Assembly: GCF_000412675.1 (NCBI RefSeq)
Contig: NC_021505.1
Location: 2,908,501 to 2,972,500, forward strand
Length of the DNA stretch: 64,000 nucleotides
From: Pseudomonas putida NBRC 14164
Lineage (GTDB): Bacteria; Pseudomonadota; Gammaproteobacteria; Pseudomonadales; Pseudomonadaceae
Direction: 5' to 3'
Numbering within the stretch: position 1 is the stretch's first letter; the number at the start of each line of letters is the position of its first letter. Positions 1 to 64,000 of this stretch are shown one piece after another. The translations under genes and the position numbers were made by a program. Under the pieces are notes generated by a model that was not told the DNA's origin, did no database searches, and worked only from the letters and a program-made list of their open reading frames with translations.

Positions 1-289
1 CTTCATCGTCCTTCACCCAGGCCTTGTAGCGGCGCAGGTCAGCCAGCGCCGGGGGTTCGCAGACCACTCCGTCATCGACGGCAAATGCAGCCTTGTGCCA
101 AGGGCAAACCAGCAGGCCGCCGCAGACCAGGCCTTCATCCAGTGGGGCACCTGCGTGGGGGCAGTTGCCTTGGTAGGCATGCACCTGATCGCCCTGGCGA
201 ATGAGGATGAGCTCTTCATTGCCGGCCTGGACGCGCAAGGGGCGATGTTCGTCGAGCTGGGCCAGACGGGCCACGGCGTGCTGGGTCAT
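1..289 (-). CDS. Rieske [2Fe-2S] domain protein, N-terminal part (cut by window edge)
   Basis: About 96 N-terminal residues are present; the rest lies beyond the window. The fragment is one Rieske fold: C43-P-H45 and C62-P-W-H65 form the classic CxH...CxxH pair that binds a 2Fe-2S cluster. Rieske domains at the very N-terminus occur in AIF-type FAD-dependent ferredoxin reductases and in small Rieske ferredoxins; which one this is cannot be decided here. It lies downstream of the MFS transporter on the same strand, separated by a palindromic repeat, so co-transcription is uncertain. The ATG was chosen because a GGAG-like sequence precedes it. Confidence 0.85.
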   Translation of the reverse strand, partial: MTQHAVARLAQLDEHRPLRVQAGNEELILIRQGDQVHAYQGNCPHAGAPLDEGLVCGGLLVCPWHKAAFAVDDGVVCEPPALADLRRYKAWVKDDE

Positions 290-395
290 GGAGTTCTCCA
301 AAGGGGCCTTTGGAACCATTTGACGCCTGGGGTAGGGAGGGGATGCGTTGAACCGACGATCGGTGGAGGAGGGAAATGTAGGGTGGCCGGGCGGG

Positions 396-480
396 CCTCT
401 TCGCGGGTGAAACCGCTCCCACAGGATCACCACAGCCTCGAAGGCTGTGGCATGCCTGTGGGAGCGGGCTTACCCGCGAA
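396..480. repeat. REP-type palindromic repeat pair
   Basis: Two inverted copies of the P. putida-type REP core face each other: a TTCGCGGG..CCGCTCCCACAGG arm at about 400-425 and its inverse at about 455-480. A small inner hairpin (CACAGCC/GGCTGTG) lies at 431-449. It sits just after the MFS transporter gene and may stabilise or end its mRNA. Confidence 0.85.
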
Positions 481-485
481 CAGGC

Positions 486-1814
486 TCAACTGGCACGTGC
501 AGAACTCAGCGCACCCGACCGCGTGACACGCAGGGCCACCAGGCTACCCAGCACGATCAACGCCGCCAGCGAATACAGCGCGGCATCGGTGGAACCGGTC
601 TGGTCCTTGATGAACCCCACCAGGTACGGGCTGAGGAAACCGGCCATCTGGCCCACGGAGTTGATGATCGCCAGCCCGGCAACTGCTGTACCGGCGCTAA
701 GCAGGGCGGTTGGCATCGGCCAGAACATCGGCAGCCCGGTCAGCGCGCCCATGGTGGCGATCGACAGGCCCAGAATGGCGATGGCTGGGTTGCCGGCGAA
801 GTTCACCGCAATCAGCAGGCCAACGGCGCCCATCAGCATCGGCACCACAAGGTGCCAGCGGCGCTCGTTGCGCAGGTCTGCCGAGCGGCCGCAAAGGATC
901 ATGAACACACCGGCCAGCAGGTACGGGATGGCGCTGAGCCAGCCGATCAGCAGTGGGTTGTCGAAGCCCATGTTCTTGATGATCGACGGCAACCAGAAGT
1001 TGATCGCGTACACGCCACTCTGGATGCAGAAGTAGATGAAGCCAAAGGTCCAGATAAGCGGGTTGGTCAACACGGCGAGCACGCCATCGCCCGTGGTTTT
1101 CGGCTTACCCGCAGCGTCGGCTTCGAGGTCGTTGGCGATCAGCTGGCGTTCGGCCGGGGTTAGCCAGGCGGCTTTCTGGTAACCGTCGCTGAGCAGGAAC
1201 ACCGCCAGCACACCCAAGGCAACGGTGGGCAGGCCCTGGATCAGGAACATCCATTGCCAGCCGGCCAGGCCGTGCTGGCCGGCGGCGAAGTGCTGGAGGA
1301 TCCAGCCGGAGAACGGCCCGCCGAGCAGGCCCGACACCGGGATTGCCGACATGAACAGGGCCATGATGCGGCCGCGACGGGCGGCCGGGAACCAGCGCGA
1401 AAGGTACAGTACCACGCCCGGAAAGAAGCCGGCTTCGGCAGCGCCGGTAAGCAGCCGCAGGGCGTAGAACTCGGTGGGAGTTGTGACGAACAGCAGGCAG
1501 GTGGACAGGCTGCCCCAGGCAATCATCATCAGCGCAATCCAGCGCCGCGGGCCGAAGCGGTTGAGTGCCAGGTTGCTCGGCAGGCCGCAGAGCACGTAAC
1601 CGATGAAGAAGATGCCGGCACCAAGGCCGTACACCGTTTCGCTGAATTTCAGGGCGTCGAGCATTTGCAGCTTGGCAAAGCCGACGTTGACGCGGTCCAG
1701 GTAGTTGAACAGGTAGCAGATGAAAATGAACGGAATCAGCCGCAGGGTGATGCGCCGGTACAACGCGTTGCGGGTGGTGTCCGAGCCTTGGTCAGGGGCG
1801 GGGCTGTGTGCCAT
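486..1814 (-). CDS. MFS transporter, anion:cation symporter (ACS) family
   Basis: This 442-residue inner-membrane protein has about 12 hydrophobic segments. It begins with a short polar tail and the run YLFNYLDRVNVGFA, typical of the ACS branch of the major facilitator superfamily (glucarate, galactonate, phthalate and tartrate type carriers). A GPRRW loop follows TM2, as in MFS motif A. It is divergent from the CdaR/SdaR-type activator gene and close to glycerate kinase. It therefore probably imports glycerate or a sugar diacid, but the substrate is inferred from the neighbours and not readable from sequence. A candidate activator site lies in the shared upstream region. Confidence 0.85.
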   Translation of the reverse strand: MAHSPAPDQGSDTTRNALYRRITLRLIPFIFICYLFNYLDRVNVGFAKLQMLDALKFSETVYGLGAGIFFIGYVLCGLPSNLALNRFGPRRWIALMMIAWGSLSTCLLFVTTPTEFYALRLLTGAAEAGFFPGVVLYLSRWFPAARRGRIMALFMSAIPVSGLLGGPFSGWILQHFAAGQHGLAGWQWMFLIQGLPTVALGVLAVFLLSDGYQKAAWLTPAERQLIANDLEADAAGKPKTTGDGVLAVLTNPLIWTFGFIYFCIQSGVYAINFWLPSIIKNMGFDNPLLIGWLSAIPYLLAGVFMILCGRSADLRNERRWHLVVPMLMGAVGLLIAVNFAGNPAIAILGLSIATMGALTGLPMFWPMPTALLSAGTAVAGLAIINSVGQMAGFLSPYLVGFIKDQTGSTDAALYSLAALIVLGSLVALRVTRSGALSSARAS

Positions 1815-1904
1815 GATCGGGTTCTCTTTTGTTATGGTTTTTGCCGCGTCGCCTGTTCCGGCGCTCGCCCTGACGAGTCTCGGGGACTGCGGCTAGCCTG
1901 TCTT

Positions 1905-1918
1905 TGTGCTTTTGCACA
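1905..1918. promoter_or_regulatory. Candidate SdaR/CdaR operator (TGTGC-TTTT-GCACA)
   Basis: A perfect 5-bp inverted repeat with a TTTT spacer lies between the divergent MFS gene and the activator gene. Its left half in context, TTTGTGCTTTTG, recurs as TTTGTGCATTTG upstream of the glycerate kinase gene. That repetition supports a shared regulator site. The assignment to this regulator is inference. Confidence 0.5.
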
Positions 1919-1977
1919 GCGCTCGGCCCAGGCTGCTGTGCCCGAGCCCAAAAGCCTAACACCTAAAGGACCACGCA

Positions 1978-3075
1978 ATGTTCGAACTCGACCATGACCT
2001 GGCACAGGATATCGTTGACCGGGCCATGGCCATTCTGCCGTGCAACGTCAATGTCATGGACAGCCAGGGCTTGATCCTGGGCAGCGGCGAGCCGGAGCGC
2101 ATCAACACCCGTCACGAGGGGGCGCAACTGGTTTTGGCCAATGGCCGGATCGTCGAACTGGACACTGACGCGGCCAAGTGCCTGAAGGGTGTGCAGCCCG
2201 GGGTGAACCTGCCACTGATGCTTGATGGCCGGCTGATGGGTGTACTGGGCCTGACCGGGGACCCGCAGCAGGTGCGCACCTATGGTGAGCTGGTACGCAT
2301 GACTGCCGAGATGCTGTTGGCCCAGCGCCATCTACAGGCCGACCAGCAATGGCGAAGGCAGCGCTGTGATGATTTGCTGGCACTGTTGCTGGGCGGCAGC
2401 GGTGATTCACCTCGGCTGCTCGACGAAGCCCGGCAATTGGGCCTCAAGCCTCAGCTGCCGCGGGTACCTTGCCTGTTTGAACTGGCCTCGGGGCCACCCG
2501 CCGAGGCGTTGTCGGCGTGGTTGATGAGCCGGTACCCGGACAGCTGGTGTGTCAGCCCGGCACGCCAGTCATTGCTGTGGTGCCGGCCGGCCAGCGTGGC
2601 ACTGGATGAACCGCGCCTGCTGGAGCGCCTGCAACGTCACGGTTGGGACGTGGAGCGGCTGGCCCTGGGCAGTGCCGCGCAGAGCCTGGAGCAGTTGCGC
2701 CGGGGTTACCGCCGGGTACGCGATTTGCTGGCCTATGGCCGCGAGGTATTGCCTGCCGAACGCTTGCTCAGCCTGCAGCGCTACCGGCTGCCGGCGCTGC
2801 TGTGGCGCCACCGCAATGATGATGCGCTGGATGAGCTGCTGGAGCCGCTGCAGCGCATTCGCGCCAGGGACAACAGCGGCCAGCTGCTCACCACCCTGCG
2901 CGCCTGGTGTGCCCATGACGGCCAGAGCCAGGCCTGTGCCGATGCCCTGGGCATCCACCGCAACAGCCTGCGCTACCGCCTGGAGCGGATTGCCGAACTG
3001 GGCGAGGTCGACCCGCTACGCATGGAAGGGATGCTTAGCTTGTATCTAGGGTTACAGCTGTTGCCAGCAGCCTGA
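1978..3075 (+). CDS. CdaR/SdaR-family sugar-diacid (glycerate) utilisation activator
   Basis: 365 residues. The N-terminal ~135 residues match the putative sugar-diacid recognition domain (starting FELDHDLAQDIVDRAM). The C-terminal ~60 residues are a PucR/CdaR-type helix-turn-helix with the signature ALGIHRNSLRYRLERI. In E. coli, CdaR activates glucarate, galactarate and glycerate genes and responds to glycerate. Here it lies between the MFS transporter (divergent) and glycerate kinase (downstream, same strand), so it probably controls both. The start is well placed after AAAGGA. A 39-bp-armed hairpin separates it from glycerate kinase, so the kinase may have its own promoter. Confidence 0.9.
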   Translation: MFELDHDLAQDIVDRAMAILPCNVNVMDSQGLILGSGEPERINTRHEGAQLVLANGRIVELDTDAAKCLKGVQPGVNLPLMLDGRLMGVLGLTGDPQQVRTYGELVRMTAEMLLAQRHLQADQQWRRQRCDDLLALLLGGSGDSPRLLDEARQLGLKPQLPRVPCLFELASGPPAEALSAWLMSRYPDSWCVSPARQSLLWCRPASVALDEPRLLERLQRHGWDVERLALGSAAQSLEQLRRGYRRVRDLLAYGREVLPAERLLSLQRYRLPALLWRHRNDDALDELLEPLQRIRARDNSGQLLTTLRAWCAHDGQSQACADALGIHRNSLRYRLERIAELGEVDPLRMEGMLSLYLGLQLLPAA

Positions 3076-3083
3076 ACTATTCA

Positions 3084-3192
3084 CCTGCACTGGCCCTATC
3101 GCCGGCAAGCCAGCTCCCACAGGATGCATGCTGCCCTCAGGGCTGTGTCGCACCTGTGGGAGCTGGCTTGCCGGCGATAGGGCCAGTGCAGG
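3084..3192. repeat. Large perfect inverted repeat (REP/BIME-like hairpin)
   Basis: The arms 3084-3122 and 3154-3192 are exact reverse complements over 39 bp, separated by a 31-nt loop. The core (ATCGCCGGCAAGCC..GCTCCCACAG) recurs at 17074-17164. It follows the activator's stop codon by about 8 bp and would form a strong hairpin in either transcript. Confidence 0.9.
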
Positions 3193-3227
3193 CAAGAAGG
3201 CATCCGCCCAAACAACCCGTCCGGCGT

Positions 3228-3242
3228 TTTGTGCATTTGACC
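3228..3242. promoter_or_regulatory. Second TTTGTGC(A/T)TTTG motif, upstream of glycerate kinase
   Basis: TTTGTGCATTTGACC lies about 58 bp before the glycerate kinase ATG. It matches the motif between the MFS and activator genes (TTTGTGCTTTTGCAC) at 12 of 15 positions. The spacing is compatible with an activator site near -60 or -40 of a kinase promoter. Confidence 0.4.
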
Positions 3243-3299
3243 GAGGCCCCGTTGGCGAACAGCTGTCAGCATGCCGCTCATCAGGACAGGAGAATCCCC

Positions 3300-4439
3300 A
3301 TGAAGATCGTCATTGCCCCCGACTCGTTCAAGGACAGCCTCGACGCTGCCGGTGTCGCCCGCGCTATCGCCGTGGGCCTGCGCGAGGCGTGGCCGGACGC
3401 TGAACTGGTCGAGTGCCCGATGGCCGACGGCGGCGAAGGCACCATGGAGGCGATCCTTGCCGCCAGCCACGGCGAATTGCGCCGCCAGACCGTGCGCGGG
3501 CCGCTGGGGCAGAGCGTGGAGGCCGGGTGGGGCTGGTTGCCACAAAGCCGTACGGCAATCATCGAAATGGCCCAGGCCAGTGGCCTGCAACTGGTACCGA
3601 CCGGCCAGCGCGACGCTTGCCGCAGCAGCACCTGGGGCACAGGCGAGCTGATTGCAGCCGCCTTGGCCGCCGGTGCGCAGCGGGTAGTACTGGCCATCGG
3701 TGGCAGCGCCACCAACGATGCCGGCAGCGGCATGTTGCGCGCACTTGGCCTGCGCCTGCTGGACGCTGACGGGCAAGCGCTGGAGGAGGGCGGCCTGGCC
3801 CTGGCCAAGCTGGCCCGCATCGACGCCAGCGACCTCGACCCACGGCTCGCCGAAGTGCAATTTGAAGTGGCGGCTGACGTCGACAACCCGCTGTGTGGCG
3901 CCAATGGTGCTTCGGCGATCTTCGGCCCGCAGAAGGGGGCCAACCCGCAGCAAGTGCAGGCGCTGGACCAGGCGCTGGGGCATTTTGCCGATATCTGTGC
4001 ACAGGTGCTGGCTAAGGATGTGCGCGACTACCCAGGTTGCGGCGCTGCCGGTGGCATGGGCTTCGCTGCCCGGGCCTTCATGGGCGCACAGTTCCGCCCT
4101 GGGGTGGAGGTAGTGGCCGAGTTGGCCGGCCTCGATGAATTGGTGCAGGGGGCAGATCTGGTGGTGACTGGTGAAGGCCGTTTCGATGCCCAGACACTGC
4201 GTGGCAAGACACCGATGGGTGTGGCCCGGGTAGCCAAGCGTCATGGCGTGCCGGTGGTGGTGCTGGCCGGGACCTTGGGTGAGGGTTATCAGCAGTTGTA
4301 TGCCCATGGGGTCGATGCTGCATTTGCGTTGGCCAGCGGGCCGATGAGCCTGGAGCAGGCTTGTGCCAATGCTGCGCAGTTGCTGCAGGCGCGGGCTTGT
4401 GACATTGGTCGGCTGTGGCGCGCTGCAAAGCGAGCATGA
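3300..4439 (+). CDS. garK: Glycerate kinase
   Basis: 379 residues, full length for the GarK/GlxK family. It phosphorylates D-glycerate with ATP, feeding glycolysis from glyoxylate or sugar-diacid breakdown. Family signatures are visible: PDSFKDSL near residue 7, MADGGEGTMEA near 40, and GGSATNDAGSGMLRALG near 137. ATG 3300 was chosen because the sequence from MKIVIAPDSFKDS matches the family start and AGGAGAA lies just upstream; in-frame starts further upstream fall in the repeat region. The neighbouring activator and transporter suggest a glycerate or sugar-diacid utilisation unit. Confidence 0.95.
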   Translation: MKIVIAPDSFKDSLDAAGVARAIAVGLREAWPDAELVECPMADGGEGTMEAILAASHGELRRQTVRGPLGQSVEAGWGWLPQSRTAIIEMAQASGLQLVPTGQRDACRSSTWGTGELIAAALAAGAQRVVLAIGGSATNDAGSGMLRALGLRLLDADGQALEEGGLALAKLARIDASDLDPRLAEVQFEVAADVDNPLCGANGASAIFGPQKGANPQQVQALDQALGHFADICAQVLAKDVRDYPGCGAAGGMGFAARAFMGAQFRPGVEVVAELAGLDELVQGADLVVTGEGRFDAQTLRGKTPMGVARVAKRHGVPVVVLAGTLGEGYQQLYAHGVDAAFALASGPMSLEQACANAAQLLQARACDIGRLWRAAKRA

Positions 4440-4447
4440 ACATCGGG

Positions 4448-4560
4448 TAGGAGCGGCCTTGTGTCGCGAAAGGGCTGCGTAGCAGACCCAGGCGTATTCG
4501 CGTCAATGCAGAAATCCTGGGGCTGCTATGCAGCCCTTTCGCGACACAAGGCCGCTCTTA
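4448..4560. repeat. Inverted repeat with 31-bp arms, second repeat family
   Basis: Arms 4448-4478 and 4530-4560 are reverse complements with one mismatch (core GAGCGGCCTTGTGTCGCGAAAGGGCTGC). The core differs from the CCCGCTCCCACAG family; a related single copy is seen near 8337-8363. It lies between the convergent glycerate kinase and LysR genes and probably acts as a bidirectional hairpin. Confidence 0.85.
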
Positions 4561-4568
4561 CAAAAGCG

Positions 4569-5468
4569 TCACTCCTGCGTCTCGAACATGGCAATGAAGT
4601 TGGCCAGTGCTGGCGAAGCGTTCTGGGCGTTCCATTTCATGTACAGGCCGATCCCGGGTGCGGGTTGCTTATCGATCGGCCGGATCGGGCAAAACTGCAC
4701 CCGCTCACGCGCAGTGGAACCGACGAACGAGGCCGGCACCAGGGCCACGCCAAAACCACATGCCACCAGGCCCAGCAAAGTGTGAATCTGCGCAGCTTCC
4801 TGCACCACCCGGGGGTAAAAACCCGCCGCCTCACACAGCGCAAGCAACTGCGCGTGATAGCCACCGCCCAAGGCTTGCGGGGTGAATACGAAATCCTCAT
4901 CGGCAAACTCGCGCAGGTCGACTTCCCCCTGTTGCGCTTTCCCGTGGCTGGCGGGCAAGGCCATGACGATCTGTTCATCAAGCAACAACCGTGCTTCAAG
5001 GGTGCCAGCCGGCAGCGGCAGCCTGCGCATGAAACCGATATCTGCCTCACCGGCCAGCAAAGCCTTGGCCTGTGACGCCGATGGCATCTCGCGGATGGTT
5101 AACTGCACGTTCGGATAAGTCTCGCGAAAACGGCGCAAGCTGCTGAGCAGCGAGTCGTAATAGGCGATGGAAATGGCCGTGATGGTCAGCTTGCCGCTGA
5201 CCCCCGCAGACACACTGCGGGCGTACTCGATCCCCTGTTCCAGCTCAGCCAGCGTGCGGTAGGCCGTGTCAAGAAACGCCGCACCCGCTGCGGTCAGGCG
5301 CACCCCGCGCTTGTTGCGCAGCAGCAGGCTGAAGCCCAGTTTTTCTTCAAGGCGGTTGATCGCCTGGCTCAGCGGTGGTTGCGCCATGTGCAGGCGCTCG
5401 GCGGCCTTGTGAAAGTGCAATTCTTCGGCCACAGCGATGAACTGCCTGAGCAAACGTGTTTCGATCAT
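4569..5468 (-). CDS. LysR-family transcriptional regulator
   Basis: 299 residues, the usual LTTR length. The N-terminal winged HTH (MIETRLLRQFIAVAEELHFHKAAERL, residues 1-60) has the PPLSQAINRLEEKLG recognition helix, and a periplasmic-binding-like effector domain follows (about 90-299). It is divergent from the SDR/SMP-30 fusion gene, the classic arrangement for an LTTR acting on its neighbour. A 19-bp palindrome in the shared 126-bp intergenic region is a plausible binding site. The effector is unknown; an aldose, lactone or the fusion enzyme's substrate is the natural guess. Confidence 0.93.
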   Translation of the reverse strand: MIETRLLRQFIAVAEELHFHKAAERLHMAQPPLSQAINRLEEKLGFSLLLRNKRGVRLTAAGAAFLDTAYRTLAELEQGIEYARSVSAGVSGKLTITAISIAYYDSLLSSLRRFRETYPNVQLTIREMPSASQAKALLAGEADIGFMRRLPLPAGTLEARLLLDEQIVMALPASHGKAQQGEVDLREFADEDFVFTPQALGGGYHAQLLALCEAAGFYPRVVQEAAQIHTLLGLVACGFGVALVPASFVGSTARERVQFCPIRPIDKQPAPGIGLYMKWNAQNASPALANFIAMFETQE

Positions 5469-5499
5469 CCACTATTCCTGCAGCGTGGCTACTCGTCGG

Positions 5500-5518
5500 T
5501 GATATCCATGAGATATCA
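5500..5518. promoter_or_regulatory. Candidate LysR operator palindrome
   Basis: TGATATCCATGAGATATCA has perfect 7-bp arms around a 5-bp centre. A further half-site, TGATATCG, lies at 5559-5566 near the fusion gene's start. One full site plus a nearer half-site in a divergent region fits LTTR regulatory and activation sites. Confidence 0.5.
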
Positions 5519-5594
5519 AAGGTGCATGCTTTTAATATTAAGTCATAGATTTGTTTGTTGATATCGTAAAAAGGAGAATTGAAGGTAGCCAGAA

Positions 5595-7319
5595 ATGCCC
5601 GTTACAGACCCTTTTCACAATAAAGTTGCGGTCATCACCGGTGCCGCACAAGGCCTGGGCCTGGCCTATGCCATGGCGTTGGCCGAACGTGGTGCGCAGG
5701 TCGTCATCAGCGACCTGGGCACCGACCGATCGGGGCAAGGGCAGGACGCTTCGGCACTCGAACACGCACTGACGGCCATGCGTGGCAAAGGCTTTGCGGT
5801 GGTTGGGCACGCCGGGCAACTGGAGGACGAGGGCGCCTGCAAGCAACTGGTCGAGTTGGCCATCGAGCAGTTTGGCGCGCTGGATATCCTCATCCACAAT
5901 GCCGGCTGGGTCGATTACCAGCGTATCGAAGATCATGAATCCGCCTTCCTGCAACGCGCGCTGGGCATCAATGTGCATGCGCCCGTGTGGCTGGCCAAGC
6001 ATGCCTGGCCCCACCTCAAGCGCTCCGCAGCGCCACGGGTAGTGCTGACCACCTCGGACCGTGCCATGTACCAGCGCTATGCGCAGCCTGGGCTGGTGGC
6101 CTATGCCGCCGGCAAGATGGCCCAGGTCGGCATCATGAACGCCCTGAGCATGGAGGGCCAGGAGCACGGCATCCTGGTCAATGCCATATCGCCGGTGGCC
6201 AAGACCCGCATGTGGGGCATCAGCCAACCGCCAGAAGAGCTGAAGCCCGAGTGGGTTACGCCTGGCGTGCTGTACCTGGCCAGTGCGCTGTGCCATGACA
6301 CCGGCTACATCTTGCGCGCCAGCAACGGCCAGTTCACCGCCACCCGCTTCAACGAAAACAGCGGCGTCAGCTACCCCCGTGACCTGGGCCGTGTGCAGGC
6401 CGCCGACCTGGCCGAAGTGGCCGAGCGCTGGAACCGCATCAAGGAATGCAACTACGTGCCGGTCAAAGTCGCCAACACGCGCGCGGACCTGGGTGAAAGC
6501 CTGGTCTGGGATGAGCGCAGCGGCGCGTTGTACTTCGTCGATATTTCTGGCGGGCGCATCAACTGCCTGACGCCGGATGGCGAAGTTCACAGCCTTTACG
6601 CGTCAGCCGCGCGCATTGGCGCCTTGGCGCTGACCGACCGGGGCAACCTGATTTTCACAGAAGATGCCAGCGTGGCCATCTTCGATGTGCCGGCGCGCAA
6701 GGTGCTCCAGCATTCTGCATCTGTCCACCCGCGTTCAACCTACCGCTTCAACGACGGCGCTTGCGACCCGCAAGGACGCTTCGTTACCGGGCTGATGGAC
6801 GAAGCCTTGAGCGGCAATACCGGGGCGCTGTTCCGCTTCGACGGACAGTTGAACGACCAGGTGATCCACGACGACATGGCCTTGCCCACCGGGCTTGCCT
6901 GGTCGCAGGACGGCCATACGGTGTACTTCGTCGATTCGGCGGCGCGCGCCATCTACCGCGCCGAGTATCTCGTCGAAGGCCGACTGGGTGCGGTGACGCT
7001 GTTTGCCGAAACCCCTGCCGAGCTGGGGCGGCCGGATGGCCTGGCGCTGGACCGCGAAGGCGGGCTGTGGGTGTGCCAGTACCATGGCAGCTGCCTGCTG
7101 CGTTACGACCGCCACGGCCACCTGACCGACCAGGTGTTGATGCCGGTACCGTGCCCCACCAGTTGCTGCTTTGGTGGGCCGGGCTTGAACACCTTGTACA
7201 TCAGCACCGCGCGCTTCGACATGAGCCCTGAAGAGCTGCACCATTACCCCGATGCTGGCGACCTGTATGCCATCCGCCCGGAAACTGGCGGCGTTGCCAG
7301 GCTCAGCTTCAAGGAATAA
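5595..7319 (+). CDS. Fused short-chain dehydrogenase / SMP-30 gluconolactonase-like protein
   Basis: 574 residues with two enzyme domains. Residues 1-260 are an SDR: TGAAQGLG (15-22) binds NAD(P), NAGW follows the central strand, and Y170-A-A-G-K174 is the catalytic YxxxK. Residues 285-574 are an SMP-30/gluconolactonase/LRE beta-propeller: E301, N386 (in RFNDG) and D481 (in RPDG) match metal or substrate residues. The usual metal-binding Asn of the LxNGL motif is Thr here (T432). A sugar or polyol dehydrogenase joined to a lactonase would oxidise an aldose to a lactone and open it, so the fusion suggests channelling. Substrate unknown. The 3' end overlaps the convergent recombinase gene by 11 bp. 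Confidence 0.9.
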   Translation: MPVTDPFHNKVAVITGAAQGLGLAYAMALAERGAQVVISDLGTDRSGQGQDASALEHALTAMRGKGFAVVGHAGQLEDEGACKQLVELAIEQFGALDILIHNAGWVDYQRIEDHESAFLQRALGINVHAPVWLAKHAWPHLKRSAAPRVVLTTSDRAMYQRYAQPGLVAYAAGKMAQVGIMNALSMEGQEHGILVNAISPVAKTRMWGISQPPEELKPEWVTPGVLYLASALCHDTGYILRASNGQFTATRFNENSGVSYPRDLGRVQAADLAEVAERWNRIKECNYVPVKVANTRADLGESLVWDERSGALYFVDISGGRINCLTPDGEVHSLYASAARIGALALTDRGNLIFTEDASVAIFDVPARKVLQHSASVHPRSTYRFNDGACDPQGRFVTGLMDEALSGNTGALFRFDGQLNDQVIHDDMALPTGLAWSQDGHTVYFVDSAARAIYRAEYLVEGRLGAVTLFAETPAELGRPDGLALDREGGLWVCQYHGSCLLRYDRHGHLTDQVLMPVPCPTSCCFGGPGLNTLYISTARFDMSPEELHHYPDAGDLYAIRPETGGVARLSFKE

Positions 7320-8316
7320 GCCGTTGCATCTGGCTGGCCGGTAAAACGGCCAATTCGCCAAAGCGCTGCGCCGAGTCGATATAGCGCAAGGCCGACTTGG
7401 CGTCTTTCCAACCCACGTAGCTCATCAGCGATTTCAGTTCCCAGCCATTGGCGGTTGCCCAGGTGGCGAAGCCACGCCGTAGCGAATGGCCGGTATACAG
7501 CGCCGCCGGTACCCCGGCACGCTCCAGCATGCGCCGCAGCAGGCCGACCAGGCTGTTGCTGTTGAGCGCGCTGTCACCGAGGTTGCCCCAGCGGTCGAGC
7601 TTGCGGAACACCGGCCCATGGGCAATGCCGGCAACCTCCAGCCATTGCAGGTAGGCCGTGACCGGGCACAAGGCTTTCAGCGCAGGGGTGCGATGTTGCA
7701 CGCCCAGGGCTTCTCGGTCGCCCTTGCTGCGCGGCAGGAACAACGTGATACCGACACCCGCTTCGGCCTTGATATGTTCGATGCGCAGGCGCGCCAGTTC
7801 ATCACCACGAAAGCCACGCCAGAAACCCAGCAACAGCAGCGCACTGTCACGGCGGGCCCGGCGCAGGGCGGCCAGGTCGTGATGTTCACGTGCCTGGCGG
7901 GCCTCCTCTTCAAAACAGGTCACCGCAGTTTGCAGGTGCTGCAACAACAGCGGGGCTGCCTGCTTGGGCGGCGTCGGGTGCAGGGTGCGGATACCGCGGA
8001 GCACCTGCCGCACCAGAGGCGCCTTGGTCGGGTCGGGGAAGCCTTGGGCGACGTGCCATTGGCTGAGCGCAGCCAGGCGCTGGCGCAGGGTGCTGACGGC
8101 ATGCTGGTCGGCGTGGTCGGCCAGGTAGCGGGCAATGCTCTCGGCAGTGGCAGGGAGAAAACCGCCCCAGTGGGTTTCGAAGTGCTCGATGGCAGCCTGG
8201 TAGCTGCGCCGGGTGTTGTCACGGGTGGCGGCGCGAAGGTAGCGCTCGATATCGGTCATGGTACGGGTGTCGATGGGTAATGGGCACACCATAAACCGAA
8301 TCAAGGGATATTGCAT
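7309..8316 (-). CDS. Tyrosine recombinase / phage-type integrase, solitary
   Basis: 335 residues from the first ATG; ATGs at 8292 and 8259 are alternative starts and none has a good ribosome-binding site. The N-terminal SAM-like core-binding domain covers about 20-115 and the catalytic domain 130-335. The catalytic set is complete: R170 (in GFRGDEL), K198, H277-S-L-R280, W303 and nucleophile Y312 (in LRYID). Site-specific integration or excision is the family role. No excisionase, phage gene, tRNA or duplicated att-like end was seen nearby, so it is either a remnant or a chromosomal recombinase with another role. Base composition looks like its neighbours. Confidence 0.88.
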   Translation of the reverse strand: MQYPLIRFMVCPLPIDTRTMTDIERYLRAATRDNTRRSYQAAIEHFETHWGGFLPATAESIARYLADHADQHAVSTLRQRLAALSQWHVAQGFPDPTKAPLVRQVLRGIRTLHPTPPKQAAPLLLQHLQTAVTCFEEEARQAREHHDLAALRRARRDSALLLLGFWRGFRGDELARLRIEHIKAEAGVGITLFLPRSKGDREALGVQHRTPALKALCPVTAYLQWLEVAGIAHGPVFRKLDRWGNLGDSALNSNSLVGLLRRMLERAGVPAALYTGHSLRRGFATWATANGWELKSLMSYVGWKDAKSALRYIDSAQRFGELAVLPASQMQRLIP

Positions 8317-8415
8317 GCCAGCGCGGTCTCTGTAGAGCGGCCTTGCGTCGCGATGGCGCGCGAAGCGGGCCCAGGTTGTCAGCTGGGGGGCAGTGGGGCA
8401 GCGCCAGTGTTCGCA

Positions 8416-10740
8416 TTACACGCACGCTTTCTCCTCGACACCATTGAACGGCGGGTACTCGCGTAACTGCGCCGGCGACAGTGGCCGACTGAAGTGGTAG
8501 CCCTGGGCGATATCACAACCGGCAAGCTTCAGGCACACCACCTGTTCGCGGGTTTCCACGCCTTCGGCAACCACTTCCAGGCCCAGGCGCTTGGCCAGGA
8601 TGATGGTGGAGGACACGATCGGGCTGTCATCAGGGCTGTTGGACAGCGGGGCGATCAGCGAGCGGTCGATCTTCAGCTTGCTCAATGGCAGCGAATGCAG
8701 ATGGGCGAAGCCGGCGTAGCCACGGCCGAAATCATCCAGGCTGATGCCCAGGCCGGCGCCGCGCAGGGTATGCAGGTGCTCCACGGCCGTACTTTCGGGG
8801 TCGAGGATGGTGGTTTCGGTAATTTCCAGCTCCAGCCGCTGCGGGGCGATGGCATACCTTTGCAGTTCGTTCAGCAGCCGCATGGCGAAGTCCCCTTGGC
8901 GCAGTTGCAGGGCGGATACATTCACGGCCAACCGCGTTTCCCGGCCCTGCACGTCCCAGCCGGCCAAGGCTTCACAGGCCAGGCGCAACACCTCCCAGCC
9001 CAGATCGACAATGAAGCCGCTGCGCTCTGCCAGGTCGATGAAGCGGTCTGGGTACAGCAGGCCGAACTCGGGGTGGTCCCAGCGCACCAGCGCTTCGTAG
9101 CCCAGTACCTGCTGGGTGTCGAGGCGGATCTGCGGCTGGTAGTGCAGCACGAACTGGCGCTCGGCCAAGGCGCTGCCGAACGCCTGTTCAAGGGTAAAGG
9201 CCTGGATGTCGGCCAGGTTCAGCGAGGGGTCGAAGAAGCGGTACTGGGCCCGGCCGGCCTGCTTGGCCGAATACATTGCGGCATCGGCACTGCGGATCAG
9301 GCTGTCGATGTCCTGGCCGTCGCGCGGGCAGATGCTTACGCCCACACTCGGGCTGGTGTTGACCTCCTGGCCGTCAAGGGCATAAGTGGCCGACAAGCGT
9401 TGGACCAGTTCACGGACCCAGGCATTGATCTGGTCTTCGCTGCGCTCGCCCGCCAGCAGCACCACGAATTCGTCGCCGCCAAAGCGCGAAGCCTCGTCAC
9501 CGAGCTCCAGCAAACGCTGGATGCGGCCGGCCACGGCCTGCAGCAGCAGGTCGCCGATCTTGTGCCCGAGCGAATCGTTGATCGACTTGAAGCGGTCCAT
9601 GTCGATGAACAGAATCGCCATCAACCGGCGCTTGCCACGCTGGCGGGTCAGCGCCTGGGCGGCCACCTCGACGAACTGGCGGCGGTTGTGCAGCCCGCTG
9701 AGGTGATCGGTGGCGGCGGCATGGCTGCTGCGCCGGTGTTCGTCCTCAAGGCGGCCGATAAGCTGCTGATTGACCTGCTGGGCATGTTCCAGGGCGCTGA
9801 AGGCCTCTTGCCGCTTGCGCAGCAGACGCAAGGTCCACAGCAGGCTGGCGATGATCATCAGCGTCATGCTCAGGTTCAACCAGAATTGCCGGGAATAGGC
9901 CAGGGTCGAAGGCGCGAGGATTTCATCCTGGCGCTGGCTGACCACTACGCTGAACCCGCGCTCTGGCACATGTCGGTACAGGCTCTGGTACGCGTCGCCG
10001 GCCGCGTATTGGGTCAGCATGCCCGCGTCGCTGCCGGTATCCGGCAGTTCAGGCTGCAACCCGTCGCCGGCCACCACCACGCCGCTGGTATCTATGCGCA
10101 GCCGCTCCAGCCCGTCATCCTGCAGCAGGCGCACCAGCCCGCTGCTGCCCAGGTCGATATGCTGGAACAGTACCGCGAGGTAGCCGATGTCCAGTTGCAC
10201 CACCAGGATGTTTTCGATTTCGCGGCCTGGCAGGTCGGTCAACGGCAGCAGAAACGGCAGGCGCCAGTTGGGGAGGGTGGCCTGCTGGTCCGGCGCCTGC
10301 ACGCTGGGCAGAAAGGGCTTGAAACCATAGCGGGCAACGTGCCGTTGCAGCTGGCGTAACCAGTCCTCGGGCAGTGCGGAAGCTTCGTCGGTATGGCTGG
10401 CTGACAACAGCCGGCCTTGCCGGTCGTACAGGCTCATGCGCTTGAACACCGGGTCCTCGGCCAGTATCCGCGCCAGGCTGATGTTGCCCTGGCGTAGCAC
10501 CTTCATGTCGTCCTGGGTGACCCGGCCAACGGCCTGGGCGCGGTCGACCAGCTGGCGCAGGCTTTCACCGACGATGCTGGCCAGGTTCAGGTGCTCGGCG
10601 GCCTTGGCCGACAACGCGTCCTGGCGGGCGGCGGCTTTCTGCGTGATGTGCAGCCCCCAGAGAAAGGCCAGGGTGGCCGCACAGAGCATCAGGATCAGCA
10701 GCCGCAGGGGGCTGGCGGATGAAAGCGAACGGCGTATCAC
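8416..10740 (-). CDS. Membrane-bound GGDEF/EAL cyclic-di-GMP protein
   Basis: 774 residues from GTG 10740 (VIRRSL then a TM segment); TTG 10785 is the longer alternative. Order: TM1 (about 10-35), a periplasmic Cache-like sensor region (to about 285), TM2, GGDEF (FGGDEF near residue 419) and EAL (EALVRW near 548). The EAL domain keeps LEITETT, DDFGRGYAG, KIDRS and AEGVET residues, and the GGDEF site is intact, so it could make or break c-di-GMP. The RxxD inhibitory site before GGDEF appears absent (ELGD). No operon partner is obvious; the SCO1 and oxidase genes follow upstream on the same strand. Confidence 0.92.
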   Translation of the reverse strand: MIRRSLSSASPLRLLILMLCAATLAFLWGLHITQKAAARQDALSAKAAEHLNLASIVGESLRQLVDRAQAVGRVTQDDMKVLRQGNISLARILAEDPVFKRMSLYDRQGRLLSASHTDEASALPEDWLRQLQRHVARYGFKPFLPSVQAPDQQATLPNWRLPFLLPLTDLPGREIENILVVQLDIGYLAVLFQHIDLGSSGLVRLLQDDGLERLRIDTSGVVVAGDGLQPELPDTGSDAGMLTQYAAGDAYQSLYRHVPERGFSVVVSQRQDEILAPSTLAYSRQFWLNLSMTLMIIASLLWTLRLLRKRQEAFSALEHAQQVNQQLIGRLEDEHRRSSHAAATDHLSGLHNRRQFVEVAAQALTRQRGKRRLMAILFIDMDRFKSINDSLGHKIGDLLLQAVAGRIQRLLELGDEASRFGGDEFVVLLAGERSEDQINAWVRELVQRLSATYALDGQEVNTSPSVGVSICPRDGQDIDSLIRSADAAMYSAKQAGRAQYRFFDPSLNLADIQAFTLEQAFGSALAERQFVLHYQPQIRLDTQQVLGYEALVRWDHPEFGLLYPDRFIDLAERSGFIVDLGWEVLRLACEALAGWDVQGRETRLAVNVSALQLRQGDFAMRLLNELQRYAIAPQRLELEITETTILDPESTAVEHLHTLRGAGLGISLDDFGRGYAGFAHLHSLPLSKLKIDRSLIAPLSNSPDDSPIVSSTIILAKRLGLEVVAEGVETREQVVCLKLAGCDIAQGYHFSRPLSPAQLREYPPFNGVEEKACV

Positions 10741-10821
10741 TGCTGACAGTTCCCGACCCTGGGTGATGCTCAAAAAATACGACAAGGAGATGACAGGCTG
10801 ATGACTAATGGCTAATAGCCT

Positions 10822-11805
10822 TTAAGGGTTTTCCCTATTCGCGACGGGTGTTTGCAGGCGCGCGGTTTCTTCCTCGATATAACTCATCAATGCGCTGACT
10901 TCGGCATCGCCCAGGCGCATGTTGGGCATGGCCAGGCGGTTGTATTGCTCATACAGCAGCATGGCCAGCGGGTCTTTCTCGGCCAGCATCTGGTCGGGCT
11001 CCTTCAGCCAGCGGGTCAGCCAGTTGGCGTCACGCTGGCGGGTTACGCCCAGCAGGTCGGGGCCGATACCTGGCTGGCCTGGCTCGATGTTGCCCAAGGT
11101 GTGGCAGGAAGAACAACGCGTACGGAAAATCTGCTCGCCACTGCTGGGCGAACGTATCTCGGGGGCCTGGGCATAATCATTGTTCATGGCGCTGGCCTGC
11201 TTCCAGTTGTGCAAGCTGTTGCCCAGCCGGTCAGCGAGGATGTACGGGCTTTCGAAGGGCGAGGCCTTCATCCAGCGACCGGTGGCCTGGTTGCCGATGA
11301 TAAGGCTCAGGTTGTGGTCTTTGGAGCGGCCGTTTTCCAGGCCGTCTATCCACAAACCCAGGCTACGGCGCAATTGCTCGATGTCGTCGGGCTCGCCGGT
11401 GAGCAGCGTCCAGCCAGGGCCGATGCCGAACTTTTCGGCGTAGCGTTTCAGGGTGGCGGGGGTGTCGTTGTAGGGGTCGATGCTGATGGAGTAGAGGAAT
11501 ATGTCCTTGCCAACCCGGTCACCCAGAATCTTTTGCACCTGGCGCAACCGCGCGGTTTCCACCGGGCATGAGTCAGTGCAGCCGGTGAAGATGAAGTTGA
11601 TGGCGACCACCTTGTCCTTGATCAGGTCGTCGAAGAAATGCAGCTTCTCGCCGTCCTGGGTGAGCAGGGGGATGTTGGGAAAGTAGTCAGCGCCCCATGG
11701 GCTTGCGGTTTTTTCGGCCACAGGTTGTTGCGGCTGCAGTGGCCAGAACGGGATGCTGGCGGCAAATACCGCGAGTACCAGCAGGAAACGCCATGAGCCA
11801 GGCAT
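10822..11805 (-). CDS. SCO1/SenC copper chaperone fused to cytochrome c
   Basis: 327 residues. An N-terminal hydrophobic segment (about 5-22) exports or anchors the protein. The SCO1/SenC thioredoxin-like domain (about 40-190) has C76-TDS-C80 and H164, the three copper ligands of the family. A class I cytochrome c domain (about 220-320) has C231-SS-C234-H235 and probable axial M296. SCO proteins deliver copper to oxidases. The gene directly follows the giant multicopper oxidase on the same strand, so the likely client is that enzyme rather than a terminal oxidase, with the haem domain passing electrons. This partner assignment is inference. Confidence 0.92.
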   Translation of the reverse strand: MPGSWRFLLVLAVFAASIPFWPLQPQQPVAEKTASPWGADYFPNIPLLTQDGEKLHFFDDLIKDKVVAINFIFTGCTDSCPVETARLRQVQKILGDRVGKDIFLYSISIDPYNDTPATLKRYAEKFGIGPGWTLLTGEPDDIEQLRRSLGLWIDGLENGRSKDHNLSLIIGNQATGRWMKASPFESPYILADRLGNSLHNWKQASAMNNDYAQAPEIRSPSSGEQIFRTRCSSCHTLGNIEPGQPGIGPDLLGVTRQRDANWLTRWLKEPDQMLAEKDPLAMLLYEQYNRLAMPNMRLGDAEVSALMSYIEEETARLQTPVANRENP

Positions 11806-11845
11806 GATAGGGTCCTCGATGGTGTGCAGCCCTTCGCGGGCACGC

Positions 11846-11899
11846 CCGCTCCCACAGAAACTTCACAGAGCCGCAGCTGCGTGATTTCTGTGGGAGCGG
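11846..11899. repeat. Palindromic repeat between multicopper oxidase and SCO1 genes
   Basis: CCGCTCCCACAGAAA (11846-11860) and its exact reverse complement (11885-11899) form a 15-bp stem with a 24-nt loop. It is a REP-type element and may set different mRNA levels for the two genes. Confidence 0.75.
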
Positions 11900-11904
11900 T
11901 GCAC

Positions 11905-15300
<3,396 letters not shown>

Positions 15301-15558
15301 TGCCTTGTGCCTCGCTCGCGGCTGTATGGCTTATAGCCATCAATGGCGTTTTGCCCGGTAAAAGGCCTTGAGCAACGGCTGTGCCAACAACAGTTTCAGT
15401 AATGCTTTGTTAAACAAATCCTTGTGGCGCCTGATGTGCGCTAAATGACGGGGCGTCAAGAATGGGTATAACTCCCCACAAGCGGGGGCCCAATGCCCAC
15501 TAATTGGGTGGATTGGGGCGTGACAGCCCCGACCTGCTCGGGTATACCTGTTCGCCAC

Positions 15559-15652
15559 CAAGGGGAGCCCGGCAAAGGGCTGAGAAACCGCTGCAAGCAG
15601 CAGCGCGGTGACCCTTCGAACCTGATCCGGATCATGCCGGCGAAGGGATGGG
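15559..15652 (+). promoter_or_regulatory. TPP riboswitch (THI box)
   Basis: Canonical THI-box pieces appear in order: GGGGAGCC at 15562-15569, GGGCTGAGA at 15577-15585, then CCCTTCGAACCTGATC and the closing CGGATCATGCCGGCGAAGGGA. It starts about 185 nt before tenA and points towards it. TPP binding normally reduces expression, so both tenA genes should rise in thiamine shortage. The flanking ~200 bp towards the oxidase gene holds no convincing gene. Confidence 0.95.
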
Positions 15653-15743
15653 GCTTGTAACCTGCCTTTTTGCCGGCCTCACTGCGAGGCCCGTCCATGT
15701 CAATTGCCAAGGTCTCGCTGTCACCTTCATCAAGGACAGCAAC

Positions 15744-16391
15744 ATGACCGAACGTTTCAGCCAGTCCCTGCGCAGCCAAAGCGAGCCGACCTGGTCGGCG
15801 GCCGTTGGCCACCGTTTCGTGACCCAATTGTGCGAAGGCAGCCTGCCGGACCCGATCATGGTCGACTACCTGGTGCAGGACCATCGCTTTCTCGACAGTT
15901 TCCTGACCTTGCTGGGTGCGGCCATCGCCACCGCCGATACGTTCGAGGCGCGTCTGCGCTTCGGCCGCTTTGCCGGGATGATTTCCAGCGATGAGAACAC
16001 CTACTTCCTGCGTGCCTTCGAGGCCCTGGACGTGAGCCCCGCACAACGCAGCGCACCCGCTGATACCGTGCCAACCGCAGGGTTCAAGGCGATCATGCGT
16101 GAAGCGGCAGCGACCCGCTCCTATGCAGCGGCGCTGGCAGTGCTCAACGTTGCCGAAGGCCTTTACCTCGACTGGGCGCTCAAGGCACCCAAGCCGATGC
16201 CAGACAATTTTGTCCATGCCGAGTGGATCACCCTGCACGACAACCCGGCATTCCAGGCCTTTGTTGCCTTCCTGCAGTCTGAGCTGGACCGTGTCGGCCC
16301 GCAGGAAGCGGCACTGGCAAGCGATTTCTACCAGCGCACCGTTGCGCTGGAGCTGGCCTTCTTCGATGCCGTCTACCCGGAGGGCAAATGA
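15744..16391 (+). CDS. TenA family protein, lacking the catalytic Cys (TenA_E-like)
   Basis: 215 residues; start at MTERFSQSLR, about 90 nt after the TPP riboswitch. All-helical TenA/THI-4 fold: QDHRFLDSF holds the conserved Asp of the substrate pocket. At the position where TenA_C enzymes have the catalytic Cys, this protein reads LNVAEGLYLDW, so it belongs to the Cys-less type. Such proteins are linked to thiamine salvage but are thought to act on different aminopyrimidine intermediates. Its stop overlaps the next tenA start (ATGA), so the two are translationally coupled. Confidence 0.9.
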   Translation: MTERFSQSLRSQSEPTWSAAVGHRFVTQLCEGSLPDPIMVDYLVQDHRFLDSFLTLLGAAIATADTFEARLRFGRFAGMISSDENTYFLRAFEALDVSPAQRSAPADTVPTAGFKAIMREAAATRSYAAALAVLNVAEGLYLDWALKAPKPMPDNFVHAEWITLHDNPAFQAFVAFLQSELDRVGPQEAALASDFYQRTVALELAFFDAVYPEGK

Positions 16392-17053
16392 GCATGGATA
16401 TCTTCGAGCGCCTCAAGGCCGCAGCCACCCAACAGTGGCACAGCTATGTAGACCATGACTTTGTGCGGCAGATGGGCGAGGGCACGCTGAGCGAGGAAGC
16501 GTTCCGGACCTACCTGGTACAGGATTACCTGTTCCTCATCCAGTTCGCCCGCGCCTGGGCACTGGCGGCCTACAAGAGCCGGCGCCCGGCCGACATCCGC
16601 GCGGCGCAGGCCGGGTTGGCGGCGATTCTGGATGAAACCGACCTGCACTTGCGCCTGTGCGCGCGCTGGGGGCTGACCCAGGCGGATATCGAGGCCGCGC
16701 CAGAGCACCAGGCCACGGTGGCATACACACGTTACGTGCTGGACTGTGGCGCCGCTGGCGACCTGTTGGAACTGCATGTGGCGCTGGCGCCTTGTGTGAT
16801 CGGCTATGCGGAAATCGGCCGGACCTTGTCCGAGCGCATTGGCGACTTGAGCAACCACCCGTACCGCGAGTGGATTGGCGAGTATGCCGGTGAAGGCTAC
16901 CAAGGGGTGGCGGCCGCAGCGCGCAAGCACCTGGATGAGCTGGCAGCGCGGAGCATGACCGAGCAGCGGTTTGCCGAGTTGGTGGGGATCTTTGGCCAGG
17001 CTTCCAGCCTGGAGGCGGACTTCTGGCAGATGGGTTTGGACGGGGTGGCGTAG
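16388..17053 (+). CDS. tenA: Aminopyrimidine aminohydrolase (thiaminase II), TenA_C type
   Basis: 221 residues. TenA salvages thiamine breakdown products by hydrolysing aminomethyl-aminopyrimidine to hydroxymethylpyrimidine. The catalytic Cys is C136 in LAPCVIGYAEIG, matching C135 of the B. subtilis enzyme. D46 (QDYLF) and E209 (SSLEADFW) match its other pocket residues. It overlaps the preceding Cys-less paralogue by 4 bp and shares its TPP riboswitch. The pair may process two steps or two substrates of pyrimidine salvage. Confidence 0.94.
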   Translation: MSMDIFERLKAAATQQWHSYVDHDFVRQMGEGTLSEEAFRTYLVQDYLFLIQFARAWALAAYKSRRPADIRAAQAGLAAILDETDLHLRLCARWGLTQADIEAAPEHQATVAYTRYVLDCGAAGDLLELHVALAPCVIGYAEIGRTLSERIGDLSNHPYREWIGEYAGEGYQGVAAAARKHLDELAARSMTEQRFAELVGIFGQASSLEADFWQMGLDGVA

Positions 17054-17073
17054 CCCCCGGGGCCGCTTTGCGC

Positions 17074-17164
17074 CCCATCGCCGGCAAGCCGGGCTCCCAC
17101 AGAGACCGCGCGATGCTTGAAGGGTTGCACCGTACCTGTGGGAGCCCGGCTTGCCGGCGATGGG
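17074..17164. repeat. Inverted repeat with 29-bp perfect arms (REP/BIME-like)
   Basis: Arms 17074-17102 and 17136-17164 are exact reverse complements. The core is shared with 3084-3192. It probably ends or stabilises the tenA transcript. The rest of the 359-bp gap before codB (17165-17412) should hold the codB promoter; no clear operator was recognised. Confidence 0.9.
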
Positions 17165-17412
17165 CTGCGCAGCAGCCCCAAAGTGCTTGGTCGACTGGGT
17201 GAATCCTACCCAGCCCAAGCCTGCTTTGGTGCATGAATGCCTCAAAATAAGTCGTTCAGCACACCTTCATAAAGCCAAAATGCGACTTTAATGTTCACAG
17301 TGCACATCACCTTCTGGGCTGCCTGCCCGATTTGATTCCGGGTTTCGGCCCTCGAAAAAGCGGCCCGCATATTGCTCTTCCAGCTCCCAACTACCACCCG
17401 GAGCCCCGTGCA

Positions 17413-18678
17413 ATGAGCTCACCCAGCGAATTTCCCCTCAGCGAAGCCCCGCAGTCTGCCCGCAAGGGCCTGCTGCCGATTGCCATGGTCTTGTTCAGCT
17501 TTACCTTTTTCACCGGCACGATGTTCGCCGGTGGCAAGCTGGGCATGGCTTTCAATTTTGTCGACATGTTGTGGGTGGCCACCGTCGGCAACAGCCTGCT
17601 GGCGATGTATGCCGCAGCGTTGGCATTCATCGCTTCGCGCAGCGGGCTGAATACCGTACTGATGGGGCGTTTCTGTTTCGGTGAGGCAGGTAGCCGGCTC
17701 TCGGACTTTCTGCTGGGTTTCGCTGAGCTGGGTTGGTACGCCTGGGGTACGGCCACGGTGGCCATCGTGCTGGTCAAGCTGTTGGGGTTGGCGGAAGGCT
17801 TCGGTTTACCGTTGATGGTGCTTTTCGGGCTGGGTTTCAGCATTACTGCCATCATCGGCTTCAAGGGGCTGGATGTGCTGTCGCGCGTGTCGGTGCCATT
17901 GATGTTCGTGCTGCTGTTGGTGTCGATGTACATCGCTACCCGCGATGCCGGTGGCTTTGCCGGGCTGGCTGCAGTAGTGCCGCACGAGACCATGACCTTT
18001 TCCGCAGCAGTGACCATGGTGTTCGGCACCTTCGCCAGTGGTGCCACCCAAGCCACCAACTGGACACGGCTGTCGCGTAGCGGCCGGGTGGCGGTGATCG
18101 CCAGCGTGGTGGCATTCTTGCTTGGCAACGGCCTGATGGTGGTGGCCGGTGCGTGGTGCGCGATGGTTTACCAGCAGGCCGATATTGTCGAAGTGATGAT
18201 GCTGCAGGGCCTGTCGTTCGCGGCGGTAGTGATGCTGTGCCTGAACCTGTGGACCATTCAGGGGCCGACCATCTACAACGTGTCGGCGGCCGCCTGCCAT
18301 TTGTTGCGCAGTGAGCGCCGGCGCACGGCAACGCTGGTGGCGGCCGGGGTCGGCATTGTGCTGGCGATTGGTGGTATGTACGAAATGCTGATCCCGTTCC
18401 TGGTGCTGCTGGGGTCGATCATTCCCCCGGTGGGCGGGGTGATAATGGCTGATTTCTGGTACCGACACCGCGGCCAATACCCGGCACTGGGCACCGCAAG
18501 CCTGCCACGCTACAACCTCACCGGGCTGTTTGCCTATGCCGTGGGCGCAGTACTGGCGTACGCCTCGCCCTGGGTCGCTCCGCTGGTGGGTATAGGCGCC
18601 TCGGCCCTGTGCTACATCGTCATGCTCGAACTGGGCGCACGCCGCCGGGCGCCGGGCCAGGCAGGTGTGGAGCCGTGA
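17413..18678 (+). CDS. codB: Cytosine permease (NCS1 family)
   Basis: 421 residues with about 12 membrane segments. The N-terminal PQSARKG leader, GNSLLAMY, GLNTVLMGRFCFG and the late SIIPPVGGVIMADF motif match E. coli CodB closely in order and wording. It imports cytosine by proton or sodium symport. The related HMP carrier CytX was considered because of the TPP riboswitch upstream, but codA two genes later and the PQSARKG leader favour CodB. The gene is followed by the PucR-type regulator with a 4-bp overlap, so the three genes probably form an operon. Confidence 0.9.
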   Translation: MSSPSEFPLSEAPQSARKGLLPIAMVLFSFTFFTGTMFAGGKLGMAFNFVDMLWVATVGNSLLAMYAAALAFIASRSGLNTVLMGRFCFGEAGSRLSDFLLGFAELGWYAWGTATVAIVLVKLLGLAEGFGLPLMVLFGLGFSITAIIGFKGLDVLSRVSVPLMFVLLLVSMYIATRDAGGFAGLAAVVPHETMTFSAAVTMVFGTFASGATQATNWTRLSRSGRVAVIASVVAFLLGNGLMVVAGAWCAMVYQQADIVEVMMLQGLSFAAVVMLCLNLWTIQGPTIYNVSAAACHLLRSERRRTATLVAAGVGIVLAIGGMYEMLIPFLVLLGSIIPPVGGVIMADFWYRHRGQYPALGTASLPRYNLTGLFAYAVGAVLAYASPWVAPLVGIGASALCYIVMLELGARRRAPGQAGVEP

Positions 18679-19892
18679 GCCTGGCGCTGGACGAGATCCT
18701 GCATTTGCCTGGCCTGCACGAGATGCGTGTGCTGGCCGGCGCACGTAACCTTCAGCGGCGGGTGCGCTGGCCGTATGTGGCGGAAAACGAAGGCATCGCT
18801 GAATGGGTAATGGGCGGTGAACTGGTGTTCGTTACCGGCATCAACCACCCGCGCGGTGAGGCCAACCTGTTGAGCCTGCTGGAAGACGGCGACGCCGTGG
18901 GCATCGCCGGCATGGTGATCCTCACCGGCGGCAGCTTTATCCAGAGCGTCCCGGCGTCTGTCATCGCACGAGCCGAGCAACTTGGCCTGCCGCTGATCGA
19001 GCAGCCCTACGCGCTGAAGATGGTGGTGGTTACCCACCTGATCGGCACGGCGTTGGTGCAGATGAGCCAGGTACGCCGCTCGCGTCACGATATCCTTGGC
19101 CAGCTGCTCACGGGCGACTACCCAAGCCTGGCGATTGCCCGGCAGCGCGCAACGCACCTACAGCTGGCACTGGACGAGCCGCGTCGCTTGCTGGCTTTGC
19201 GCCTGGCGGGCGTGGACGGTTTGTTCGAGCGCCACGGGCTGGCCCACGGCGAGCGTACCTGGCAAGCTAGCCGGCAGGCCCTGGAAGACCAGCTCGAAGC
19301 CTGGTGCCGCCAACGGCCAGGCAGCGTTACCGCGCAGCTGCCGGGTGATCTGTTCGTGTTGCTGCTGGCCGATACACACGACCTGCCCGAGACGTTGGCT
19401 GCGCTTTACCGGCAGCTGCAGGCCACGACGGGTGAACTGAGTTTGCACATGGGTTTGTCGAGCGTCGCCGACGATTGCGCGCACTATCGACAGGCCCTCA
19501 ACGAGGCGCGTCAGGCCCTGGACGTCGCCCAGCACCTGCGCCCAGCCAACGGCTATTGCAACTTCAGCGAACTGGGCGTGCTGCGCCTGCTGCAAGGCAT
19601 CGTCGACCGCTCGCTGATCGACGATTTCGTCAGCCGTACGCTTGGCCCGCTGATCGCCCCTGGCCGCAAGCAGGCCAATGCTCTGGTGCACACCCTCGAC
19701 GCCTTGCTCATGGAAAACGGCAACGGCCTCAAGGCCGCACAGCGGCTAGGGCTGCACCGCAACACCATCAATCAGCGCATCCAGCGCATCGAACACCTGA
19801 GCGGGCAGTCCATTGATGACCCGCTTTTTCGCATGAATGCTTCGGTCGCCATGCTGGTATGGCGCATGAGCGAAGCCCACGGCAAGGAGTAA
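18675..19892 (+). CDS. PucR-family regulator of cytosine/purine use
   Basis: 405 residues from GTG 18675, which overlaps the codB stop (GTGA). The N-terminal PucR domain (about 1-125, LALDEILHLPGL..) probably senses a nucleobase. The central GGDEF-like fold is degenerate, and the C-terminal HTH_30 carries LGLHRNTINQRIQRIEHLSG (about 355-380). It sits between codB and codA, 4 bp before the latter, so it very likely controls cytosine uptake and deamination. Whether it activates or represses is not readable here. Confidence 0.9.
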   Translation: MSLALDEILHLPGLHEMRVLAGARNLQRRVRWPYVAENEGIAEWVMGGELVFVTGINHPRGEANLLSLLEDGDAVGIAGMVILTGGSFIQSVPASVIARAEQLGLPLIEQPYALKMVVVTHLIGTALVQMSQVRRSRHDILGQLLTGDYPSLAIARQRATHLQLALDEPRRLLALRLAGVDGLFERHGLAHGERTWQASRQALEDQLEAWCRQRPGSVTAQLPGDLFVLLLADTHDLPETLAALYRQLQATTGELSLHMGLSSVADDCAHYRQALNEARQALDVAQHLRPANGYCNFSELGVLRLLQGIVDRSLIDDFVSRTLGPLIAPGRKQANALVHTLDALLMENGNGLKAAQRLGLHRNTINQRIQRIEHLSGQSIDDPLFRMNASVAMLVWRMSEAHGKE

Positions 19893-19896
19893 CAGC

Positions 19897-21138
19897 ATGA
19901 ACATCATCAACGCACGGCTGCGCGGCAAGCCTGGCCTGTTCCGCATCGAACTGAACGGCGAGCGCATTGCCGCCATCGTGCCGCAGGCCGAGGTGGTGGC
20001 GCCCGTTGCCGCCCATGACCTGGACGCAGGGCAAAACCTGGTGGTGGCGCCCTTCGTCGAACCGCATATCCACCTCGACGCCACACTGACTGCCGGCGAG
20101 CCCCGGTGGAACATGAGCGGTACCCTGTTCGAAGGCATCGAATGCTGGGCCGAGCGCAAGGAAATCACCACCCATGAAGACATCAAGACCCGTGCGAAAA
20201 AGACCATCGGCATGCTGGTGGACCACGGAATCCAGCATGTGCGCACCCACGTCGATGTGACCGACCCGAAACTCACCGCGCTCAAGGCCATGGTCGAAGT
20301 ACGTGACGAAGTACGCGAACTGGTCGATTTGCAGATTGTCGCCTTCCCGCAGGAGGGGATCGAGTCTTACGCCAACGGCCGGGCGCTGATGACCGAAGCG
20401 GTGGCCATCGGCGCCGATGTGGTCGGCGGCATTCCGCATTTCGAGAATACCCGCGACCAGGGCGTGTCGTCGGTGAAGTTCCTGATGGACCTGGCCGAGC
20501 GTACCGGTTGCCTGGTGGACGTGCACTGCGACGAGACCGATGACCCGCAATCACGTTTTCTTGAAGTGTTGGCCGAAGAGGCCCGGGTGCGCGGCATGGG
20601 TGCCCGGGTGACGGCCAGCCATACCGTGGCCATGGGCTCGTATGACAATGCCTACTGCTACAAGCTGTTCCGCCTGCTAAAGCTGTCGGGCATCAACTTC
20701 GTGTCGTGCCCGACCGAGAGCATTCACCTGCAAGGGCGTTTCGACAACTACCCCAAACGCCGTGGCGTCACCCGTGTTGCCGAGATCGACCGTGCCGGGA
20801 TGAACGTGTGCTTTGGTCAGGATTCCATCGTCGACCCGTGGTACCCGTTGGGCAATGGCAACATCCTGCGCATTCTTGAAGCCGGCCTGCACATCTGCCA
20901 CATGCTCGGCTACGAAGACCTGCAGCGTTGCCTTGACCTGATCACCGATAACAGCGCCCGCACCTTGAACCTTGGCGAGCGCTATGGCATCGAGGTGGGG
21001 CGGCCGGCGAACCTGTTGCTGTTGTCGGCGCCTGATGATTACGAAATGGTCCGTACCCAGGGGCATGCACTGGTGTCTGTACGCAATGGCAAGGTGCTGA
21101 TGCAGCGTACGCCGGCGCAGGTGCAGCGTTTGCTCTGA
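19897..21138 (+). CDS. codA: Cytosine deaminase
   Basis: 413 residues of the amidohydrolase superfamily; converts cytosine to uracil and ammonia. Metal and catalytic residues align with E. coli CodA at a constant offset of 4: H57 and H59 (PHIHLD), H210 and E213 (HCDETDD), H242 (SHTVAM) and D309 (FGQDSIVDPW). The start follows AAGGAGTAACAGC. It is the last gene of the codB-pucR-codA group and supplies nitrogen and uracil from cytosine. Confidence 0.96.
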   Translation: MNIINARLRGKPGLFRIELNGERIAAIVPQAEVVAPVAAHDLDAGQNLVVAPFVEPHIHLDATLTAGEPRWNMSGTLFEGIECWAERKEITTHEDIKTRAKKTIGMLVDHGIQHVRTHVDVTDPKLTALKAMVEVRDEVRELVDLQIVAFPQEGIESYANGRALMTEAVAIGADVVGGIPHFENTRDQGVSSVKFLMDLAERTGCLVDVHCDETDDPQSRFLEVLAEEARVRGMGARVTASHTVAMGSYDNAYCYKLFRLLKLSGINFVSCPTESIHLQGRFDNYPKRRGVTRVAEIDRAGMNVCFGQDSIVDPWYPLGNGNILRILEAGLHICHMLGYEDLQRCLDLITDNSARTLNLGERYGIEVGRPANLLLLSAPDDYEMVRTQGHALVSVRNGKVLMQRTPAQVQRLL

Positions 21139-21151
21139 CTTCGCTATGGGC

Positions 21152-22099
21152 TCAGGTGCTCAGTGCTGCCAGGGCGCAGCTCGCAACCTGAGCATCCTGC
21201 ACAGCCACGCCGGTCAGGTCTGCCAGGGTGATCTGGCCGTCGTGCTCGCGCCCTATGGCGCGGCCAGCCAACAGCGCACCCAACTCGATCAGCTGGTTCG
21301 CGTGTAGCTGACCGCTCTCGAGCGCGTGAGCCACTTCGCCGTACTGGCTGCACTGGGCGACCGAGTCGACGATGATGCGGTCTGCCCTGGCCACCAGTGC
21401 CGGCTCCAGCTCCTGCTTGCCGGGTGCATCGGCGCCGACGGCAGTGATATGCGTACCCGGTTGGACCCACTCGCTGTGCAGCAGCGCCTGGCGGGAAGGG
21501 GTGGTGCAGACAATCAGGTTTGCCGCGCCGGCGACCTCGGCGGCATCCCGTGTGGTGCGGACCTCGAAGCCCAGTTCACGGGCAAATGCTGCATAGGCCG
21601 CAAGCCCGTTTTCATGCCGGCCCCAGACAATGGTCTGGCGGCAATCGGTAACGGCGCGCAGCTGTTCAAGCTGCATCTGCGCCTGCATGCCGGTGCCGAG
21701 GATGCCAATGGCCTTGACCTCGGCCGGTGCCAGCAGCCGGGCAGCGATACGCCCGGCCAGCGCGGTGCGCATCGCGGTCAGCCAGCCCTGGTCCTGCAGC
21801 AGTGCCAGCGGCTGCCCGGTTAGCGCCGAGAGCACCAGCATCAGGCCATCGTTGCTCGGCAGGCCCTTGGAAGGGTTGTCATAAAAACCGGTTGAAAGCT
21901 TGACGGTAAAGGTAGGGCTGCCTTCGATGTAGGCCGATTTCACGCAGCAGTCACCGTTCGCCGCTTGAAATGCGAAGGCCTGCACGGGCGGCACCTGGAC
22001 CTTGCCGTTGGAGTAGGCGATGAAGCCTTCTTCCAGCAGGCTAACCGCCAGCTCGGGATTGAAGCTGGCGGTGATCTGCGCCTTGCTGAAGACTTTCAT
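21152..22099 (-). CDS. Ornithine cyclodeaminase / mu-crystallin family protein
   Basis: 315 residues. The NAD-binding motif GILGTGMQAQMQLEQL lies near 130-145. Family positions include VKSAY near 53 and the C-terminal LADLTGVAVQDAQVA. Members range from ornithine cyclodeaminase to L-arginine dehydrogenase (DauB), alanine dehydrogenase and EutC of ectoine use, so the reaction cannot be fixed from sequence. The ATG overlaps the stop of the dehydratase-like gene (ATGA), so the two enzymes are coupled. With the DauR-like regulator the set suggests breakdown of an amino acid, perhaps a D- or hydroxy-amino acid. Confidence 0.9.
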   Translation of the reverse strand: MKVFSKAQITASFNPELAVSLLEEGFIAYSNGKVQVPPVQAFAFQAANGDCCVKSAYIEGSPTFTVKLSTGFYDNPSKGLPSNDGLMLVLSALTGQPLALLQDQGWLTAMRTALAGRIAARLLAPAEVKAIGILGTGMQAQMQLEQLRAVTDCRQTIVWGRHENGLAAYAAFARELGFEVRTTRDAAEVAGAANLIVCTTPSRQALLHSEWVQPGTHITAVGADAPGKQELEPALVARADRIIVDSVAQCSQYGEVAHALESGQLHANQLIELGALLAGRAIGREHDGQITLADLTGVAVQDAQVASCALAALST

Positions 22100-23097
22100 T
22101 GCACGGCCTCGAGGAATTTTTCCAGCACGATGTTACGGCCGCACAGGATCACTGCGACACGTTTGCCCTGATAGCGCTCGGCGAGCTTTTGCATGCCGGC
22201 GACCGCAACCGCTGCAGCGCCTTCGATGATCCAGCGTTCAGTGCTGGCGATAACGCGCATGGCGGTGCGAATCTCGTCTTCGCTGACCAGTACGGTATCG
22301 GTGAGCAACGCCTGGCACAGCGGCAAGGTGACAGCGCCGGGCTCGACGCCGCCAGCTGTGCCGTCCGACAGCGTTTCGCGGGCGTCCACCTCGACAATCG
22401 CTCCGGCCTTGAGGGATTGCTCCAGCGCAGGGTCATTCGCCGGCCAGCAGCCGATTATCTCGGTACCCGGCTTGAGTACGCGCAGGGCGGCACCGATGCC
22501 GGCAATCATCCCGCCACCGCCGACGGCGACAAATACCGCGTCCAGGTCGGGTGCCTGCTCGAACAACTCCATGCCGATGGTGCCCTGGCCGGCAATGACT
22601 TGCAGGTCGTTGTAGGGGGACACGAACGGTACACCCTGAGCCTTGGCCTGCCTGGCTGCCTCCAGCTCTGCACTTAGCGGGTCCGTGGGCAGGCAAAGCA
22701 CTTCGGCGCCCAGCGCCCGCATCGCCTCCAGTTTGTATGGCGAGGCGGAAGTGGCGGTGTAGACAGTCACTGGCACGCCAGCCGTTTTGCCGGCCAGTGC
22801 AAGTGCCTGCCCGTGGTTGCCGGAAGAGGCAGCGATTACACCGCGCTTGCGTGCTTCGGTCGGCAGCAGGCGGATCTTGTTGCTGGCGCCACGGAACTTG
22901 AACGACCCCGTGTGCTGCAGGTGTTCGCATTTCAGCAAGACTTCGCAGCCGCTCAATGCCGACAACCGGGCGCTGTAGGTGAGTGGTGTAATGCAGACGG
23001 CTGGGCGCAGTGCGCTGTGTGCTTCCTTGATGGATTCGTAGAGTGCATCAAGGTAAAGGCTGTCGGCAAAGGTCGGTGAGGCTGTAGTGGCTGGCAT
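22096..23097 (-). CDS. PLP-dependent threonine dehydratase-like protein (fold type II)
   Basis: 333 residues. The PLP lysine is in GSFKFRGA (near residue 67), the ring-binding SSGNHGQALALAG near 91, and the phosphate loop GGGGMIAGIG near 192. No C-terminal ACT domain, so it is the catabolic/serine racemase-like type. The pairing with an ornithine cyclodeaminase-like gene resembles EutB-EutC of hydroxyectoine use, but the other ectoine genes are not here. Likely role: amino acid dehydration giving a keto acid and ammonia. Two 12-of-15 direct repeats just before the start are probable operators. Confidence 0.9.
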   Translation of the reverse strand: MPATTASPTFADSLYLDALYESIKEAHSALRPAVCITPLTYSARLSALSGCEVLLKCEHLQHTGSFKFRGASNKIRLLPTEARKRGVIAASSGNHGQALALAGKTAGVPVTVYTATSASPYKLEAMRALGAEVLCLPTDPLSAELEAARQAKAQGVPFVSPYNDLQVIAGQGTIGMELFEQAPDLDAVFVAVGGGGMIAGIGAALRVLKPGTEIIGCWPANDPALEQSLKAGAIVEVDARETLSDGTAGGVEPGAVTLPLCQALLTDTVLVSEDEIRTAMRVIASTERWIIEGAAAVAVAGMQKLAERYQGKRVAVILCGRNIVLEKFLEAVQ

Positions 23098-23110
23098 GCT
23101 CTGCTCCGAA

Positions 23111-23143
23111 TGGAATATTTGTCCACAGTAGAATAATTATCCA
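23111..23143. promoter_or_regulatory. Two 15-bp direct repeats ahead of the dehydratase gene
   Basis: TGGAATATTTGTCCA (23111-23125) and TAGAATAATTATCCA (23129-23143) agree at 12 of 15 positions and are spaced 18 bp start to start. They lie 14-46 bp before the dehydratase start. AT-rich operators at this place suit a repressor; the DauR-like protein encoded just upstream is the natural candidate. Confidence 0.55.
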
Positions 23144-23203
23144 TGCCAGACAAGTGTACGAGCAGGCCCGCTTGGCGACCTCCTGTCGGTCAACTTCGCG
23201 CTG

Positions 23204-23809
23204 CTAGGGCTTCAGTTCTTTCAGGTACTTGTACACGGTGGCGCGGCCCATGCTCAGCACGTTGGCGACATAGTCAGCACCACTTCGCCCTTCGAACGCG
23301 CCTTCTGCGTGCAGTGCCTGCACGAGGCTGCGCTTGTCCTTCATCTGCAGTGTCTGCAGCGACAGGTTGCGTGCTTGCAGCCACGCGTGCAGGAAGGTGT
23401 TGATACGTTCCTGCCAATCGTTGCGGAACAACGAGTCAGGTTGCGGTACCAGCCGGCCCATCTGGAAGAACGCATCGAGCGCCACACGGGCTTGCTCCAG
23501 TACCGACACGTTCAGATTGATGCACATCAGGTGCTCGGCTTCGCCTTCTGCGTTGCGCAGGACGGTACTGATGGAACGGACCTTCTGCCCATTCCAGTTG
23601 AGCTTCTCGTACGGGCCCAGGTTGGCGCCGTCAAGGAGGTCGCCCAATTCGTGATCGATCGCCGAATCATCGCCCAGCTTGCGCTGGGAGAAGTTGTTGG
23701 CGATGTGCACCACCGTCTGGCTGCGCAGGTCATGGACGATGACTTCGGCGTGCGGGTACAGCAGCAGGGCGATGCTGTCGGCGATTGCCTTGTAGTTTTC
23801 CAGGTTCAT
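23204..23809 (-). CDS. YheO/DauR-like transcriptional regulator
   Basis: 201 residues from ATG 23809; an upstream TTG would add 14 residues of unlikely sequence. The N-terminal PAS-like YheO domain (about 1-115) contains HAEVIVHDL. The C-terminal DauR-type HTH (about 140-200) has GRSGADYVANVLSMGRATVYKYL. DauR of P. aeruginosa represses D-arginine catabolism, where its target DauB is an ornithine cyclodeaminase-family enzyme. Here the regulator precedes a same-family enzyme plus a dehydratase, so an analogous amino acid role is likely. Confidence 0.88.
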   Translation of the reverse strand: MNLENYKAIADSIALLLYPHAEVIVHDLRSQTVVHIANNFSQRKLGDDSAIDHELGDLLDGANLGPYEKLNWNGQKVRSISTVLRNAEGEAEHLMCINLNVSVLEQARVALDAFFQMGRLVPQPDSLFRNDWQERINTFLHAWLQARNLSLQTLQMKDKRSLVQALHAEGAFEGRSGADYVANVLSMGRATVYKYLKELKP

Positions 23810-23921
23810 TTTCTGTCGGTAATCAATGCTGGACGCCCATGGTGGCGGCAAAGCGTAACCGGCACAAGGTCGTGCCCCTGCGCCTCCGTACGGCTGCCAG
23901 CGTCGAAAACAACAACATTTT

Positions 23922-23941
23922 GCTTATCACATGCGATAAGC
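23922..23941. promoter_or_regulatory. Palindrome between the DauR-like and KfrA-like genes
   Basis: GCTTATC-N6-GATAAGC has perfect 7-bp arms in the 238-bp divergent region. Three GTAC tetramers spaced 13-14 bp (about 23999-24028) lie nearer to the KfrA-like start and are a second candidate site. Which protein binds which site is unknown. Confidence 0.4.
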
Positions 23942-24047
23942 CGTGATTATTCCATGTCAGGAACTGTTTGCAGGAGCGATTGGATATCGCCATAATTAGT
24001 ACGTAATTACATGGTACATAACACAGTACAAAATCGTAGGAGCAAGC

Positions 24048-25034
24048 ATGGCCCGGGGCGGTATCAACAAGGTGGTAGTGCAGCAGGCGCGTCAGGCGCT
24101 GATTGCCCGGGGCGAGAACCCCAGCATCGATGCCATACGTATCGAGCTGGGTAATACCGGCTCCAAGACCACCATTCACCGTTACCTGAAGGAGTTGAAC
24201 GGCCAGCAGCCCGTGGCTTCCGAAGGCGGCGCCGCGCTGAGCGATGTGCTGAGCCGCCTGGTCGGGCAACTGGCAACCCAGTTGCAGGACGAGGCCGACC
24301 TGACGATTGAGCAGGCCGAAAGCACCTTCACTCAACAGCGGGAAACGCTTGAAGCGCAGCTGGAGATTGCCCAGCAGGCGCTGGCGGCAGCGCATCAGCA
24401 ACACAAGATCGATGCAGCGGCATTGGCCGCCGAAACGGAAAAGCTGCTGTCCACACAAAGCACCCTGCAGGCCGAACAGCTGCGCAGTGCCAGCCTCAAC
24501 CAGTCACTGGGCGAGATGCAGGTGCGTCTGGCCGACAAGGACGAACAGGTCAAATCGCTGGAAGACAAGCATCGCCATGCCCGCGATGCTCTGGAGCACT
24601 ACCGCAATGCCAGCCGTGAGCAGCGCGAGCAGGAGCAGCGCCGCCACGAAGCGCAGTTGCAGCAGATGCAGGTGGAAGTGCGCCAGTTGCAGCAGGGCAT
24701 GATCGTCAAGCAGGATGAACTGACCCGCCTGCACCGCGACAACGAGCGCTTGCTGGGCGAACACCGCCAGGCGGCCAGCGAGTGCCGGGCGCAGGACGAG
24801 TTGCTGGAGCAACGCGATGCGCAGATCCAGGGCTTGCGCACGATCCTGGCCCAAGCTCAGGGCGCCAGCGAAGAAATGCGCCGGCAGCTGGATGTGCAGG
24901 CGCAAAGCCTGGAGGCCAGACGAGACCTGTGCGCCGAACAAGCGCGGCAATTGCAGCGCTTTGAGGATCAGTTGAAGGAACGGGACCAGGCGCTGGCGCA
25001 ATGTCGCGCACAGCTGGCACCCGTTGGAGATTAA
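24048..25034 (+). CDS. KfrA-like DNA-binding coiled-coil protein (chromosomal)
   Basis: 328 residues. Residues 1-55 are the KfrA-type N-terminal DNA-binding domain (GGINKVVVQQARQALIARG, then TIHRYLKEL). Residues 80-320 are almost continuous Gln/Glu/Ala/Leu heptads, a long coiled coil. KfrA is best known on IncP-type plasmids, where it is an autorepressor that forms filament-like assemblies and affects plasmid stability. Here it stands alone with no plasmid replication or partition genes nearby. Start follows TAGGAG. A chromosomal structuring or regulatory role is possible. Confidence 0.88.
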   Translation: MARGGINKVVVQQARQALIARGENPSIDAIRIELGNTGSKTTIHRYLKELNGQQPVASEGGAALSDVLSRLVGQLATQLQDEADLTIEQAESTFTQQRETLEAQLEIAQQALAAAHQQHKIDAAALAAETEKLLSTQSTLQAEQLRSASLNQSLGEMQVRLADKDEQVKSLEDKHRHARDALEHYRNASREQREQEQRRHEAQLQQMQVEVRQLQQGMIVKQDELTRLHRDNERLLGEHRQAASECRAQDELLEQRDAQIQGLRTILAQAQGASEEMRRQLDVQAQSLEARRDLCAEQARQLQRFEDQLKERDQALAQCRAQLAPVGD

Positions 25035-25089
25035 TCAAACTTTCCGTGGCTGGCGTGTTCTTCCTTTGACACTCACGGGAGAAAACACC

Positions 25090-25254
25090 ATGCATGATTC
25101 TGAACCGGTACGCAAAGAGGGGCCTCACTCGACGGAGCAGTCGGATAAACCGGACGACCTTGGTTTCGACCCTGATTCCCCGGATGTTGACGACCCACAG
25201 GTGGACCCGCAAGGGCCGGCCAAGGCGCCCGGAGACATTGAGAAGGGCAAGTGA
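25090..25254 (+). CDS. Small acidic hypothetical protein
   Basis: 54 residues, MHDSEPVRKEG.., rich in Asp, Pro and Glu, with no signal peptide or membrane segment. A good GGGAG ribosome-binding site lies 9 bp before the ATG. It follows the KfrA-like gene by 55 bp and is closed by a terminator hairpin. It looks intrinsically disordered; function unknown. Confidence 0.7.
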   Translation: MHDSEPVRKEGPHSTEQSDKPDDLGFDPDSPDVDDPQVDPQGPAKAPGDIEKGK

Positions 25255-25284
25255 GTGCGGCTATGCCCAGCGCTCCAACAGCGC

Positions 25285-25309
25285 CCTGCTAGCTCATTGA
25301 GCTAGCAGG
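25285..25309 (+). terminator. Rho-independent terminator-like hairpin
   Basis: CCTGCTAGCTC and its reverse complement GAGCTAGCAGG form an 11-bp stem (fewer pairs near the tight loop), followed by TTT. It lies 30 bp after the small acidic gene. Confidence 0.7.
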
Positions 25310-25349
25310 TTTGCCGTAATAGCGGCCTTATAGCCCGACGGGCGAGTAT

Positions 25350-25601
25350 TCAGGCTTCGGCTTTTCGCGCCGCTTCGACCCCCGACGCCGACAGCTTGAT
25401 CGGGTAGTGCACGCTGATCTGGTGATCACTACCCACTACCACACTGCCGTCGTGGATCAGGCCTGCTTCCTGCAGTGTCTTCAGCATGCCGGCCACCGCT
25501 TTCTCTCCGCGGTAGTTGTCCAGCACTTCCTTGCCCAGGCCTTCAGGGTGCGAATGCAGCAGGCGAGTAAGGACTTCGGTTTTCAATGCATCGTTACTCA
25601 T
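25350..25601 (-). CDS. Hypothetical small winged-helix-like protein
   Basis: 83 residues from ATG 25601, with GAGG upstream; the longer GTG start at 25613 is less likely. The sequence (LTRLLHSHPEGLGKEVLDNYRGEKA, then LKTLQEAGLIHDG) reads like a small helix-rich fold with a winged-helix look. No catalytic motif or membrane segment. It lies 8 bp after the DUF4142 gene on the same strand, so both are probably co-transcribed. Function unknown. Confidence 0.75.
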   Translation of the reverse strand: MSNDALKTEVLTRLLHSHPEGLGKEVLDNYRGEKAVAGMLKTLQEAGLIHDGSVVVGSDHQISVHYPIKLSASGVEAARKAEA

Positions 25602-25609
25602 GTCGAACC

Positions 25610-26110
25610 TCACTTGGCGTGCTTGGCCTGAAGCGCCTTGGCATGCTCCAGGTGCTGCTCGAGTTTGGGCAGGGTTTCACTGGCGAAGGCTTTCAGCTCG
25701 GCCTTGTCGGACGATGCCGCTTCTTTCTTGAACAGTTCCACCGCTTTTTCGTGCGCATCGACCTGGTTGTTGAGGTACGACTTGTCAAAGGATTCATCCC
25801 GCCATTCCAGGATCATTTTCTTGACCTTGTCGGTCATGGCTGCGTCATCCGGAACGGAAATGTCCAGCTTGCGGGCGATGTCGCCGAGTTTCTGGTTAGC
25901 CTGGGTGTGATCAGTGACCATTTGCTGGGCGAATGCCTTGATATCGGCATTCTGGCTTTTTTCCTTGACCAGATTGCCGGTGACCACTTCGGCAATGCCG
26001 GCTTCGGTAGCCGCATCGACGAAGTCATCGGAACTCGCCGCCAGTGCATGCACCGATGCCAGGCCCAACACCATGGAGAAACCTACGCGCTTGATGAAGA
26101 GATTGCTCAT
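25610..26110 (-). CDS. DUF4142 ferritin-like periplasmic protein
   Basis: 166 residues. Residues 1-25 form a signal peptide (ending ASVHALAAS). The mature part has the four-helix DUF4142 pattern: AEVVTGNLVKEKSQNADIKAFAQQMVTDH, then SYLNNQVDAHEKAVELF and LPKLEQHLEHAKAL. DUF4142 proteins are ferritin-like in fold and often rise under envelope or osmotic stress, but their activity is not established. It has GGAG ahead of the ATG and is probably co-transcribed with the 83-residue protein. Confidence 0.88.
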   Translation of the reverse strand: MSNLFIKRVGFSMVLGLASVHALAASSDDFVDAATEAGIAEVVTGNLVKEKSQNADIKAFAQQMVTDHTQANQKLGDIARKLDISVPDDAAMTDKVKKMILEWRDESFDKSYLNNQVDAHEKAVELFKKEAASSDKAELKAFASETLPKLEQHLEHAKALQAKHAK

Positions 26111-26264
26111 GCTTCACTCCTTAAACCGTGGCGCGACCTCAGTGTCGCGTACGGTTGAGGGTGAGGGAGCGGTAAAGGTTTAATCTTTTTTGCCGCCGTT
26201 TTCGATGCGGGCGTTTGTCCCGGTGGGATGGCTGTGGCAATGGGCTGCGAAGCAGCCCCAACGC

Positions 26265-26774
26265 CTAACGCGCAACGCAGAGGCGCATTGCACAACGCCC
26301 TTCAAGGCCGTGAGCGCGCTCGCTGGCAAGAATGCCCTGAAGCCGTTCGCCTGACAGCCCCTCATCGATCACCTCAAACCCGAGCCGTGCATAAAACGGC
26401 GCATTCCAGGGCACATCGACAAAGGTGGTCAACGTCAGCTCGCGCACACCGGCGCAGCGGGCAGCATTAACCACCTGCTGCAGCAATCCGCGCCCGACAC
26501 CCCGCCCTTGGGCCTCCTGGCACACCGATATCTCATGCAGGTGCAGTGCCTGGCCCACAAGCCGGGCACACGCAAATCCCACAATACGCCCGGCAGGATC
26601 CTCAGCCACCCAGCTACCACCAGCCTCGACGAAAGCCCTGTGTGCAGCGCAATCCATCACATCACCCTGCGCCAGCCAGGCCAGTACCGGCCAGCCGACA
26701 AATGCCTGGGCTGCGGAACGCTCGATGTCCGGCAGGAATTGAACATCGTGTTCAAGGGTAGGGCGGATAAGCAT
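26265..26774 (-). CDS. GNAT-family N-acetyltransferase
   Basis: 169 residues. Acetyl-CoA binding motif A is QEAQGRGVGRGLLQQVV (near residue 90), and motif B is PFYARLGFEVIDEGL (near 128). These mark a GNAT acetyltransferase; the acceptor (antibiotic, amine or protein) is not predictable. AGGAG precedes the start. It is 17 bp from the MgtC-like gene on the same strand, so a joint transcript is possible. Confidence 0.9.
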   Translation of the reverse strand: MLIRPTLEHDVQFLPDIERSAAQAFVGWPVLAWLAQGDVMDCAAHRAFVEAGGSWVAEDPAGRIVGFACARLVGQALHLHEISVCQEAQGRGVGRGLLQQVVNAARCAGVRELTLTTFVDVPWNAPFYARLGFEVIDEGLSGERLQGILASERAHGLEGRCAMRLCVAR

Positions 26775-26791
26775 GAATCACTCCTGTCGTT

Positions 26792-27505
26792 CTAGTCCGC
26801 CGCCAACACCTGCGGCTGTAATTGCCAGCGCACCGAGCTTACGCCTTTTTCCAGGCTGACGCGGCTGACCAGCCGCTCCAGTTGCGCCGGCGCCTGCGCA
26901 GTGCCCAGCAGTTCGGCGCGCACTTCAAGGCGCGCAGGGGTGTCCAGGTCTTCGCTCTGCAGTGACTGCAAGCGCAGCTGCGGATCGCCCAGGCTATGCA
27001 GCATCAGGCTGCGCACCTGGATTTCGTCCTCGGCGCGGCAGACGATGCGCACTTCGAAGTGCTGTTCCACTTCGCTGGCCGGCACCACGTCCTGTCGGTC
27101 CAGGCGCTGGGCGATGTCACGTAACAGGATATTGGCGCATAGCACCACCAGGCTACCCAATGCTGCCTCCAGCAACAGCCCCAAGCTGCACAGCACGCCG
27201 ACCGCAGCTGTGCACCACAAGGTGGCCGCGGTGTTCAGGCCGCGCACGTTGAAACCATCGCGCATGATCACACCGCCACCGAGAAAGCCGATGCCCGACA
27301 CGACATAGGCGGCGACGCGCGACGCATCGGCAGGTGCCATGCCTGGCACCGCCTGGGTCATCAGCACGAACAGACAGGCACCGGTACTTACCAGCGCATT
27401 GGTGCGCAGCCCGGTCAGGCGTTGGCGCAATTGCCGTTCGGCGCCGATCAGTGCTCCGAGTAGCAGGGCAATGCTCACGCGCAGCAGAAATACTTTCCAA
27501 TCCAT
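26792..27505 (-). CDS. MgtC/SapB-family membrane protein
   Basis: 237 residues from ATG 27505, preceded by AGAGG; a longer in-frame start would add 40 residues of non-family sequence. The N-terminal half has the MgtC core (LGALIGAERQLRQRLTGLRTNALVS, then GIGFLGGGVIMRDG and GLNTAATLW) with about five membrane segments. The C-terminal half (about 150-237) is a soluble ACT-like domain. MgtC proteins aid growth at low magnesium and, in pathogens, survival in macrophages. No M-box-type magnesium riboswitch was recognised upstream. Confidence 0.9.
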   Translation of the reverse strand: MDWKVFLLRVSIALLLGALIGAERQLRQRLTGLRTNALVSTGACLFVLMTQAVPGMAPADASRVAAYVVSGIGFLGGGVIMRDGFNVRGLNTAATLWCTAAVGVLCSLGLLLEAALGSLVVLCANILLRDIAQRLDRQDVVPASEVEQHFEVRIVCRAEDEIQVRSLMLHSLGDPQLRLQSLQSEDLDTPARLEVRAELLGTAQAPAQLERLVSRVSLEKGVSSVRWQLQPQVLAAD

Positions 27506-27902
27506 AGCAAACCTCTTCCGCAGGCACACGCCCGCATGAACGCCATCAGTTGGCGTGGTTGAAAAACCAGAAAAATGCGCAGGACCACGAGGAGGGGAGA
27601 AGAAGCGGGGGTTACAGGAAACCACCGTCTTGCCAGAGCGGCCAGACAGTGCAGGACACTGCCGGGCTAGCGCGCCACGCGGGCCTGTCGCAAGCGACTG
27701 GGGCTACTGTCCAAGGCAGGTCTCCTGTTGAGGAAGGCAAAATTGCGTCGCGGACCATACGCCGCGTGGCAGAGCAGGTCAAGGGTGAAAACATGACGAT
27801 GGCTTCATCCGTGGGTGGCCTGCAACCGGTCACGCCCGCATGGAAAAAAACCTGGGCAGCCGGTAACCTTGCGCCTCCCTTTGCCATCCACCGGACCGTT
27901 CC
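27506..27902. other. 397-bp intergenic region between mgtC-like and crtZ-like genes
   Basis: It must hold two divergent promoters. No convincing gene, riboswitch or REP copy was found, though GCGACGCGG/CCGCGTGG-type local stems occur near 27750-27770. Open frames here lack ribosome-binding sites and family features. Confidence 0.5.
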
Positions 27903-28370
27903 ATGCTGTTCAATCTCGCCGTATTGTTCGGCACCCTGGTGGCCATGGAGGGCGTTGGCACGCTGGCTCACAAGTACATCATGCATGGCTGGGGCTGGTG
28001 GCTGCACCGCTCGCACCATGAGCCACACCTGGGCATGCTCGAAACCAACGACCTGTACCTGGTGGCGCTGGGGCTGATCGCCACAGCGCTGGTCGCCTTG
28101 GGCAAGAGCGGTTATGCCCCTTTGCAGTGGATTGGTGGCGGGGTGGCGGGGTACGGCATGTTGTATGTCGTGGCCCACGACGGGTTCTTTCACCGGCATT
28201 GGCCGCGCGCGCCGCGGCCGGTCAACCGTTACCTCAAGCGGCTGCACCGTGCGCACCAGTTGCACCACGCGGTGAAGGGGCGCACGGGGAGTGTGTCGTT
28301 CGGGTTTTTCTATGCGCCGCCGTTGAAGGTGTTGAAGCAGCAGCTTCGGCGCGAGCGCGGCCGGCAATAA
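27903..28370 (+). CDS. crtZ: Beta-carotene hydroxylase-like protein (CrtZ family)
   Basis: 155 residues of the fatty acid hydroxylase superfamily. All four His clusters of the di-iron carotenoid hydroxylases are present: HKYIMHG, HRSHHEPH, HDGFFHRHW and HRAHQLHHA. Membrane segments lie at about 3-25, 55-75 and 82-100. CrtZ adds hydroxyls to beta-carotene rings to make zeaxanthin. No other carotenoid gene (crtE, B, I or Y) is within the window, so the in vivo substrate is an open question. No clear ribosome-binding site precedes the ATG. Confidence 0.88.
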   Translation: MLFNLAVLFGTLVAMEGVGTLAHKYIMHGWGWWLHRSHHEPHLGMLETNDLYLVALGLIATALVALGKSGYAPLQWIGGGVAGYGMLYVVAHDGFFHRHWPRAPRPVNRYLKRLHRAHQLHHAVKGRTGSVSFGFFYAPPLKVLKQQLRRERGRQ

Positions 28371-28421
28371 CGACCCGGGCGGTTGGCTCGCTCCTACAAA
28401 GGCCAGTGCAGGTCTGCACCA

Positions 28422-29315
28422 TCAATTTGCGGTTTCACCCTCGGGCTGCGCGGCCACATGCCCGCGGCTCACCCACCAGCCAAACCCTGCCGCCGTGAAG
28501 AACATGATCAGGCTGTAAAGTGCCGCCGGTACCGCCATGGTCGGGTTGTTCAGCAATGACGGGCTCAGTGCCAAGGCAATCGCCAGCGTGCCGTTGTGAA
28601 TACCAATCTCCATGCCGATGGCAATTGCCTGACGTTTGGGGATGTTCAACAGGCGCGGCACCCAGTAGCCCACGGCCAGGCTCAGCAGGTTGAACAACAG
28701 CGCAGCAAGGCCCACCACCGGTGCGTACTCGACCACGGTCTGCCAATCCTTGGCCAGCGCCAGGACAATGGTAAAGGCCAGGAACAGTGCCGCCACCAGT
28801 TTCATAGGCTTCTGCATGCGTGTGGCAAAAGCAGGGGCGTAACGGCGAATCAGCATACCCAGGGCGACCGGCAGCAGGACAATCGCAAATACCTGCAAGA
28901 CCTTGGCAAACTGCAGTGGAATGGCCTGGTCCGAGGCCATGAACCAGCTCAGCGACAAGTTCACCAGCAACGGCATGGTCAAAATCGCGATCAGCGAGTT
29001 GACGGCCGTGAGCGTGATGTTCAACGCCACATCGCCATGGGCCAGATGGCTGAACAGGTTGGCCGTGGTGCCACCCGGCGAAGCGGCCAGGAGCATCAGC
29101 CCCACCGCCAGGGCCGACTCCAGGCCAAAGCCGTTGGCAATCAGGAAGCACACCAGCGGCAGCAGCAGAATCTGGCAGGCCAGGCCCACCACCACTGGCT
29201 TGGGGTACTTCACCACACGAGCGAAGTCGGCCAGGGTCAGCGACAGCCCAAGGCCGAGCATGATGATGCCCAAGGCAAGCGGCAGAAAGGCGGTGAGCAA
29301 GGGCGAGGCGGTCAT
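28422..29315 (-). CDS. Bile acid:sodium symporter (BASS) family transporter
   Basis: 297 residues with nine or ten membrane segments. Family signatures include GLGLSLTLADFARV near the N-terminus, AASPGGTTANLFSHLAHGD near 78 and the crossing-helix EIGIHNGTLAIALAL near 228. BASS proteins use sodium to import organic anions such as bile acids, pyruvate or pantothenate-like compounds; the substrate here is unknown. It is divergent from the DyP peroxidase gene across about 180 bp. Confidence 0.92.
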   Translation of the reverse strand: MTASPLLTAFLPLALGIIMLGLGLSLTLADFARVVKYPKPVVVGLACQILLLPLVCFLIANGFGLESALAVGLMLLAASPGGTTANLFSHLAHGDVALNITLTAVNSLIAILTMPLLVNLSLSWFMASDQAIPLQFAKVLQVFAIVLLPVALGMLIRRYAPAFATRMQKPMKLVAALFLAFTIVLALAKDWQTVVEYAPVVGLAALLFNLLSLAVGYWVPRLLNIPKRQAIAIGMEIGIHNGTLAIALALSPSLLNNPTMAVPAALYSLIMFFTAAGFGWWVSRGHVAAQPEGETAN

Positions 29316-29499
29316 GGGCAGTCTCTCGGGCGAAGGATCTCGAGCAGTGTAGGTCGAGCCTGATTGATAGCTAATCGCAAAGGGCCAGCTATTGGTAACC
29401 GTTTGTTACCAACTGCGGCAGTTGGCGAGGCTGCATGCCGCATTGCAGCAGGCTTGCAGGCGCAGTAGCATTCCGCTTTTATCCGAGGATTAGCCTGTC

Positions 29500-30360
29500 A
29501 TGCCGTTCCAGAAAGGGCTGCTTGCCACCCCGGTGCCGGCCCATGCCCGTCACCTGTTTTTCACCCTGCAATCGCCCGAGGCGCTGCCCGCCGCTCTGGA
29601 TGCCTTGCTGCCACAGGTCGATGGCGACCAGCTGATCCTGGGTGTCGGTGCACCGCTGGCCAAGGCCCTGGGCCGAGCCGTGCCTGGCCTGCGAGCTTTC
29701 CCCCTGCTGGACGCCGCCGTGGAGAACCCCAGCACCCAGCACGCGCTGTGGCTGTGGCTGCGCGGTAACGAGCGCGGCGATCTGCTACTGCGCGCCCAGG
29801 CCCTGGAGCACGCGCTGGCACCAGCCCTGCGCCTGACGGACAGCGTTGACGGCTTCCTGCACCGTGGCGGCCATGACCTGACCGGCTATGAAGACGGCAC
29901 CGAAAACCCGGTGGACGAAGACGCTGTGCAGGCGGCCATTGCTGCCGACGGCTCCAGCTTTGCGGCGTTTCAGCTGTGGAAGCACGACCTGGAGTACTTC
30001 AAGTCGCTGCCCCAGGCTGACCAGGACAACATCATCGGCCGCCGCCTGAGCGACAACGAAGAGCTGGACGATGCGCCCGAGTCTGCGCACGTCAAACGCA
30101 CCGCTCAGGAAAGCTTTGAGCCCGAAGCATTCATGGTCCGTCGCTCGGTGGCCTGGGCAGACCAGCGTGGCGCCGGCCTTGCCTTCGTTGCCCTGGGCCA
30201 CAGCTTCGATGCATTTGAAGTACAGCTGCGGCGCATGAGCGGCCTGGAGGATGGCATCATCGACGGCCTGTACCGCTTCAGTCGGCCACTGACCGGTGGC
30301 TATTACTGGTGCCCGCCGATGGGCGAGACGGGTGTTGACCTGAGCCTGCTGCTGGCCTGA
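29500..30360 (+). CDS. DyP-type haem peroxidase (class B)
   Basis: 286 residues, the compact B-type length, without a signal peptide. The GxxDG motif is G129-Y-E-D132-G, giving the catalytic Asp. The proximal haem His is H197 and the distal Arg is R214 or R215. DyP enzymes oxidise dyes, phenols and lignin-related compounds with hydrogen peroxide, and B-types are often loaded into encapsulin shells. No encapsulin gene lies nearby. An aldo/keto reductase follows after 89 bp, possibly in the same transcript. Confidence 0.95.
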   Translation: MPFQKGLLATPVPAHARHLFFTLQSPEALPAALDALLPQVDGDQLILGVGAPLAKALGRAVPGLRAFPLLDAAVENPSTQHALWLWLRGNERGDLLLRAQALEHALAPALRLTDSVDGFLHRGGHDLTGYEDGTENPVDEDAVQAAIAADGSSFAAFQLWKHDLEYFKSLPQADQDNIIGRRLSDNEELDDAPESAHVKRTAQESFEPEAFMVRRSVAWADQRGAGLAFVALGHSFDAFEVQLRRMSGLEDGIIDGLYRFSRPLTGGYYWCPPMGETGVDLSLLLA

Positions 30361-30449
30361 TCACTAAACATCCAGATACAGAAACACCTGCCGGCACGGG
30401 ATAGTGCGGCTAGCATTGAAAGTTTCCGATTCATGACGGGAGCTTTTCC

Positions 30450-31361
30450 ATGTACGCACGTCGTGATGTCCTACGCGCGGGTGCCACGCTGGGGGTGCTG
30501 GCCGCCGTCAGCCCCTGGCTGCACGCCGCCACCCCGGCGGGTTTGCTGACCCGCAAAGTACCGTCCACCGGTGAGGCGTTACCCGTGATCGGTGCCGGCA
30601 CTTCCGGCAGTTTTGAGGTACAAGCCGACTCGGCCCAATATCAGCAGCTCAAAGCGGTGCTCAAGGCATTTTTCGAAGGGGGCGGCCGGGTGATCGACAC
30701 CTCGCCCAACTACGGCGGTGCCGACAGCATCCTGGGGCAGTTGCTGGAAGAGGGCGGCTGGCACAGGCAGTGCTTCATTGCCACCAAAATCGCCGCCGAC
30801 AGCCGTGCCGACGCCGAAGCGCAATGGGCCGGCAGCCTGAAGAGCCTGCGCACCGACAAGGTCGACTTGCTGCAGATCCATAACTTGCGTGACTGGCAGA
30901 CCCAACTGCCCTATGCCCGCGAGCTGAAGCGGCAGGGCAAGACCCGCTATGTCGGCATAACCCATTACCTGAACAGCGGGCAAGACGAAGTCGCCCGTAT
31001 CGTGCGCAGCGAGCCGCTGGACTTCATCCAGATCAACTATTCGGTCAATGCCCCCGACGCTGCCCGCGAACTGCTGCCGCTGTGCCAGGACAAGGGCGTT
31101 GCGGTGCTCATAAACCGGGCTTTCGACGATGGCCGCCTGTTCGCCAAGGTCAAGGACCTGGCGTTACCCGGCTGGGCTGCTGAGGCAGGCATTGGCAGCT
31201 GGGCGCAGCTGTTTCTCAAGTTCGCCATCAGCCACCCGGCAGTGACCACGGTAATCCCCGCCACCGGCCGGCCCGATCGCCAGCTCGACCAGCTCAAGGC
31301 CGGACAAGCACCCATGCTCACCCAGGCGCAGCAACAGGCGCTGATCAAGCAGTTTGCCTGA
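30450..31361 (+). CDS. Tat-exported aldo/keto reductase
   Basis: 303 residues. The N-terminus (YARRDVLRAG then a hydrophobic stretch ending LHAATPA) is a twin-arginine signal, so the protein is probably periplasmic and exported folded. The catalytic tetrad of aldo/keto reductases is complete: D83, Y88, K113 and H144. The family uses NADPH to reduce carbonyls. An exported member would have no obvious NADPH supply, which makes this localisation odd. The next gene, a transporter, starts 4 bp after the stop. Confidence 0.9.
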   Translation: MYARRDVLRAGATLGVLAAVSPWLHAATPAGLLTRKVPSTGEALPVIGAGTSGSFEVQADSAQYQQLKAVLKAFFEGGGRVIDTSPNYGGADSILGQLLEEGGWHRQCFIATKIAADSRADAEAQWAGSLKSLRTDKVDLLQIHNLRDWQTQLPYARELKRQGKTRYVGITHYLNSGQDEVARIVRSEPLDFIQINYSVNAPDAARELLPLCQDKGVAVLINRAFDDGRLFAKVKDLALPGWAAEAGIGSWAQLFLKFAISHPAVTTVIPATGRPDRQLDQLKAGQAPMLTQAQQQALIKQFA

Positions 31362-31365
31362 TATC

Positions 31366-32649
31366 ATGCATGGCTGGCGGCGGCGCCTGGACCAAGGGCT
31401 GAACATTCAGCCCGGCGAGGGGCCAGCAGTAATCGCCGGCCTGTTGCTGTTCTACCTGCTGTTCACCGGCTACTTCATGCTGCGCCCGGTGCGAGAAACC
31501 ATGGGCGTCGCCGGTGGAGTAGACAACCTGCAATGGCTATTCACCGGCACCTTCATCGCCACACTGGCCTGCATGCCGCTGTTTGGCTGGCTGGCGGCAA
31601 AGGTGCAGCGCAGGTATATCCTGCCTTGGACCTACGGTTTCTTTGCCAGCAACCTGTTGCTGTTCGCGGCGCTGTTTGCCGGCAACCCGGACGATCTCTG
31701 GACCGCCAGAGCCTTCTACATCTGGCTATCGGTTTTCAACCTGCTGACCATTTCTCTGGCCTGGAGCGTGCTCGCCGACCTGTTTTCCACTGCGCAGGGC
31801 AAGCGCCTGTTCGGCCTGCTGGCCGCCGGGGCCAGCCTGGGCGGGCTCAGTGGCCCAATCGTTGGCACCTTGCTGGTGGCCCCGCTGGGCCATTCCGGGC
31901 TGCTGGTGCTGGCAGCAGTGTTTCTGCTGGGCAGTATCGGTGCCGCGCTGTTCCTGCAACGCTGGCGACTGCGCCACCCACTACCAGAACAGGCCGAGCG
32001 GGCTGGCTCGCGGCCCTTGGGTGGCAACCCGTTTGCCGGCGCTACCGCCGTGTTGCGCTCCCCGTATCTGCTGGGCATCGCCCTGTTCGTGGTGTTGCTG
32101 GCCAGTGTCAGCACCTTCCTGTATTTCGAGCAGGCGCGCATCGTCAGTGAAACCTTCACCGATCGCACCCGGCAAACCCAGGTCTTCGGCCTGATCGATA
32201 CGGTGGTGCAGGCCTTGGCCATCCTCACTCAGGTATTCCTCACCGGGCGCCTGGCCCGGCGCTTGGGTGTGGGGGTGTTGCTGGTGGCAGTGCCGCTGGT
32301 AATGGCTGCGGGTTTCCTGTGGCTGGCACTGGCCCCGGTGTTCGCGGTGTTCGTCGTGGTGATGGTGGTGCGCCGGGCCGGCGAGTACGCGTTGGTGCGG
32401 CCAGGGCGGGAGATGCTGTTCACCGTGCTGCCCGCCGAGGACAAGTACAAGGCCAAGAACTTCATCGACACGGTGGTCTACCGAGGCGGCGATGCCCTCA
32501 GCGGCTGGGTCAAGCGTGCGCTGGACGTAATGGGTGAGCACCCGCAACTGGCGATGCTGATCGGCGCCGTGATTGCCTTGGGCTGGGCTGCAACCGGTAG
32601 CTGGCTGGGCCGCCGCCAGGCCCATCTGGATAACCCGCCGCACGACTGA
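31366..32649 (+). CDS. MFS-like transporter (resembling NTP/NDP exchangers)
   Basis: 427 residues with about 12 membrane segments, starting at ATG 31366. The segment FTGYFMLRPVRETMGVAGG and the later LVRPGREMLFTVLPAEDKYKAKNFIDTVVYRGGD match proteins annotated as ATP/ADP-carrier-like or MFS transporters of Proteobacteria. The substrate is unknown. The 4-bp spacing to the Tat-type aldo/keto reductase suggests shared transcription. Confidence 0.8.
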   Translation: MHGWRRRLDQGLNIQPGEGPAVIAGLLLFYLLFTGYFMLRPVRETMGVAGGVDNLQWLFTGTFIATLACMPLFGWLAAKVQRRYILPWTYGFFASNLLLFAALFAGNPDDLWTARAFYIWLSVFNLLTISLAWSVLADLFSTAQGKRLFGLLAAGASLGGLSGPIVGTLLVAPLGHSGLLVLAAVFLLGSIGAALFLQRWRLRHPLPEQAERAGSRPLGGNPFAGATAVLRSPYLLGIALFVVLLASVSTFLYFEQARIVSETFTDRTRQTQVFGLIDTVVQALAILTQVFLTGRLARRLGVGVLLVAVPLVMAAGFLWLALAPVFAVFVVVMVVRRAGEYALVRPGREMLFTVLPAEDKYKAKNFIDTVVYRGGDALSGWVKRALDVMGEHPQLAMLIGAVIALGWAATGSWLGRRQAHLDNPPHD

Positions 32650-32796
32650 CAGGCGCGCCAAATATGGTGTTGCCGCTTATTTAACGCCACCGGTCCGAAC
32701 CCTTCGCAATAAAACGAATCCCGCGATATCGCCGAACTCCCAACCTGTGTACGGCAGCTTGCCGTGCATTCCGAAGTCATACGAGGTTTGAACACC

Positions 32797-32973
32797 ATGG
32801 CCACTAAAGACAACAGCCGTACCGGCAACCAACAAGGCAGCCAAGGCGGTAACAAGAACCCAGGCAACTTCGCCAACGATCGTGACAAGGCTTCCGAAGC
32901 CGGACGCAAGGGCGGCCAGTCCTCTGGCAAGGACATGCCGCACGAGTCGGGCCGCAAGGGCGGCCGCTCGTAA
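32797..32973 (+). CDS. KGG-repeat stress-induced protein (YciG-like)
   Basis: 58 residues, very hydrophilic. It has the pattern NPGNFANDRDKASEAGRKGGQ, then SGRKGGRS, i.e. KGG repeats of the Gsi/YciG family found in stress-induced and LEA-like bacterial proteins. Probably disordered. The 147-bp upstream region should hold the promoter. It opens the run of six same-strand genes ending at 37291; the lipoprotein follows after 60 bp. A paralogue lies at 39085-39297. Confidence 0.9.
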   Translation: MATKDNSRTGNQQGSQGGNKNPGNFANDRDKASEAGRKGGQSSGKDMPHESGRKGGRS

Positions 32974-33033
32974 TTGACCGACGCGCAGTGCCGGGGCGAC
33001 CTGGCACTGCAATCAGCCAAAGGGGGAATACCC

Positions 33034-33231
33034 ATGCGACTGACTCCACTGATCATCCTCATGGGCTCGCTGACCTTGGTCGGCGGCTGCTTTGACCGCG
33101 ACAATGACCACCCGGGCAAGGATGCCGACCCCAGCAAGCCATCACTGCAGATGCAGCAACCCGATACCAAGCCGGCACCGCAGCCTGCGCCCGACCCGGA
33201 ACCGATGCCGGGGCAGAAACCGAGCCAATAG
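33034..33231 (+). CDS. Small Pro-rich lipoprotein
   Basis: 65 residues. A lipoprotein signal ends in LTLVGGC with lipidated Cys at 19. The mature part is short, charged and rich in Pro, Asp and Gln (PDTKPAPQPAPDPEPMPG), so it is probably a flexible envelope tether. GGGG precedes the ATG. It is 18 bp before the di-iron protein gene. Function unknown. Confidence 0.8.
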   Translation: MRLTPLIILMGSLTLVGGCFDRDNDHPGKDADPSKPSLQMQQPDTKPAPQPAPDPEPMPGQKPSQ

Positions 33232-33249
33232 GCCCACAAGGAGCACGGC

Positions 33250-34581
33250 ATGAGGGTGATGAACCGCGACACCGCTCCAATTTTGCCCATGGCCGCCGAG
33301 CGGTCCAGCGTGCAACAGCGCTATCAGGCAATGCTGACAGGCCACTATGACGGCAGCGCCGCATGGCTCGACGAACAACTTTCACGTGCTGCACGCCTGC
33401 CGGATGACCTGCCTGACTCACCTTCGAATTTGCCAGCCTGGAGCGCGAGGTGCGCTGGTGATGTAGCCGCCGGCTACGCCGAGTACCTTGAGCAACGCCG
33501 GCAAGGCGCACCACGCCGCTTCTTTGCCTGCCGCGCACATGCGCTGTGGTTTCTGCAACAGGTTGCACCGACCAAGGCGGTGGATGGAGCCTGGCTGCAC
33601 GGCACGCTGCAGCACTGGGGCGACCCACGTTTTCACGGTCTGATCCGGACTTACCTGGAAGAGCTCGGCAATGGTGACCCGCGTTGCAATCATGTGCTGA
33701 TCTACCAGCGTCTGCTGGGTCGCCTAGGGTGTGTAGAGGCGATGCCACTGGACGATGCACGGTATCTCCAAGGTAGCCTGCAGCTGGCCCTGGGGCAGCA
33801 TTGCGACACGCACCTGCCTGAGGTCATTGGCTATAACCTCGGCTATGAACAACCACCGCTGCACCTGCTGATCACCACTTACGAGCTGGCAGAGCTCGGC
33901 ATCGACGGCCACTACTTCCAGTTGCATGTGACGATCGACAATGCCGCCAGCGGCCACGCTCAGCTATCGCTTCAGGCCCTGCGCCAGCTCAGCCCCCAGC
34001 ACGACCAGCAAGCGTTCTACGACAGGGTGCGCAACGGTTATCGCCTGAACGAGCTGGGTACTGCGGCAGCTGACCTGATCCGCCAGTTCAACCTGCAGGG
34101 TGAACTGTTCGCAGCCCTGGAACGCAAGCGTATTTACGGCCAGTTCATGCATGCCGACCGCTGCCGCCTGCAGCAGCGCACTATCAATCAGTGGTTGGCC
34201 ACACCTGGCGCCATGCCCGAGTTCGTTGCCGCGTTGCAGGCCCAAGGCTGGATTGTGCGGGGCCAGGACCCGGCCCACAGCCGCTGGTGGAAGCTGATCG
34301 AAGGGCCTGCGGCGGTTATGTTCGGTGTGTTCAACAGTTACGAGAAACAACTGTGGCACGACTGGATAGCCGACACCTGGCGCCCTACGATCCGCCGTGT
34401 CGCGCCCGGTAGCTGGGGCCTGCCCGAATACCCGGGGGAATCACAAGCCGAAATGCCCAGTGAAGCACCCGCCGCGTTGATAGGGCAAATGGCCGGCAAC
34501 CGCCATGCCACACCTGAGGGCCTGGCGGCGACCCGGGCATACATTCGCACCACCGGGCTGCTTCAGGAGGAACCCCGCTGA
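33250..34581 (+). CDS. Haem-oxygenase-like di-iron oxygenase (iron-containing redox enzyme family)
   Basis: 443 residues, all helical. Candidate iron ligands follow the HDO pattern: E138 in YLEELGNGDP, H148, E200 or E212, and H226-VTI-D230-NAASG-H236. HDO members such as UndA, BesC and SznF perform unusual oxidative chemistry (decarboxylation, C-C cleavage, N-oxygenation). The C-terminal ~100 residues are an extra segment of unknown role. AAGGAG lies 6 bp ahead of the ATG. The gene overlaps the methyltransferase start by 1 bp, so the two are coupled. It is probably the oxidative step of an undescribed pathway. Confidence 0.82.
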   Translation: MRVMNRDTAPILPMAAERSSVQQRYQAMLTGHYDGSAAWLDEQLSRAARLPDDLPDSPSNLPAWSARCAGDVAAGYAEYLEQRRQGAPRRFFACRAHALWFLQQVAPTKAVDGAWLHGTLQHWGDPRFHGLIRTYLEELGNGDPRCNHVLIYQRLLGRLGCVEAMPLDDARYLQGSLQLALGQHCDTHLPEVIGYNLGYEQPPLHLLITTYELAELGIDGHYFQLHVTIDNAASGHAQLSLQALRQLSPQHDQQAFYDRVRNGYRLNELGTAAADLIRQFNLQGELFAALERKRIYGQFMHADRCRLQQRTINQWLATPGAMPEFVAALQAQGWIVRGQDPAHSRWWKLIEGPAAVMFGVFNSYEKQLWHDWIADTWRPTIRRVAPGSWGLPEYPGESQAEMPSEAPAALIGQMAGNRHATPEGLAATRAYIRTTGLLQEEPR

Positions 34582-35534
34582 TGATGCTTGATGCCAGACA
34601 AGTCGAGGCCGACCAGGCGTTGCTGCAACTGGGCCAGCGGTTACGCGCCGACGGCTACCGATTTACCTGCGTGACACCCGCGACCCACAGCCGCGTCAAT
34701 GCCCGCGAGGGTTCCGGACAGGCCAGCAGCTTGCGCGACGTGTTCGGCTGGAGCCGACCTTTCGCCCCAGGCTTGTTATCAAATGATGAACTTCAGTTGC
34801 TCGAACGCGCGCAGGTGCTGGCCCCCAGGGGCGAACTGTTGGGCAGTTCGGTGCGCTGGTCCAGCCTGGAAGACCTGCTGCTGGTGCATTCAGCGTTCCC
34901 CACCGAGGCCAGCGATGCGGTGTTCTTCGGCCCGGACAGCTACCGCTTTGCCCAGGTCATCCACCAGCACCTGCAGCACAACCCCATGCCGGTCGAGCAT
35001 GCAGTCGATATCGGCTGCGGCAGCGGGGTGGGTGCGTTGCTGATCGCTCGCGCCGCCCGGCATGCGCAGGTCAGCGCCGTGGACATCAACCCCTTGGCGT
35101 TGCGCTACGCCACGATCAACGCGGCGCTGGCGGGGGTGGGTAATGTGTCGATAGCGTCCAGCGACCTGCTGGACGGCATCACCGGTACGTTCGACCTGAT
35201 TGTCGCCAACCCGCCTTACATGCTCGACCGCAGCGCCCGCACCTATCGCCACGGCGGTGGTGCGCTGGGCGCTGAACTGTCGCTGCGCATCGTTGAGCAG
35301 GCATGCGAACGCCTGACCCGCCATGGCACCTTGCTGCTATACACCGGCGTGGCCATTGTCGATGGCCGCGACGCCTTGCTCGAAGCTGTCCGCTTGCGCC
35401 TGGCAGGGCCGCAATGGGCCTGGGTATACCGCGAGATCGACCCTGACGTGTTTGGCGAGCAACTGGCCGAACCGGGCTATGAGCAGGTCGAACGCATCGC
35501 CGCCGTGGCGCTCACGGTAACCCGTCATCGCTGA
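34581..35534 (+). CDS. SAM-dependent methyltransferase with NPPY motif
   Basis: 317 residues. The SAM-binding loop is VDIGCGSGVGALLIA (142-156), the ribose-binding Asp is in AVDINPLAL (near 168), and the catalytic N210-P-P-Y213 marks enzymes that methylate planar nitrogens such as amide or base amino groups. The N-terminal ~130 residues form a separate helical domain. An AGGAGG site precedes the start (TGATG overlap with the upstream stop). With the ligase 6 bp downstream, N-methylation of an amide or amine product is a reasonable guess. Confidence 0.88.
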   Translation: MMLDARQVEADQALLQLGQRLRADGYRFTCVTPATHSRVNAREGSGQASSLRDVFGWSRPFAPGLLSNDELQLLERAQVLAPRGELLGSSVRWSSLEDLLLVHSAFPTEASDAVFFGPDSYRFAQVIHQHLQHNPMPVEHAVDIGCGSGVGALLIARAARHAQVSAVDINPLALRYATINAALAGVGNVSIASSDLLDGITGTFDLIVANPPYMLDRSARTYRHGGGALGAELSLRIVEQACERLTRHGTLLLYTGVAIVDGRDALLEAVRLRLAGPQWAWVYREIDPDVFGEQLAEPGYEQVERIAAVALTVTRHR

Positions 35535-35540
35535 GGCAAC

Positions 35541-36647
35541 ATGGCCCGGGCCTGCACATTTGGCATCGAGGAGGAATACCTGCTGGTGAGGCTGGACTCA
35601 GGGCAGGTCCCTGCAACACCGTCACCTGCGGTAATAGGGCGTTGTCGCGAAGCGTTGGGCCAATATTTTGCCCAGGAAATGTTCCGCAGCCAGATCGAGC
35701 TGGCCTCGCCGGTGTTCAACAACCTTCATGAAGCACGTGAGTTCTTCCAGCACAGGCGGCAGCGTTTGAGCGTGGCGCTGGCCGAGGAGGGGATGGGACT
35801 GTACGGTGCGGCCAGTCACCCCAGTGCCGCCTGGCTGCGGCAGAAGGCTGCAGCCCCGGCACATTATCAGCAACTGTTCGATGACTACCGGCATGTGGCC
35901 CGGCGAAGCCTGCTCAACGGCTTGCATGTGCACGTTGGGGTTCCTCCAGGTTGTGACCGCATGCAACTGATCAACCGCGTGTTGGTCTGGCTGCCGTTGT
36001 TGCTGGTACTGAGCACCTCGTCGCCCTTTTGGGCTGGCCAGCGTACCGGCTACATGAGCTACCGCCGAGTGATTTGCGGGGAGTGGCCGCATATGGGCTT
36101 GCCCGAAGCCTTGCCGGACTGGGCCGCCTATGAACGCTACCGGGCCTTTTTGCAGCGAACCGGTGCCTTGGCTGCGGATGGCGACTTCTGGTGGGCCATT
36201 CGGCCTTCGCGGCGCTTCCCTACGGTGGAGTTGCGTATCTGCGATGGCTGCCCGCAACTGGAAGATGCCCTCTGCATCGCCGCGCTGTTTCGCCATTTGG
36301 TGGAGCACGCCATTACTGGTCGCCATGACCTGTTGCCCAGCAACCGCGAACTGCGCTGGATCGCCCAGGAGAACTATTGGCGCGCCATGCGCTATGGGCG
36401 CCATGCACAATTCATTGGTATGCACGAGCAACAGCCAGTCACGGCCGAAGGCTGGCTTGGCCAGTTGCAAGAGCAGGTGCCGGTCGACAGCGTGGATGCC
36501 GAGCGTGCCTGCCAGCATGCCCGGCACCTGCTGCGCGACGGCACCCATGCCGACCAGCAGTTGCACCGCCTGGCACAGGCCATCGAGGGCGGGCTCGACA
36601 AGGCACAGGCGCTGCAGGCCGTGGTGGCGGCCGGGACTTGCAATTAG
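35541..36647 (+). CDS. Carboxylate-amine ligase, GCS2/YbdK type
   Basis: 368 residues, close to the 372 of E. coli YbdK. The ATP/substrate motif FGIEEEYLLVRL (7-18) is typical of the GCS2 family, followed by LLNGLHVHVG and FPTVELRICD. YbdK has weak gamma-glutamylcysteine ligase activity in vitro, and relatives join other carboxylates to amines. It lies 6 bp after the methyltransferase gene. Its likely job is to make an amide or gamma-peptide bond in the same pathway; the two substrates are unknown. Confidence 0.92.
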   Translation: MARACTFGIEEEYLLVRLDSGQVPATPSPAVIGRCREALGQYFAQEMFRSQIELASPVFNNLHEAREFFQHRRQRLSVALAEEGMGLYGAASHPSAAWLRQKAAAPAHYQQLFDDYRHVARRSLLNGLHVHVGVPPGCDRMQLINRVLVWLPLLLVLSTSSPFWAGQRTGYMSYRRVICGEWPHMGLPEALPDWAAYERYRAFLQRTGALAADGDFWWAIRPSRRFPTVELRICDGCPQLEDALCIAALFRHLVEHAITGRHDLLPSNRELRWIAQENYWRAMRYGRHAQFIGMHEQQPVTAEGWLGQLQEQVPVDSVDAERACQHARHLLRDGTHADQQLHRLAQAIEGGLDKAQALQAVVAAGTCN

Positions 36648-36703
36648 CCGGGGTTGGCCGACAATGGCCGCGCCCCTTGCAGCCACGCGGAAACACCTGC
36701 TCC

Positions 36704-37291
36704 ATGATGCTGATCAAGCAATTCCCCGACATTTCCCTGGATGACACGCTGTTCGTATTCGCCCTCGAGGCCGAGGCTGGCGATGTTTTCACAGAGGTGA
36801 ACACCGTGTTCACCGGCATTGGCAAAGTCAATGCGGCGATCGCACTGACCAAGGCAATTGCAACCCGCAGGCCCAGACTTATCGTCAACCTTGGCTCGGC
36901 GGGCAGCCAGCGCCATGGCAAGGGCCAGGTGGTGTGCTGTAACCGTTTCGTACAACGCGACATGGACGTGACACCGCTGGGCTTTGCCCGTTACGAAACG
37001 CCCTTGTCGGGTGTCCCGGTAGTCCTGGAACATGGCGCAGCAATCCCCGGCCTGCCGCTGGAAACCTGTGGCAGCGGTGACAGCTTCGAAATCAACCATG
37101 GCGAGGCGCCTTATGACGTGGTCGACATGGAAGCCTATGTGCTGGCGTTGATCGCACGCGGCGAAGGCATTCCGTTTGTGTGCCTGAAATACATATCCGA
37201 TGATGCCGGCAGCGATGCCGCAGGGGACTGGGCCGTGCAGGTGCACCTGGCGGCCGAGGCATTCAAGCGGGTGCTGTTCAGCCAGGTTTGA
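36704..37291 (+). CDS. MTA/SAH nucleosidase-like protein (PNP/UDP phosphorylase family)
   Basis: 195 residues, shorter than the ~230 of MTAN. Key residues are kept: E22 or E24 in ALEAEAG, E143 in VVDMEAY and D166 or D167 in ISDDAGSD. MTAN enzymes split S-adenosylhomocysteine or methylthioadenosine. Start ATG 36704 follows CACCTGCTCC with only a weak ribosome-binding site; ATG 36707 is the alternative. It is 56 bp after the ligase, last in the six-gene run, and could remove the SAH made by the methyltransferase. Confidence 0.85.
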   Translation: MMLIKQFPDISLDDTLFVFALEAEAGDVFTEVNTVFTGIGKVNAAIALTKAIATRRPRLIVNLGSAGSQRHGKGQVVCCNRFVQRDMDVTPLGFARYETPLSGVPVVLEHGAAIPGLPLETCGSGDSFEINHGEAPYDVVDMEAYVLALIARGEGIPFVCLKYISDDAGSDAAGDWAVQVHLAAEAFKRVLFSQV

Positions 37292-37428
37292 GCGCTGATC
37301 GAAAACGCGGTGGATGGCACCGGCGTTGCCGGTGTTCGCGGCCAGAACCGGTCCCACAGCGCACCCCCTGACGTGTAGTTGCTGAGCACGGTAGTTGCTG
37401 CGAGTGGGACAGGCATGGGTTAGAAGAT

Positions 37429-37711
37429 TTAATGAGTCTGCCAGACCCCGTTGTTACGCTCGCAGTCGGTTCGTGCCTGGCCAAGGCTGGGAGTATCGTA
37501 GTAGTAGGTGATCACGCGGGCATCCTTGGGCAAAGCCGGCTTGTCGCCACCGACGGCTTTGGGATTGGCCAGCGCTTCCTGAGTCAAGGGCGCGATGCAG
37601 CTCATTGCGGTCCCGAATCGGTCGAGTCGTGATGAGTGGCGGGGGTTCAACGCGCTTGACCAACGGATAGACCGATGCCGGGTTGAACTTTGCAGCCTCT
37701 GGCGTTTCCAC
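37429..37711 (-). pseudogene. Probably frameshifted small secreted-type gene
   Basis: Two overlapping minus-strand frames carry protein-like sequence. The 5' frame reads ETPEAAKFNPASVYPLVKR from about 37711; the 3' frame reads CIAPLTQEALANPKAVGG to the stop at 37429. No single frame covers both, which suggests a -1/+1 shift near 37600-37640. Alternatively only the 58-residue ORF from ATG 37605 is real. No family was recognised. Confidence 0.4.
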
Positions 37712-37804
37712 CGCATATCAGGCTTTTGGAAGGTCAGCCTTGGCAGGTGGCCGGGCAGGGGACGATGCCAGAGCAACGGATGCCTGCCAACCCTGGAGGA
37801 AAGC

Positions 37805-38356
37805 ATGGCCAGACATATCATTCATTTCACCGGGCCGATCAATTCGTCGACCTGTGGCAACCTGATCAACACCTGCTCGCGGGCGTTGCAACAGGGCGCC
37901 GGGATCCTGCAGTTGAACATCGCCACCATGGGCGGCGAATGCAGTTACGGGTTTACCCTGTACAACTTCTTGCGGGCATTGCCGGTAGCGGTGCATACCC
38001 ACAACCTGGGCACGGTGGAATCCATGGGTAATATCCTGTTCCTGGCGGGGGAGCGGCGCACGGCGTGCAGCTTCAGCAAGTTCCTGTTCCATCCGTTTCA
38101 CTGGACCTTGCATGGTTCGGTTGACCATGCGCGGATGGCCGAATATGCAATGAGCCTCGATTACGATCTGGAGTTGTATGCGCAGATCGTTGCCGAACGG
38201 ACCGAGGGTGCGGCGCAGGTGCTGGATGTGCCGCGATACCTGATGGCCCACCCGCGGATTCTGAGCCCACGCGAGGCCCTGGAGAACGGGATGATCCATT
38301 CCGTGGACGAGATGCCGATCGAGCCGGAGTCAGTTCAGTGGAGTGTGCATGCCTAG
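37805..38356 (+). CDS. ClpP-like serine protease domain protein (orphan)
   Basis: 183 residues with the ClpP/crotonase-like fold. The sequence GTVESMGNILFLAGERRTA contains the probable nucleophile S73, and H96 (LFHPFHW) is the probable base. Their spacing of 23 resembles 25 in ClpP. It is not the main ClpP, which sits beside clpX in pseudomonads; no ATPase or chaperone is next to it. It may cleave small peptides or work with another AAA+ partner. GGAGGAAAGC precedes the start. Confidence 0.82.
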   Translation: MARHIIHFTGPINSSTCGNLINTCSRALQQGAGILQLNIATMGGECSYGFTLYNFLRALPVAVHTHNLGTVESMGNILFLAGERRTACSFSKFLFHPFHWTLHGSVDHARMAEYAMSLDYDLELYAQIVAERTEGAAQVLDVPRYLMAHPRILSPREALENGMIHSVDEMPIEPESVQWSVHA

Positions 38357-38426
38357 CGTTTGCCTTGGCGGGCCTCTTCGCAGGTAAACCCGCTCCCGAG
38401 GTTCGGCGAAAACATTCCGCGCAGGC

Positions 38427-38825
38427 TTACCGGACTGACGCCGCAGTGGTTCTGTCGCAAGCCAGTAGCGAGCGGATAAGCGACTTGATCTCACCCTTGA
38501 GCCCGGGTGCCTGGTCCAGGTGGGCGAAGCGGTAATCGGCAATTTCATGCCGTGCCTTGGGCTGCGGTGCGTCTGCAAACTCTGCTTCGAATACGTAGTG
38601 CATTCGCTCGGAGGTTTCGTGGCGCATCAACAAGGTCAGGGAATCGGCCTGCAACCCGGTTTCTTCGAGCAATTCACGCTCAGCTGCCTGCATGGGCGTT
38701 TCGCCAGGTTCAATCTTGCCACCGGGAAGGGTCCAGGCGCCTTTGGACTTTCTCACCCATAACCATTTATGGGTTTGCTTGCCATGTCGGCAGATGATGG
38801 TGGCGCGGTCCTTGTTCAACTTCAT
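38427..38825 (-). CDS. Nudix hydrolase
   Basis: 132 residues. The Nudix box is [23 protein letters not shown] (from residue 35) with every consensus Glu and Arg. The family hydrolyses nucleoside diphosphate-linked compounds; the substrate is not evident. A strong AGGAGG lies 6 bp before the ATG. Confidence 0.94.
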
Positions 38826-39084
38826 CAGGCCTCCTGAGCGATGCGCTTGTTTTATGAGGATTCGGCCCTTGGCAGAAACAAACGTTGCGTTTAACCCGAC
38901 GAACGGTCAAGACAGGGATTTGTCCTTTAATCGTGCACCCACGCAAACATTTTGTCGGCGTCCTTTTCGTGCCACTGGTCCAGCTGCAATCAAAAGCTTT
39001 GAGCAGACCCGGCAATAGCCCGCTCGGAACAAAGGCAGGGCACATGCTCATGCGACCAGCCAATCCATCTCAAGGAGAAACCAA

Positions 39085-39297
39085 ATGGCGCAGGACCAAG
39101 AGCGAACAAGCCGGCGCGGCGGCACCAAGGAAACCAACCCGGGCAACTTTGCCAACGACCGGGAACGGGCTTCGCGCGCGGGTCACAAGGGCGGGCAGGC
39201 TTCTGGCGGCAACTTCGCCAACGACCGCCAGCGGGCTTCGGAAGCGGGGCGCAAAGGTGGTCAGAATAGCCACGGCAGCGGTCGCAGTCAGCAGTGA
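39085..39297 (+). CDS. Second KGG-repeat stress protein
   Basis: 70 residues, paralogue of the protein at 32797-32973. Two tandem copies of GNFANDRxRAS-AG-KGGQ are visible (about 20-40 and 42-61). Hydrophilic and probably disordered. AAGGAG precedes the ATG. It is monocistronic, with a 259-bp upstream region that should carry a stress-responsive promoter (none identified with confidence). Confidence 0.9.
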   Translation: MAQDQERTSRRGGTKETNPGNFANDRERASRAGHKGGQASGGNFANDRQRASEAGRKGGQNSHGSGRSQQ

Positions 39298-39318
39298 ACA
39301 CCCTTGCTGACACGCAGC

Positions 39319-39344
39319 GATTCCGGGTTTGCCGACCCGGAATC
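39319..39344 (+). terminator. Terminator-like hairpin after KGG gene
   Basis: GATTCCGGGT and ACCCGGAATC pair as a perfect 10-bp stem with a 6-nt loop, 22 bp after the KGG stop codon. No long T tract follows, so termination may be weak. Confidence 0.6.
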
Positions 39345-39474
39345 GCCCCATGACCTGGCCTGCTCTAGCACCCGGTAACGGCCGCTGGTGCCAATTGCTC
39401 GACAAAATATTGAATCTTCTGGCGATGGCCTGATCAATCAGGGAGTCATCCATGGAGAAGAGGAGGCCCCTGCG

Positions 39475-39744
39475 ATGCCTAGCCCACAGCTTTACATCAT
39501 CGATTACCAACTGCATGGCCAACCGCGCAGTTTCATCATTCGCCTGGAACGCCTGGACAATGCCGAGGCCTGGCATTGGGCAAGTTGCGATGCGGGTATC
39601 GGCATCATTCCCAAGTTCGGGCGTGAGAAGATCAGGAAGATCAGCCGGCCGATGGCCGAGCGCTACGGGATTACCGCCGTGAGCTGGCGAATTTCGGGGA
39701 GCAAGCCGAACCAGTCGGTGGGGGACCCGGCGGCGACGGTCTAA
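39475..39744 (+). CDS. Hypothetical protein, Pseudomonas-type
   Basis: 89 residues from ATG 39475, preceded by AGGAGG. The sequence (LYIIDYQLHGQPRSFIIRLERLDNAEAW) suggests a small alpha/beta fold. No signal or membrane segment. It resembles small conserved Pseudomonas proteins of unknown function. Convergent with the response regulator gene. Confidence 0.75.
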   Translation: MPSPQLYIIDYQLHGQPRSFIIRLERLDNAEAWHWASCDAGIGIIPKFGREKIRKISRPMAERYGITAVSWRISGSKPNQSVGDPAATV

Positions 39745-39782
39745 CCCGCCATCTGAGCGCCGGCAGCCCCTGACCAAGGGTG

Positions 39783-40397
39783 TCAGCTGCCGGTGTACTT
39801 CACCGCAGCAGCGGTACGCGAGCTGACCCCAAGCAGCTTGAGCAGCGACGAAACATGTATGCGCACGGTAAACGGGGAGATATTCAGGGCCTTGGCAATT
39901 TCCTTGTTGGTCTTGCCCTGGGCAATCAGCCGGAGTACTTCTTGCTGACGGTGGGTAAGTTGCTCCACTGCACATTCGCCACCGAGGTTGGGCAGCAAGC
40001 CTGAGGGCGCATACCTGACCAGCACCTCGCCATTGCGTATGGCGAGGATTGCCGCCCCTATCTCATCTGCGGCGATGCTTTTGCCGATGAACCCCTCGAC
40101 TCCCGTAGCCATCACCTGCTCGACGATAGCGGGGTCGTCGACCATCGACACAATGATCAGCGTGGTGCGTCGAAACTGTTGGCGTAAACGCGCAAGGCAC
40201 TGGATGTCTACCAGCCCGGGGAAACGCAGGTCGAGGATCAGGGTATCAGGTACCTCCCCGCCATCAGCCAAGGCCATTACTTCATCCAGGTTGCCGGCCT
40301 CTTCTATGCAGGCACCCGCAACCACGCGCTTTACGGTGCGCGCCAGGGCTTCCCTGAACAGCGGATGGTCATCCGCCACGATGATGCGACACGTCAC
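39783..40397 (-). CDS. NarL/FixJ-type response regulator
   Basis: 204 residues from GTG 40397, chosen because GGAG lies 9 bp upstream and receivers start right before IIVADDHP; ATG 40436 is the alternative. Receiver: D9-D10, phospho-acceptor D56 (LILDLR), and the conserved Lys in FIGKS. The C-terminal LuxR HTH has LTHRQQEVLRLIAQGKTNKEIAKAL. It is divergent from the hybrid kinase 116 bp away and is its probable partner. Target genes unknown. Confidence 0.9.
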   Translation of the reverse strand: MTCRIIVADDHPLFREALARTVKRVVAGACIEEAGNLDEVMALADGGEVPDTLILDLRFPGLVDIQCLARLRQQFRRTTLIIVSMVDDPAIVEQVMATGVEGFIGKSIAADEIGAAILAIRNGEVLVRYAPSGLLPNLGGECAVEQLTHRQQEVLRLIAQGKTNKEIAKALNISPFTVRIHVSSLLKLLGVSSRTAAAVKYTGS

Positions 40398-40513
40398 GCT
40401 TGGCAACTCCCTGTAGCCGCAAGTGTAGAAGGCCATGCTAATTTAGCAGCCTCGGAGAAAGGGTGCTGCCTACGGATGGCAGCAATGCGACCCCGTGCAC
40501 AGGGAGGCTGGCC

Positions 40514-42136
40514 ATGGACCTGGACAAGAACAACGAACTCGATCAAGCCAACTTGCGCGTGATCGTCGCATGCTGTGCGCTGGTCTACATGACCGTGCTG
40601 GGCTTTCTGCCGGGCAGTTCGCCTGCCCCTTATCTGCCGGTCATCTACTACATCGTCACCTTTGTGCTGGTGTCCATCGGTTTGCGCCAGGCCATTGCCC
40701 GTTGGCCCGGGAATTACCCTTGGCGACGGGTACTGGGGATGGTGCATGACTACACCGGTACCTGCTTCGGCCTGGTGGTAGGTGGCGAGGCGGCGTTGCC
40801 GATCTATGCGGTGATGGTGTGGGTGAACCTGGGCAACGGCATGCGCTTCGGCTCGCGCTACCTGGCGATTGCCACGGTGCTGGCGCTGGCGGCGTTGCTG
40901 GTGGTGTACCAGATCACGCCTTACTGGCAGGCCAACCCGTTCATGGTGTTGATGTTGCTTACCACCAGCACGGTCATCCCGGTGTATGCGCACCTGCTGC
41001 TGGAGCGCACGCGCAAGGCCTCTGAACAGGCTGCGGCGGCCAACCGCGAGAAATCCCGCTTCCTGGCGCAGGCCAGCCACGACCTGCGCCAACCGATTCA
41101 CTCTATCGGCCTGTTCACGGCATGCCTGCGCGAGGCGCAGCTGGGCGAAGAGGAGCGGCGACTGGTGGACAGCATCGACCGCTCGCTGCTCAATGTATCG
41201 CAGCTTTTTCGCTCGATTCTTGACCTTTACACCCTGGACAACGGGCGCGTGCAACCGCGCAGCGAGACATTCGCCCTGGCCGGATTTCTGGCGGAGCTGG
41301 TGCGTCAGAACACCGAGCCCGCCCGCTGGGCCGGGGTGGAGATACGCTTGCGGCCCTGCGCGTACTGGACCTGCACCGACCGCGGCATGCTGACGACCAT
41401 GGTGCAGAACGTACTGTCCAACTGCTTCAAATATGCGGCGCATCGCCCGCTGCTGCTGGCGGTACGGCGCTGCGACGAAGGCCTTGCCATCGTCGTTTAT
41501 GACCAGGGGCGAGGCATAGACGAAGCGCACCAGCGGTTGGTGTTCGAAGAGTTCTACCGGGTACGCCAGGTACGCGACAACGATGTCGAGGGTGTGGGCC
41601 TGGGTTTGTCGATTGTGCGGCGGCTGGGGCATCTGATGGGCCTGAAAGTAAAGCTGCGTTCGCGGCCAGGCCACGGCACGGCGGTCAGCCTGCAAGGCTT
41701 GCCGCGCCTCAGCGCTCAGCCAGCCCTGGTTGTGGGCGAGCGCTCGCCGGCAGCGGCCGGCCTGCTTGGCGGCTTGCGGGTATGCCTGGTAGAGGACGAC
41801 CACAATGTGCTGCGGGCGACCTCGGCGCTGCTGCAGCGCTGGGGGTGTGAAGTAGAGGCGCACAGTTCGCCTGCTGGTTTGAGCAGTGATTGTGAAGTGA
41901 TCGTTGCCGATTATGACTTGGGGCAGGAGGCAACCGGGGTCGACTGCATCGACCGGTTGCGGGCCCAGCGCGGCTGGGACGTACCCGCGTTGATCATGAC
42001 CGGGCACGACCCGGAGAAGATTCAGGCAGCGGTGCATGAGCGCAATATCGCCGTGCTTTCCAAGCCGGTACGCCCAGCTGAACTGCGTGCGGCCCTGCGC
42101 GCATTGCGCGAGGAGCCTGCGGCGCCGGCGCTTTAG
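40514..42136 (+). CDS. Hybrid sensor histidine kinase with C-terminal receiver
   Basis: 540 residues. Six or so N-terminal membrane segments (about 15-165) form the sensor, without a large periplasmic loop. The dimerisation box has phospho-acceptor H189 (QASHDLRQPIHSIG), the ATPase has NVLSNCFKYA, DQGRGID and GVGLGLSIV, and a receiver (about 410-530) has LVEDDHN and acceptor Asp in VADYDLGQ. Phosphotransfer from H189 to its own receiver or directly to the divergent NarL-type regulator is likely. The signal is unknown. Confidence 0.92.
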   Translation: MDLDKNNELDQANLRVIVACCALVYMTVLGFLPGSSPAPYLPVIYYIVTFVLVSIGLRQAIARWPGNYPWRRVLGMVHDYTGTCFGLVVGGEAALPIYAVMVWVNLGNGMRFGSRYLAIATVLALAALLVVYQITPYWQANPFMVLMLLTTSTVIPVYAHLLLERTRKASEQAAAANREKSRFLAQASHDLRQPIHSIGLFTACLREAQLGEEERRLVDSIDRSLLNVSQLFRSILDLYTLDNGRVQPRSETFALAGFLAELVRQNTEPARWAGVEIRLRPCAYWTCTDRGMLTTMVQNVLSNCFKYAAHRPLLLAVRRCDEGLAIVVYDQGRGIDEAHQRLVFEEFYRVRQVRDNDVEGVGLGLSIVRRLGHLMGLKVKLRSRPGHGTAVSLQGLPRLSAQPALVVGERSPAAAGLLGGLRVCLVEDDHNVLRATSALLQRWGCEVEAHSSPAGLSSDCEVIVADYDLGQEATGVDCIDRLRAQRGWDVPALIMTGHDPEKIQAAVHERNIAVLSKPVRPAELRAALRALREEPAAPAL

Positions 42137-42168
42137 ACCGGCGCAAGGGCGCAGGGGTTGTGCGTGGG

Positions 42169-42468
42169 TTATTGCAGGATGATCGCCTGGCCTTCCTTCA
42201 TGCAGGAGGGCGTGGGCTCGTACAGGCCCATGCCGGCGACCGCGACGATGCCACCGCTGGGCATCTGGCACTCGTACCGGCCTTTGGCGGTGGTGGCGGT
42301 GTAGTAGGTGATGGTGCTGTCACTGCGCACGTCGGCGACATTGGAAACCTTGGTGTTCAGAATGAACTCGGTGCGCTGCTTGAGCGTGTCTTCGGAGGGT
42401 TTGATGGTCTGGCAGCCGGCGACGCCGGCAAGGAGGGCGGCACTGAGGACGAGCTTGAGGGCGTGCAT
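42169..42468 (-). CDS. Small lipoprotein
   Basis: 99 residues. The signal ends in LLAGVAGC with lipidation at C19. The mature part (TTAKGRYECQMPSGG, then PTPSCMKEG) holds two Cys that may form a disulfide. It is convergent with the hybrid kinase and lies beyond the paa terminator-like hairpin, so it is a separate unit. Function unknown. Confidence 0.8.
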   Translation of the reverse strand: MHALKLVLSAALLAGVAGCQTIKPSEDTLKQRTEFILNTKVSNVADVRSDSTITYYTATTAKGRYECQMPSGGIVAVAGMGLYEPTPSCMKEGQAIILQ

Positions 42469-42575
42469 GATGGGAGCTTCCTTGGCGTTGTTATCGCTGG
42501 ACTATAACGCCGAGGGACGAGGTGGGCGATTAGGGCAGATGTACGAGGTGGCCCTTGGCCTTTATGTAACCTGTG

Positions 42576-42615
42576 CGTGCCTCTTCGCGGTCCGATGTAC
42601 CCGCGAAGAGGCACG
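42576..42615 (-). terminator. Terminator-like hairpin after paaZ
   Basis: CGTGCCTCTTCGCGG and its exact reverse complement form a 15-bp stem with a 10-nt loop, 13 bp after the paaZ stop on the minus strand. No clear T tract follows. It includes part of the REP core. Confidence 0.65.
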
Positions 42616-42628
42616 CGAGGTCAACAAG

Positions 42629-44683
42629 TCACTCAGGCTGTTTCAGCACCAAGGTCAGGATGTCATAGCTGGCTACCAGCTCACCCAGCTGGTTGGTCAC
42701 CTCTACATCCCACGCCACCACACCCTGCGGCTGGCCCAGCGGGCTGGTCTTGCCCTGGTCGATCTTGCGCTTGCAGGTGAGGCGCGCCTGAATGGTATCG
42801 CCGATGCCCACCGGGTTGATGAAACGCAGGGTGTCCAGGCCATAGTTGGCCAGTACTGGCCCGGCGCCAGGCGATACGAACAGGCCGGCAGCTGCCGACA
42901 GAACGAAATAGCCGTGAGCAATGCGTTTACCGAACTGCGATTGCTTGGCGGCGATTTCGTCGAAGTGCATATAGAAGTGGTCACCCGATAGGCAGCCGAA
43001 GTTGACCAGGTCTGCTTCGGTGACGGTGCGGCGATGGGTTAACAGGGATTCACCGATGCGCAGCTGCTCGAAGTAGCGGCGGAACGGGTGCACTTCGGTC
43101 TCGATCACTTCACCACCGCGTACGTATTCGCCGGTGACTGCCGTAAGCATGCTTGGCGAGCCCTGTACGGCGGCGCGTTGCAGGTAGTGCTTGACCGCGC
43201 GCAAGCCACCCAGCTCTTCGCCGCCACCGGCCCTGCCCGGGCCGCCATGCTTGAGCTGCGGCAGAGGCGAGCCGTGGCCGGTGGATTCCTTGGCGGCTTC
43301 GCTGTCGAGGACCAGCAGGCGGCCATGCCAGGCAGCCGCCACCGGAATGGCCTTGGCAGCGATGCTGCGGTCGGCGGTGACCAGTGTCGCCACCAGGCTG
43401 CCTTTGCCTCGGGCGGCCAGCGCCAAAGCTTCGTCGAGATCGTCATAGGCCATCAGCGTGCTGACCGGGCCGAACGCTTCGATATCGTGGGCGCCGCCTT
43501 CGGCATGCGGGTCGCGGGCCTGCAGCAGGGTTGGGGCAAAGAATGCACCCTCGGCCACGCCCTCGCCACGCGGAGCAAAGCCATCGCTGGCGCCGAACAG
43601 CTGATCACAACTGTTTAGCAGGCTGCGCACCCGCTCGGCCACGTCGTGCTGCTGGTCGTGAGAGGCCAGGGCGCCCATGCGTACGCCTTCCAGCGACGGG
43701 TCACCCACTACCACCTTGCTCAACCGCTCGCGCAAGCGCGTGGCAACTGCGTCGATGTGCTTGGCCGGCACGATGGCGCGGCGGATGGCGGTGCACTTCT
43801 GCCCGGCCTTGGTGGTCATTTCACGCACCACCTCTTTGATGTACAGGTCGAACTCTTCGCTGTCTGGCGTTACGTCCGGGCCGAGGATGGCGCAGTTCAG
43901 CGAGTCGGCTTCGGCGGTGAACGGTACCGAATTACGTATCAGGTTCGGCGTGACGCGCAATTTGGCGGCGGTATCGGCGGAACCGGTGAAGGTCACCACG
44001 TCCTGGCCTTGCAGGCGGTCGAGCAGGTCGCCGGTGCTGCCGATCACCAGTTGCAGGCTGCCCTCTGGCAGCAGGCCGGAGGCGTTCATCAGGCGTACGA
44101 CGGCTTCGGTCAGGTAGCTGGTGGAAGTGGCCGGCTTGACGATGCACGGCATGCCCGCCAGGAAGGTCGGGGCGAACTTTTCCAGCATGCCCCAGATGGG
44201 GAAGTTGAAGGCGTTGATGTGCACCGCCACCCCGGCGCGCGGCACCAGGATGTGGCTGCCGGCAAAGTGACCTTGCTTGCCCAGCGGGATCGCCGGGCCC
44301 TCGTGCACCAGGTTGCCCGACGGCAGCTCGCGGCTGCCGATGCCGGCATAGGCGAACAACGTGGCGTTGCCGCCTTCGATGTCGATCCAGCTGTCGGCAC
44401 GGGTGGCGCCGCTATGGTGCGACAGGGTGTACAGCTGTTCCTTGCGTTCGGCCAGGTACAGGGCCAGCGCTTTCAGGCGTGCAGCGCGTTGCTGGAAGTC
44501 CATGGCCATCAGGCTGGCCAGGCCGCGAGCACGGGCGAAGTCGACGGCTTCGGCGAAGTCCGGGCGCTCTTCGTGGCTGTAGGCCAGTACGTGGCCGTCA
44601 AGGGCGCTGCGCAGGGCCTGGGCGCCGTGCTGGCCGAGCCAGCGGCCGGCGATGAAGCTTTGCAGGGTAGGGGCGGCAGACAT
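42629..44683 (-). CDS. paaZ: Bifunctional oxepin-CoA hydrolase / 3-oxo-5,6-dehydrosuberyl-CoA semialdehyde dehydrogenase
   Basis: 684 residues from ATG 44683 (GGAG upstream); called paaN in some P. putida work. The N-terminal ALDH domain (about 1-520) keeps the catalytic E in TAEADSLN and C in [11 protein letters not shown]. The C-terminal MaoC-like hydratase domain (about 545-684) has [10 protein letters not shown]. It opens the oxepin ring of oxepin-CoA and oxidises the aldehyde. Both domains look intact. It ends the porin-permease-paaZ group. Confidence 0.95.
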
Positions 44684-44720
44684 GCTGTTCTCCATGCTTT
44701 TCAAATTTAAGGGGGCGCTG

Positions 44721-45974
44721 TTACCACAGCGCCAGGGTGTAGCCGATGATCAGGCGGTTTTCGTCCACGGCGTTGGTCAGGCCATTGCCGGAACGGAAGG
44801 TGACGTTGCGCCAGCGCAGGCTCACGTCCTTGAACGGGCCGCTCTGGATGACGTAGGTGATGTCGGTGTCGCGCTCGCGCTCGCGGCCATTGCTGACAGT
44901 GGCGGTTTCGGCGTGGCGGCCGTCGGTGTAGCGGGTCATGAAGCTCAGGCCGGGGATGCCCATCGCGACAAAGTCGTAGTCATAGCGCACTTGCCAGGAG
45001 TCCAGCCCGGCGCGGGTGAAAGTGTTGTAGGTCACCAGGTTGACGGTGAACGGGTCGCCGCCGTTGACGAACGGGAAGGCACTGTCGCCGGACATTTGTT
45101 GCCAGGTGGCGGTGAACTTGTGCGCGCGCACGCCCAAGGTGAACATGGCGTTGAAGTTGCGGTTGTCGATGTTGCCGGCACGCTCGGCGCCGTCGTTGCG
45201 GCTGTCGAAGTAGCGCAGGTCGCTGCGCAGGCTCACGCCTTCGCTCAAGGGGCGGGTATCGATCAGGCCGACGAACTGCTGGCGGTAGATGTCCTCGAGC
45301 TTGGCGTAGTAGTAGCTGACGCTGGTTTGCGGGGTGATGGCGTAGCTGCCACCGCCAAAGTCCAGGTGGTCACTGCTGGCAGCGCCGTAGCCGATGTCGT
45401 CGCGGCCCGAGGAGTCGCGCAGGTTGGCCTTGGTCAGGCGGCCGACGTTGAAGGTCAGGCCATCGACATCCTGGCTGGTCAGCAGGCCGCCCTGGAAGGT
45501 GGACGCCAGCAGGCGGGTGTCGTTGTAAACCACCACCGGCAAGATTGGCTGCAAGGTGCCTAGGCGCAGGGTGCTTTTGGACACGCGGATTTTGCCGGTC
45601 AGGCCCAGTTCGCTGTAATCATCAACCGGTTCGTGGCTGTTCGGGCCGAAGGGCAGCAGCCCGGTATTGCGGCGGTCGCGGCTGGAGTCGAGCTTGATAC
45701 CCAGCTGGCCCATGGCGTCAACGCCAAAGCCGACCGGGCCCTCGGTGAAGCCGGACTCCAGCTTGGCGGTAAAGCCCTGGCCCCATTCCTCTGCCTTGGC
45801 CTGCGGGGCGTTGCTCTGGCGAAAGTCGCGGTTGATGTAGTGGTTGCGCAGCTCCAGGCGTGCGTGGCTGTCACCGATGAAATCGGCCATCGCCGGCACT
45901 GGCAACGCAAGGGTGGCCAGGCAGGCAGCTGACATGAAGTGAGTGCGGTTCATTGTTGTTGTTTTACCCGACAT
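44721..45974 (-). CDS. paaM: OprD-family outer membrane porin for phenylacetate
   Basis: 417 residues. A signal peptide (ending LPVPAMA) precedes [22 protein letters not shown], the typical OprD start; the C-terminus ends IGYTLALW with a terminal aromatic residue as in porins. Within the paa cluster this is the phenylacetate channel (PhaK/PaaM of P. putida U). An inner ATG at 45953 is also possible. It lies between paaL and paaZ. Confidence 0.9.
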
Positions 45975-45992
45975 GGTTGTTCGTCCTTGAGG

Positions 45993-47555
45993 TCAGTGCT
46001 TGCTGGCGCCGGCAGCGCCGATACCGGTCATGGAGCGGATGAACTGGGCCAGGTAGCGGCCCCGCTCTTCAGTGGCACGTTCGGAGCTGTCGGTAACCGA
46101 GAACACCCACGCACTGAGGAATGCCAGGCTCATGGAGAACAACGCCGGGTTGCTGTACGGGAACAGCGCTTTCTCGTGATGCAGCACGTTGACCCACACT
46201 GCCGGGCCCAGTACCACCAGCAGCACCGCCGACGCCAGGCCGGCCATGCTGCCGCACACCGCGCCGCGAGTGGTCAGGCCCTTCCAGAACATCGAAAGGA
46301 GCAGTACCGGGAAGTTGACCGAGGCAGCCACCGCCAGCACCAGGCCGGACAGGAAGGCGATGTTCTGCGACTCGAACATCAGGCCAAGCAGCACCGCCAG
46401 CAGGCCGATCAGCAGGGTGGCGATACGCGATACGCGCATTTCTTCCTGCTCGGTGGCCTTGCCTTGGCGGATCACGCAGGCATACAGGTCGTGGGAGACC
46501 GCCGATGCGCCGGACAGCGCCAGGCCGGCGACCACGGCCAGGATGGTGGCAAAGGCCACAGCGGAGATGAAGCCAAGGAACAGGTTGCCACCGACAGCCT
46601 GGGCCAGGTGCACGGCGATCATGTTGCCGCCGCCAATGATTGCACCGGTCGCGTCGCGGTAGGACGGCTCGGTGCCGACCATCACGATGGCACCAAAGCC
46701 GATGACGATCAGCAGCAGGTAGAAGTAACCGATGAAACCAGTGGCGTAGAACACGCTCTTGCGGGCTTCCTTGGCGTCACTGACGGTAAAGAAGCGCATC
46801 AGGATATGCGGCAGGCCGGCGGTGCCGAACATCATGCCCAAGCCGAGGGAAATGGCATCCACCGGGTTGGACAGCAGGCCCCCCGGGGCCATGATGGCCT
46901 GGCCCTTGGCATGCACGGCGACGGCGCTGGCGAACATGGCTTCGGTGCTGAAGCCGAAGTGCTTGAGCACCATGAAGGCCATGAAGCTGGTGCCCGACAG
47001 CAACATCACCGCCTTGATGATCTGCACCCAGGTGGTGGCGAGCATGCCACCGAAGGTGACATAGGCAACCATCAGTACACCGACCAGCATCACGGCGTAC
47101 AGGTAGCTGATGCCGAACAGCAGCTCGATCAGCTTGCCGGCGCCGACCATCTGCGCCACCAGGTACATCAGCGCCACCACCAGGGTGCCGAACGCCGAAG
47201 TCAGGCGCACCGGGGTTTGTGCCAGGCGGTAACTGACTACGTCGGCAAAGGTGTACTTGCCCAGGTTGCGCAGGCGTTCGGCGATCAGGAACAGAATGAT
47301 CGGCCAGCCGGCCAGCACGCCCAGGGCATACAACAGGCCGTCATAGCCGTTCATGAACATCATCGCGGAAATGCCCAGGAAGGAGGCGGCGCTGATCATG
47401 TCGCCGGCAATCGCCAGGCCGTTCTGCATGCCGGTCAGGCCCCCACCGGCGGTATAGAAGTCGCTGGCCGAACGGGTGCGCAAGGCCGCCCAGCGGGTGA
47501 CCAGCAGGGTGAAGCAGACGAACACCATGAACATCGAGATGGCGGTCCAGTTCAT
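45993..47555 (-). CDS. paaL: Phenylacetate:sodium symporter (SSS family, ActP-like)
   Basis: 520 residues from ATG 47555, with GGAG 8 bp upstream. About 13 membrane segments and the SSS signatures [25 protein letters not shown] near the N-terminus and [16 protein letters not shown] later. It resembles acetate permease ActP; in this cluster it is the phenylacetate uptake carrier (PhaJ/PaaL). It overlaps the DUF485 gene by 4 bp, matching the yjcH-actP arrangement. Confidence 0.93.
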
Positions 47556-47860
47556 TGTGCGCACTCCTGCTTGACCTTTTCGTTGAGCGGGTCGAGCACA
47601 TTGTTGGCGCGGTGTACGTAGATGCCGGTCAGGGCGAAGGACAGCAGCACCATCAGCACCCCCACCAGCATGCCGACTGTGGTCACACCGCCGCTAAGGG
47701 ATTGGCCAAGGGTACTGGGTGAGAACGCCACCAACAGGACGAAGCCGTAGTAGATCACCAGCATGGCCAAGGTCAGGCTGCCGTTGAGGCGGCGTTTACG
47801 CCGCACCAGGTGTTGGAAATCGGGGTGGTTGGCGATGCTTTCTATGCGTTCGGGTGTCAT
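47552..47860 (-). CDS. DUF485 inner-membrane protein (YjcH-like), partner of PaaL
   Basis: 102 residues with two membrane segments (about 28-50 and 60-85) and the DUF485 start [14 protein letters not shown]. Such proteins are encoded next to SSS transporters and probably assist them. The stop overlaps the paaL start, showing translational coupling. Confidence 0.9.
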
Positions 47861-47931
47861 GGCAAGCGATCTCTTGGTTTTGTAATTGTTTTGTTGAGGT
47901 CACGCGGGTGTTGCGGTATTGCAAAGGGCCT

Positions 47932-48015
47932 CTTCGCGGGCATGCCCGCTCCCACAGGGAGGCTGTTGCCCTCAGCCTTTGTGCGGTCCCTGTGGGAGCG
48001 GGCGCGCCCGCGAAG
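47932..48015. repeat. REP palindrome pair in the paa cluster
   Basis: 29-bp arms 47932-47960 and 47987-48015 pair with one mismatch. It separates paaABCDE from the transport genes and may reduce read-through. Confidence 0.85.
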
Positions 48016-48029
48016 CAGGCGGCGCGGTC

Positions 48030-49106
48030 TTAAAGCTGGTCGAAGTCGAGCACCACCTTGTCGCTTACCGGGTAGGTCTGGCACGACAGCACATACCCGG
48101 CTGCCACTTCGTAGTCTTCCAAGGCATGGTTGCTGTCCATTTCCACTTCCCCCTCGATCACCCGGCATTTGCAGGTCGAGCACACGCCGGCCTTGCACGA
48201 GTAGGGCAGTTCCGCACCGATGGCATTGCCAGCGTCCAGCACGTTCTGGGTGTTGCGTGGCAGGTCGAAGGTGAGGGCACGGCCGTCGCTGATCACGGTG
48301 ATGTGGCTGAGCGCGGAATCCACCTGGCGCGCGGCCTCACGGGCTTCGCGGCGGGCTTCGCTGCCGGCGGCGGCGAACAGCTCGAAATGAATGCGCTCCT
48401 TGCCCAGGCCATTGGCCTGCAGGCTGTCACGCACGGTTTCGGTCATCGCCTGGGGGCCGCAGATGAAGGCGGCGTCCAGGCCTGGCACATCCAGCCAACG
48501 GGAGAACAGCTGGCCGCACTTGTCCGCATCGATGCGACCGTTGTACAGGTCGACATCCTGCTGCTCGCGGCTGAACACGAAAATCAGGTTCAGCCGGTCG
48601 AGGTAGCGGTTTTTCAGGTCTTCGAGCTTGTCGCGGAACAGCGCGCCAGAGCTGGAGCGGTTGCCGTACAGCAAGGTGAAGCGGCTGTGCGGCTCACTGT
48701 CCAGGGTGGTGCCAATAATCGACAGGATTGGGGTAATGCCGCTACCAGCGGCCACGCCCAGGTAATTGCCCTGGCGGGCAGCGTCCAGCGGCACGAAGAA
48801 GCTGCCCGCTGGCGGCATCACCTCCAGTTGCTGGCCGGCCTTGAGCACTTCATTGGCAAACGCCGAGAAACGCCCGCCTGGCACGCGCTTGACGGCCACG
48901 CGCAGCTCGCCGTCCTGCACGGCGCTGCAGATAGAGTAAGAGCGGCGGACCTCTTCGTTGTCCAGCTGCGTGCGCATGACCAGGTACTGGCCCTGGGTAA
49001 AGCGGAACTGCGCCTGCAGGTGCTCGGGCACGTCGAAGGCAATCGAAACCGCATCACGGGTTTCGTTGCGCACTTGCTTGATGGTCAGGCTGTGAAACTG
49101 GCTCAT
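48030..49106 (-). CDS. paaE: Phenylacetyl-CoA 1,2-epoxidase, reductase subunit
   Basis: 358 residues. An FAD/NADPH ferredoxin-reductase module (about 1-240, RSYSICSA and GSGITPILSI) precedes a plant-type 2Fe-2S domain (about 265-358, CKAGVCSTCKCRV and LSCQ). It passes electrons from NADPH to the PaaA di-iron centre. Start chosen at MSQFHSL with GGAG upstream. Confidence 0.96.
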   Translation of the reverse strand: MSQFHSLTIKQVRNETRDAVSIAFDVPEHLQAQFRFTQGQYLVMRTQLDNEEVRRSYSICSAVQDGELRVAVKRVPGGRFSAFANEVLKAGQQLEVMPPAGSFFVPLDAARQGNYLGVAAGSGITPILSIIGTTLDSEPHSRFTLLYGNRSSSGALFRDKLEDLKNRYLDRLNLIFVFSREQQDVDLYNGRIDADKCGQLFSRWLDVPGLDAAFICGPQAMTETVRDSLQANGLGKERIHFELFAAAGSEARREAREAARQVDSALSHITVISDGRALTFDLPRNTQNVLDAGNAIGAELPYSCKAGVCSTCKCRVIEGEVEMDSNHALEDYEVAAGYVLSCQTYPVSDKVVLDFDQL

Positions 49107-49121
49107 GGCGTTCTCCACGGC

Positions 49122-49655
49122 TCAAATGCATTTGAAATAGTCGAACGGCTCCAGGCACTCGCGGCAGCGGTACAGCGCCTTGCAAGCGGTGGAGCCGAAC
49201 TGGCTGAGCAATTCGGTATGGGCGCTGCCGCACTGCGGGCAGCACACCTGGGGTGTTTCACCTAGCAGGCTGCGCTTGCTGGCGCTGCCTTGCGGCGGAG
49301 CGATGCCGTAGAGGCGCAGGCGCTCGCGGCCCAGCTCGCTGATCCAGTCGGTGCTCCAGGCCGGGGTCAACCGGCGCTCAAGATCCGGTGCGGGGAAGCC
49401 CGCCTGCTCCAGCGCCTGGCGGATATCACCCTCGATCACCTCGGTGGCCGGGCAGCCGGAGTAGGTCGGCGTGACCACCAGGTGCAGGTGGCCGGCGCGC
49501 CAGTCGAGGTCGCGGACTATTCCCAGGTCGACCACGCTGACCACAGGCACTTCCGGGTCCATGACCTGGGCAAGGACCTCCCAGGCCCGGGCCAGGTCGT
49601 CGCCGCGTGGCGGCCGCGCGCCACGGTCGCCGGCAATCAGCTCACCAGGTTGCAT
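49122..49655 (-). CDS. paaD: PaaD, probable Fe-S maturation factor of the epoxidase
   Basis: 177 residues. The N-terminal MIP18/DUF59-like domain has VMDPEVPVVSVVDLG and TPTYSGCPATEVIE. The C-terminal four-Cys set (CCPQCGS, CKALYRCREC) probably binds a metal. PaaD is not part of the catalytic complex but is needed for activity. It overlaps paaC by 14 bp. Confidence 0.95.
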   Translation of the reverse strand: MQPGELIAGDRGARPPRGDDLARAWEVLAQVMDPEVPVVSVVDLGIVRDLDWRAGHLHLVVTPTYSGCPATEVIEGDIRQALEQAGFPAPDLERRLTPAWSTDWISELGRERLRLYGIAPPQGSASKRSLLGETPQVCCPQCGSAHTELLSQFGSTACKALYRCRECLEPFDYFKCI

Positions 49656-50400
49656 CGGGGTAAGCCCTTGGCAGGAACTGCATCTCGGCCAGCAGCAGGC
49701 CCAGGTGCTCGGTGTGCAGGCCTTTGCGACTGTCCAGGTAGAAGTGGCTGGCAGCCTTGGGCAGCGGCAGCTCGACCGAAGCGAAAGTCTCGCTCACCTG
49801 TTTGAGCCACGCGGCACCCACAGTTGCCGGGGCAGCGGCAATACCCGCTTCGGCCAACCGCACCTCGTTGTCGCTGGCGGCCGTCAGTTCGACGGTGAAG
49901 CGCCACAGTGCCGGAATGGCGGCGAGCATGCGTTGGCGGCTTTCTTCTGTACCGCCCCCCATACGCTGTACCCACTCGCTGGAACGGCGCAGGTGGTAGG
50001 TGACTTCCTTGAGTGCCTTGGCGGCGATACCGGCGATACGCTCGTCGCGGGACCCGACCAGGCCCTGTAGCACGGCGAAGTGCCAGGCGTCGTAGAGGAA
50101 CTGCTTGGTCATGGTCACGGCGAAATCACCGTTGGGTTGCTCGACCAGCAGCAGGTTGCGGTAGGCGCGCTCGTCTCGGCGGAAGGCCAGGGCGTCGGCG
50201 TCGCGACCGTCGTCAAGCAGTTCGGCTGCGTATTCCAGCCAGTTGCGGGCCTGGCCGACCAGGTCGAGGCCAACGTTCATCAGGGCCAGCTCTTCTTCGA
50301 TGGCAGGGGCGTGGCCACACCATTCGCAGAGGCGCTGGCCTTGGACCAGGGCACTGTCGCCGAGCAGCAACAGATAAGGGATCAGGGCTTCGTTGTGCAT
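49642..50400 (-). CDS. paaC: Phenylacetyl-CoA epoxidase subunit C (structural)
   Basis: 252 residues of the ferritin-like PaaA/PaaC family. It pairs with PaaA in the epoxidase core but has lost the full set of di-iron ligands. Sequence from MHNEALIPYLLLLGDSALV and LVGQARNWLEYAAELL is typical. GAGG precedes the ATG. It is 8 bp after paaB. Confidence 0.95.
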   Translation of the reverse strand: MHNEALIPYLLLLGDSALVQGQRLCEWCGHAPAIEEELALMNVGLDLVGQARNWLEYAAELLDDGRDADALAFRRDERAYRNLLLVEQPNGDFAVTMTKQFLYDAWHFAVLQGLVGSRDERIAGIAAKALKEVTYHLRRSSEWVQRMGGGTEESRQRMLAAIPALWRFTVELTAASDNEVRLAEAGIAAAPATVGAAWLKQVSETFASVELPLPKAASHFYLDSRKGLHTEHLGLLLAEMQFLPRAYPDATW

Positions 50401-50408
50401 GGCCAACC

Positions 50409-50690
50409 TCACATGTGTCCGACTTCATCGGGCAGCTCGTAGAAGCTGGCATGGCGGTAGACCTTGTCGTCCGAAGGAGCGAACAGCGGGTCTTTCTCGT
50501 CGGGGGAGGAGGCGGTGATCAGCGCCGAAGGCACTACCCACAGGCTGACGCCCTCGCTGCGGCGGGTGTACAGCTCGCGGGCATTTTCGATGGCCATGGC
50601 GGCGTCGGCGGCGTGCACGCTGCCGACATGCTTGTGGTTAAGGCCGTGCTTGCTGCGCACGAACACTTCGTAGAGGGTCCAGACAGACAT
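50409..50690 (-). CDS. paaB: Phenylacetyl-CoA epoxidase subunit B
   Basis: 93 residues beginning MSVWTLYEVFVRSKHGLNHKHVGS, the standard PaaB size and wording. PaaB bridges PaaAC heterodimers in the complex. Start chosen at this Met because the upstream in-frame sequence reads through the paaA end. It is 25 bp after paaA. Confidence 0.95.
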   Translation of the reverse strand: MSVWTLYEVFVRSKHGLNHKHVGSVHAADAAMAIENARELYTRRSEGVSLWVVPSALITASSPDEKDPLFAPSDDKVYRHASFYELPDEVGHM

Positions 50691-50715
50691 TTTCGATCTC
50701 CGCATCAATCGCCGC

Positions 50716-51705
50716 TCAGGCGGCGTTCTTGTTCTGTTGCTTGCGCGCGTAGGCCACGGCGGCCTCGCGTACCCAGGCGCCGTCCTCGATGGCCTTGCGG
50801 CGGGTGGCGACACGTTCCTGATTGCACGGGCCGTTGCCCTTGATCACTTCGTAGAACTCGTCCCACTGGATTTCGCCGAAGTCGTAGTGACCGCGCTCGG
50901 CGTTCCACTTCAGTTCAGGGTCGGGGGCGGTGCAGCCGAGCAGTTCGAGCTGCGGCACGGTCTGGTCGATGAAACGCTGGCGCAGTTCATCGTTGGTCTG
51001 GCGCTTGATCTTCCAGGCCATGGACTGTGCGCTGTTCGGGGAGTGTTCGTCGCTGGGGCCGAACATCATCAGCGATGGCCACCACAGGCGATTGATCGCG
51101 TCCTGGACCATCTCGCGCTGGGCCTGTGTGCCGTGACGCATCATGGTCAGGAGGATTTCGTAGCCCTGGCGCTGGTGAAAGCTCTCTTCCTTGCAGATAC
51201 GGACCATTGCGCGGGAGTAGGGGCCATAGGAGGTGCGCTGCAGCACCACCTGGTTGACGATTGCGGCGCCATCCACCAGCCAGCCCACTGCGCCCATGTC
51301 GGCCCAGCTGAGGGTGGGGTAGTTGAAGATGCTCGAATACTTCGCCTTGCCGCTGTGCAGCTTGGCGATCTCCTCGTCGCGGTCGGCGCCCAGGGTCTCC
51401 ATGGCGCTGTACAGGTACAGGCCGTGGCCGGCCTCGTCCTGGATCTTTGCCATCAGTTGCAGCTTGCGCTTGAGGCTAGGCGCGCGGGTGACCCAGTTGC
51501 CTTCGGGCAGCATGCCGACGATTTCCGAGTGGGCGTGCTGGGAAATCTGCCGGATCAAGGTCTGGCGGTAGGCCTCGGGCATCCAGTTCTTGGCTTCGAT
51601 CTTGATTTCGGCGTCGATCTTTTCCTGGAAGTTGCGCTCCTCGGGGGACATTTCTTCCAGCGACTTGACGCGCTTGACTCCGGTTTCCACTAGCTGTGCG
51701 TACAT
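50716..51705 (-). CDS. paaA: Phenylacetyl-CoA epoxidase catalytic subunit A
   Basis: 329 residues. The ferritin-like di-iron site is visible in [13 protein letters not shown] and [11 protein letters not shown] (the two ExxH helices). It inserts one oxygen atom into the aromatic ring of phenylacetyl-CoA. First gene of paaABCDE. The 215-bp region ahead of it holds paired AAGCGATACA-type sites and the terminator of the paaK transcript. Confidence 0.97.
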
Positions 51706-51740
51706 GTGCTGCGACTCCTGCTAAGGCATGAGTCATTTGT

Positions 51741-51803
51741 AAGCGATACAAAACACAACGTCAAACAGTTTTAGGTGTATCACATAAGATTTGTGTATCG
51801 CTT
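51741..51803. promoter_or_regulatory. Candidate PaaX operator in the paaA promoter
   Basis: AAGCGATACA (51741-51750) and its inverse TGTATCGCTT (51794-51803) flank a further TGTATC at 51776-51781. A matching AAGCGATACAC occurs ahead of paaY. PaaX of E. coli also binds inverted half-sites that its ligand phenylacetyl-CoA releases; the half-site here is different. Assignment is inference. Confidence 0.5.
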
Positions 51804-51872
51804 TTCGACCTCTTCGCAGGTAAACCCGCTGCCACAGGGGTTGCGCGGGACCTGCAAGCGCGCATAAAACGC

Positions 51873-51900
51873 AAAAAAAAGCCCCGGACTATGCCGGGGC
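51873..51900 (-). terminator. Rho-independent terminator after paaK
   Basis: On the minus strand GCCCCGGC, a short loop and CCGGGGC are followed by eight T residues. It lies 20 bp past the paaK stop and closes the paaFGHIJK transcript before paaA. Confidence 0.9.
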
Positions 51901-51920
51901 CGAAGAGGCAGCCGAATGAA

Positions 51921-53240
51921 TCAGCTGGCCAACCGTTTGTCGTACACGTGGCACGCCTTGCCCTCGGAACGCTTGAGCGTGCCGCAAGGCTGCAGGTGCA
52001 CCTGGGTGCTGATGCCGATGTAGGTCTTGATCTGTTTGCTCAGCTCCCCGATAACCAGCTTGCGCTGGCCTTCATCGAGGTGCTGGCACTCCGCACGCAA
52101 CTCAACATGCACCTCTACGCTGTCCAGGTTGCCATTGCGATACAAATGAATCTCATACATCTCGGAAAGCTGTTTTATTTTTAATACCTGTTCCTCGATC
52201 TGGGTCGGGAACACGTTGACGCCGCGAATGATCAGCATGTCGTCACTGCGCCCGGTAATCTTGCCGATCCGCCGCATCGGCCTGGCGGTGCCGGGCAGCA
52301 GGCGGGTGAGGTCACGGGTGCGGTAGCGCACCATCGGAAGCGCCTCTTTGCTTAGCGAGGTGAACACCAGTTCGCCCAGCTGACCGTCTGGCAATACTTC
52401 GCCGGTGACCGGGTCGATGATTTCGGGGTAGAAGTGGTCTTCCCATATGGTCGGGCCGTCCTTGGTTTCGATGCATTCCATGGCCACCCCGGGGCCCATG
52501 ATTTCCGACAAACCATAGATGTCGAGGGCATTGATGCCCAGGCGCTGCTCGATCGAGCGACGTAGTTCATCGGTCCAAGGTTCGGCACCGAAAATGCCCA
52601 GGCGTAGCTTGAGGTCATGCGGGTCGATGCCCTGGCGCTCGATCTCGTCGGCCAGGTTGAGCATGTAGGACGGTGTGACCATGATGATGTCGGGCTGAAA
52701 GTCGCGGATCAGCTGCACCTGCTTCTCGGTCTGGCCACCCGACATCGGGATTACCGTACAGCCCAGGCGCTCGGCGCCGTAGTGCGCACCAAGCCCGCCA
52801 GTGAAAAGCCCATAGCCGTAGGAAACATGCACTTTGTCACCCTTTCGCCCGCCGGCCGCACGGATCGAGCGCGCCACGACGTTCGCCCAGGTGTTGATGT
52901 CATTCTGGGTGTAACCGACCACCGTCGGCTTGCCGGTGGTGCCGCTGGAAGCATGCAGGCGCACCACCTCTTCCTGGGGGACGGCGAACATCCCGTAGGG
53001 GTAGTTGTCGCGCAGGTCGTTCTTGCCGGTGAAGGGGAACTTCGCCAGGTCTTCCAGGCACGTGAGGTCGTCGGGGTGGGCGCCGCATTCGGCAAAGCGC
53101 TGGCGGTACAGCGGCACATTGTCGTAGGCGTGCTTCAGGCTCCAGCGCAGGCGCTCCAGCTGGTGCTGGCGCAGGGCGTCGACACTGGCGGTTTCCATCG
53201 GGTCCAACAGGGCACGGTCGGCATCATGGTACATGTTCAT
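51921..53240 (-). CDS. paaK: Phenylacetate-CoA ligase
   Basis: 439 residues from ATG 53240. AMP-binding superfamily: the P-loop-like SSGTTGKPTVVGYT lies near residue 95, and later YGLSEIMGPGVAMEC and RTRDLTRLLPG complete the adenylation core. It makes phenylacetyl-CoA from phenylacetate, ATP and CoA, the entry step of the pathway. Last gene of paaFGHIJK; 121 bp separate it from paaJ. Confidence 0.97.
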   Translation of the reverse strand: MNMYHDADRALLDPMETASVDALRQHQLERLRWSLKHAYDNVPLYRQRFAECGAHPDDLTCLEDLAKFPFTGKNDLRDNYPYGMFAVPQEEVVRLHASSGTTGKPTVVGYTQNDINTWANVVARSIRAAGGRKGDKVHVSYGYGLFTGGLGAHYGAERLGCTVIPMSGGQTEKQVQLIRDFQPDIIMVTPSYMLNLADEIERQGIDPHDLKLRLGIFGAEPWTDELRRSIEQRLGINALDIYGLSEIMGPGVAMECIETKDGPTIWEDHFYPEIIDPVTGEVLPDGQLGELVFTSLSKEALPMVRYRTRDLTRLLPGTARPMRRIGKITGRSDDMLIIRGVNVFPTQIEEQVLKIKQLSEMYEIHLYRNGNLDSVEVHVELRAECQHLDEGQRKLVIGELSKQIKTYIGISTQVHLQPCGTLKRSEGKACHVYDKRLAS

Positions 53241-53361
53241 GGCTTCACTCGAATTGTTCTTGTACGCCGCGCGCCAGCGGTTGCAAGCCACGCGGTGAGT
53301 GTCATGAGCGCAGCATATACGGCTGCGTTCGGTTCGGTAACAGGCTGATGGTCTGATCCGC

Positions 53362-54582
53362 TCAGAGGCGCTCGATGACCATGGCTATGCCTTGGCCAAC
53401 CCCGATGCACATGGTGCAAAGGGCATAGCGCCCGGCGGTTGCTTCCAGCTCGTGGAGGGCGGTTGTAACCAGCCGCGCACCACTCATGCCCAGCGGATGG
53501 CCGAGGGCGATGGCTCCGCCGTTGCGGTTGACCCGGGGGTCGTCGTCGGCCAGGCCCAGCTCGCGCAACACTGCCAAACCCTGGGCGGCGAACGCTTCGT
53601 TGAGTTCGATGACGTCCAGGTCGGCCAACGACAATCCCGTAAGCTCAAGCACCTTCCGGGTTGCGGGTACCGGGCCGATGCCCATCAGCCGCGGCTCAAC
53701 CCCGGCCACCGCCATGCCGACGATACGGCCGCGGGCTTTCAGGCCATGGCGCCGGGCAGCGGCGCTGCTGGCCAGCAGCAGGGCACAGGCGCCGTCGTTG
53801 ACGCCGGAGGCATTGCCGGCGGTGACGCTACCGCCCTCACGGAATGGCGTGCCGAGGCGGGCCAGTTGTTCCAGCGTCGTGTCGCCGCGCGGATGCTCGT
53901 CGTGCTCCACCCGTTTGGCCGGTCCTTTACGCTGCGGGATCTCGACCGGTACGATTTCTTGCGCCAGCCGGCCGCAGGCCTGAGCTGCAGCCGCCTTGTG
54001 CTGGCTGCGCAGGGCGAAGGCATCCTGATCGACGCGGGAAATGCCAAACTGTTCAGCCACGTTCTCGGCGGTTTCCGGCATCGAATCGGTGCCGTAGGCA
54101 GCCTTCATCAGTGGGTTGACGAAGCGCCAACCGATGGTGGTGTCGAACAACTCCGCTGCGCGGCCGAACGCCTGCTCCGACTTACCCATCACGAAGGGCG
54201 CACGCGACATCGACTCTACGCCGCCAGCCAGCATCAGCCCGGCTTCACCGCAGCGCAGGGCGCGGGCCGCGTTGCCGATGGCGTCCAGGCCCGAACCACA
54301 CAGTCGGTTGATCGTGGTCCCGGGCACTTCCATCGGCAGCCCGGCCAGCAGGCTGGCCATGTGCGCCACGTTGCGATTGTCTTCGCCGGCCTGGTTGGCA
54401 CAGCCGAGGATCACGTCGTCGATCGCTTTCCAGTCAAGCTCGGGGTGGCGCTGGATCAAGGCCTTCAGTGGGATGGCGGCGAGGTCGTCGGCACGTACGC
54501 CGCTCAAGGCCCCGGCATAGCGGCCGATGGGGGTGCGCACGGCGTCGATGATCAAGGCATCGGCGAGGGTGGGTTCAGTCAT
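53362..54582 (-). CDS. paaJ: 3-Oxoadipyl-CoA / 3-oxo-5,6-dehydrosuberyl-CoA thiolase
   Basis: 406 residues from ATG 54582; the frame stays open upstream inside paaI but lacks family sequence. Thiolase catalytic residues: Cys in [10 protein letters not shown], His in [16 protein letters not shown] and Cys in [10 protein letters not shown]. It performs two thiolytic steps, on dehydrosuberyl-CoA and on 3-oxoadipyl-CoA. Overlaps paaI by 8 bp. Confidence 0.96.
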
Positions 54583-55015
54583 GTTGTGTCTCCTGCGCCA
54601 GCACGGTGCCGCGCACTTTGTAGGATTTGCCATGGAACATCGCCACCAGCTCACCGCGCTGGTTGTGGATGCGCACGTCGTACAGGCCGGTGCGGCCTTT
54701 GCGGCTGACCTCGCTGGCGTCGGCGGTGAGCACGTCATCGCGCAACGCCGGGGCCAGGTAGTCAATGCTGCAGCCCAGCGCCACGGTGGCCTGGTCATAG
54801 CTGTTACAGGCAAAAGCAAACGCCGAGTCGGCCAGGGCGAAGAGGAACCCGCCATGGCACGTGCCGTGGCCCTGGATCATGTCGGCGCGTACCGTCATAC
54901 GCAGGCTTGCCCGGCCCGGGCCGGCATCCAGCAGGCTGATGCCCAGGCCCTGAGTGGCCGGGTCGCGGGCATACATGGCGTCGGCACAGGCGTGTGCCAG
55001 TTCGAGTTCAGTCAT
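54575..55015 (-). CDS. paaI: Hydroxyphenylacetyl-CoA thioesterase
   Basis: 146 residues, hot-dog fold. The motif [14 protein letters not shown] holds catalytic D63 as in other PaaI proteins. It releases CoA from dead-end hydroxyphenylacetyl-CoA intermediates. Start ATG 55015 chosen by family length; the frame continues upstream only inside paaH. Overlaps paaH and paaJ by 8 bp each. Confidence 0.95.
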
Positions 55016-56525
55016 GCAGGGTGCCTCCTTTGGCCTCGCAGCGACGTAACAACAGGGAAGGGCGGTAGCGGCTCTCGCCATAGCTGCGCTGCAGGTTGTC
55101 GAGCACGCGCAGGGTGTGGGCAATACCGATGTTCGTCGCCCAGGCCAGCGGGCCGCAGGGGTAATTGACACCGGCGCGCATGGCCAGGTCGATGTCGGCG
55201 GCGCTGCCGACGCCCTGCAGCACTGCATCGGCGGCCTCGTTGGCGAGCATTGCCACGGTGCGCAGTACCACCAGGCCGGGCAGGTCGGCGACCGCAGTGA
55301 CCTTGAGGCCGGCCCGCTGCAGCAGGGCCACCGCCTGGTCGCGGGCGCTTTCGGTGGTATTGCCCGACCAGCTGATGGCAATCCGCGAGGCAGTGCTGTA
55401 GTCCAGCGCGAGATCGAGCAGCACCAGGTTGCGCAGCCCATCTTCACGGGCGCGCTGGCTGGCGAGGCGGCCATCGGACAATGCCAGGGTGGCATCACCG
55501 ACCTGGATCACGCCGCTACCGGCACGCTGGGTCACGACGATGTCGTTCTGGCGCAGGCGTTCGACCAGTGGCTGAAGTACACCCAGTTGCCCCTCGATAA
55601 CGCAGGCTTCGGCCATGGTGGAGCTGTGCAATTCGACCGGTGCAGGGCGCTCGGCGCCTTCGGCGTAGCTATAGAAGCCTTGCCCAGTCTTGCGGCCGAG
55701 GCGGCCGGCATCCACCAGCTCTTTTTGCACCAGTGAAGGCTGGAAGCGGAAGTCCCCATAGAACGCATCGAACACTGAGCACGTAACGGCGTAGTTGACG
55801 TCGTGGCCGATCAGGTCGGTAAGCTCGAACGCCCCCATGCGGAAACCACCCGCATCGCGAAGCAGCGCATCAAGGCTGGCGCAGTCCGCTGCTCCTTCCT
55901 GTAGCAGGCGCAGGCTCTCGGCATAGAAAGGCCGTGCCACACGGTTGACGATAAAGCCCGGTGTCGAGCGCGTGTGCACCGGCTGTTTGCCCCAAGCCTG
56001 GGCGGTGTCGTAGATACACGCGGCCACGGCCGGTTCGGTTGCCAGGCCTGACACCACCTCGACCAGCGCCATCAGCGGTGCCGGGTTGAAGAAGTGCATG
56101 CCCACCACCTGCTGCGGGCGTGCAAGGCCTGCAGCCAGGCTGGTAATGGACAGCGACGAAGTGTTGCTGGCAATGATGCAATCAGCCGTGCACAGGGCTT
56201 CTAGCTGGCTGAAGAGCGCCTGCTTGACCTGCAGGTTCTCGACGATGGCTTCGATCACCAGGCCGGCATCAGCCAATGCTTCGAGCGTGTCGACCGGGCA
56301 TAGCCGAAGGCTGATCATTTCGCGCTCTACGGCCTGCAGCTTGCCTTTTTCCACGAGCCGGGCGAGTTGCCGGTCTATACCGGCCACTGCCTGGGCGGCA
56401 GCCCCCGGGCGGTTGTCGTAAAGCTTTACCGGGTGACCGGCCTGGGCGGCGACCTGGGCGATGCCGGCGCCCATGGCACCGGCACCGATCACCGCTACTT
56501 GCGCTGTGCTTGCGAGTGCGCCCAT
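55008..56525 (-). CDS. paaH: 3-Hydroxyadipyl-CoA dehydrogenase
   Basis: 505 residues, about 1.7 times a single 3-hydroxyacyl-CoA dehydrogenase because of a second C-terminal domain. The NAD motif GAGAMGAGIAQVAA starts near residue 14. It oxidises 3-hydroxyadipyl-CoA to 3-oxoadipyl-CoA. The start is 2 bp after the paaG stop. Confidence 0.96.
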   Translation of the reverse strand: MGALASTAQVAVIGAGAMGAGIAQVAAQAGHPVKLYDNRPGAAAQAVAGIDRQLARLVEKGKLQAVEREMISLRLCPVDTLEALADAGLVIEAIVENLQVKQALFSQLEALCTADCIIASNTSSLSITSLAAGLARPQQVVGMHFFNPAPLMALVEVVSGLATEPAVAACIYDTAQAWGKQPVHTRSTPGFIVNRVARPFYAESLRLLQEGAADCASLDALLRDAGGFRMGAFELTDLIGHDVNYAVTCSVFDAFYGDFRFQPSLVQKELVDAGRLGRKTGQGFYSYAEGAERPAPVELHSSTMAEACVIEGQLGVLQPLVERLRQNDIVVTQRAGSGVIQVGDATLALSDGRLASQRAREDGLRNLVLLDLALDYSTASRIAISWSGNTTESARDQAVALLQRAGLKVTAVADLPGLVVLRTVAMLANEAADAVLQGVGSAADIDLAMRAGVNYPCGPLAWATNIGIAHTLRVLDNLQRSYGESRYRPSLLLRRCEAKGGTLHD

Positions 56526-56527
56526 GT

Positions 56528-57319
56528 TCAGCGCCCCTTGAATGCGGGTGTGCGCTTGTTCATGAAGGCGCTCACGCCTTCACGGTAGTCCTCGCTGCGC
56601 CCGGCCAAGCGTTGCAGGTCGCGCTCGAGTTCCAGTTGTTCATCGAAGCCGTTGTCGAAACTGGCATTGAGGCTGCGCTTGATCAGCGCAAGGCCATAGG
56701 TGGGCTGGCTGGCGAGCTGGCGAGCGAGGGTGAGGGCTTCGTCGCGCAGTGCGGTATCGTCCACCACGCGGTGGATCAGCCCCCATTGCTGAGCCTGTTC
56801 GGCACCAAGCCGCTCGCCCAGCATGGCCAGTGCTTTAGCCCGCGCCATGCCGACCAGGCGCGGCAGCAACCAGGTACCACCAGAGTCCGGCACCAGGCCG
56901 ATCTTGCAAAATGCCTGAATGAAGCTGGCCGATCGCCCGGCCAGCACCAGGTCGCAGGCCAGTGGGATGTTGGCACCGGCGCCGGCGGCCACACCATTTA
57001 CCGCACAGATCACCGGCAGCGGCAGGTCGCGCAGGGTGCGCACCAACGGGTTGTAGAACTTGTCGATCGATTCGCCCAGGTCTGGCACCTCGGCGTCTGG
57101 GGCGACGTTACGGTCGGACAGGTCCTGGCCGGCGCAAAAGCCGCGGCCCTCAGCCGTCAGCAACAGCACCCGTGCATCACTGCTCTGGCGAACTTGCTTG
57201 AGGGCTTCGCGCACTTCAAGGTGCATGGCGGCGTTGAAGCTGTTCAGCTGCTCGGGGCGGTTCAAGGAGAGGAAGGCCACGCCGTCCTCGATGGAAAACA
57301 GGATGTGCTGGAAAGTCAT
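56528..57319 (-). CDS. paaG: 1,2-Epoxyphenylacetyl-CoA isomerase
   Basis: 263 residues of the enoyl-CoA hydratase/isomerase family: AEGRGFCAGQDL (oxyanion hole) and VNGVAAGAGANIPLACDLV. It isomerises the ring epoxide to oxepin-CoA. CagQDL and the catalytic D of FCKIGLVPDSGG are kept. It lies 34 bp after paaF. Confidence 0.95.
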   Translation of the reverse strand: MTFQHILFSIEDGVAFLSLNRPEQLNSFNAAMHLEVREALKQVRQSSDARVLLLTAEGRGFCAGQDLSDRNVAPDAEVPDLGESIDKFYNPLVRTLRDLPLPVICAVNGVAAGAGANIPLACDLVLAGRSASFIQAFCKIGLVPDSGGTWLLPRLVGMARAKALAMLGERLGAEQAQQWGLIHRVVDDTALRDEALTLARQLASQPTYGLALIKRSLNASFDNGFDEQLELERDLQRLAGRSEDYREGVSAFMNKRTPAFKGR

Positions 57320-57353
57320 GACAGACTCGCTCCGTCAGTCGAGGGGTAAATGA

Positions 57354-58127
57354 TCAGCGGCCTTGGAAGCGCGCCGGGCGCTTTTCCTGAAAGGCCTGAA
57401 TGCCTTCGTCACGGTCGGCGGTGCCGGCCAGCAGGGTGAATGCATGGCGTTCGAAGCGCAGGCCACTGGCCAGGTCGGTATCACCGGCCTTGAGCAGCGC
57501 CTCTTTTGCCAGGCGCACTGCCAGCGGCGCCTTGGCGGCGATGTTGCGGGCGATCTGCATGGCGCGTTCTACGGTGAATTCGGGCTGGGTTATTTCGCTG
57601 ACCAGGCCGGCTTGCTGGGCGTGACGGGCGGTGATGGCTTCGCCGGTCAGCACCATCTGCATGGCCAGCGGCTTGCCCACGGCACGCAACAGGCGCTGTG
57701 TGCCGCCAGCACCGGGGATGATGCCGAGGTTGATCTCCGGCTGGCCGAAGCGGGCGTCGCTGCCGGCGATGACGATGTCGGCACACATCGCCAATTCGCA
57801 ACCGCCACCCAGGGCGTAGCCGTTGACCGCAGCAATCAGCGGCTTGGCAAAGGCGGCGATGCGTTGCCAGTGGGCTACTCGAGGGTCGTTGAGGATGCCG
57901 ACCAGGTCGCGCTCGGCCATTTCGCGGATGTCAGCGCCTGCGGCGAACGCCTTGCGGCTGCCGGTGAGCACAACAACGCCTATCTGGTCATCCCGGGCGG
58001 CTGCGTCGAGCGCAGTGGCCAGCTCTGCCAGTAACTCGGTACACAGGGCATTCAGTGCCTCGGGCCGTTGCAGGATAATGAGCTGAACGCCCTTTTCCGG
58101 CGCCTGCACGTCGAGATATCGCGGCAT
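57354..58127 (-). CDS. paaF: 2,3-Dehydroadipyl-CoA hydratase
   Basis: 257 residues from ATG 58127; the open frame upstream is AT-rich intergenic sequence. Crotonase motifs include SRKAFAAGADIREM, VNGYALGGGCELAM and the catalytic Glu in NLGIIPGAGGTQ. It hydrates dehydroadipyl-CoA in the lower pathway. First gene of the minus-strand paaFGHIJK operon. Confidence 0.96.
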   Translation of the reverse strand: MPRYLDVQAPEKGVQLIILQRPEALNALCTELLAELATALDAAARDDQIGVVVLTGSRKAFAAGADIREMAERDLVGILNDPRVAHWQRIAAFAKPLIAAVNGYALGGGCELAMCADIVIAGSDARFGQPEINLGIIPGAGGTQRLLRAVGKPLAMQMVLTGEAITARHAQQAGLVSEITQPEFTVERAMQIARNIAAKAPLAVRLAKEALLKAGDTDLASGLRFERHAFTLLAGTADRDEGIQAFQEKRPARFQGR

Positions 58128-58238
58128 GTCGGGTTCCTCTGGCTGCACGCACGGCACATCGTGGGCCGGCATTTCTTGGAATTGTTTGCAGGGGCGTGAC
58201 GATGGATCACGACCAGGTGGGGTGAGTATATGCATTAC

Positions 58239-58441
58239 GTGATACGGAAATGCAACATAGAAAATTGTTTCGTGTATCTCGTTGTGCCAACGATAGTGTT
58301 GCTGTCGTGCGGTGCAAATGCCGTATTCAGCGCTGATAATGGCGAAATTGCTGATTTTTTTGCTAGGTTTGCAGGGGGATGTTAGCCACAAGAAAGCGAT
58401 ACACGACTACGCTGATTGACGACGAAATATTTTTTGATACA
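58239..58441. promoter_or_regulatory. Divergent paaF/paaY control region with GATAC-type repeats
   Basis: The 351-bp AT-rich gap (58128-58478) holds CGTGATACGG (58239-58248), the inverse-type GTGTATCTCG (58272-58281), AAGCGATACAC (58394-58404) and TTTTGATACAAG (58432-58443). The third matches the paaA upstream site exactly over 10 bp. These fit PaaX operators for both divergent operons. No gene was seen in the gap. Confidence 0.5.
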
Positions 58442-58478
58442 AGATCGGGTGCCATTTCAAATCATTTCTGGAGCTTTC

Positions 58479-59078
58479 ATGCCTTGCTATCGACTGGACG
58501 GCTTGACGCCTGTGGTTCACCCCACAGCCTACGTGCACCCAAGCGCAGTACTGATTGGCGACGTCATCGTCGGCCCACGTTGCTACATAGGGCCCTTGGC
58601 ATCGCTCAGGGGCGATTTCGGCCGCATCGTGCTGGAAGAGGGCGCCAACTTGCAGGACACCTGTGTAATGCATGGTTTTCCGGGTGGCGACACGGTGGTC
58701 GAACGAAACGGGCATGTTGGTCATGGCGCGGTGTTGCACGGCTGCAAAGTGGGCGAGGACGCCTTGATCGGCATGAACGCAGTGGTGATGGATGGCGCCC
58801 ATGTCGCACCACGCTGCATCGTCGCGGCGACGGCGTTCGTCAAAGCCGGATTCGCATGTGAAGCGCAGAGCCTGGTGATGGGGTCGCCGGCCCAGGTCAA
58901 ACGTCCCTTGAGCGAACAGGAGTTGGCCTGGAAGCAGCGCGGTACTGCGGAGTATCAGCACCTGGCGCAGCGCTGCATGAACAGCATGGTCGAATGCCCG
59001 CCATTGGCCGAAGCCGAACCAGGGCGCCCGCGCATGGAAGATACCGGTGTACGGCCCAAAGGCCAGGCTTCGGCATGA
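58479..59078 (+). CDS. paaY: PaaY hexapeptide-repeat thioesterase
   Basis: 199 residues from ATG 58479 (TGGAG upstream). Left-handed beta-helix hexapeptide repeats of the gamma-carbonic anhydrase type: [22 protein letters not shown], then [26 protein letters not shown] with metal His residues. PaaY hydrolyses CoA thioesters of toxic side products. It is 77 bp ahead of paaX. Confidence 0.95.
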
Positions 59079-59155
59079 GCCTGGTAGCGTCACGCAATGG
59101 TCAGGCGGCCCGCCGCACAGGTATAGTCGGTGCTTTATCCGCGCACAGTTCGCCC

Positions 59156-60079
59156 ATGAGCAATCTTGCCCCACTGAACAACCTGATCACTCGCTTTCAG
59201 GAGCAGACGCCAATCCGCGCCAGCTCACTGATCATCACCTTGTACGGCGATGCCATCGAGCCCCATGGGGGGACCGTCTGGCTGGGTAGCCTGATCAACC
59301 TGCTGGAGCCGATCGGCATCAACGAACGACTGATCCGCACATCGATCTTTCGCCTCACCAAAGAGGGTTGGCTCACCGCTGAAAAAGTTGGCCGACGCAG
59401 TTACTACAGCCTGACGGGCACTGGCCGCCGCCGTTTCGAAAAAGCCTTCAAACGTGTCTACAGCCCGAGCCAACCGGCCTGGGATGGCGCCTGGACGCTG
59501 GTGTTGCTGTCGCAGCTTGAGGCCGGCAAGCGCAAGGCCTTGCGTGAAGAGCTGGAATGGCAGGGGTTTGGCGTGATGGCGCCGAACCTGCTTGGCTGCC
59601 CACGGGCAGACCGCGCTGATCTGACCGCAACCTTGCGTGACCTGGAAGCCAGCGACGACAGTATCGTCTTCGAAACCCACACCCAGGAAGTGCTCGCGTC
59701 CAAGGCCATGCGCGCCCAGGTGCGGGAGAGCTGGCGTATCGATGAGCTGGGGCAGCAGTACAGCGAGTTCATCCAGCTGTTCAGGCCGCTGTGGCAGAGC
59801 CTGAAAGAGCAGCAACTGCTCGATGCGCAAGATTGTTTCCTGGCGCGCACCCTGCTGATTCACGAGTACCGCCGCCTGCTGTTGCGCGACCCGCAACTGC
59901 CAGACGAGCTGCTGCCAGGGGATTGGGAGGGAAGGGCCGCGCGACAGTTGTGCCGCAACCTGTATCGGCTGGTGTTTGCCAAGGCAGAGGAGTGGCTGAA
60001 TGCGGCGCTGGAGACGGCCGACGGGCCTTTGCCGGATGTGAACGAGGGCTTCTACCAGCGCTTTGGCGGGCTGGCCTGA
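59156..60079 (+). CDS. paaX: PaaX phenylacetate-responsive repressor
   Basis: 307 residues from ATG 59156. The N-terminal winged helix (about 15-90: IRASSLIITLYGD, RTSIFRLTKEGWLTAEKVGRRSYYSLT) and the C-terminal PaaX domains are typical. It represses paa operons until phenylacetyl-CoA binds. Candidate operators lie ahead of paaA and between paaF and paaY. Confidence 0.96.
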   Translation: MSNLAPLNNLITRFQEQTPIRASSLIITLYGDAIEPHGGTVWLGSLINLLEPIGINERLIRTSIFRLTKEGWLTAEKVGRRSYYSLTGTGRRRFEKAFKRVYSPSQPAWDGAWTLVLLSQLEAGKRKALREELEWQGFGVMAPNLLGCPRADRADLTATLRDLEASDDSIVFETHTQEVLASKAMRAQVRESWRIDELGQQYSEFIQLFRPLWQSLKEQQLLDAQDCFLARTLLIHEYRRLLLRDPQLPDELLPGDWEGRAARQLCRNLYRLVFAKAEEWLNAALETADGPLPDVNEGFYQRFGGLA

Positions 60080-60143
60080 ACAAAAATGCTACACCCTGCA
60101 GGTCGGTGATGGCGAAGGTTCTCAGCCCGGCGGAGGCAGGGCT

Positions 60144-60953
60144 TCAGGGTGTCGAGCATGATGCTTTCAGGGAGTGCTTGCGTTCACCGTCAAGGCCGCC
60201 TTGCTCGAACGCCATCAATGCTGGCATGTCGAGTATTTCCACCAGCCTGCCGTGCAGGCTGACGACGTCTTGCGCACGCAAGCGGGCGACCGATCGGCAT
60301 ACGGTCTCCAGGCGCAGGCCCAGGTAGGATGCTATGTCCTCGCGCGACATGCGTAACATGAAGCCATGGGCGGAGTAGCCACGGTTGACGAAGCGCCGGG
60401 ACAGCCCGATCAGAAAACTGGCCAGGCGCTGTTCGGCGGTGAGGTTGCACAACATCAGCACGCGCTCGTGTTCACGTACGATCTCCCGGCTCATCAAGCG
60501 GTTCAGGCTTTGCTGCAAGGCCGGAAAGTCGCGCGCCAGCGCTTGCAGGCGACGATAGGGGACCGGGCAGACTTCGCTATCTTCCAGGGCGATCGCGTCG
60601 CAGACATGGTGATCGGTAGCGATGGCATCCAGCCCGAGCACGTCGCCCGGCATCCAGAAGTTGATCACGACACCCTGGCCCTCGACGCTGTTGAGGCTGG
60701 TCTTGAAACTGCCGCAGCGCACGGCATAGAGCATGGTCAAGGGATCATTGGCATTGAACAGCGCCGTGCCTTTGCGGATGCGCATGCGTGGCCCGATCAG
60801 CGAGCCCAGGCAGTTATTGTCGTGCAGGGGCAAACCGGTGGGCAGGCACAAGCCGCTGACCCGACAATCGCGGCACAGCGTCGCCAGCGGTTTCAGGTGA
60901 ACCGGAGGCGAAGCAGGCTGTTCGAGCAGCGTGACTTTCAGTTGGCCAGACAT
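60144..60953 (-). CDS. FNR-family oxygen-sensing regulator
   Basis: 269 residues from ATG 60953. N-terminal C27, C30 and C36 plus C118 are spaced like the [4Fe-4S] ligands of ANR/FNR. The cyclic-nucleotide-like domain follows, then the Crp HTH. The recognition helix reads LRLETVCRSVARL: E216 and R220 are kept, but the Ser of FNR is Cys219. P. putida KT2440 has three FNR paralogues with different oxygen sensitivity, one of them next to paaX, which fits this gene. FNR boxes upstream of the first universal stress gene are likely targets. Confidence 0.9.
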   Translation of the reverse strand: MSGQLKVTLLEQPASPPVHLKPLATLCRDCRVSGLCLPTGLPLHDNNCLGSLIGPRMRIRKGTALFNANDPLTMLYAVRCGSFKTSLNSVEGQGVVINFWMPGDVLGLDAIATDHHVCDAIALEDSEVCPVPYRRLQALARDFPALQQSLNRLMSREIVREHERVLMLCNLTAEQRLASFLIGLSRRFVNRGYSAHGFMLRMSREDIASYLGLRLETVCRSVARLRAQDVVSLHGRLVEILDMPALMAFEQGGLDGERKHSLKASCSTP

Positions 60954-61212
60954 GTTCAGGCCTCCTTCGCACATCGGAAATCAGCCCGAGTCTGCGCAAC
61001 TGGGCGCGGTGACCAGTCCAAGAGCATGCATGGGCAAGAAAACTGCGGAACGATGCAAACAAAGGGGTCCCTGCATCCAGTGCGCGAGGGCCAGGGGGTG
61101 ATCGCCACTTTTTCGACGAACACCGCTGCTTTCATTAGGGCCATGGCACGCCTCCGGGGCTGGAAATTGTTGTTGATATGCGCGTAGCGTGCGCCCGGCA
61201 ATCGGCGATACG

Positions 61213-61284
61213 TTGATCCTCGTCAAGTTTTTGTGCTGTGGGAAATACCGTTGGTCCATTGGGGCGTCAGTTGACAAACGTCAA
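61213..61284. promoter_or_regulatory. Two FNR/ANR boxes
   Basis: TTGATCCTCGTCAA (61213-61226) and TTGACAAACGTCAA (61271-61284) match TTGAT-N4-ATCAA at nine and eight of ten positions. The second is centred about 66 bp before the universal stress gene, suitable for a site near -41 of its promoter. The rest of the 390-bp gap (60954-61343) shows no gene. Confidence 0.6.
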
Positions 61285-61343
61285 GTCCGCAAAGCACGGG
61301 TAAACGATGCTTCGGTTACGTATCGCAACCGTCGAGGTGTGCC

Positions 61344-62270
61344 ATGGAAACCCCGCAAAGACTGCTGTTGATCGCATCGCCCCTGATGCGCCGTACCCCC
61401 GTCTACGACCGAGCCGCAGCCTTGGCCAAGGCCAAGGGCATGGCGCTGCACATCGTGGCTTTCGATTATGTGGAAGGGCTTGCCACGGCGGGCCTGGTCA
61501 ATGACCAGGCGCTGGCAGTGATGCGCGAAGGTTACGTGCAGCAACACCGGGAGTGGTTGGAAAACCAGGCGCAGCCGATGCGGCGCAACGGCGTCACAGT
61601 CACGACTGAAGTGGTGTGGGTGCAGCATCCCTTGAACGAGATCCTGGTGCACCTGCGCGAACAGTCGTTCGCCCTGCTGATCAAGGAGTTCGAGCATGAG
61701 CCCTGGTGGGCGCGTGCCATGTTCACCAACCTGGATATCCAGCTGCTGCGCGAAACCCGCATACCGCTGCATCTGGTGCACAACGCCAGCCATGCGTTAC
61801 CGCGCAGAATCCTGGCGGCCGTGGACCTGTCCAGGCCCGAGGACCAGTTCGAAGGCTTCAACGACCAGATCATCAGTGAGGCGCTGAAACTGGCTCTGCA
61901 GTGCAGCGCGCAGATCGAATTGCTGTATGCCTACGACCTGGGTTCCATGTACCTGGACGCGGGCGGCAGCCGGGCGCATTCGTTCCTGTTCGATTCCAAC
62001 CTAGCCCGGACGCTACACGAAGCACAGAGCGACGCCTTCCAGGCCCTTGCCGAGCGCAATGGCATTGCCGCCGAGCACCGCCACATGCGCATCGGCGACC
62101 CGGCCAAAGCCCTGGCCGTGTTCATGGACAACAATGATATCGACGTACTGGTCATGGGCAGTTATCACCACCATGGCATCGGCTGGTTCATCGGCAGTAC
62201 TGCCGAGCGGGTGTTGCATCGCTTGTCCAGCAGTGTGCTGGTGATTTCCCCCGAGCATTCCCAGGGGTGA
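61344..62270 (+). CDS. Tandem-domain universal stress protein
   Basis: 308 residues with two UspA folds (about 1-145 and 150-308). The second ends with the nucleotide-binding pattern VMGSYHHHGIGWFIGSTAERVL. Such proteins support survival under energy or oxygen limitation. FNR boxes lie just upstream and the FNR-family gene is divergent, so anaerobic induction is likely. GAGG precedes the ATG. Confidence 0.92.
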   Translation: METPQRLLLIASPLMRRTPVYDRAAALAKAKGMALHIVAFDYVEGLATAGLVNDQALAVMREGYVQQHREWLENQAQPMRRNGVTVTTEVVWVQHPLNEILVHLREQSFALLIKEFEHEPWWARAMFTNLDIQLLRETRIPLHLVHNASHALPRRILAAVDLSRPEDQFEGFNDQIISEALKLALQCSAQIELLYAYDLGSMYLDAGGSRAHSFLFDSNLARTLHEAQSDAFQALAERNGIAAEHRHMRIGDPAKALAVFMDNNDIDVLVMGSYHHHGIGWFIGSTAERVLHRLSSSVLVISPEHSQG

Positions 62271-62505
62271 GGTACAAGGCCCGCAGGTCCAGTTCGTGGA
62301 CTATCTCGCTGACATCGCCGCCCAGGTACCGTGAGCTGAACCCCAGCCCCTTGGTCAGCCGGTGCATGGCGTAATTGTTCGCCAGGTCCCTGGAAATCAT
62401 CCACTCATAGCCACTGCTCCGGGCCGCGCCGAGCAGGGACCGCAGCAAGCGCGCACCCAGGCCTTTGCGCTGCCAGTCCTCACGAAAGCTACGGAGGTTC
62501 ATCAT
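62188..62505 (-). pseudogene. Truncated GNAT acetyltransferase remnant
   Basis: The minus frame reads WQRKGLGARLLRSL near the 62475 region and ANNYAMHRLTKGLGF, matching the C-terminal half of a GNAT domain (motif A Q/RxxGxG/A and motif B). The N-terminal half is missing, because the second universal stress gene begins there, and the tail runs into the first stress gene. The homology spans about 62265-62480. Such GNAT domains often end acyl-CoA-synthetase-like protein acetyltransferases. Confidence 0.55.
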
Positions 62506-63430
62506 GGGTCAGTTTCGACAATTGCTGGTGCTGCTTACTGAAGTCGATCCCCATTCAGCCGCACTGCGCAGTGGGCTGGCGCTGGCGCATGTCAGCGGTG
62601 CCAGCGTGCATGTGCTGGGGTTGTTCGAGCCGAGCGAGGAGCACCTGCTGCGCGAAGAGCGCCTGAACGAGGCTGATATCAAACGCCAGTACGACCACTA
62701 CTGCGTGCAACTGCGGGCGCTGGCCGAACGGCACCCCGGCACCGGTGTGACACTGACGGTCGACAGCCTTGCCGCCGACGATATCCGCAGCGAGGCCATC
62801 CCCTACATCAGCGAACTGCAGCCGGACCTGGTGATCAAGGACAGCGAATCCGCGTCGGCCCTGGCGCGGCTGTTCGGTACCCCGCTGGACAGTGCGCTGA
62901 TGCGAGGTTTCAAGGGGCTCACCCTCTTCGTGCCCAAAGCGGCCGTTTCATTGCCTCGGCGCGTTCTGGTCGCCGTGGATACCTGTTTCAGCGAGACGCC
63001 AGAGGTTCAGGAACGGTTCAATCGAGGGCTGATTCGCGTCGCCCAGGCGTTGGCACTGCAGTGCGATGCTGCGTTGCATCTGCTGTCGGCCTACAACCTG
63101 GCCGGTGTGTTCGCCGCGGACATGAACGTCACCGAGGCGTGGATTGACGAGCTGCGCGCGGCGCTGCAGGAACCCTTCAACGCCTTGGCAGAGGCAGAAG
63201 GTGTGGCGCCGGACCGCCGACACTTCGTGGAGGGCGGCTCGGTGCAGGTGATTCGCGAACAGGTCGTGGCCCTTGAAGTCGACGCCGTGGTGATGGGCGT
63301 GGTGCAGCCCAAAGGGCTGGACAAGCTGCTGGGCGACACTACTGAACGCATGGTCGGCCATCCGCCGTGCAGTGTGCTCGCGGTCCATCCTCATGTGTTC
63401 GAAACCCAGGAGCCTTGGCCATGCAACTGA
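62504..63430 (+). CDS. Second universal stress protein
   Basis: 308 residues from ATG 62504, with GGAGG 6 bp upstream. Two UspA domains; the second ends VMGVVQPKGLDKLLGDTTERMVG, a weaker nucleotide loop than in the first protein. It overlaps the MBL-fold gene by 10 bp, so the two are probably co-transcribed. Confidence 0.9.
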   Translation: MGQFRQLLVLLTEVDPHSAALRSGLALAHVSGASVHVLGLFEPSEEHLLREERLNEADIKRQYDHYCVQLRALAERHPGTGVTLTVDSLAADDIRSEAIPYISELQPDLVIKDSESASALARLFGTPLDSALMRGFKGLTLFVPKAAVSLPRRVLVAVDTCFSETPEVQERFNRGLIRVAQALALQCDAALHLLSAYNLAGVFAADMNVTEAWIDELRAALQEPFNALAEAEGVAPDRRHFVEGGSVQVIREQVVALEVDAVVMGVVQPKGLDKLLGDTTERMVGHPPCSVLAVHPHVFETQEPWPCN

Positions 63431-64000
63431 CCTTTCTCGGCGGCACCGGGACGGTGACCGGCAGCAAATTCCTGTTGACCCGCGACCGCACGCGGATCCT
63501 GGTGGACTGCGGGCTGTACCAGGGCTACAAGCAATTGCGCCTGCGCAACTGGGAACCCTTGCCTTCGGCACTGCGGGCGCTGGATGCAGTCGTGCTGACC
63601 CACGCCCATCTCGACCACAGTGGCTACCTTCCAGTATTGGCCAGGGAAGGCTATAGCGGACCGATCTATGCCACCCCGGCAACCTGCGCCCTGGCTGAAG
63701 TGCTCCTGCTCGACAGCGCGCGGCTGCAGGAGGAGCAGGCCGAACATGCCAATCGCCACGGTTATTCCAAGCACACCCCGGCGCGGCCGCTCTATACCGA
63801 GCAGGATGCCAAACAGGCGCTGGCACTATTGCGCCCGGTGGAGCTGCATCAGGGAACGCCGATTGCCGAAGGCATGGACCTGCTGCTGCGCACGGCTGGC
63901 CATATCCTGGGCGCGGCGACTGTGCAGATCAGTGCACAGGGCCAGACCTTGGTCTTCTCGGGTGACCTGGGCAGGCCGCAAGACCCGATCATGCGGGCAC
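63421..64000 (+). CDS. MBL-fold RNase/CPSF-like protein, N-terminal part (cut by window edge)
   Basis: About 193 N-terminal residues are present. The metallo-beta-lactamase motif is H61-A-H63-L-D65-H66, preceded by LTFLGGTGTVTGSKFLL, and followed by TAGHILGAATVQI and FSGDLGRPQDPIM. This order is typical of beta-CASP RNases related to CPSF-73 (RNA exonucleases). The C-terminal beta-CASP region lies beyond the window. Its overlap with a stress-protein gene suggests a role in stress or anaerobic RNA turnover, which is inference. Confidence 0.9.
   Translation, partial: MQLTFLGGTGTVTGSKFLLTRDRTRILVDCGLYQGYKQLRLRNWEPLPSALRALDAVVLTHAHLDHSGYLPVLAREGYSGPIYATPATCALAEVLLLDSARLQEEQAEHANRHGYSKHTPARPLYTEQDAKQALALLRPVELHQGTPIAEGMDLLLRTAGHILGAATVQISAQGQTLVFSGDLGRPQDPIMRA

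What the first reader, a model, noticed from the sequence alone, without database searches (positions are those of the whole stretch)
32797..37291. Six-gene operon combining a di-iron HDO enzyme, an NPPY methyltransferase, a YbdK-type ligase and an SAH nucleosidase-like protein
Seen: six same-strand genes with gaps of 60, 18, -1, 6 and 56 bp, each with intact motifs. Known: HDO enzymes do unusual oxidations, NPPY enzymes methylate planar nitrogens, GCS2/YbdK ligases make amide or gamma-glutamyl bonds, and MTAN-type proteins split SAH/MTA. Inference: together they could build a small N-methylated, oxidised amide or peptide, with the KGG protein and lipoprotein tying it to stress or the envelope. 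I know of no characterised pathway with this combination.
Basis: partly seen in the sequence, partly recalled or inferred. Interest (0 to 1): 0.8.

Follow-up and report, generated by a model that had tools for sequence, protein, structure and literature searches.

The report
Stress module: oxygenase, methyltransferase and ligase
A conserved pair of bacterial genes, an iron enzyme related to a protein that keeps dried bacteria alive and a methyltransferase, travels with different amino-acid-joining enzymes in different bacteria, which suggests that it makes an unknown protective small molecule, probably from arginine.

Summary
The six genes and their spacing are as described. The four-enzyme pathway idea is partly right. 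In the same 149 Pseudomonas genomes the HDO and the NPPY methyltransferase (MT) occur in exactly the same 92. The YbdK-type ligase (GCS2) occurs in 45, all inside those 92: downstream, divergent or unlinked. MTAN-like protein, KGG protein and lipoprotein are add-ons of close relatives. Two things were not foreseen. (1) The HDO belongs to the family of Acinetobacter baumannii DtpC (published June 2026): the three residues that DtpC needs for survival on drying align with invariant window residues E138, H148 and H226, and stress genes lie around it. Its closest solved folds are the N-oxygenases RohS, HrmI and SznF. (2) In some other Proteobacteria the HDO or MT sits beside cyanophycin (Asp-Arg polymer) genes, often an extra CphA ligase paralogue; in one Legionella plasmid the MT is fused to an arginine-dihydrolase-like domain. 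Best reading: a stress module that N-oxygenates and N-methylates an arginine-type substrate, with interchangeable ligases, to make a protective small molecule. This supports one of three options that the DtpC authors left open. Substrate and product are inferred, not shown.

The parts
33250..34581 (+). HDO: DtpC-type heme-oxygenase-like dimetal oxidase (443 aa); HDO domain about 100-266, extra C-terminal region about 300-443
   Evidence: PF14518 E 2.6e-26; AlphaFold2 mean pLDDT 89; VIA-align RohS Z 19.0, HrmI 18.2, SznF 17.4; E138, H148, H226, D230, H236, E212 and E215 invariant in 50 of 50
34581..35534 (+). MT: NPPY class I methyltransferase (317 aa) with its own N-terminal domain
   Evidence: PF05175 E 2.1e-17; pLDDT 94; nearest folds over nearly the whole length AerE and GenN, both N-methyltransferases, then PrmC; NPPY 210-213 invariant in 42 of 42
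35541..36647 (+). GCS2: YbdK-type carboxylate-amine ligase (368 aa)
   Evidence: TIGR02050 and NF010039 above cut-off; solved relatives YbdK 1r8g and 1tt4
36704..37291 (+). MTAN-like nucleosidase (195 aa); optional part in close relatives
   Evidence: PF01048 E 4.2e-17; profile of 10 matches MTA/SAH nucleosidase 4pr3 at E 1.6e-21, VDME and SDDA motifs conserved
32797..32973 (+). KGG-repeat stress protein; optional
   Evidence: PF10685 E 4.2e-10; its cluster is in 18 of 120 loci
33034..33231 (+). small putative lipoprotein (LVGGC lipobox read by eye); optional
   Evidence: no Pfam hit; homologues upstream of HDO in close relatives, 15 of 80 named loci

Best explanation
The core is a two-gene stress module, HDO plus MT, often joined by an amino-acid ligase that differs between lineages: GCS2 in Pseudomonas, an extra cyanophycin-synthetase paralogue in some Burkholderiales-type genera, cyanophycin genes in a few other Proteobacteria. 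The HDO is a DtpC-family dimetal enzyme of the N-oxygenase structural type. Proposed steps: (a) the ligase activates a carboxylate with ATP and makes an amide or isopeptide with a basic amino acid (inferred); (b) MT methylates an amide, amine or guanidine nitrogen (inferred from fold and NPPY motif); (c) HDO uses O2 to N-hydroxylate a nitrogen of the arginine- or ornithine-type side chain (inferred from fold, conserved ligands and neighbours). The product is a small intracellular protectant for dried, starved or oxidatively stressed cells. An N-hydroxy product could bind iron or remove peroxide, which would fit the published DtpC phenotype (less H2O2 in dried cells; an iron chelator helps the mutant). 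Shown here: ligand conservation, family membership, strict co-occurrence in Pseudomonas, stress context, arginine/cyanophycin neighbours elsewhere. Not shown: any reaction, substrate, product or regulation.
For: HDO and MT in the same 92 of 149 Pseudomonas genomes; GCS2 in 45, all among the 92 (hypergeometric 1.3e-12, relatedness ignored), 37 within 4 kb of MT and 8 elsewhere. Downstream and divergent GCS2 form two separate clades. Across 398 Pseudomonadota genomes: strong HDO 17, MT 18, both 15. DtpC ORF identified by its 54-bp gap to the next gene and by E143/H153/H232 falling in register; 42% identity over window residues 63-374, 35% over the whole alignment (PMC13232832). The nine best Foldseek rows and eleven best VIA rows are N-oxygenases. 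Stress neighbours LigD, Ku, DUF4142, Mn-catalase, KGG. Unnamed family f23: CphA within 5 kb of HDO in 16 of 41 genomes, 3 of 15 genera, each with further CphA copies elsewhere; one locus reads IaaA-HDO-MT-CphB. Sphingobium CphA-IaaA-CphB-MT-HDO. Legionella arginine-dihydrolase-like/MT fusion beside an HDO of the HrmI-like short type.
Against: DtpC works in A. baumannii although MT gave no hit at E 1e-25 in any Acinetobacter record, three chromosome-sized ones included, so MT is not always needed. HDO without MT: G341, G352, G543. 47 of the 92 HDO-MT Pseudomonas genomes have no GCS2; in 14 genomes reached through other loci, mostly other genera, only distant GCS2 relatives occur, in 7. No cyanophycin gene lies in any of 112 Pseudomonas/Stutzerimonas loci scanned, so arginine is carried over from other taxa. 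25 of 41 f23 HDO genomes have no CphA within 5 kb, and CphA is common there anyway (36 of 41 HDO+; 10 of 20 HDO- genomes tried). Foldseek E-values for the HDO are weak (best 8.5e-3). The last ligand spacing is H-x3-D-x5-H, longer than in FlcD numbering. No sigma-70-like promoter was found.
Confidence: 0.55

Rival explanations
1. The HDO protects by itself: it sequesters iron or slowly destroys peroxide, and makes no metabolite. MT and ligase belong to another, merely co-inherited stress function.
For: The DtpC authors keep iron sequestration and scavenging of reactive oxygen as options (PMC13232832 discussion). Acinetobacter records with DtpC-type HDO gave no MT hit. HDO genes lie near catalase, Ku and LigD.
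Against: Exact sharing of HDO and MT in 92 of 149 genomes and of GCS2 only within them is not expected of independent stress genes. The N-oxygenase fold, and a short HrmI-like HDO next to the same MT family in other bacteria, point to chemistry.
Confidence: 0.22
2. MT and HDO modify a macromolecule (protein, tRNA or rRNA), for example methylating and hydroxylating one residue under stress; the ligase is separate.
For: The MT domain resembles PrmC and RsmC. The HDO has an extra C-terminal region of unknown role with a weak MarR-like match, E 0.036. The 2026 HDO review also cites ribosomal peptide modification by an HDO (PMC13108848 passages).
Against: The nearest folds over nearly the whole MT are AerE (peptide) and GenN (aminoglycoside). 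Characterised HDOs act predominantly on fatty or amino acids (PMC13108848 passages). Partners in other bacteria are amino-acid ligases and dipeptide enzymes.
Confidence: 0.1
3. An ordinary secreted natural-product cluster (antibiotic, toxin-like or signal).
For: HDO clusters are known from Pseudomonas: fluopsin C, azomycin (listing), mangotoxin (listing). An MFS transporter gene lies directly upstream of the KGG gene.
Against: No carrier-protein or NRPS gene among the nine proteins scanned; the MFS gene is in only 14 of 120 loci; HDO-MT is in 92 of 149 congeners, which I judge broad for an accessory cluster; stress setting.
Confidence: 0.08
4. The conserved neighbourhood is a stress-gene hot spot and the association has no functional meaning.
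For: Many unrelated stress genes gather here (69 of 120 loci carry at least one of six such clusters).
Against: GCS2 tracks HDO-MT even when unlinked, 8 of 45; MT is elsewhere in the genome in 5 of 8 genomes whose HDO has no MT beside it.
Confidence: 0.05

Closest known systems
DtpC of Acinetobacter baumannii (PMC13232832, 2026)
   Same: Same protein family along its length (42% identity over window residues 63-374, 35% over the whole alignment); E143/H153/H232 equal window E138/H148/H226; stress-gene setting
   Different: Operon partner is katE; no MT of this family found; no ligase known; function tested as drying survival, peroxide and mutation rate, not as chemistry
HrmI, RohS and SznF N-oxygenases
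   Same: Same fold including the N-terminal part (Z 17-19); the short HDO of Sphingobium matches HrmI by sequence (E 4e-29); act on basic or arginine-derived substrates (SznF and HrmI from papers and PDB titles; RohS substrate recalled)
   Different: Window HDO has no whole-length sequence match to them in the PDB search, shows no cupin hit as in SznF, and carries another C-terminal region
SznE/SznF pair (streptozotocin)
   Same: Logic: nitrogen methyltransferase beside an HDO N-oxygenase, on arginine
   Different: Homology of MT to SznE was not tested; ligase partner and stress setting are different
YbdK/GCS2 carboxylate-amine ligases
   Same: GCS2 is a clear member (above NCBIfam cut-offs)
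   Different: Member tied to HDO-MT; amine and acid partners unknown
Cyanophycin metabolism (CphA, CphB, IaaA)
   Same: Adjacent to HDO or MT in some Burkholderiales-type genera, Sphingobium and G437
   Different: Absent from the Pseudomonas loci scanned; the 2023 survey of cyanophycin genes (PMC10206079, passages seen) has 0 occurrences of 'oxygenase' and 'redox', and the methyltransferase passage shown is about isoaspartyl O-methyltransferase

Membership tests
HDO superfamily (PF14518) | Seven-helix heme-oxygenase fold | tested here: met
   PF14518 E 2.6e-26; RohS Z 19.0, rmsd 4.1, 250 aligned
HDO superfamily (PF14518) | 3H/3C ligand set E-H-E-H-(D/E)-H (PMC11363339, PMC13108848 passages) | tested here: met
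   E138, H148, H226, D230, H236, E212 and E215 invariant, 50 of 50; E191 and E200 are invariant too, so which carboxylate binds, and metal occupancy, are not determined
DtpC | Full-length homology and the three tested residues | tested here: met
   residue register counted by hand from these outputs
DtpC | Protection of dried cells | not testable with these tools
   needs mutants
N-oxygenase HDO | Closest folds are N-oxygenases | tested here: met
   a shared fold is not an activity
N-oxygenase HDO | N-oxygenation activity | not testable with these tools
   needs enzyme assay
SznF | C-terminal cupin domain | tested here: inconclusive
   no cupin Pfam hit up to E 10; C-terminal region hardly covered by the fold search
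SznE-type arginine methyltransferase | Homology to SznE | not tested
   SznE not compared
YbdK/GCS2 | NCBIfam cut-offs TIGR02050 and NF010039 | tested here: met
   378 against 176; 466 against 371 bits
MTAN (SAH/MTA nucleosidase equivalogs) | NCBIfam curated cut-offs | tested here: not met
   best NF004168 95.6 against 129; TIGR01705 67.8 against 152.2
Cyanophycin gene cluster | CphA, CphB or IaaA beside HDO-MT in Pseudomonas | tested here: not met
   no match at E 1e-8 in 112 Pseudomonas/Stutzerimonas loci of up to 17 kb; whole Pseudomonas genomes were not searched for CphA

The most novel reading that the evidence does not exclude
A previously undescribed class of bacterial stress metabolite: an N-hydroxylated, often N-methylated arginine-containing (iso)peptide made by a DtpC-type HDO, a methyltransferase and a swappable ligase (GCS2 or an extra CphA paralogue), which protects dried or starved cells by holding iron or quenching peroxide. 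It would explain how DtpC works.
Probability: 0.33. Interest if true: 0.9.

Novelty: new variant of a known kind. Interest (0 to 1): 0.7.

Why it matters
DtpC was reported in 2026 as the first HDO linked to survival on drying, with three possible mechanisms left open. The comparative evidence here favours the small-molecule option, names partner enzymes that can be deleted in harmless laboratory Pseudomonas, and proposes a testable substrate class. If right, it adds a stress metabolite whose genes are in 92 of 149 Pseudomonas genomes sampled, and gives some cyanophycin-type genes an unexpected second role.

Tried and rejected
Papers: no paper with all of carboxylate-amine ligase, iron-containing redox enzyme and methyltransferase; KT2440 tags PP_3250-PP_3254, recalled by me as the likely homologues, gave three unrelated papers; YbdK with carboxylate-amine ligase and Pseudomonas gave one unrelated paper; the listings of the two searches on cyanophycin showed nothing on this link. 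The RohS structure paper was not held. The library holds open-licence PMC papers only.

Sequence search of the PDB with HDO profiles gave only a weak local match to RohS (9pfw, E 0.25 and 0.93), so the fold search carries that point. The weak MarR-like hit in the C-terminal region (E 0.036) was not followed; that region was not folded alone. PADLOC: no match for HDO, GCS2 or MTAN; MT matches mad2 (E 1.2e-20) and three other methyltransferase models, over the methyltransferase domain and its edge only. Promoter scan: none found; it covers sigma-70-type sites only. A first crude gene calling was replaced by a codon-based one, whose clustering has HDO in 118 of 120 loci. Profile names of the neighbour clusters rest on one representative each.

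In L207 the gene next to MT first looked to me like a short HDO but is YqcI/YcgG. L125, L136, L154 and L156 looked like HDO without partners until CphA was searched. A GCS2 check in Acinetobacter by the plasmid collection was inconclusive, since ten organism names were not listed.
Full report
OBSERVATION. All six genes are on the + strand with the stated gaps of 60, 18, -1, 6 and 56 bp. Pfam and NCBIfam confirm a KGG protein, a heme-oxygenase-like iron enzyme (HDO), a small-domain methyltransferase (MT), a YbdK-type carboxylate-amine ligase (GCS2) and a nucleosidase-like protein; the lipoprotein has no Pfam hit. The window lies in a single-contig genome of 6.16 Mb; the named HDOs nearest to its own are from Pseudomonas sp. 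10-1B, P. capeferrum and P. inefficax.

WHAT IS CORE. I searched the same 149 genomes of the genus (the window's own included) with each protein. HDO: 94 match, 92 of them with E below 1e-100 and two (G079, G083) only around 1e-11. MT at E <= 1e-30: 92. The two sets of 92 are identical. GCS2 at E <= 1e-20: 45, all among the 92 and none in the other 57 (hypergeometric 1.3e-12, which ignores relatedness). Of the 45, 37 lie within 4 kb of MT and 8 elsewhere in the genome. I fetched 40 of the 92 HDO loci, most with 17 kb: MT follows HDO on the same strand in 40 of 40; GCS2 is in 19 of 40 (16 downstream, 3 divergent upstream), MTAN in 9, all four enzymes in 7; two MTAN loci lack GCS2. In 80 loci with organism names (the best 80 of 588 confirmed relatives; partly the same genomes), MT is a neighbour in 75 (three in opposite orientation), GCS2 is present in 22 (15 downstream, 7 divergent), MTAN in 5 and all four enzymes in 4. 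By trees of 22 GCS2 and 38 HDO rows the divergent and the downstream arrangements are separate clades, and rows without GCS2 are nested among downstream ones. The HDO-MT gap has a median of 2 bp in 108 same-strand pairs; 51 overlap. So the core is HDO-MT, with GCS2 as a dependent partner; MTAN, KGG and lipoprotein are additions in close relatives.

BEYOND THE GENUS. In 398 Pseudomonadota genomes strong HDO hits (E below 1e-100) are in 17 and MT hits (E <= 1e-40) in 18, with 15 shared. HDO without MT: G341, G352. MT without this HDO: G297, G403, G437, but G437 has a short HDO next to MT. In the eight genomes where HDO has no MT beside it (five named: L125, L128, L136, L154, L156; three unnamed: L084, L085, L088), MT is elsewhere in five. 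Novosphingobium sp. ES2-1 has MT on one plasmid and a short HDO on another. GCS2 of the close type was not seen far outside Pseudomonas: one other genus of the family has it divergent from HDO (L083), while in 14 genomes reached through other loci only distant relatives occur, in 7 (about 154 bits or less).

HDO: WHAT IT IS. The AlphaFold2 model (50 sequences, mean pLDDT 89) gives as best VIA-align matches RohS (Z 19.0, 250 residues, rmsd 4.1), HrmI (18.2) and SznF (17.4), then FlcD (14.1), CADD (13.6), BesC (12.3), UndA (11.3), PolF (10.9) and AetD (9.6), with HamA, TenA-like and unassigned entries in between. The Foldseek order agrees, but its E-values are weak (best 8.5e-3). Coverage of the best matches ends near residue 295; the C-terminal region is hardly tested. 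E138, H148, H226, D230, H236, E212 and E215 are invariant in 50 of 50 sequences, as are E191 and E200. This fits the E-H-E-H-(D/E)-H motif described in PMC11363339 (passages and section 10 read) and the 3H/3C set of the 2026 review PMC13108848 (passages read). The last histidine stands six residues after the aspartate; in FlcD the positions of the last two ligands are three apart. The paper says this spacing varies.

DtpC. PMC13232832 (abstract, passages, introduction, section 6 and the whole discussion read) describes A. baumannii DtpC: an HDO-fold protein co-transcribed with katE, 54 bp apart; either gene suffices for survival on drying and the double mutant is impaired. E143A, H153A and H232A each abolish protection; DtpC limits H2O2 in dried cells; an iron chelator helps dtpC mutants. 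The authors leave three options: iron binding, scavenging, or synthesis of a protective small molecule. They found the best BLAST hits outside Acinetobacter in Stutzerimonas and Pseudomonas. In an A. baumannii record (listed as a plasmid but 3.97 Mb) the relative of the window HDO (42% identity over window residues 63-374; 35% over the whole alignment) is followed after 54 bp by a 714-aa ORF that I take by eye for KatE. Counted by hand from the methionine at position 10 of the HDO ORF, E143, H153 and H232 fall exactly on the residues that align with window E138, H148 and H226. MT at E 1e-25 was not found in any Acinetobacter record of that collection, which holds three chromosome-sized A. baumannii records: the 22 records with MT are all accounted for by other genera.

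STRESS SETTING. Gene clusters recurring in 120 loci of up to 17 kb around HDO include LigD, Ku, DUF4142, short-chain dehydrogenase, Mn-catalase, hemerythrin, CinA and PIG-L proteins (one representative of each scanned) and KGG proteins; 69 of 120 loci hold at least one of six of these clusters. In A. johnsonii the HDO lies near catalase, DUF421 and trehalose-6-phosphate synthase. That such genes belong to general stress regulons is recalled knowledge; no expression data were seen, and no sigma-70-like promoter was found in the window.

MT: WHAT IT IS. The model has mean pLDDT 94. The best fold matches, over nearly the whole length, are AerE (aeronamide N-methyltransferase) and GenN (gentamicin N-methyltransferase), E from 2e-17 to 4e-16, TM 0.6-0.7 with large rmsd (5-8), followed by PrmC. 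NPPY is invariant in 42 of 42. This favours N-methylation of a peptide or small molecule; the substrate is unknown.

THE ARGININE LEAD. Of 30 loci held with 1.5 kb flanks, 16 carry a CphA, CphB or IaaA gene and 9 carry MT; one reads IaaA-HDO-MT-CphB. By genome coordinates a cyanophycin-synthetase N-domain (PF18921) lies within 5 kb of HDO in 16 of 41 genomes, of 3 of 15 genera (not quite the same 16), and each of these 16 has further CphA copies more than 20 kb away, so the HDO-linked one is an extra paralogue. With three CphA places in 5.5 Mb assumed, chance for a random gene is about 0.6% per genome; the binomial 4e-25 ignores relatedness, and by genus the figure is about 0.006. Against: 25 of 41 have no CphA within 5 kb (some contigs are short), and CphA is common in the family (36 of 41 HDO+, 10 of 20 of the HDO- genomes tried; Fisher 0.003; the 20 were simply the first listed). 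(2) All four Massilia/Oxalobacteraceae loci among the named 80 show HDO then CphA; they may belong to the same genus group as the f23 cases. (3) Sphingobium yanoikuyae (Alphaproteobacteria) has cphA, isoaspartyl peptidase, cyanophycinase, MT and a short HDO in a row; G437, of another class of the phylum than the window, has CphB-CphA divergent from short HDO-MT. In the order of G437 MT is in 12 of 200 genomes; within 1.5 kb a short HDO is adjacent in 9 of 12 and a cyanophycin gene in 3 of 12. Against: Komagataeibacter has MT-HDO without cyanophycin genes, the three other Sphingobium plasmids fetched by MT have it beside an amino-acid symporter without HDO, and the four further Sphingomonadaceae plasmids fetched by short HDO have no MT beside it. 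The Sphingobium short HDO matches HrmI by sequence (E 4.3e-29). (4) Legionella sainthelensi: a 609-aa protein joins an arginine deiminase/DDAH-like domain to MT and is followed by a short HDO, a hypothetical gene, LigD and Ku. Its first domain is nearest in the PDB to Sll1336 and Alr4995 (E 6e-15 and 5e-12) and then to DDAH; that these are the cyanobacterial arginine dihydrolases ArgZ and AgrE is recalled. SznE methylates arginine and SznF N-hydroxylates the product (PMC11705231 and PMC13108848 passages).

MECHANISM PROPOSED. Ligase, MT and HDO together make an N-hydroxylated and often N-methylated derivative of arginine, ornithine or an Asp-Arg/Glu-Arg-type dipeptide. The ligase slot is filled by GCS2 in Pseudomonas and by an extra CphA in some Burkholderiales-type genera. 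Order of steps, exact nitrogen and product are inference. Iron chelation by an N-hydroxy product would fit the chelator effect on dtpC mutants. Weak points: no cyanophycin gene lies in 112 Pseudomonas/Stutzerimonas loci; 47 of 92 Pseudomonas HDO-MT genomes have no GCS2; Acinetobacter seems to manage without MT.

NOVELTY. DtpC, HDO N-oxygenases, N-methyltransferases and GCS2 ligases are each known. The searches of open-licence papers (listings, with five papers opened) showed no description of the HDO-MT pair, its tie to GCS2, or its tie to cyanophycin genes; the main text of the DtpC paper does not mention a methyltransferase (0 occurrences). Hence a new variant of a known kind, with a testable answer to how DtpC might work.

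Noticed in passing
L093:1375-2853 (genome G504): A second HDO copy of the same family has lost the equivalents of E138, H148 and H236 and looks like a pseudoenzyme, in a genome that also has the intact HDO and MT.
   Followed up: partly
L237:3061-4890 (Legionella sainthelensi plasmid): Natural fusion of an arginine-dihydrolase/DDAH-like domain with the MT, followed by a short HDO and, further on, LigD and Ku.
   Followed up: partly
L207:5517-8393 (genome G297): EgtD-like histidine methyltransferase (PF10017) next to MT and a YqcI/YcgG protein, with no HDO beside it; another possible amino-acid N-methylation set.
   Followed up: partly
G438, G781, G818, G875, G888, G841, G901 (genus g65): An extra CphA paralogue whose N-domain begins 150-210 bp from the HDO match, besides further CphA copies elsewhere in the genome; its product is unknown.
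   Followed up: partly
window 37805-38356 and 39085-39297: A stand-alone ClpP-like protease and a second, two-repeat KGG protein follow the operon; ClpP-like genes also occur near HDO in a few relatives (L044, L048, L066, L159, L165).
   Followed up: no
window 29500-32649: DyP-type peroxidase (named by eye), aldo-keto reductase (by eye) and MFS transporter genes directly upstream are syntenic in close relatives.
   Followed up: no
HDO residues about 300-380 (window 34147-34389): The C-terminal region outside the HDO fold has a weak MarR-like match (E 0.036) and is missing from the short HDOs.
   Followed up: no
L227 (NZ_CP064203.1) and two further A. baumannii records: Records of 3.7-4.1 Mb held in the plasmid collection are by their size evidently chromosomes.
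   Followed up: no
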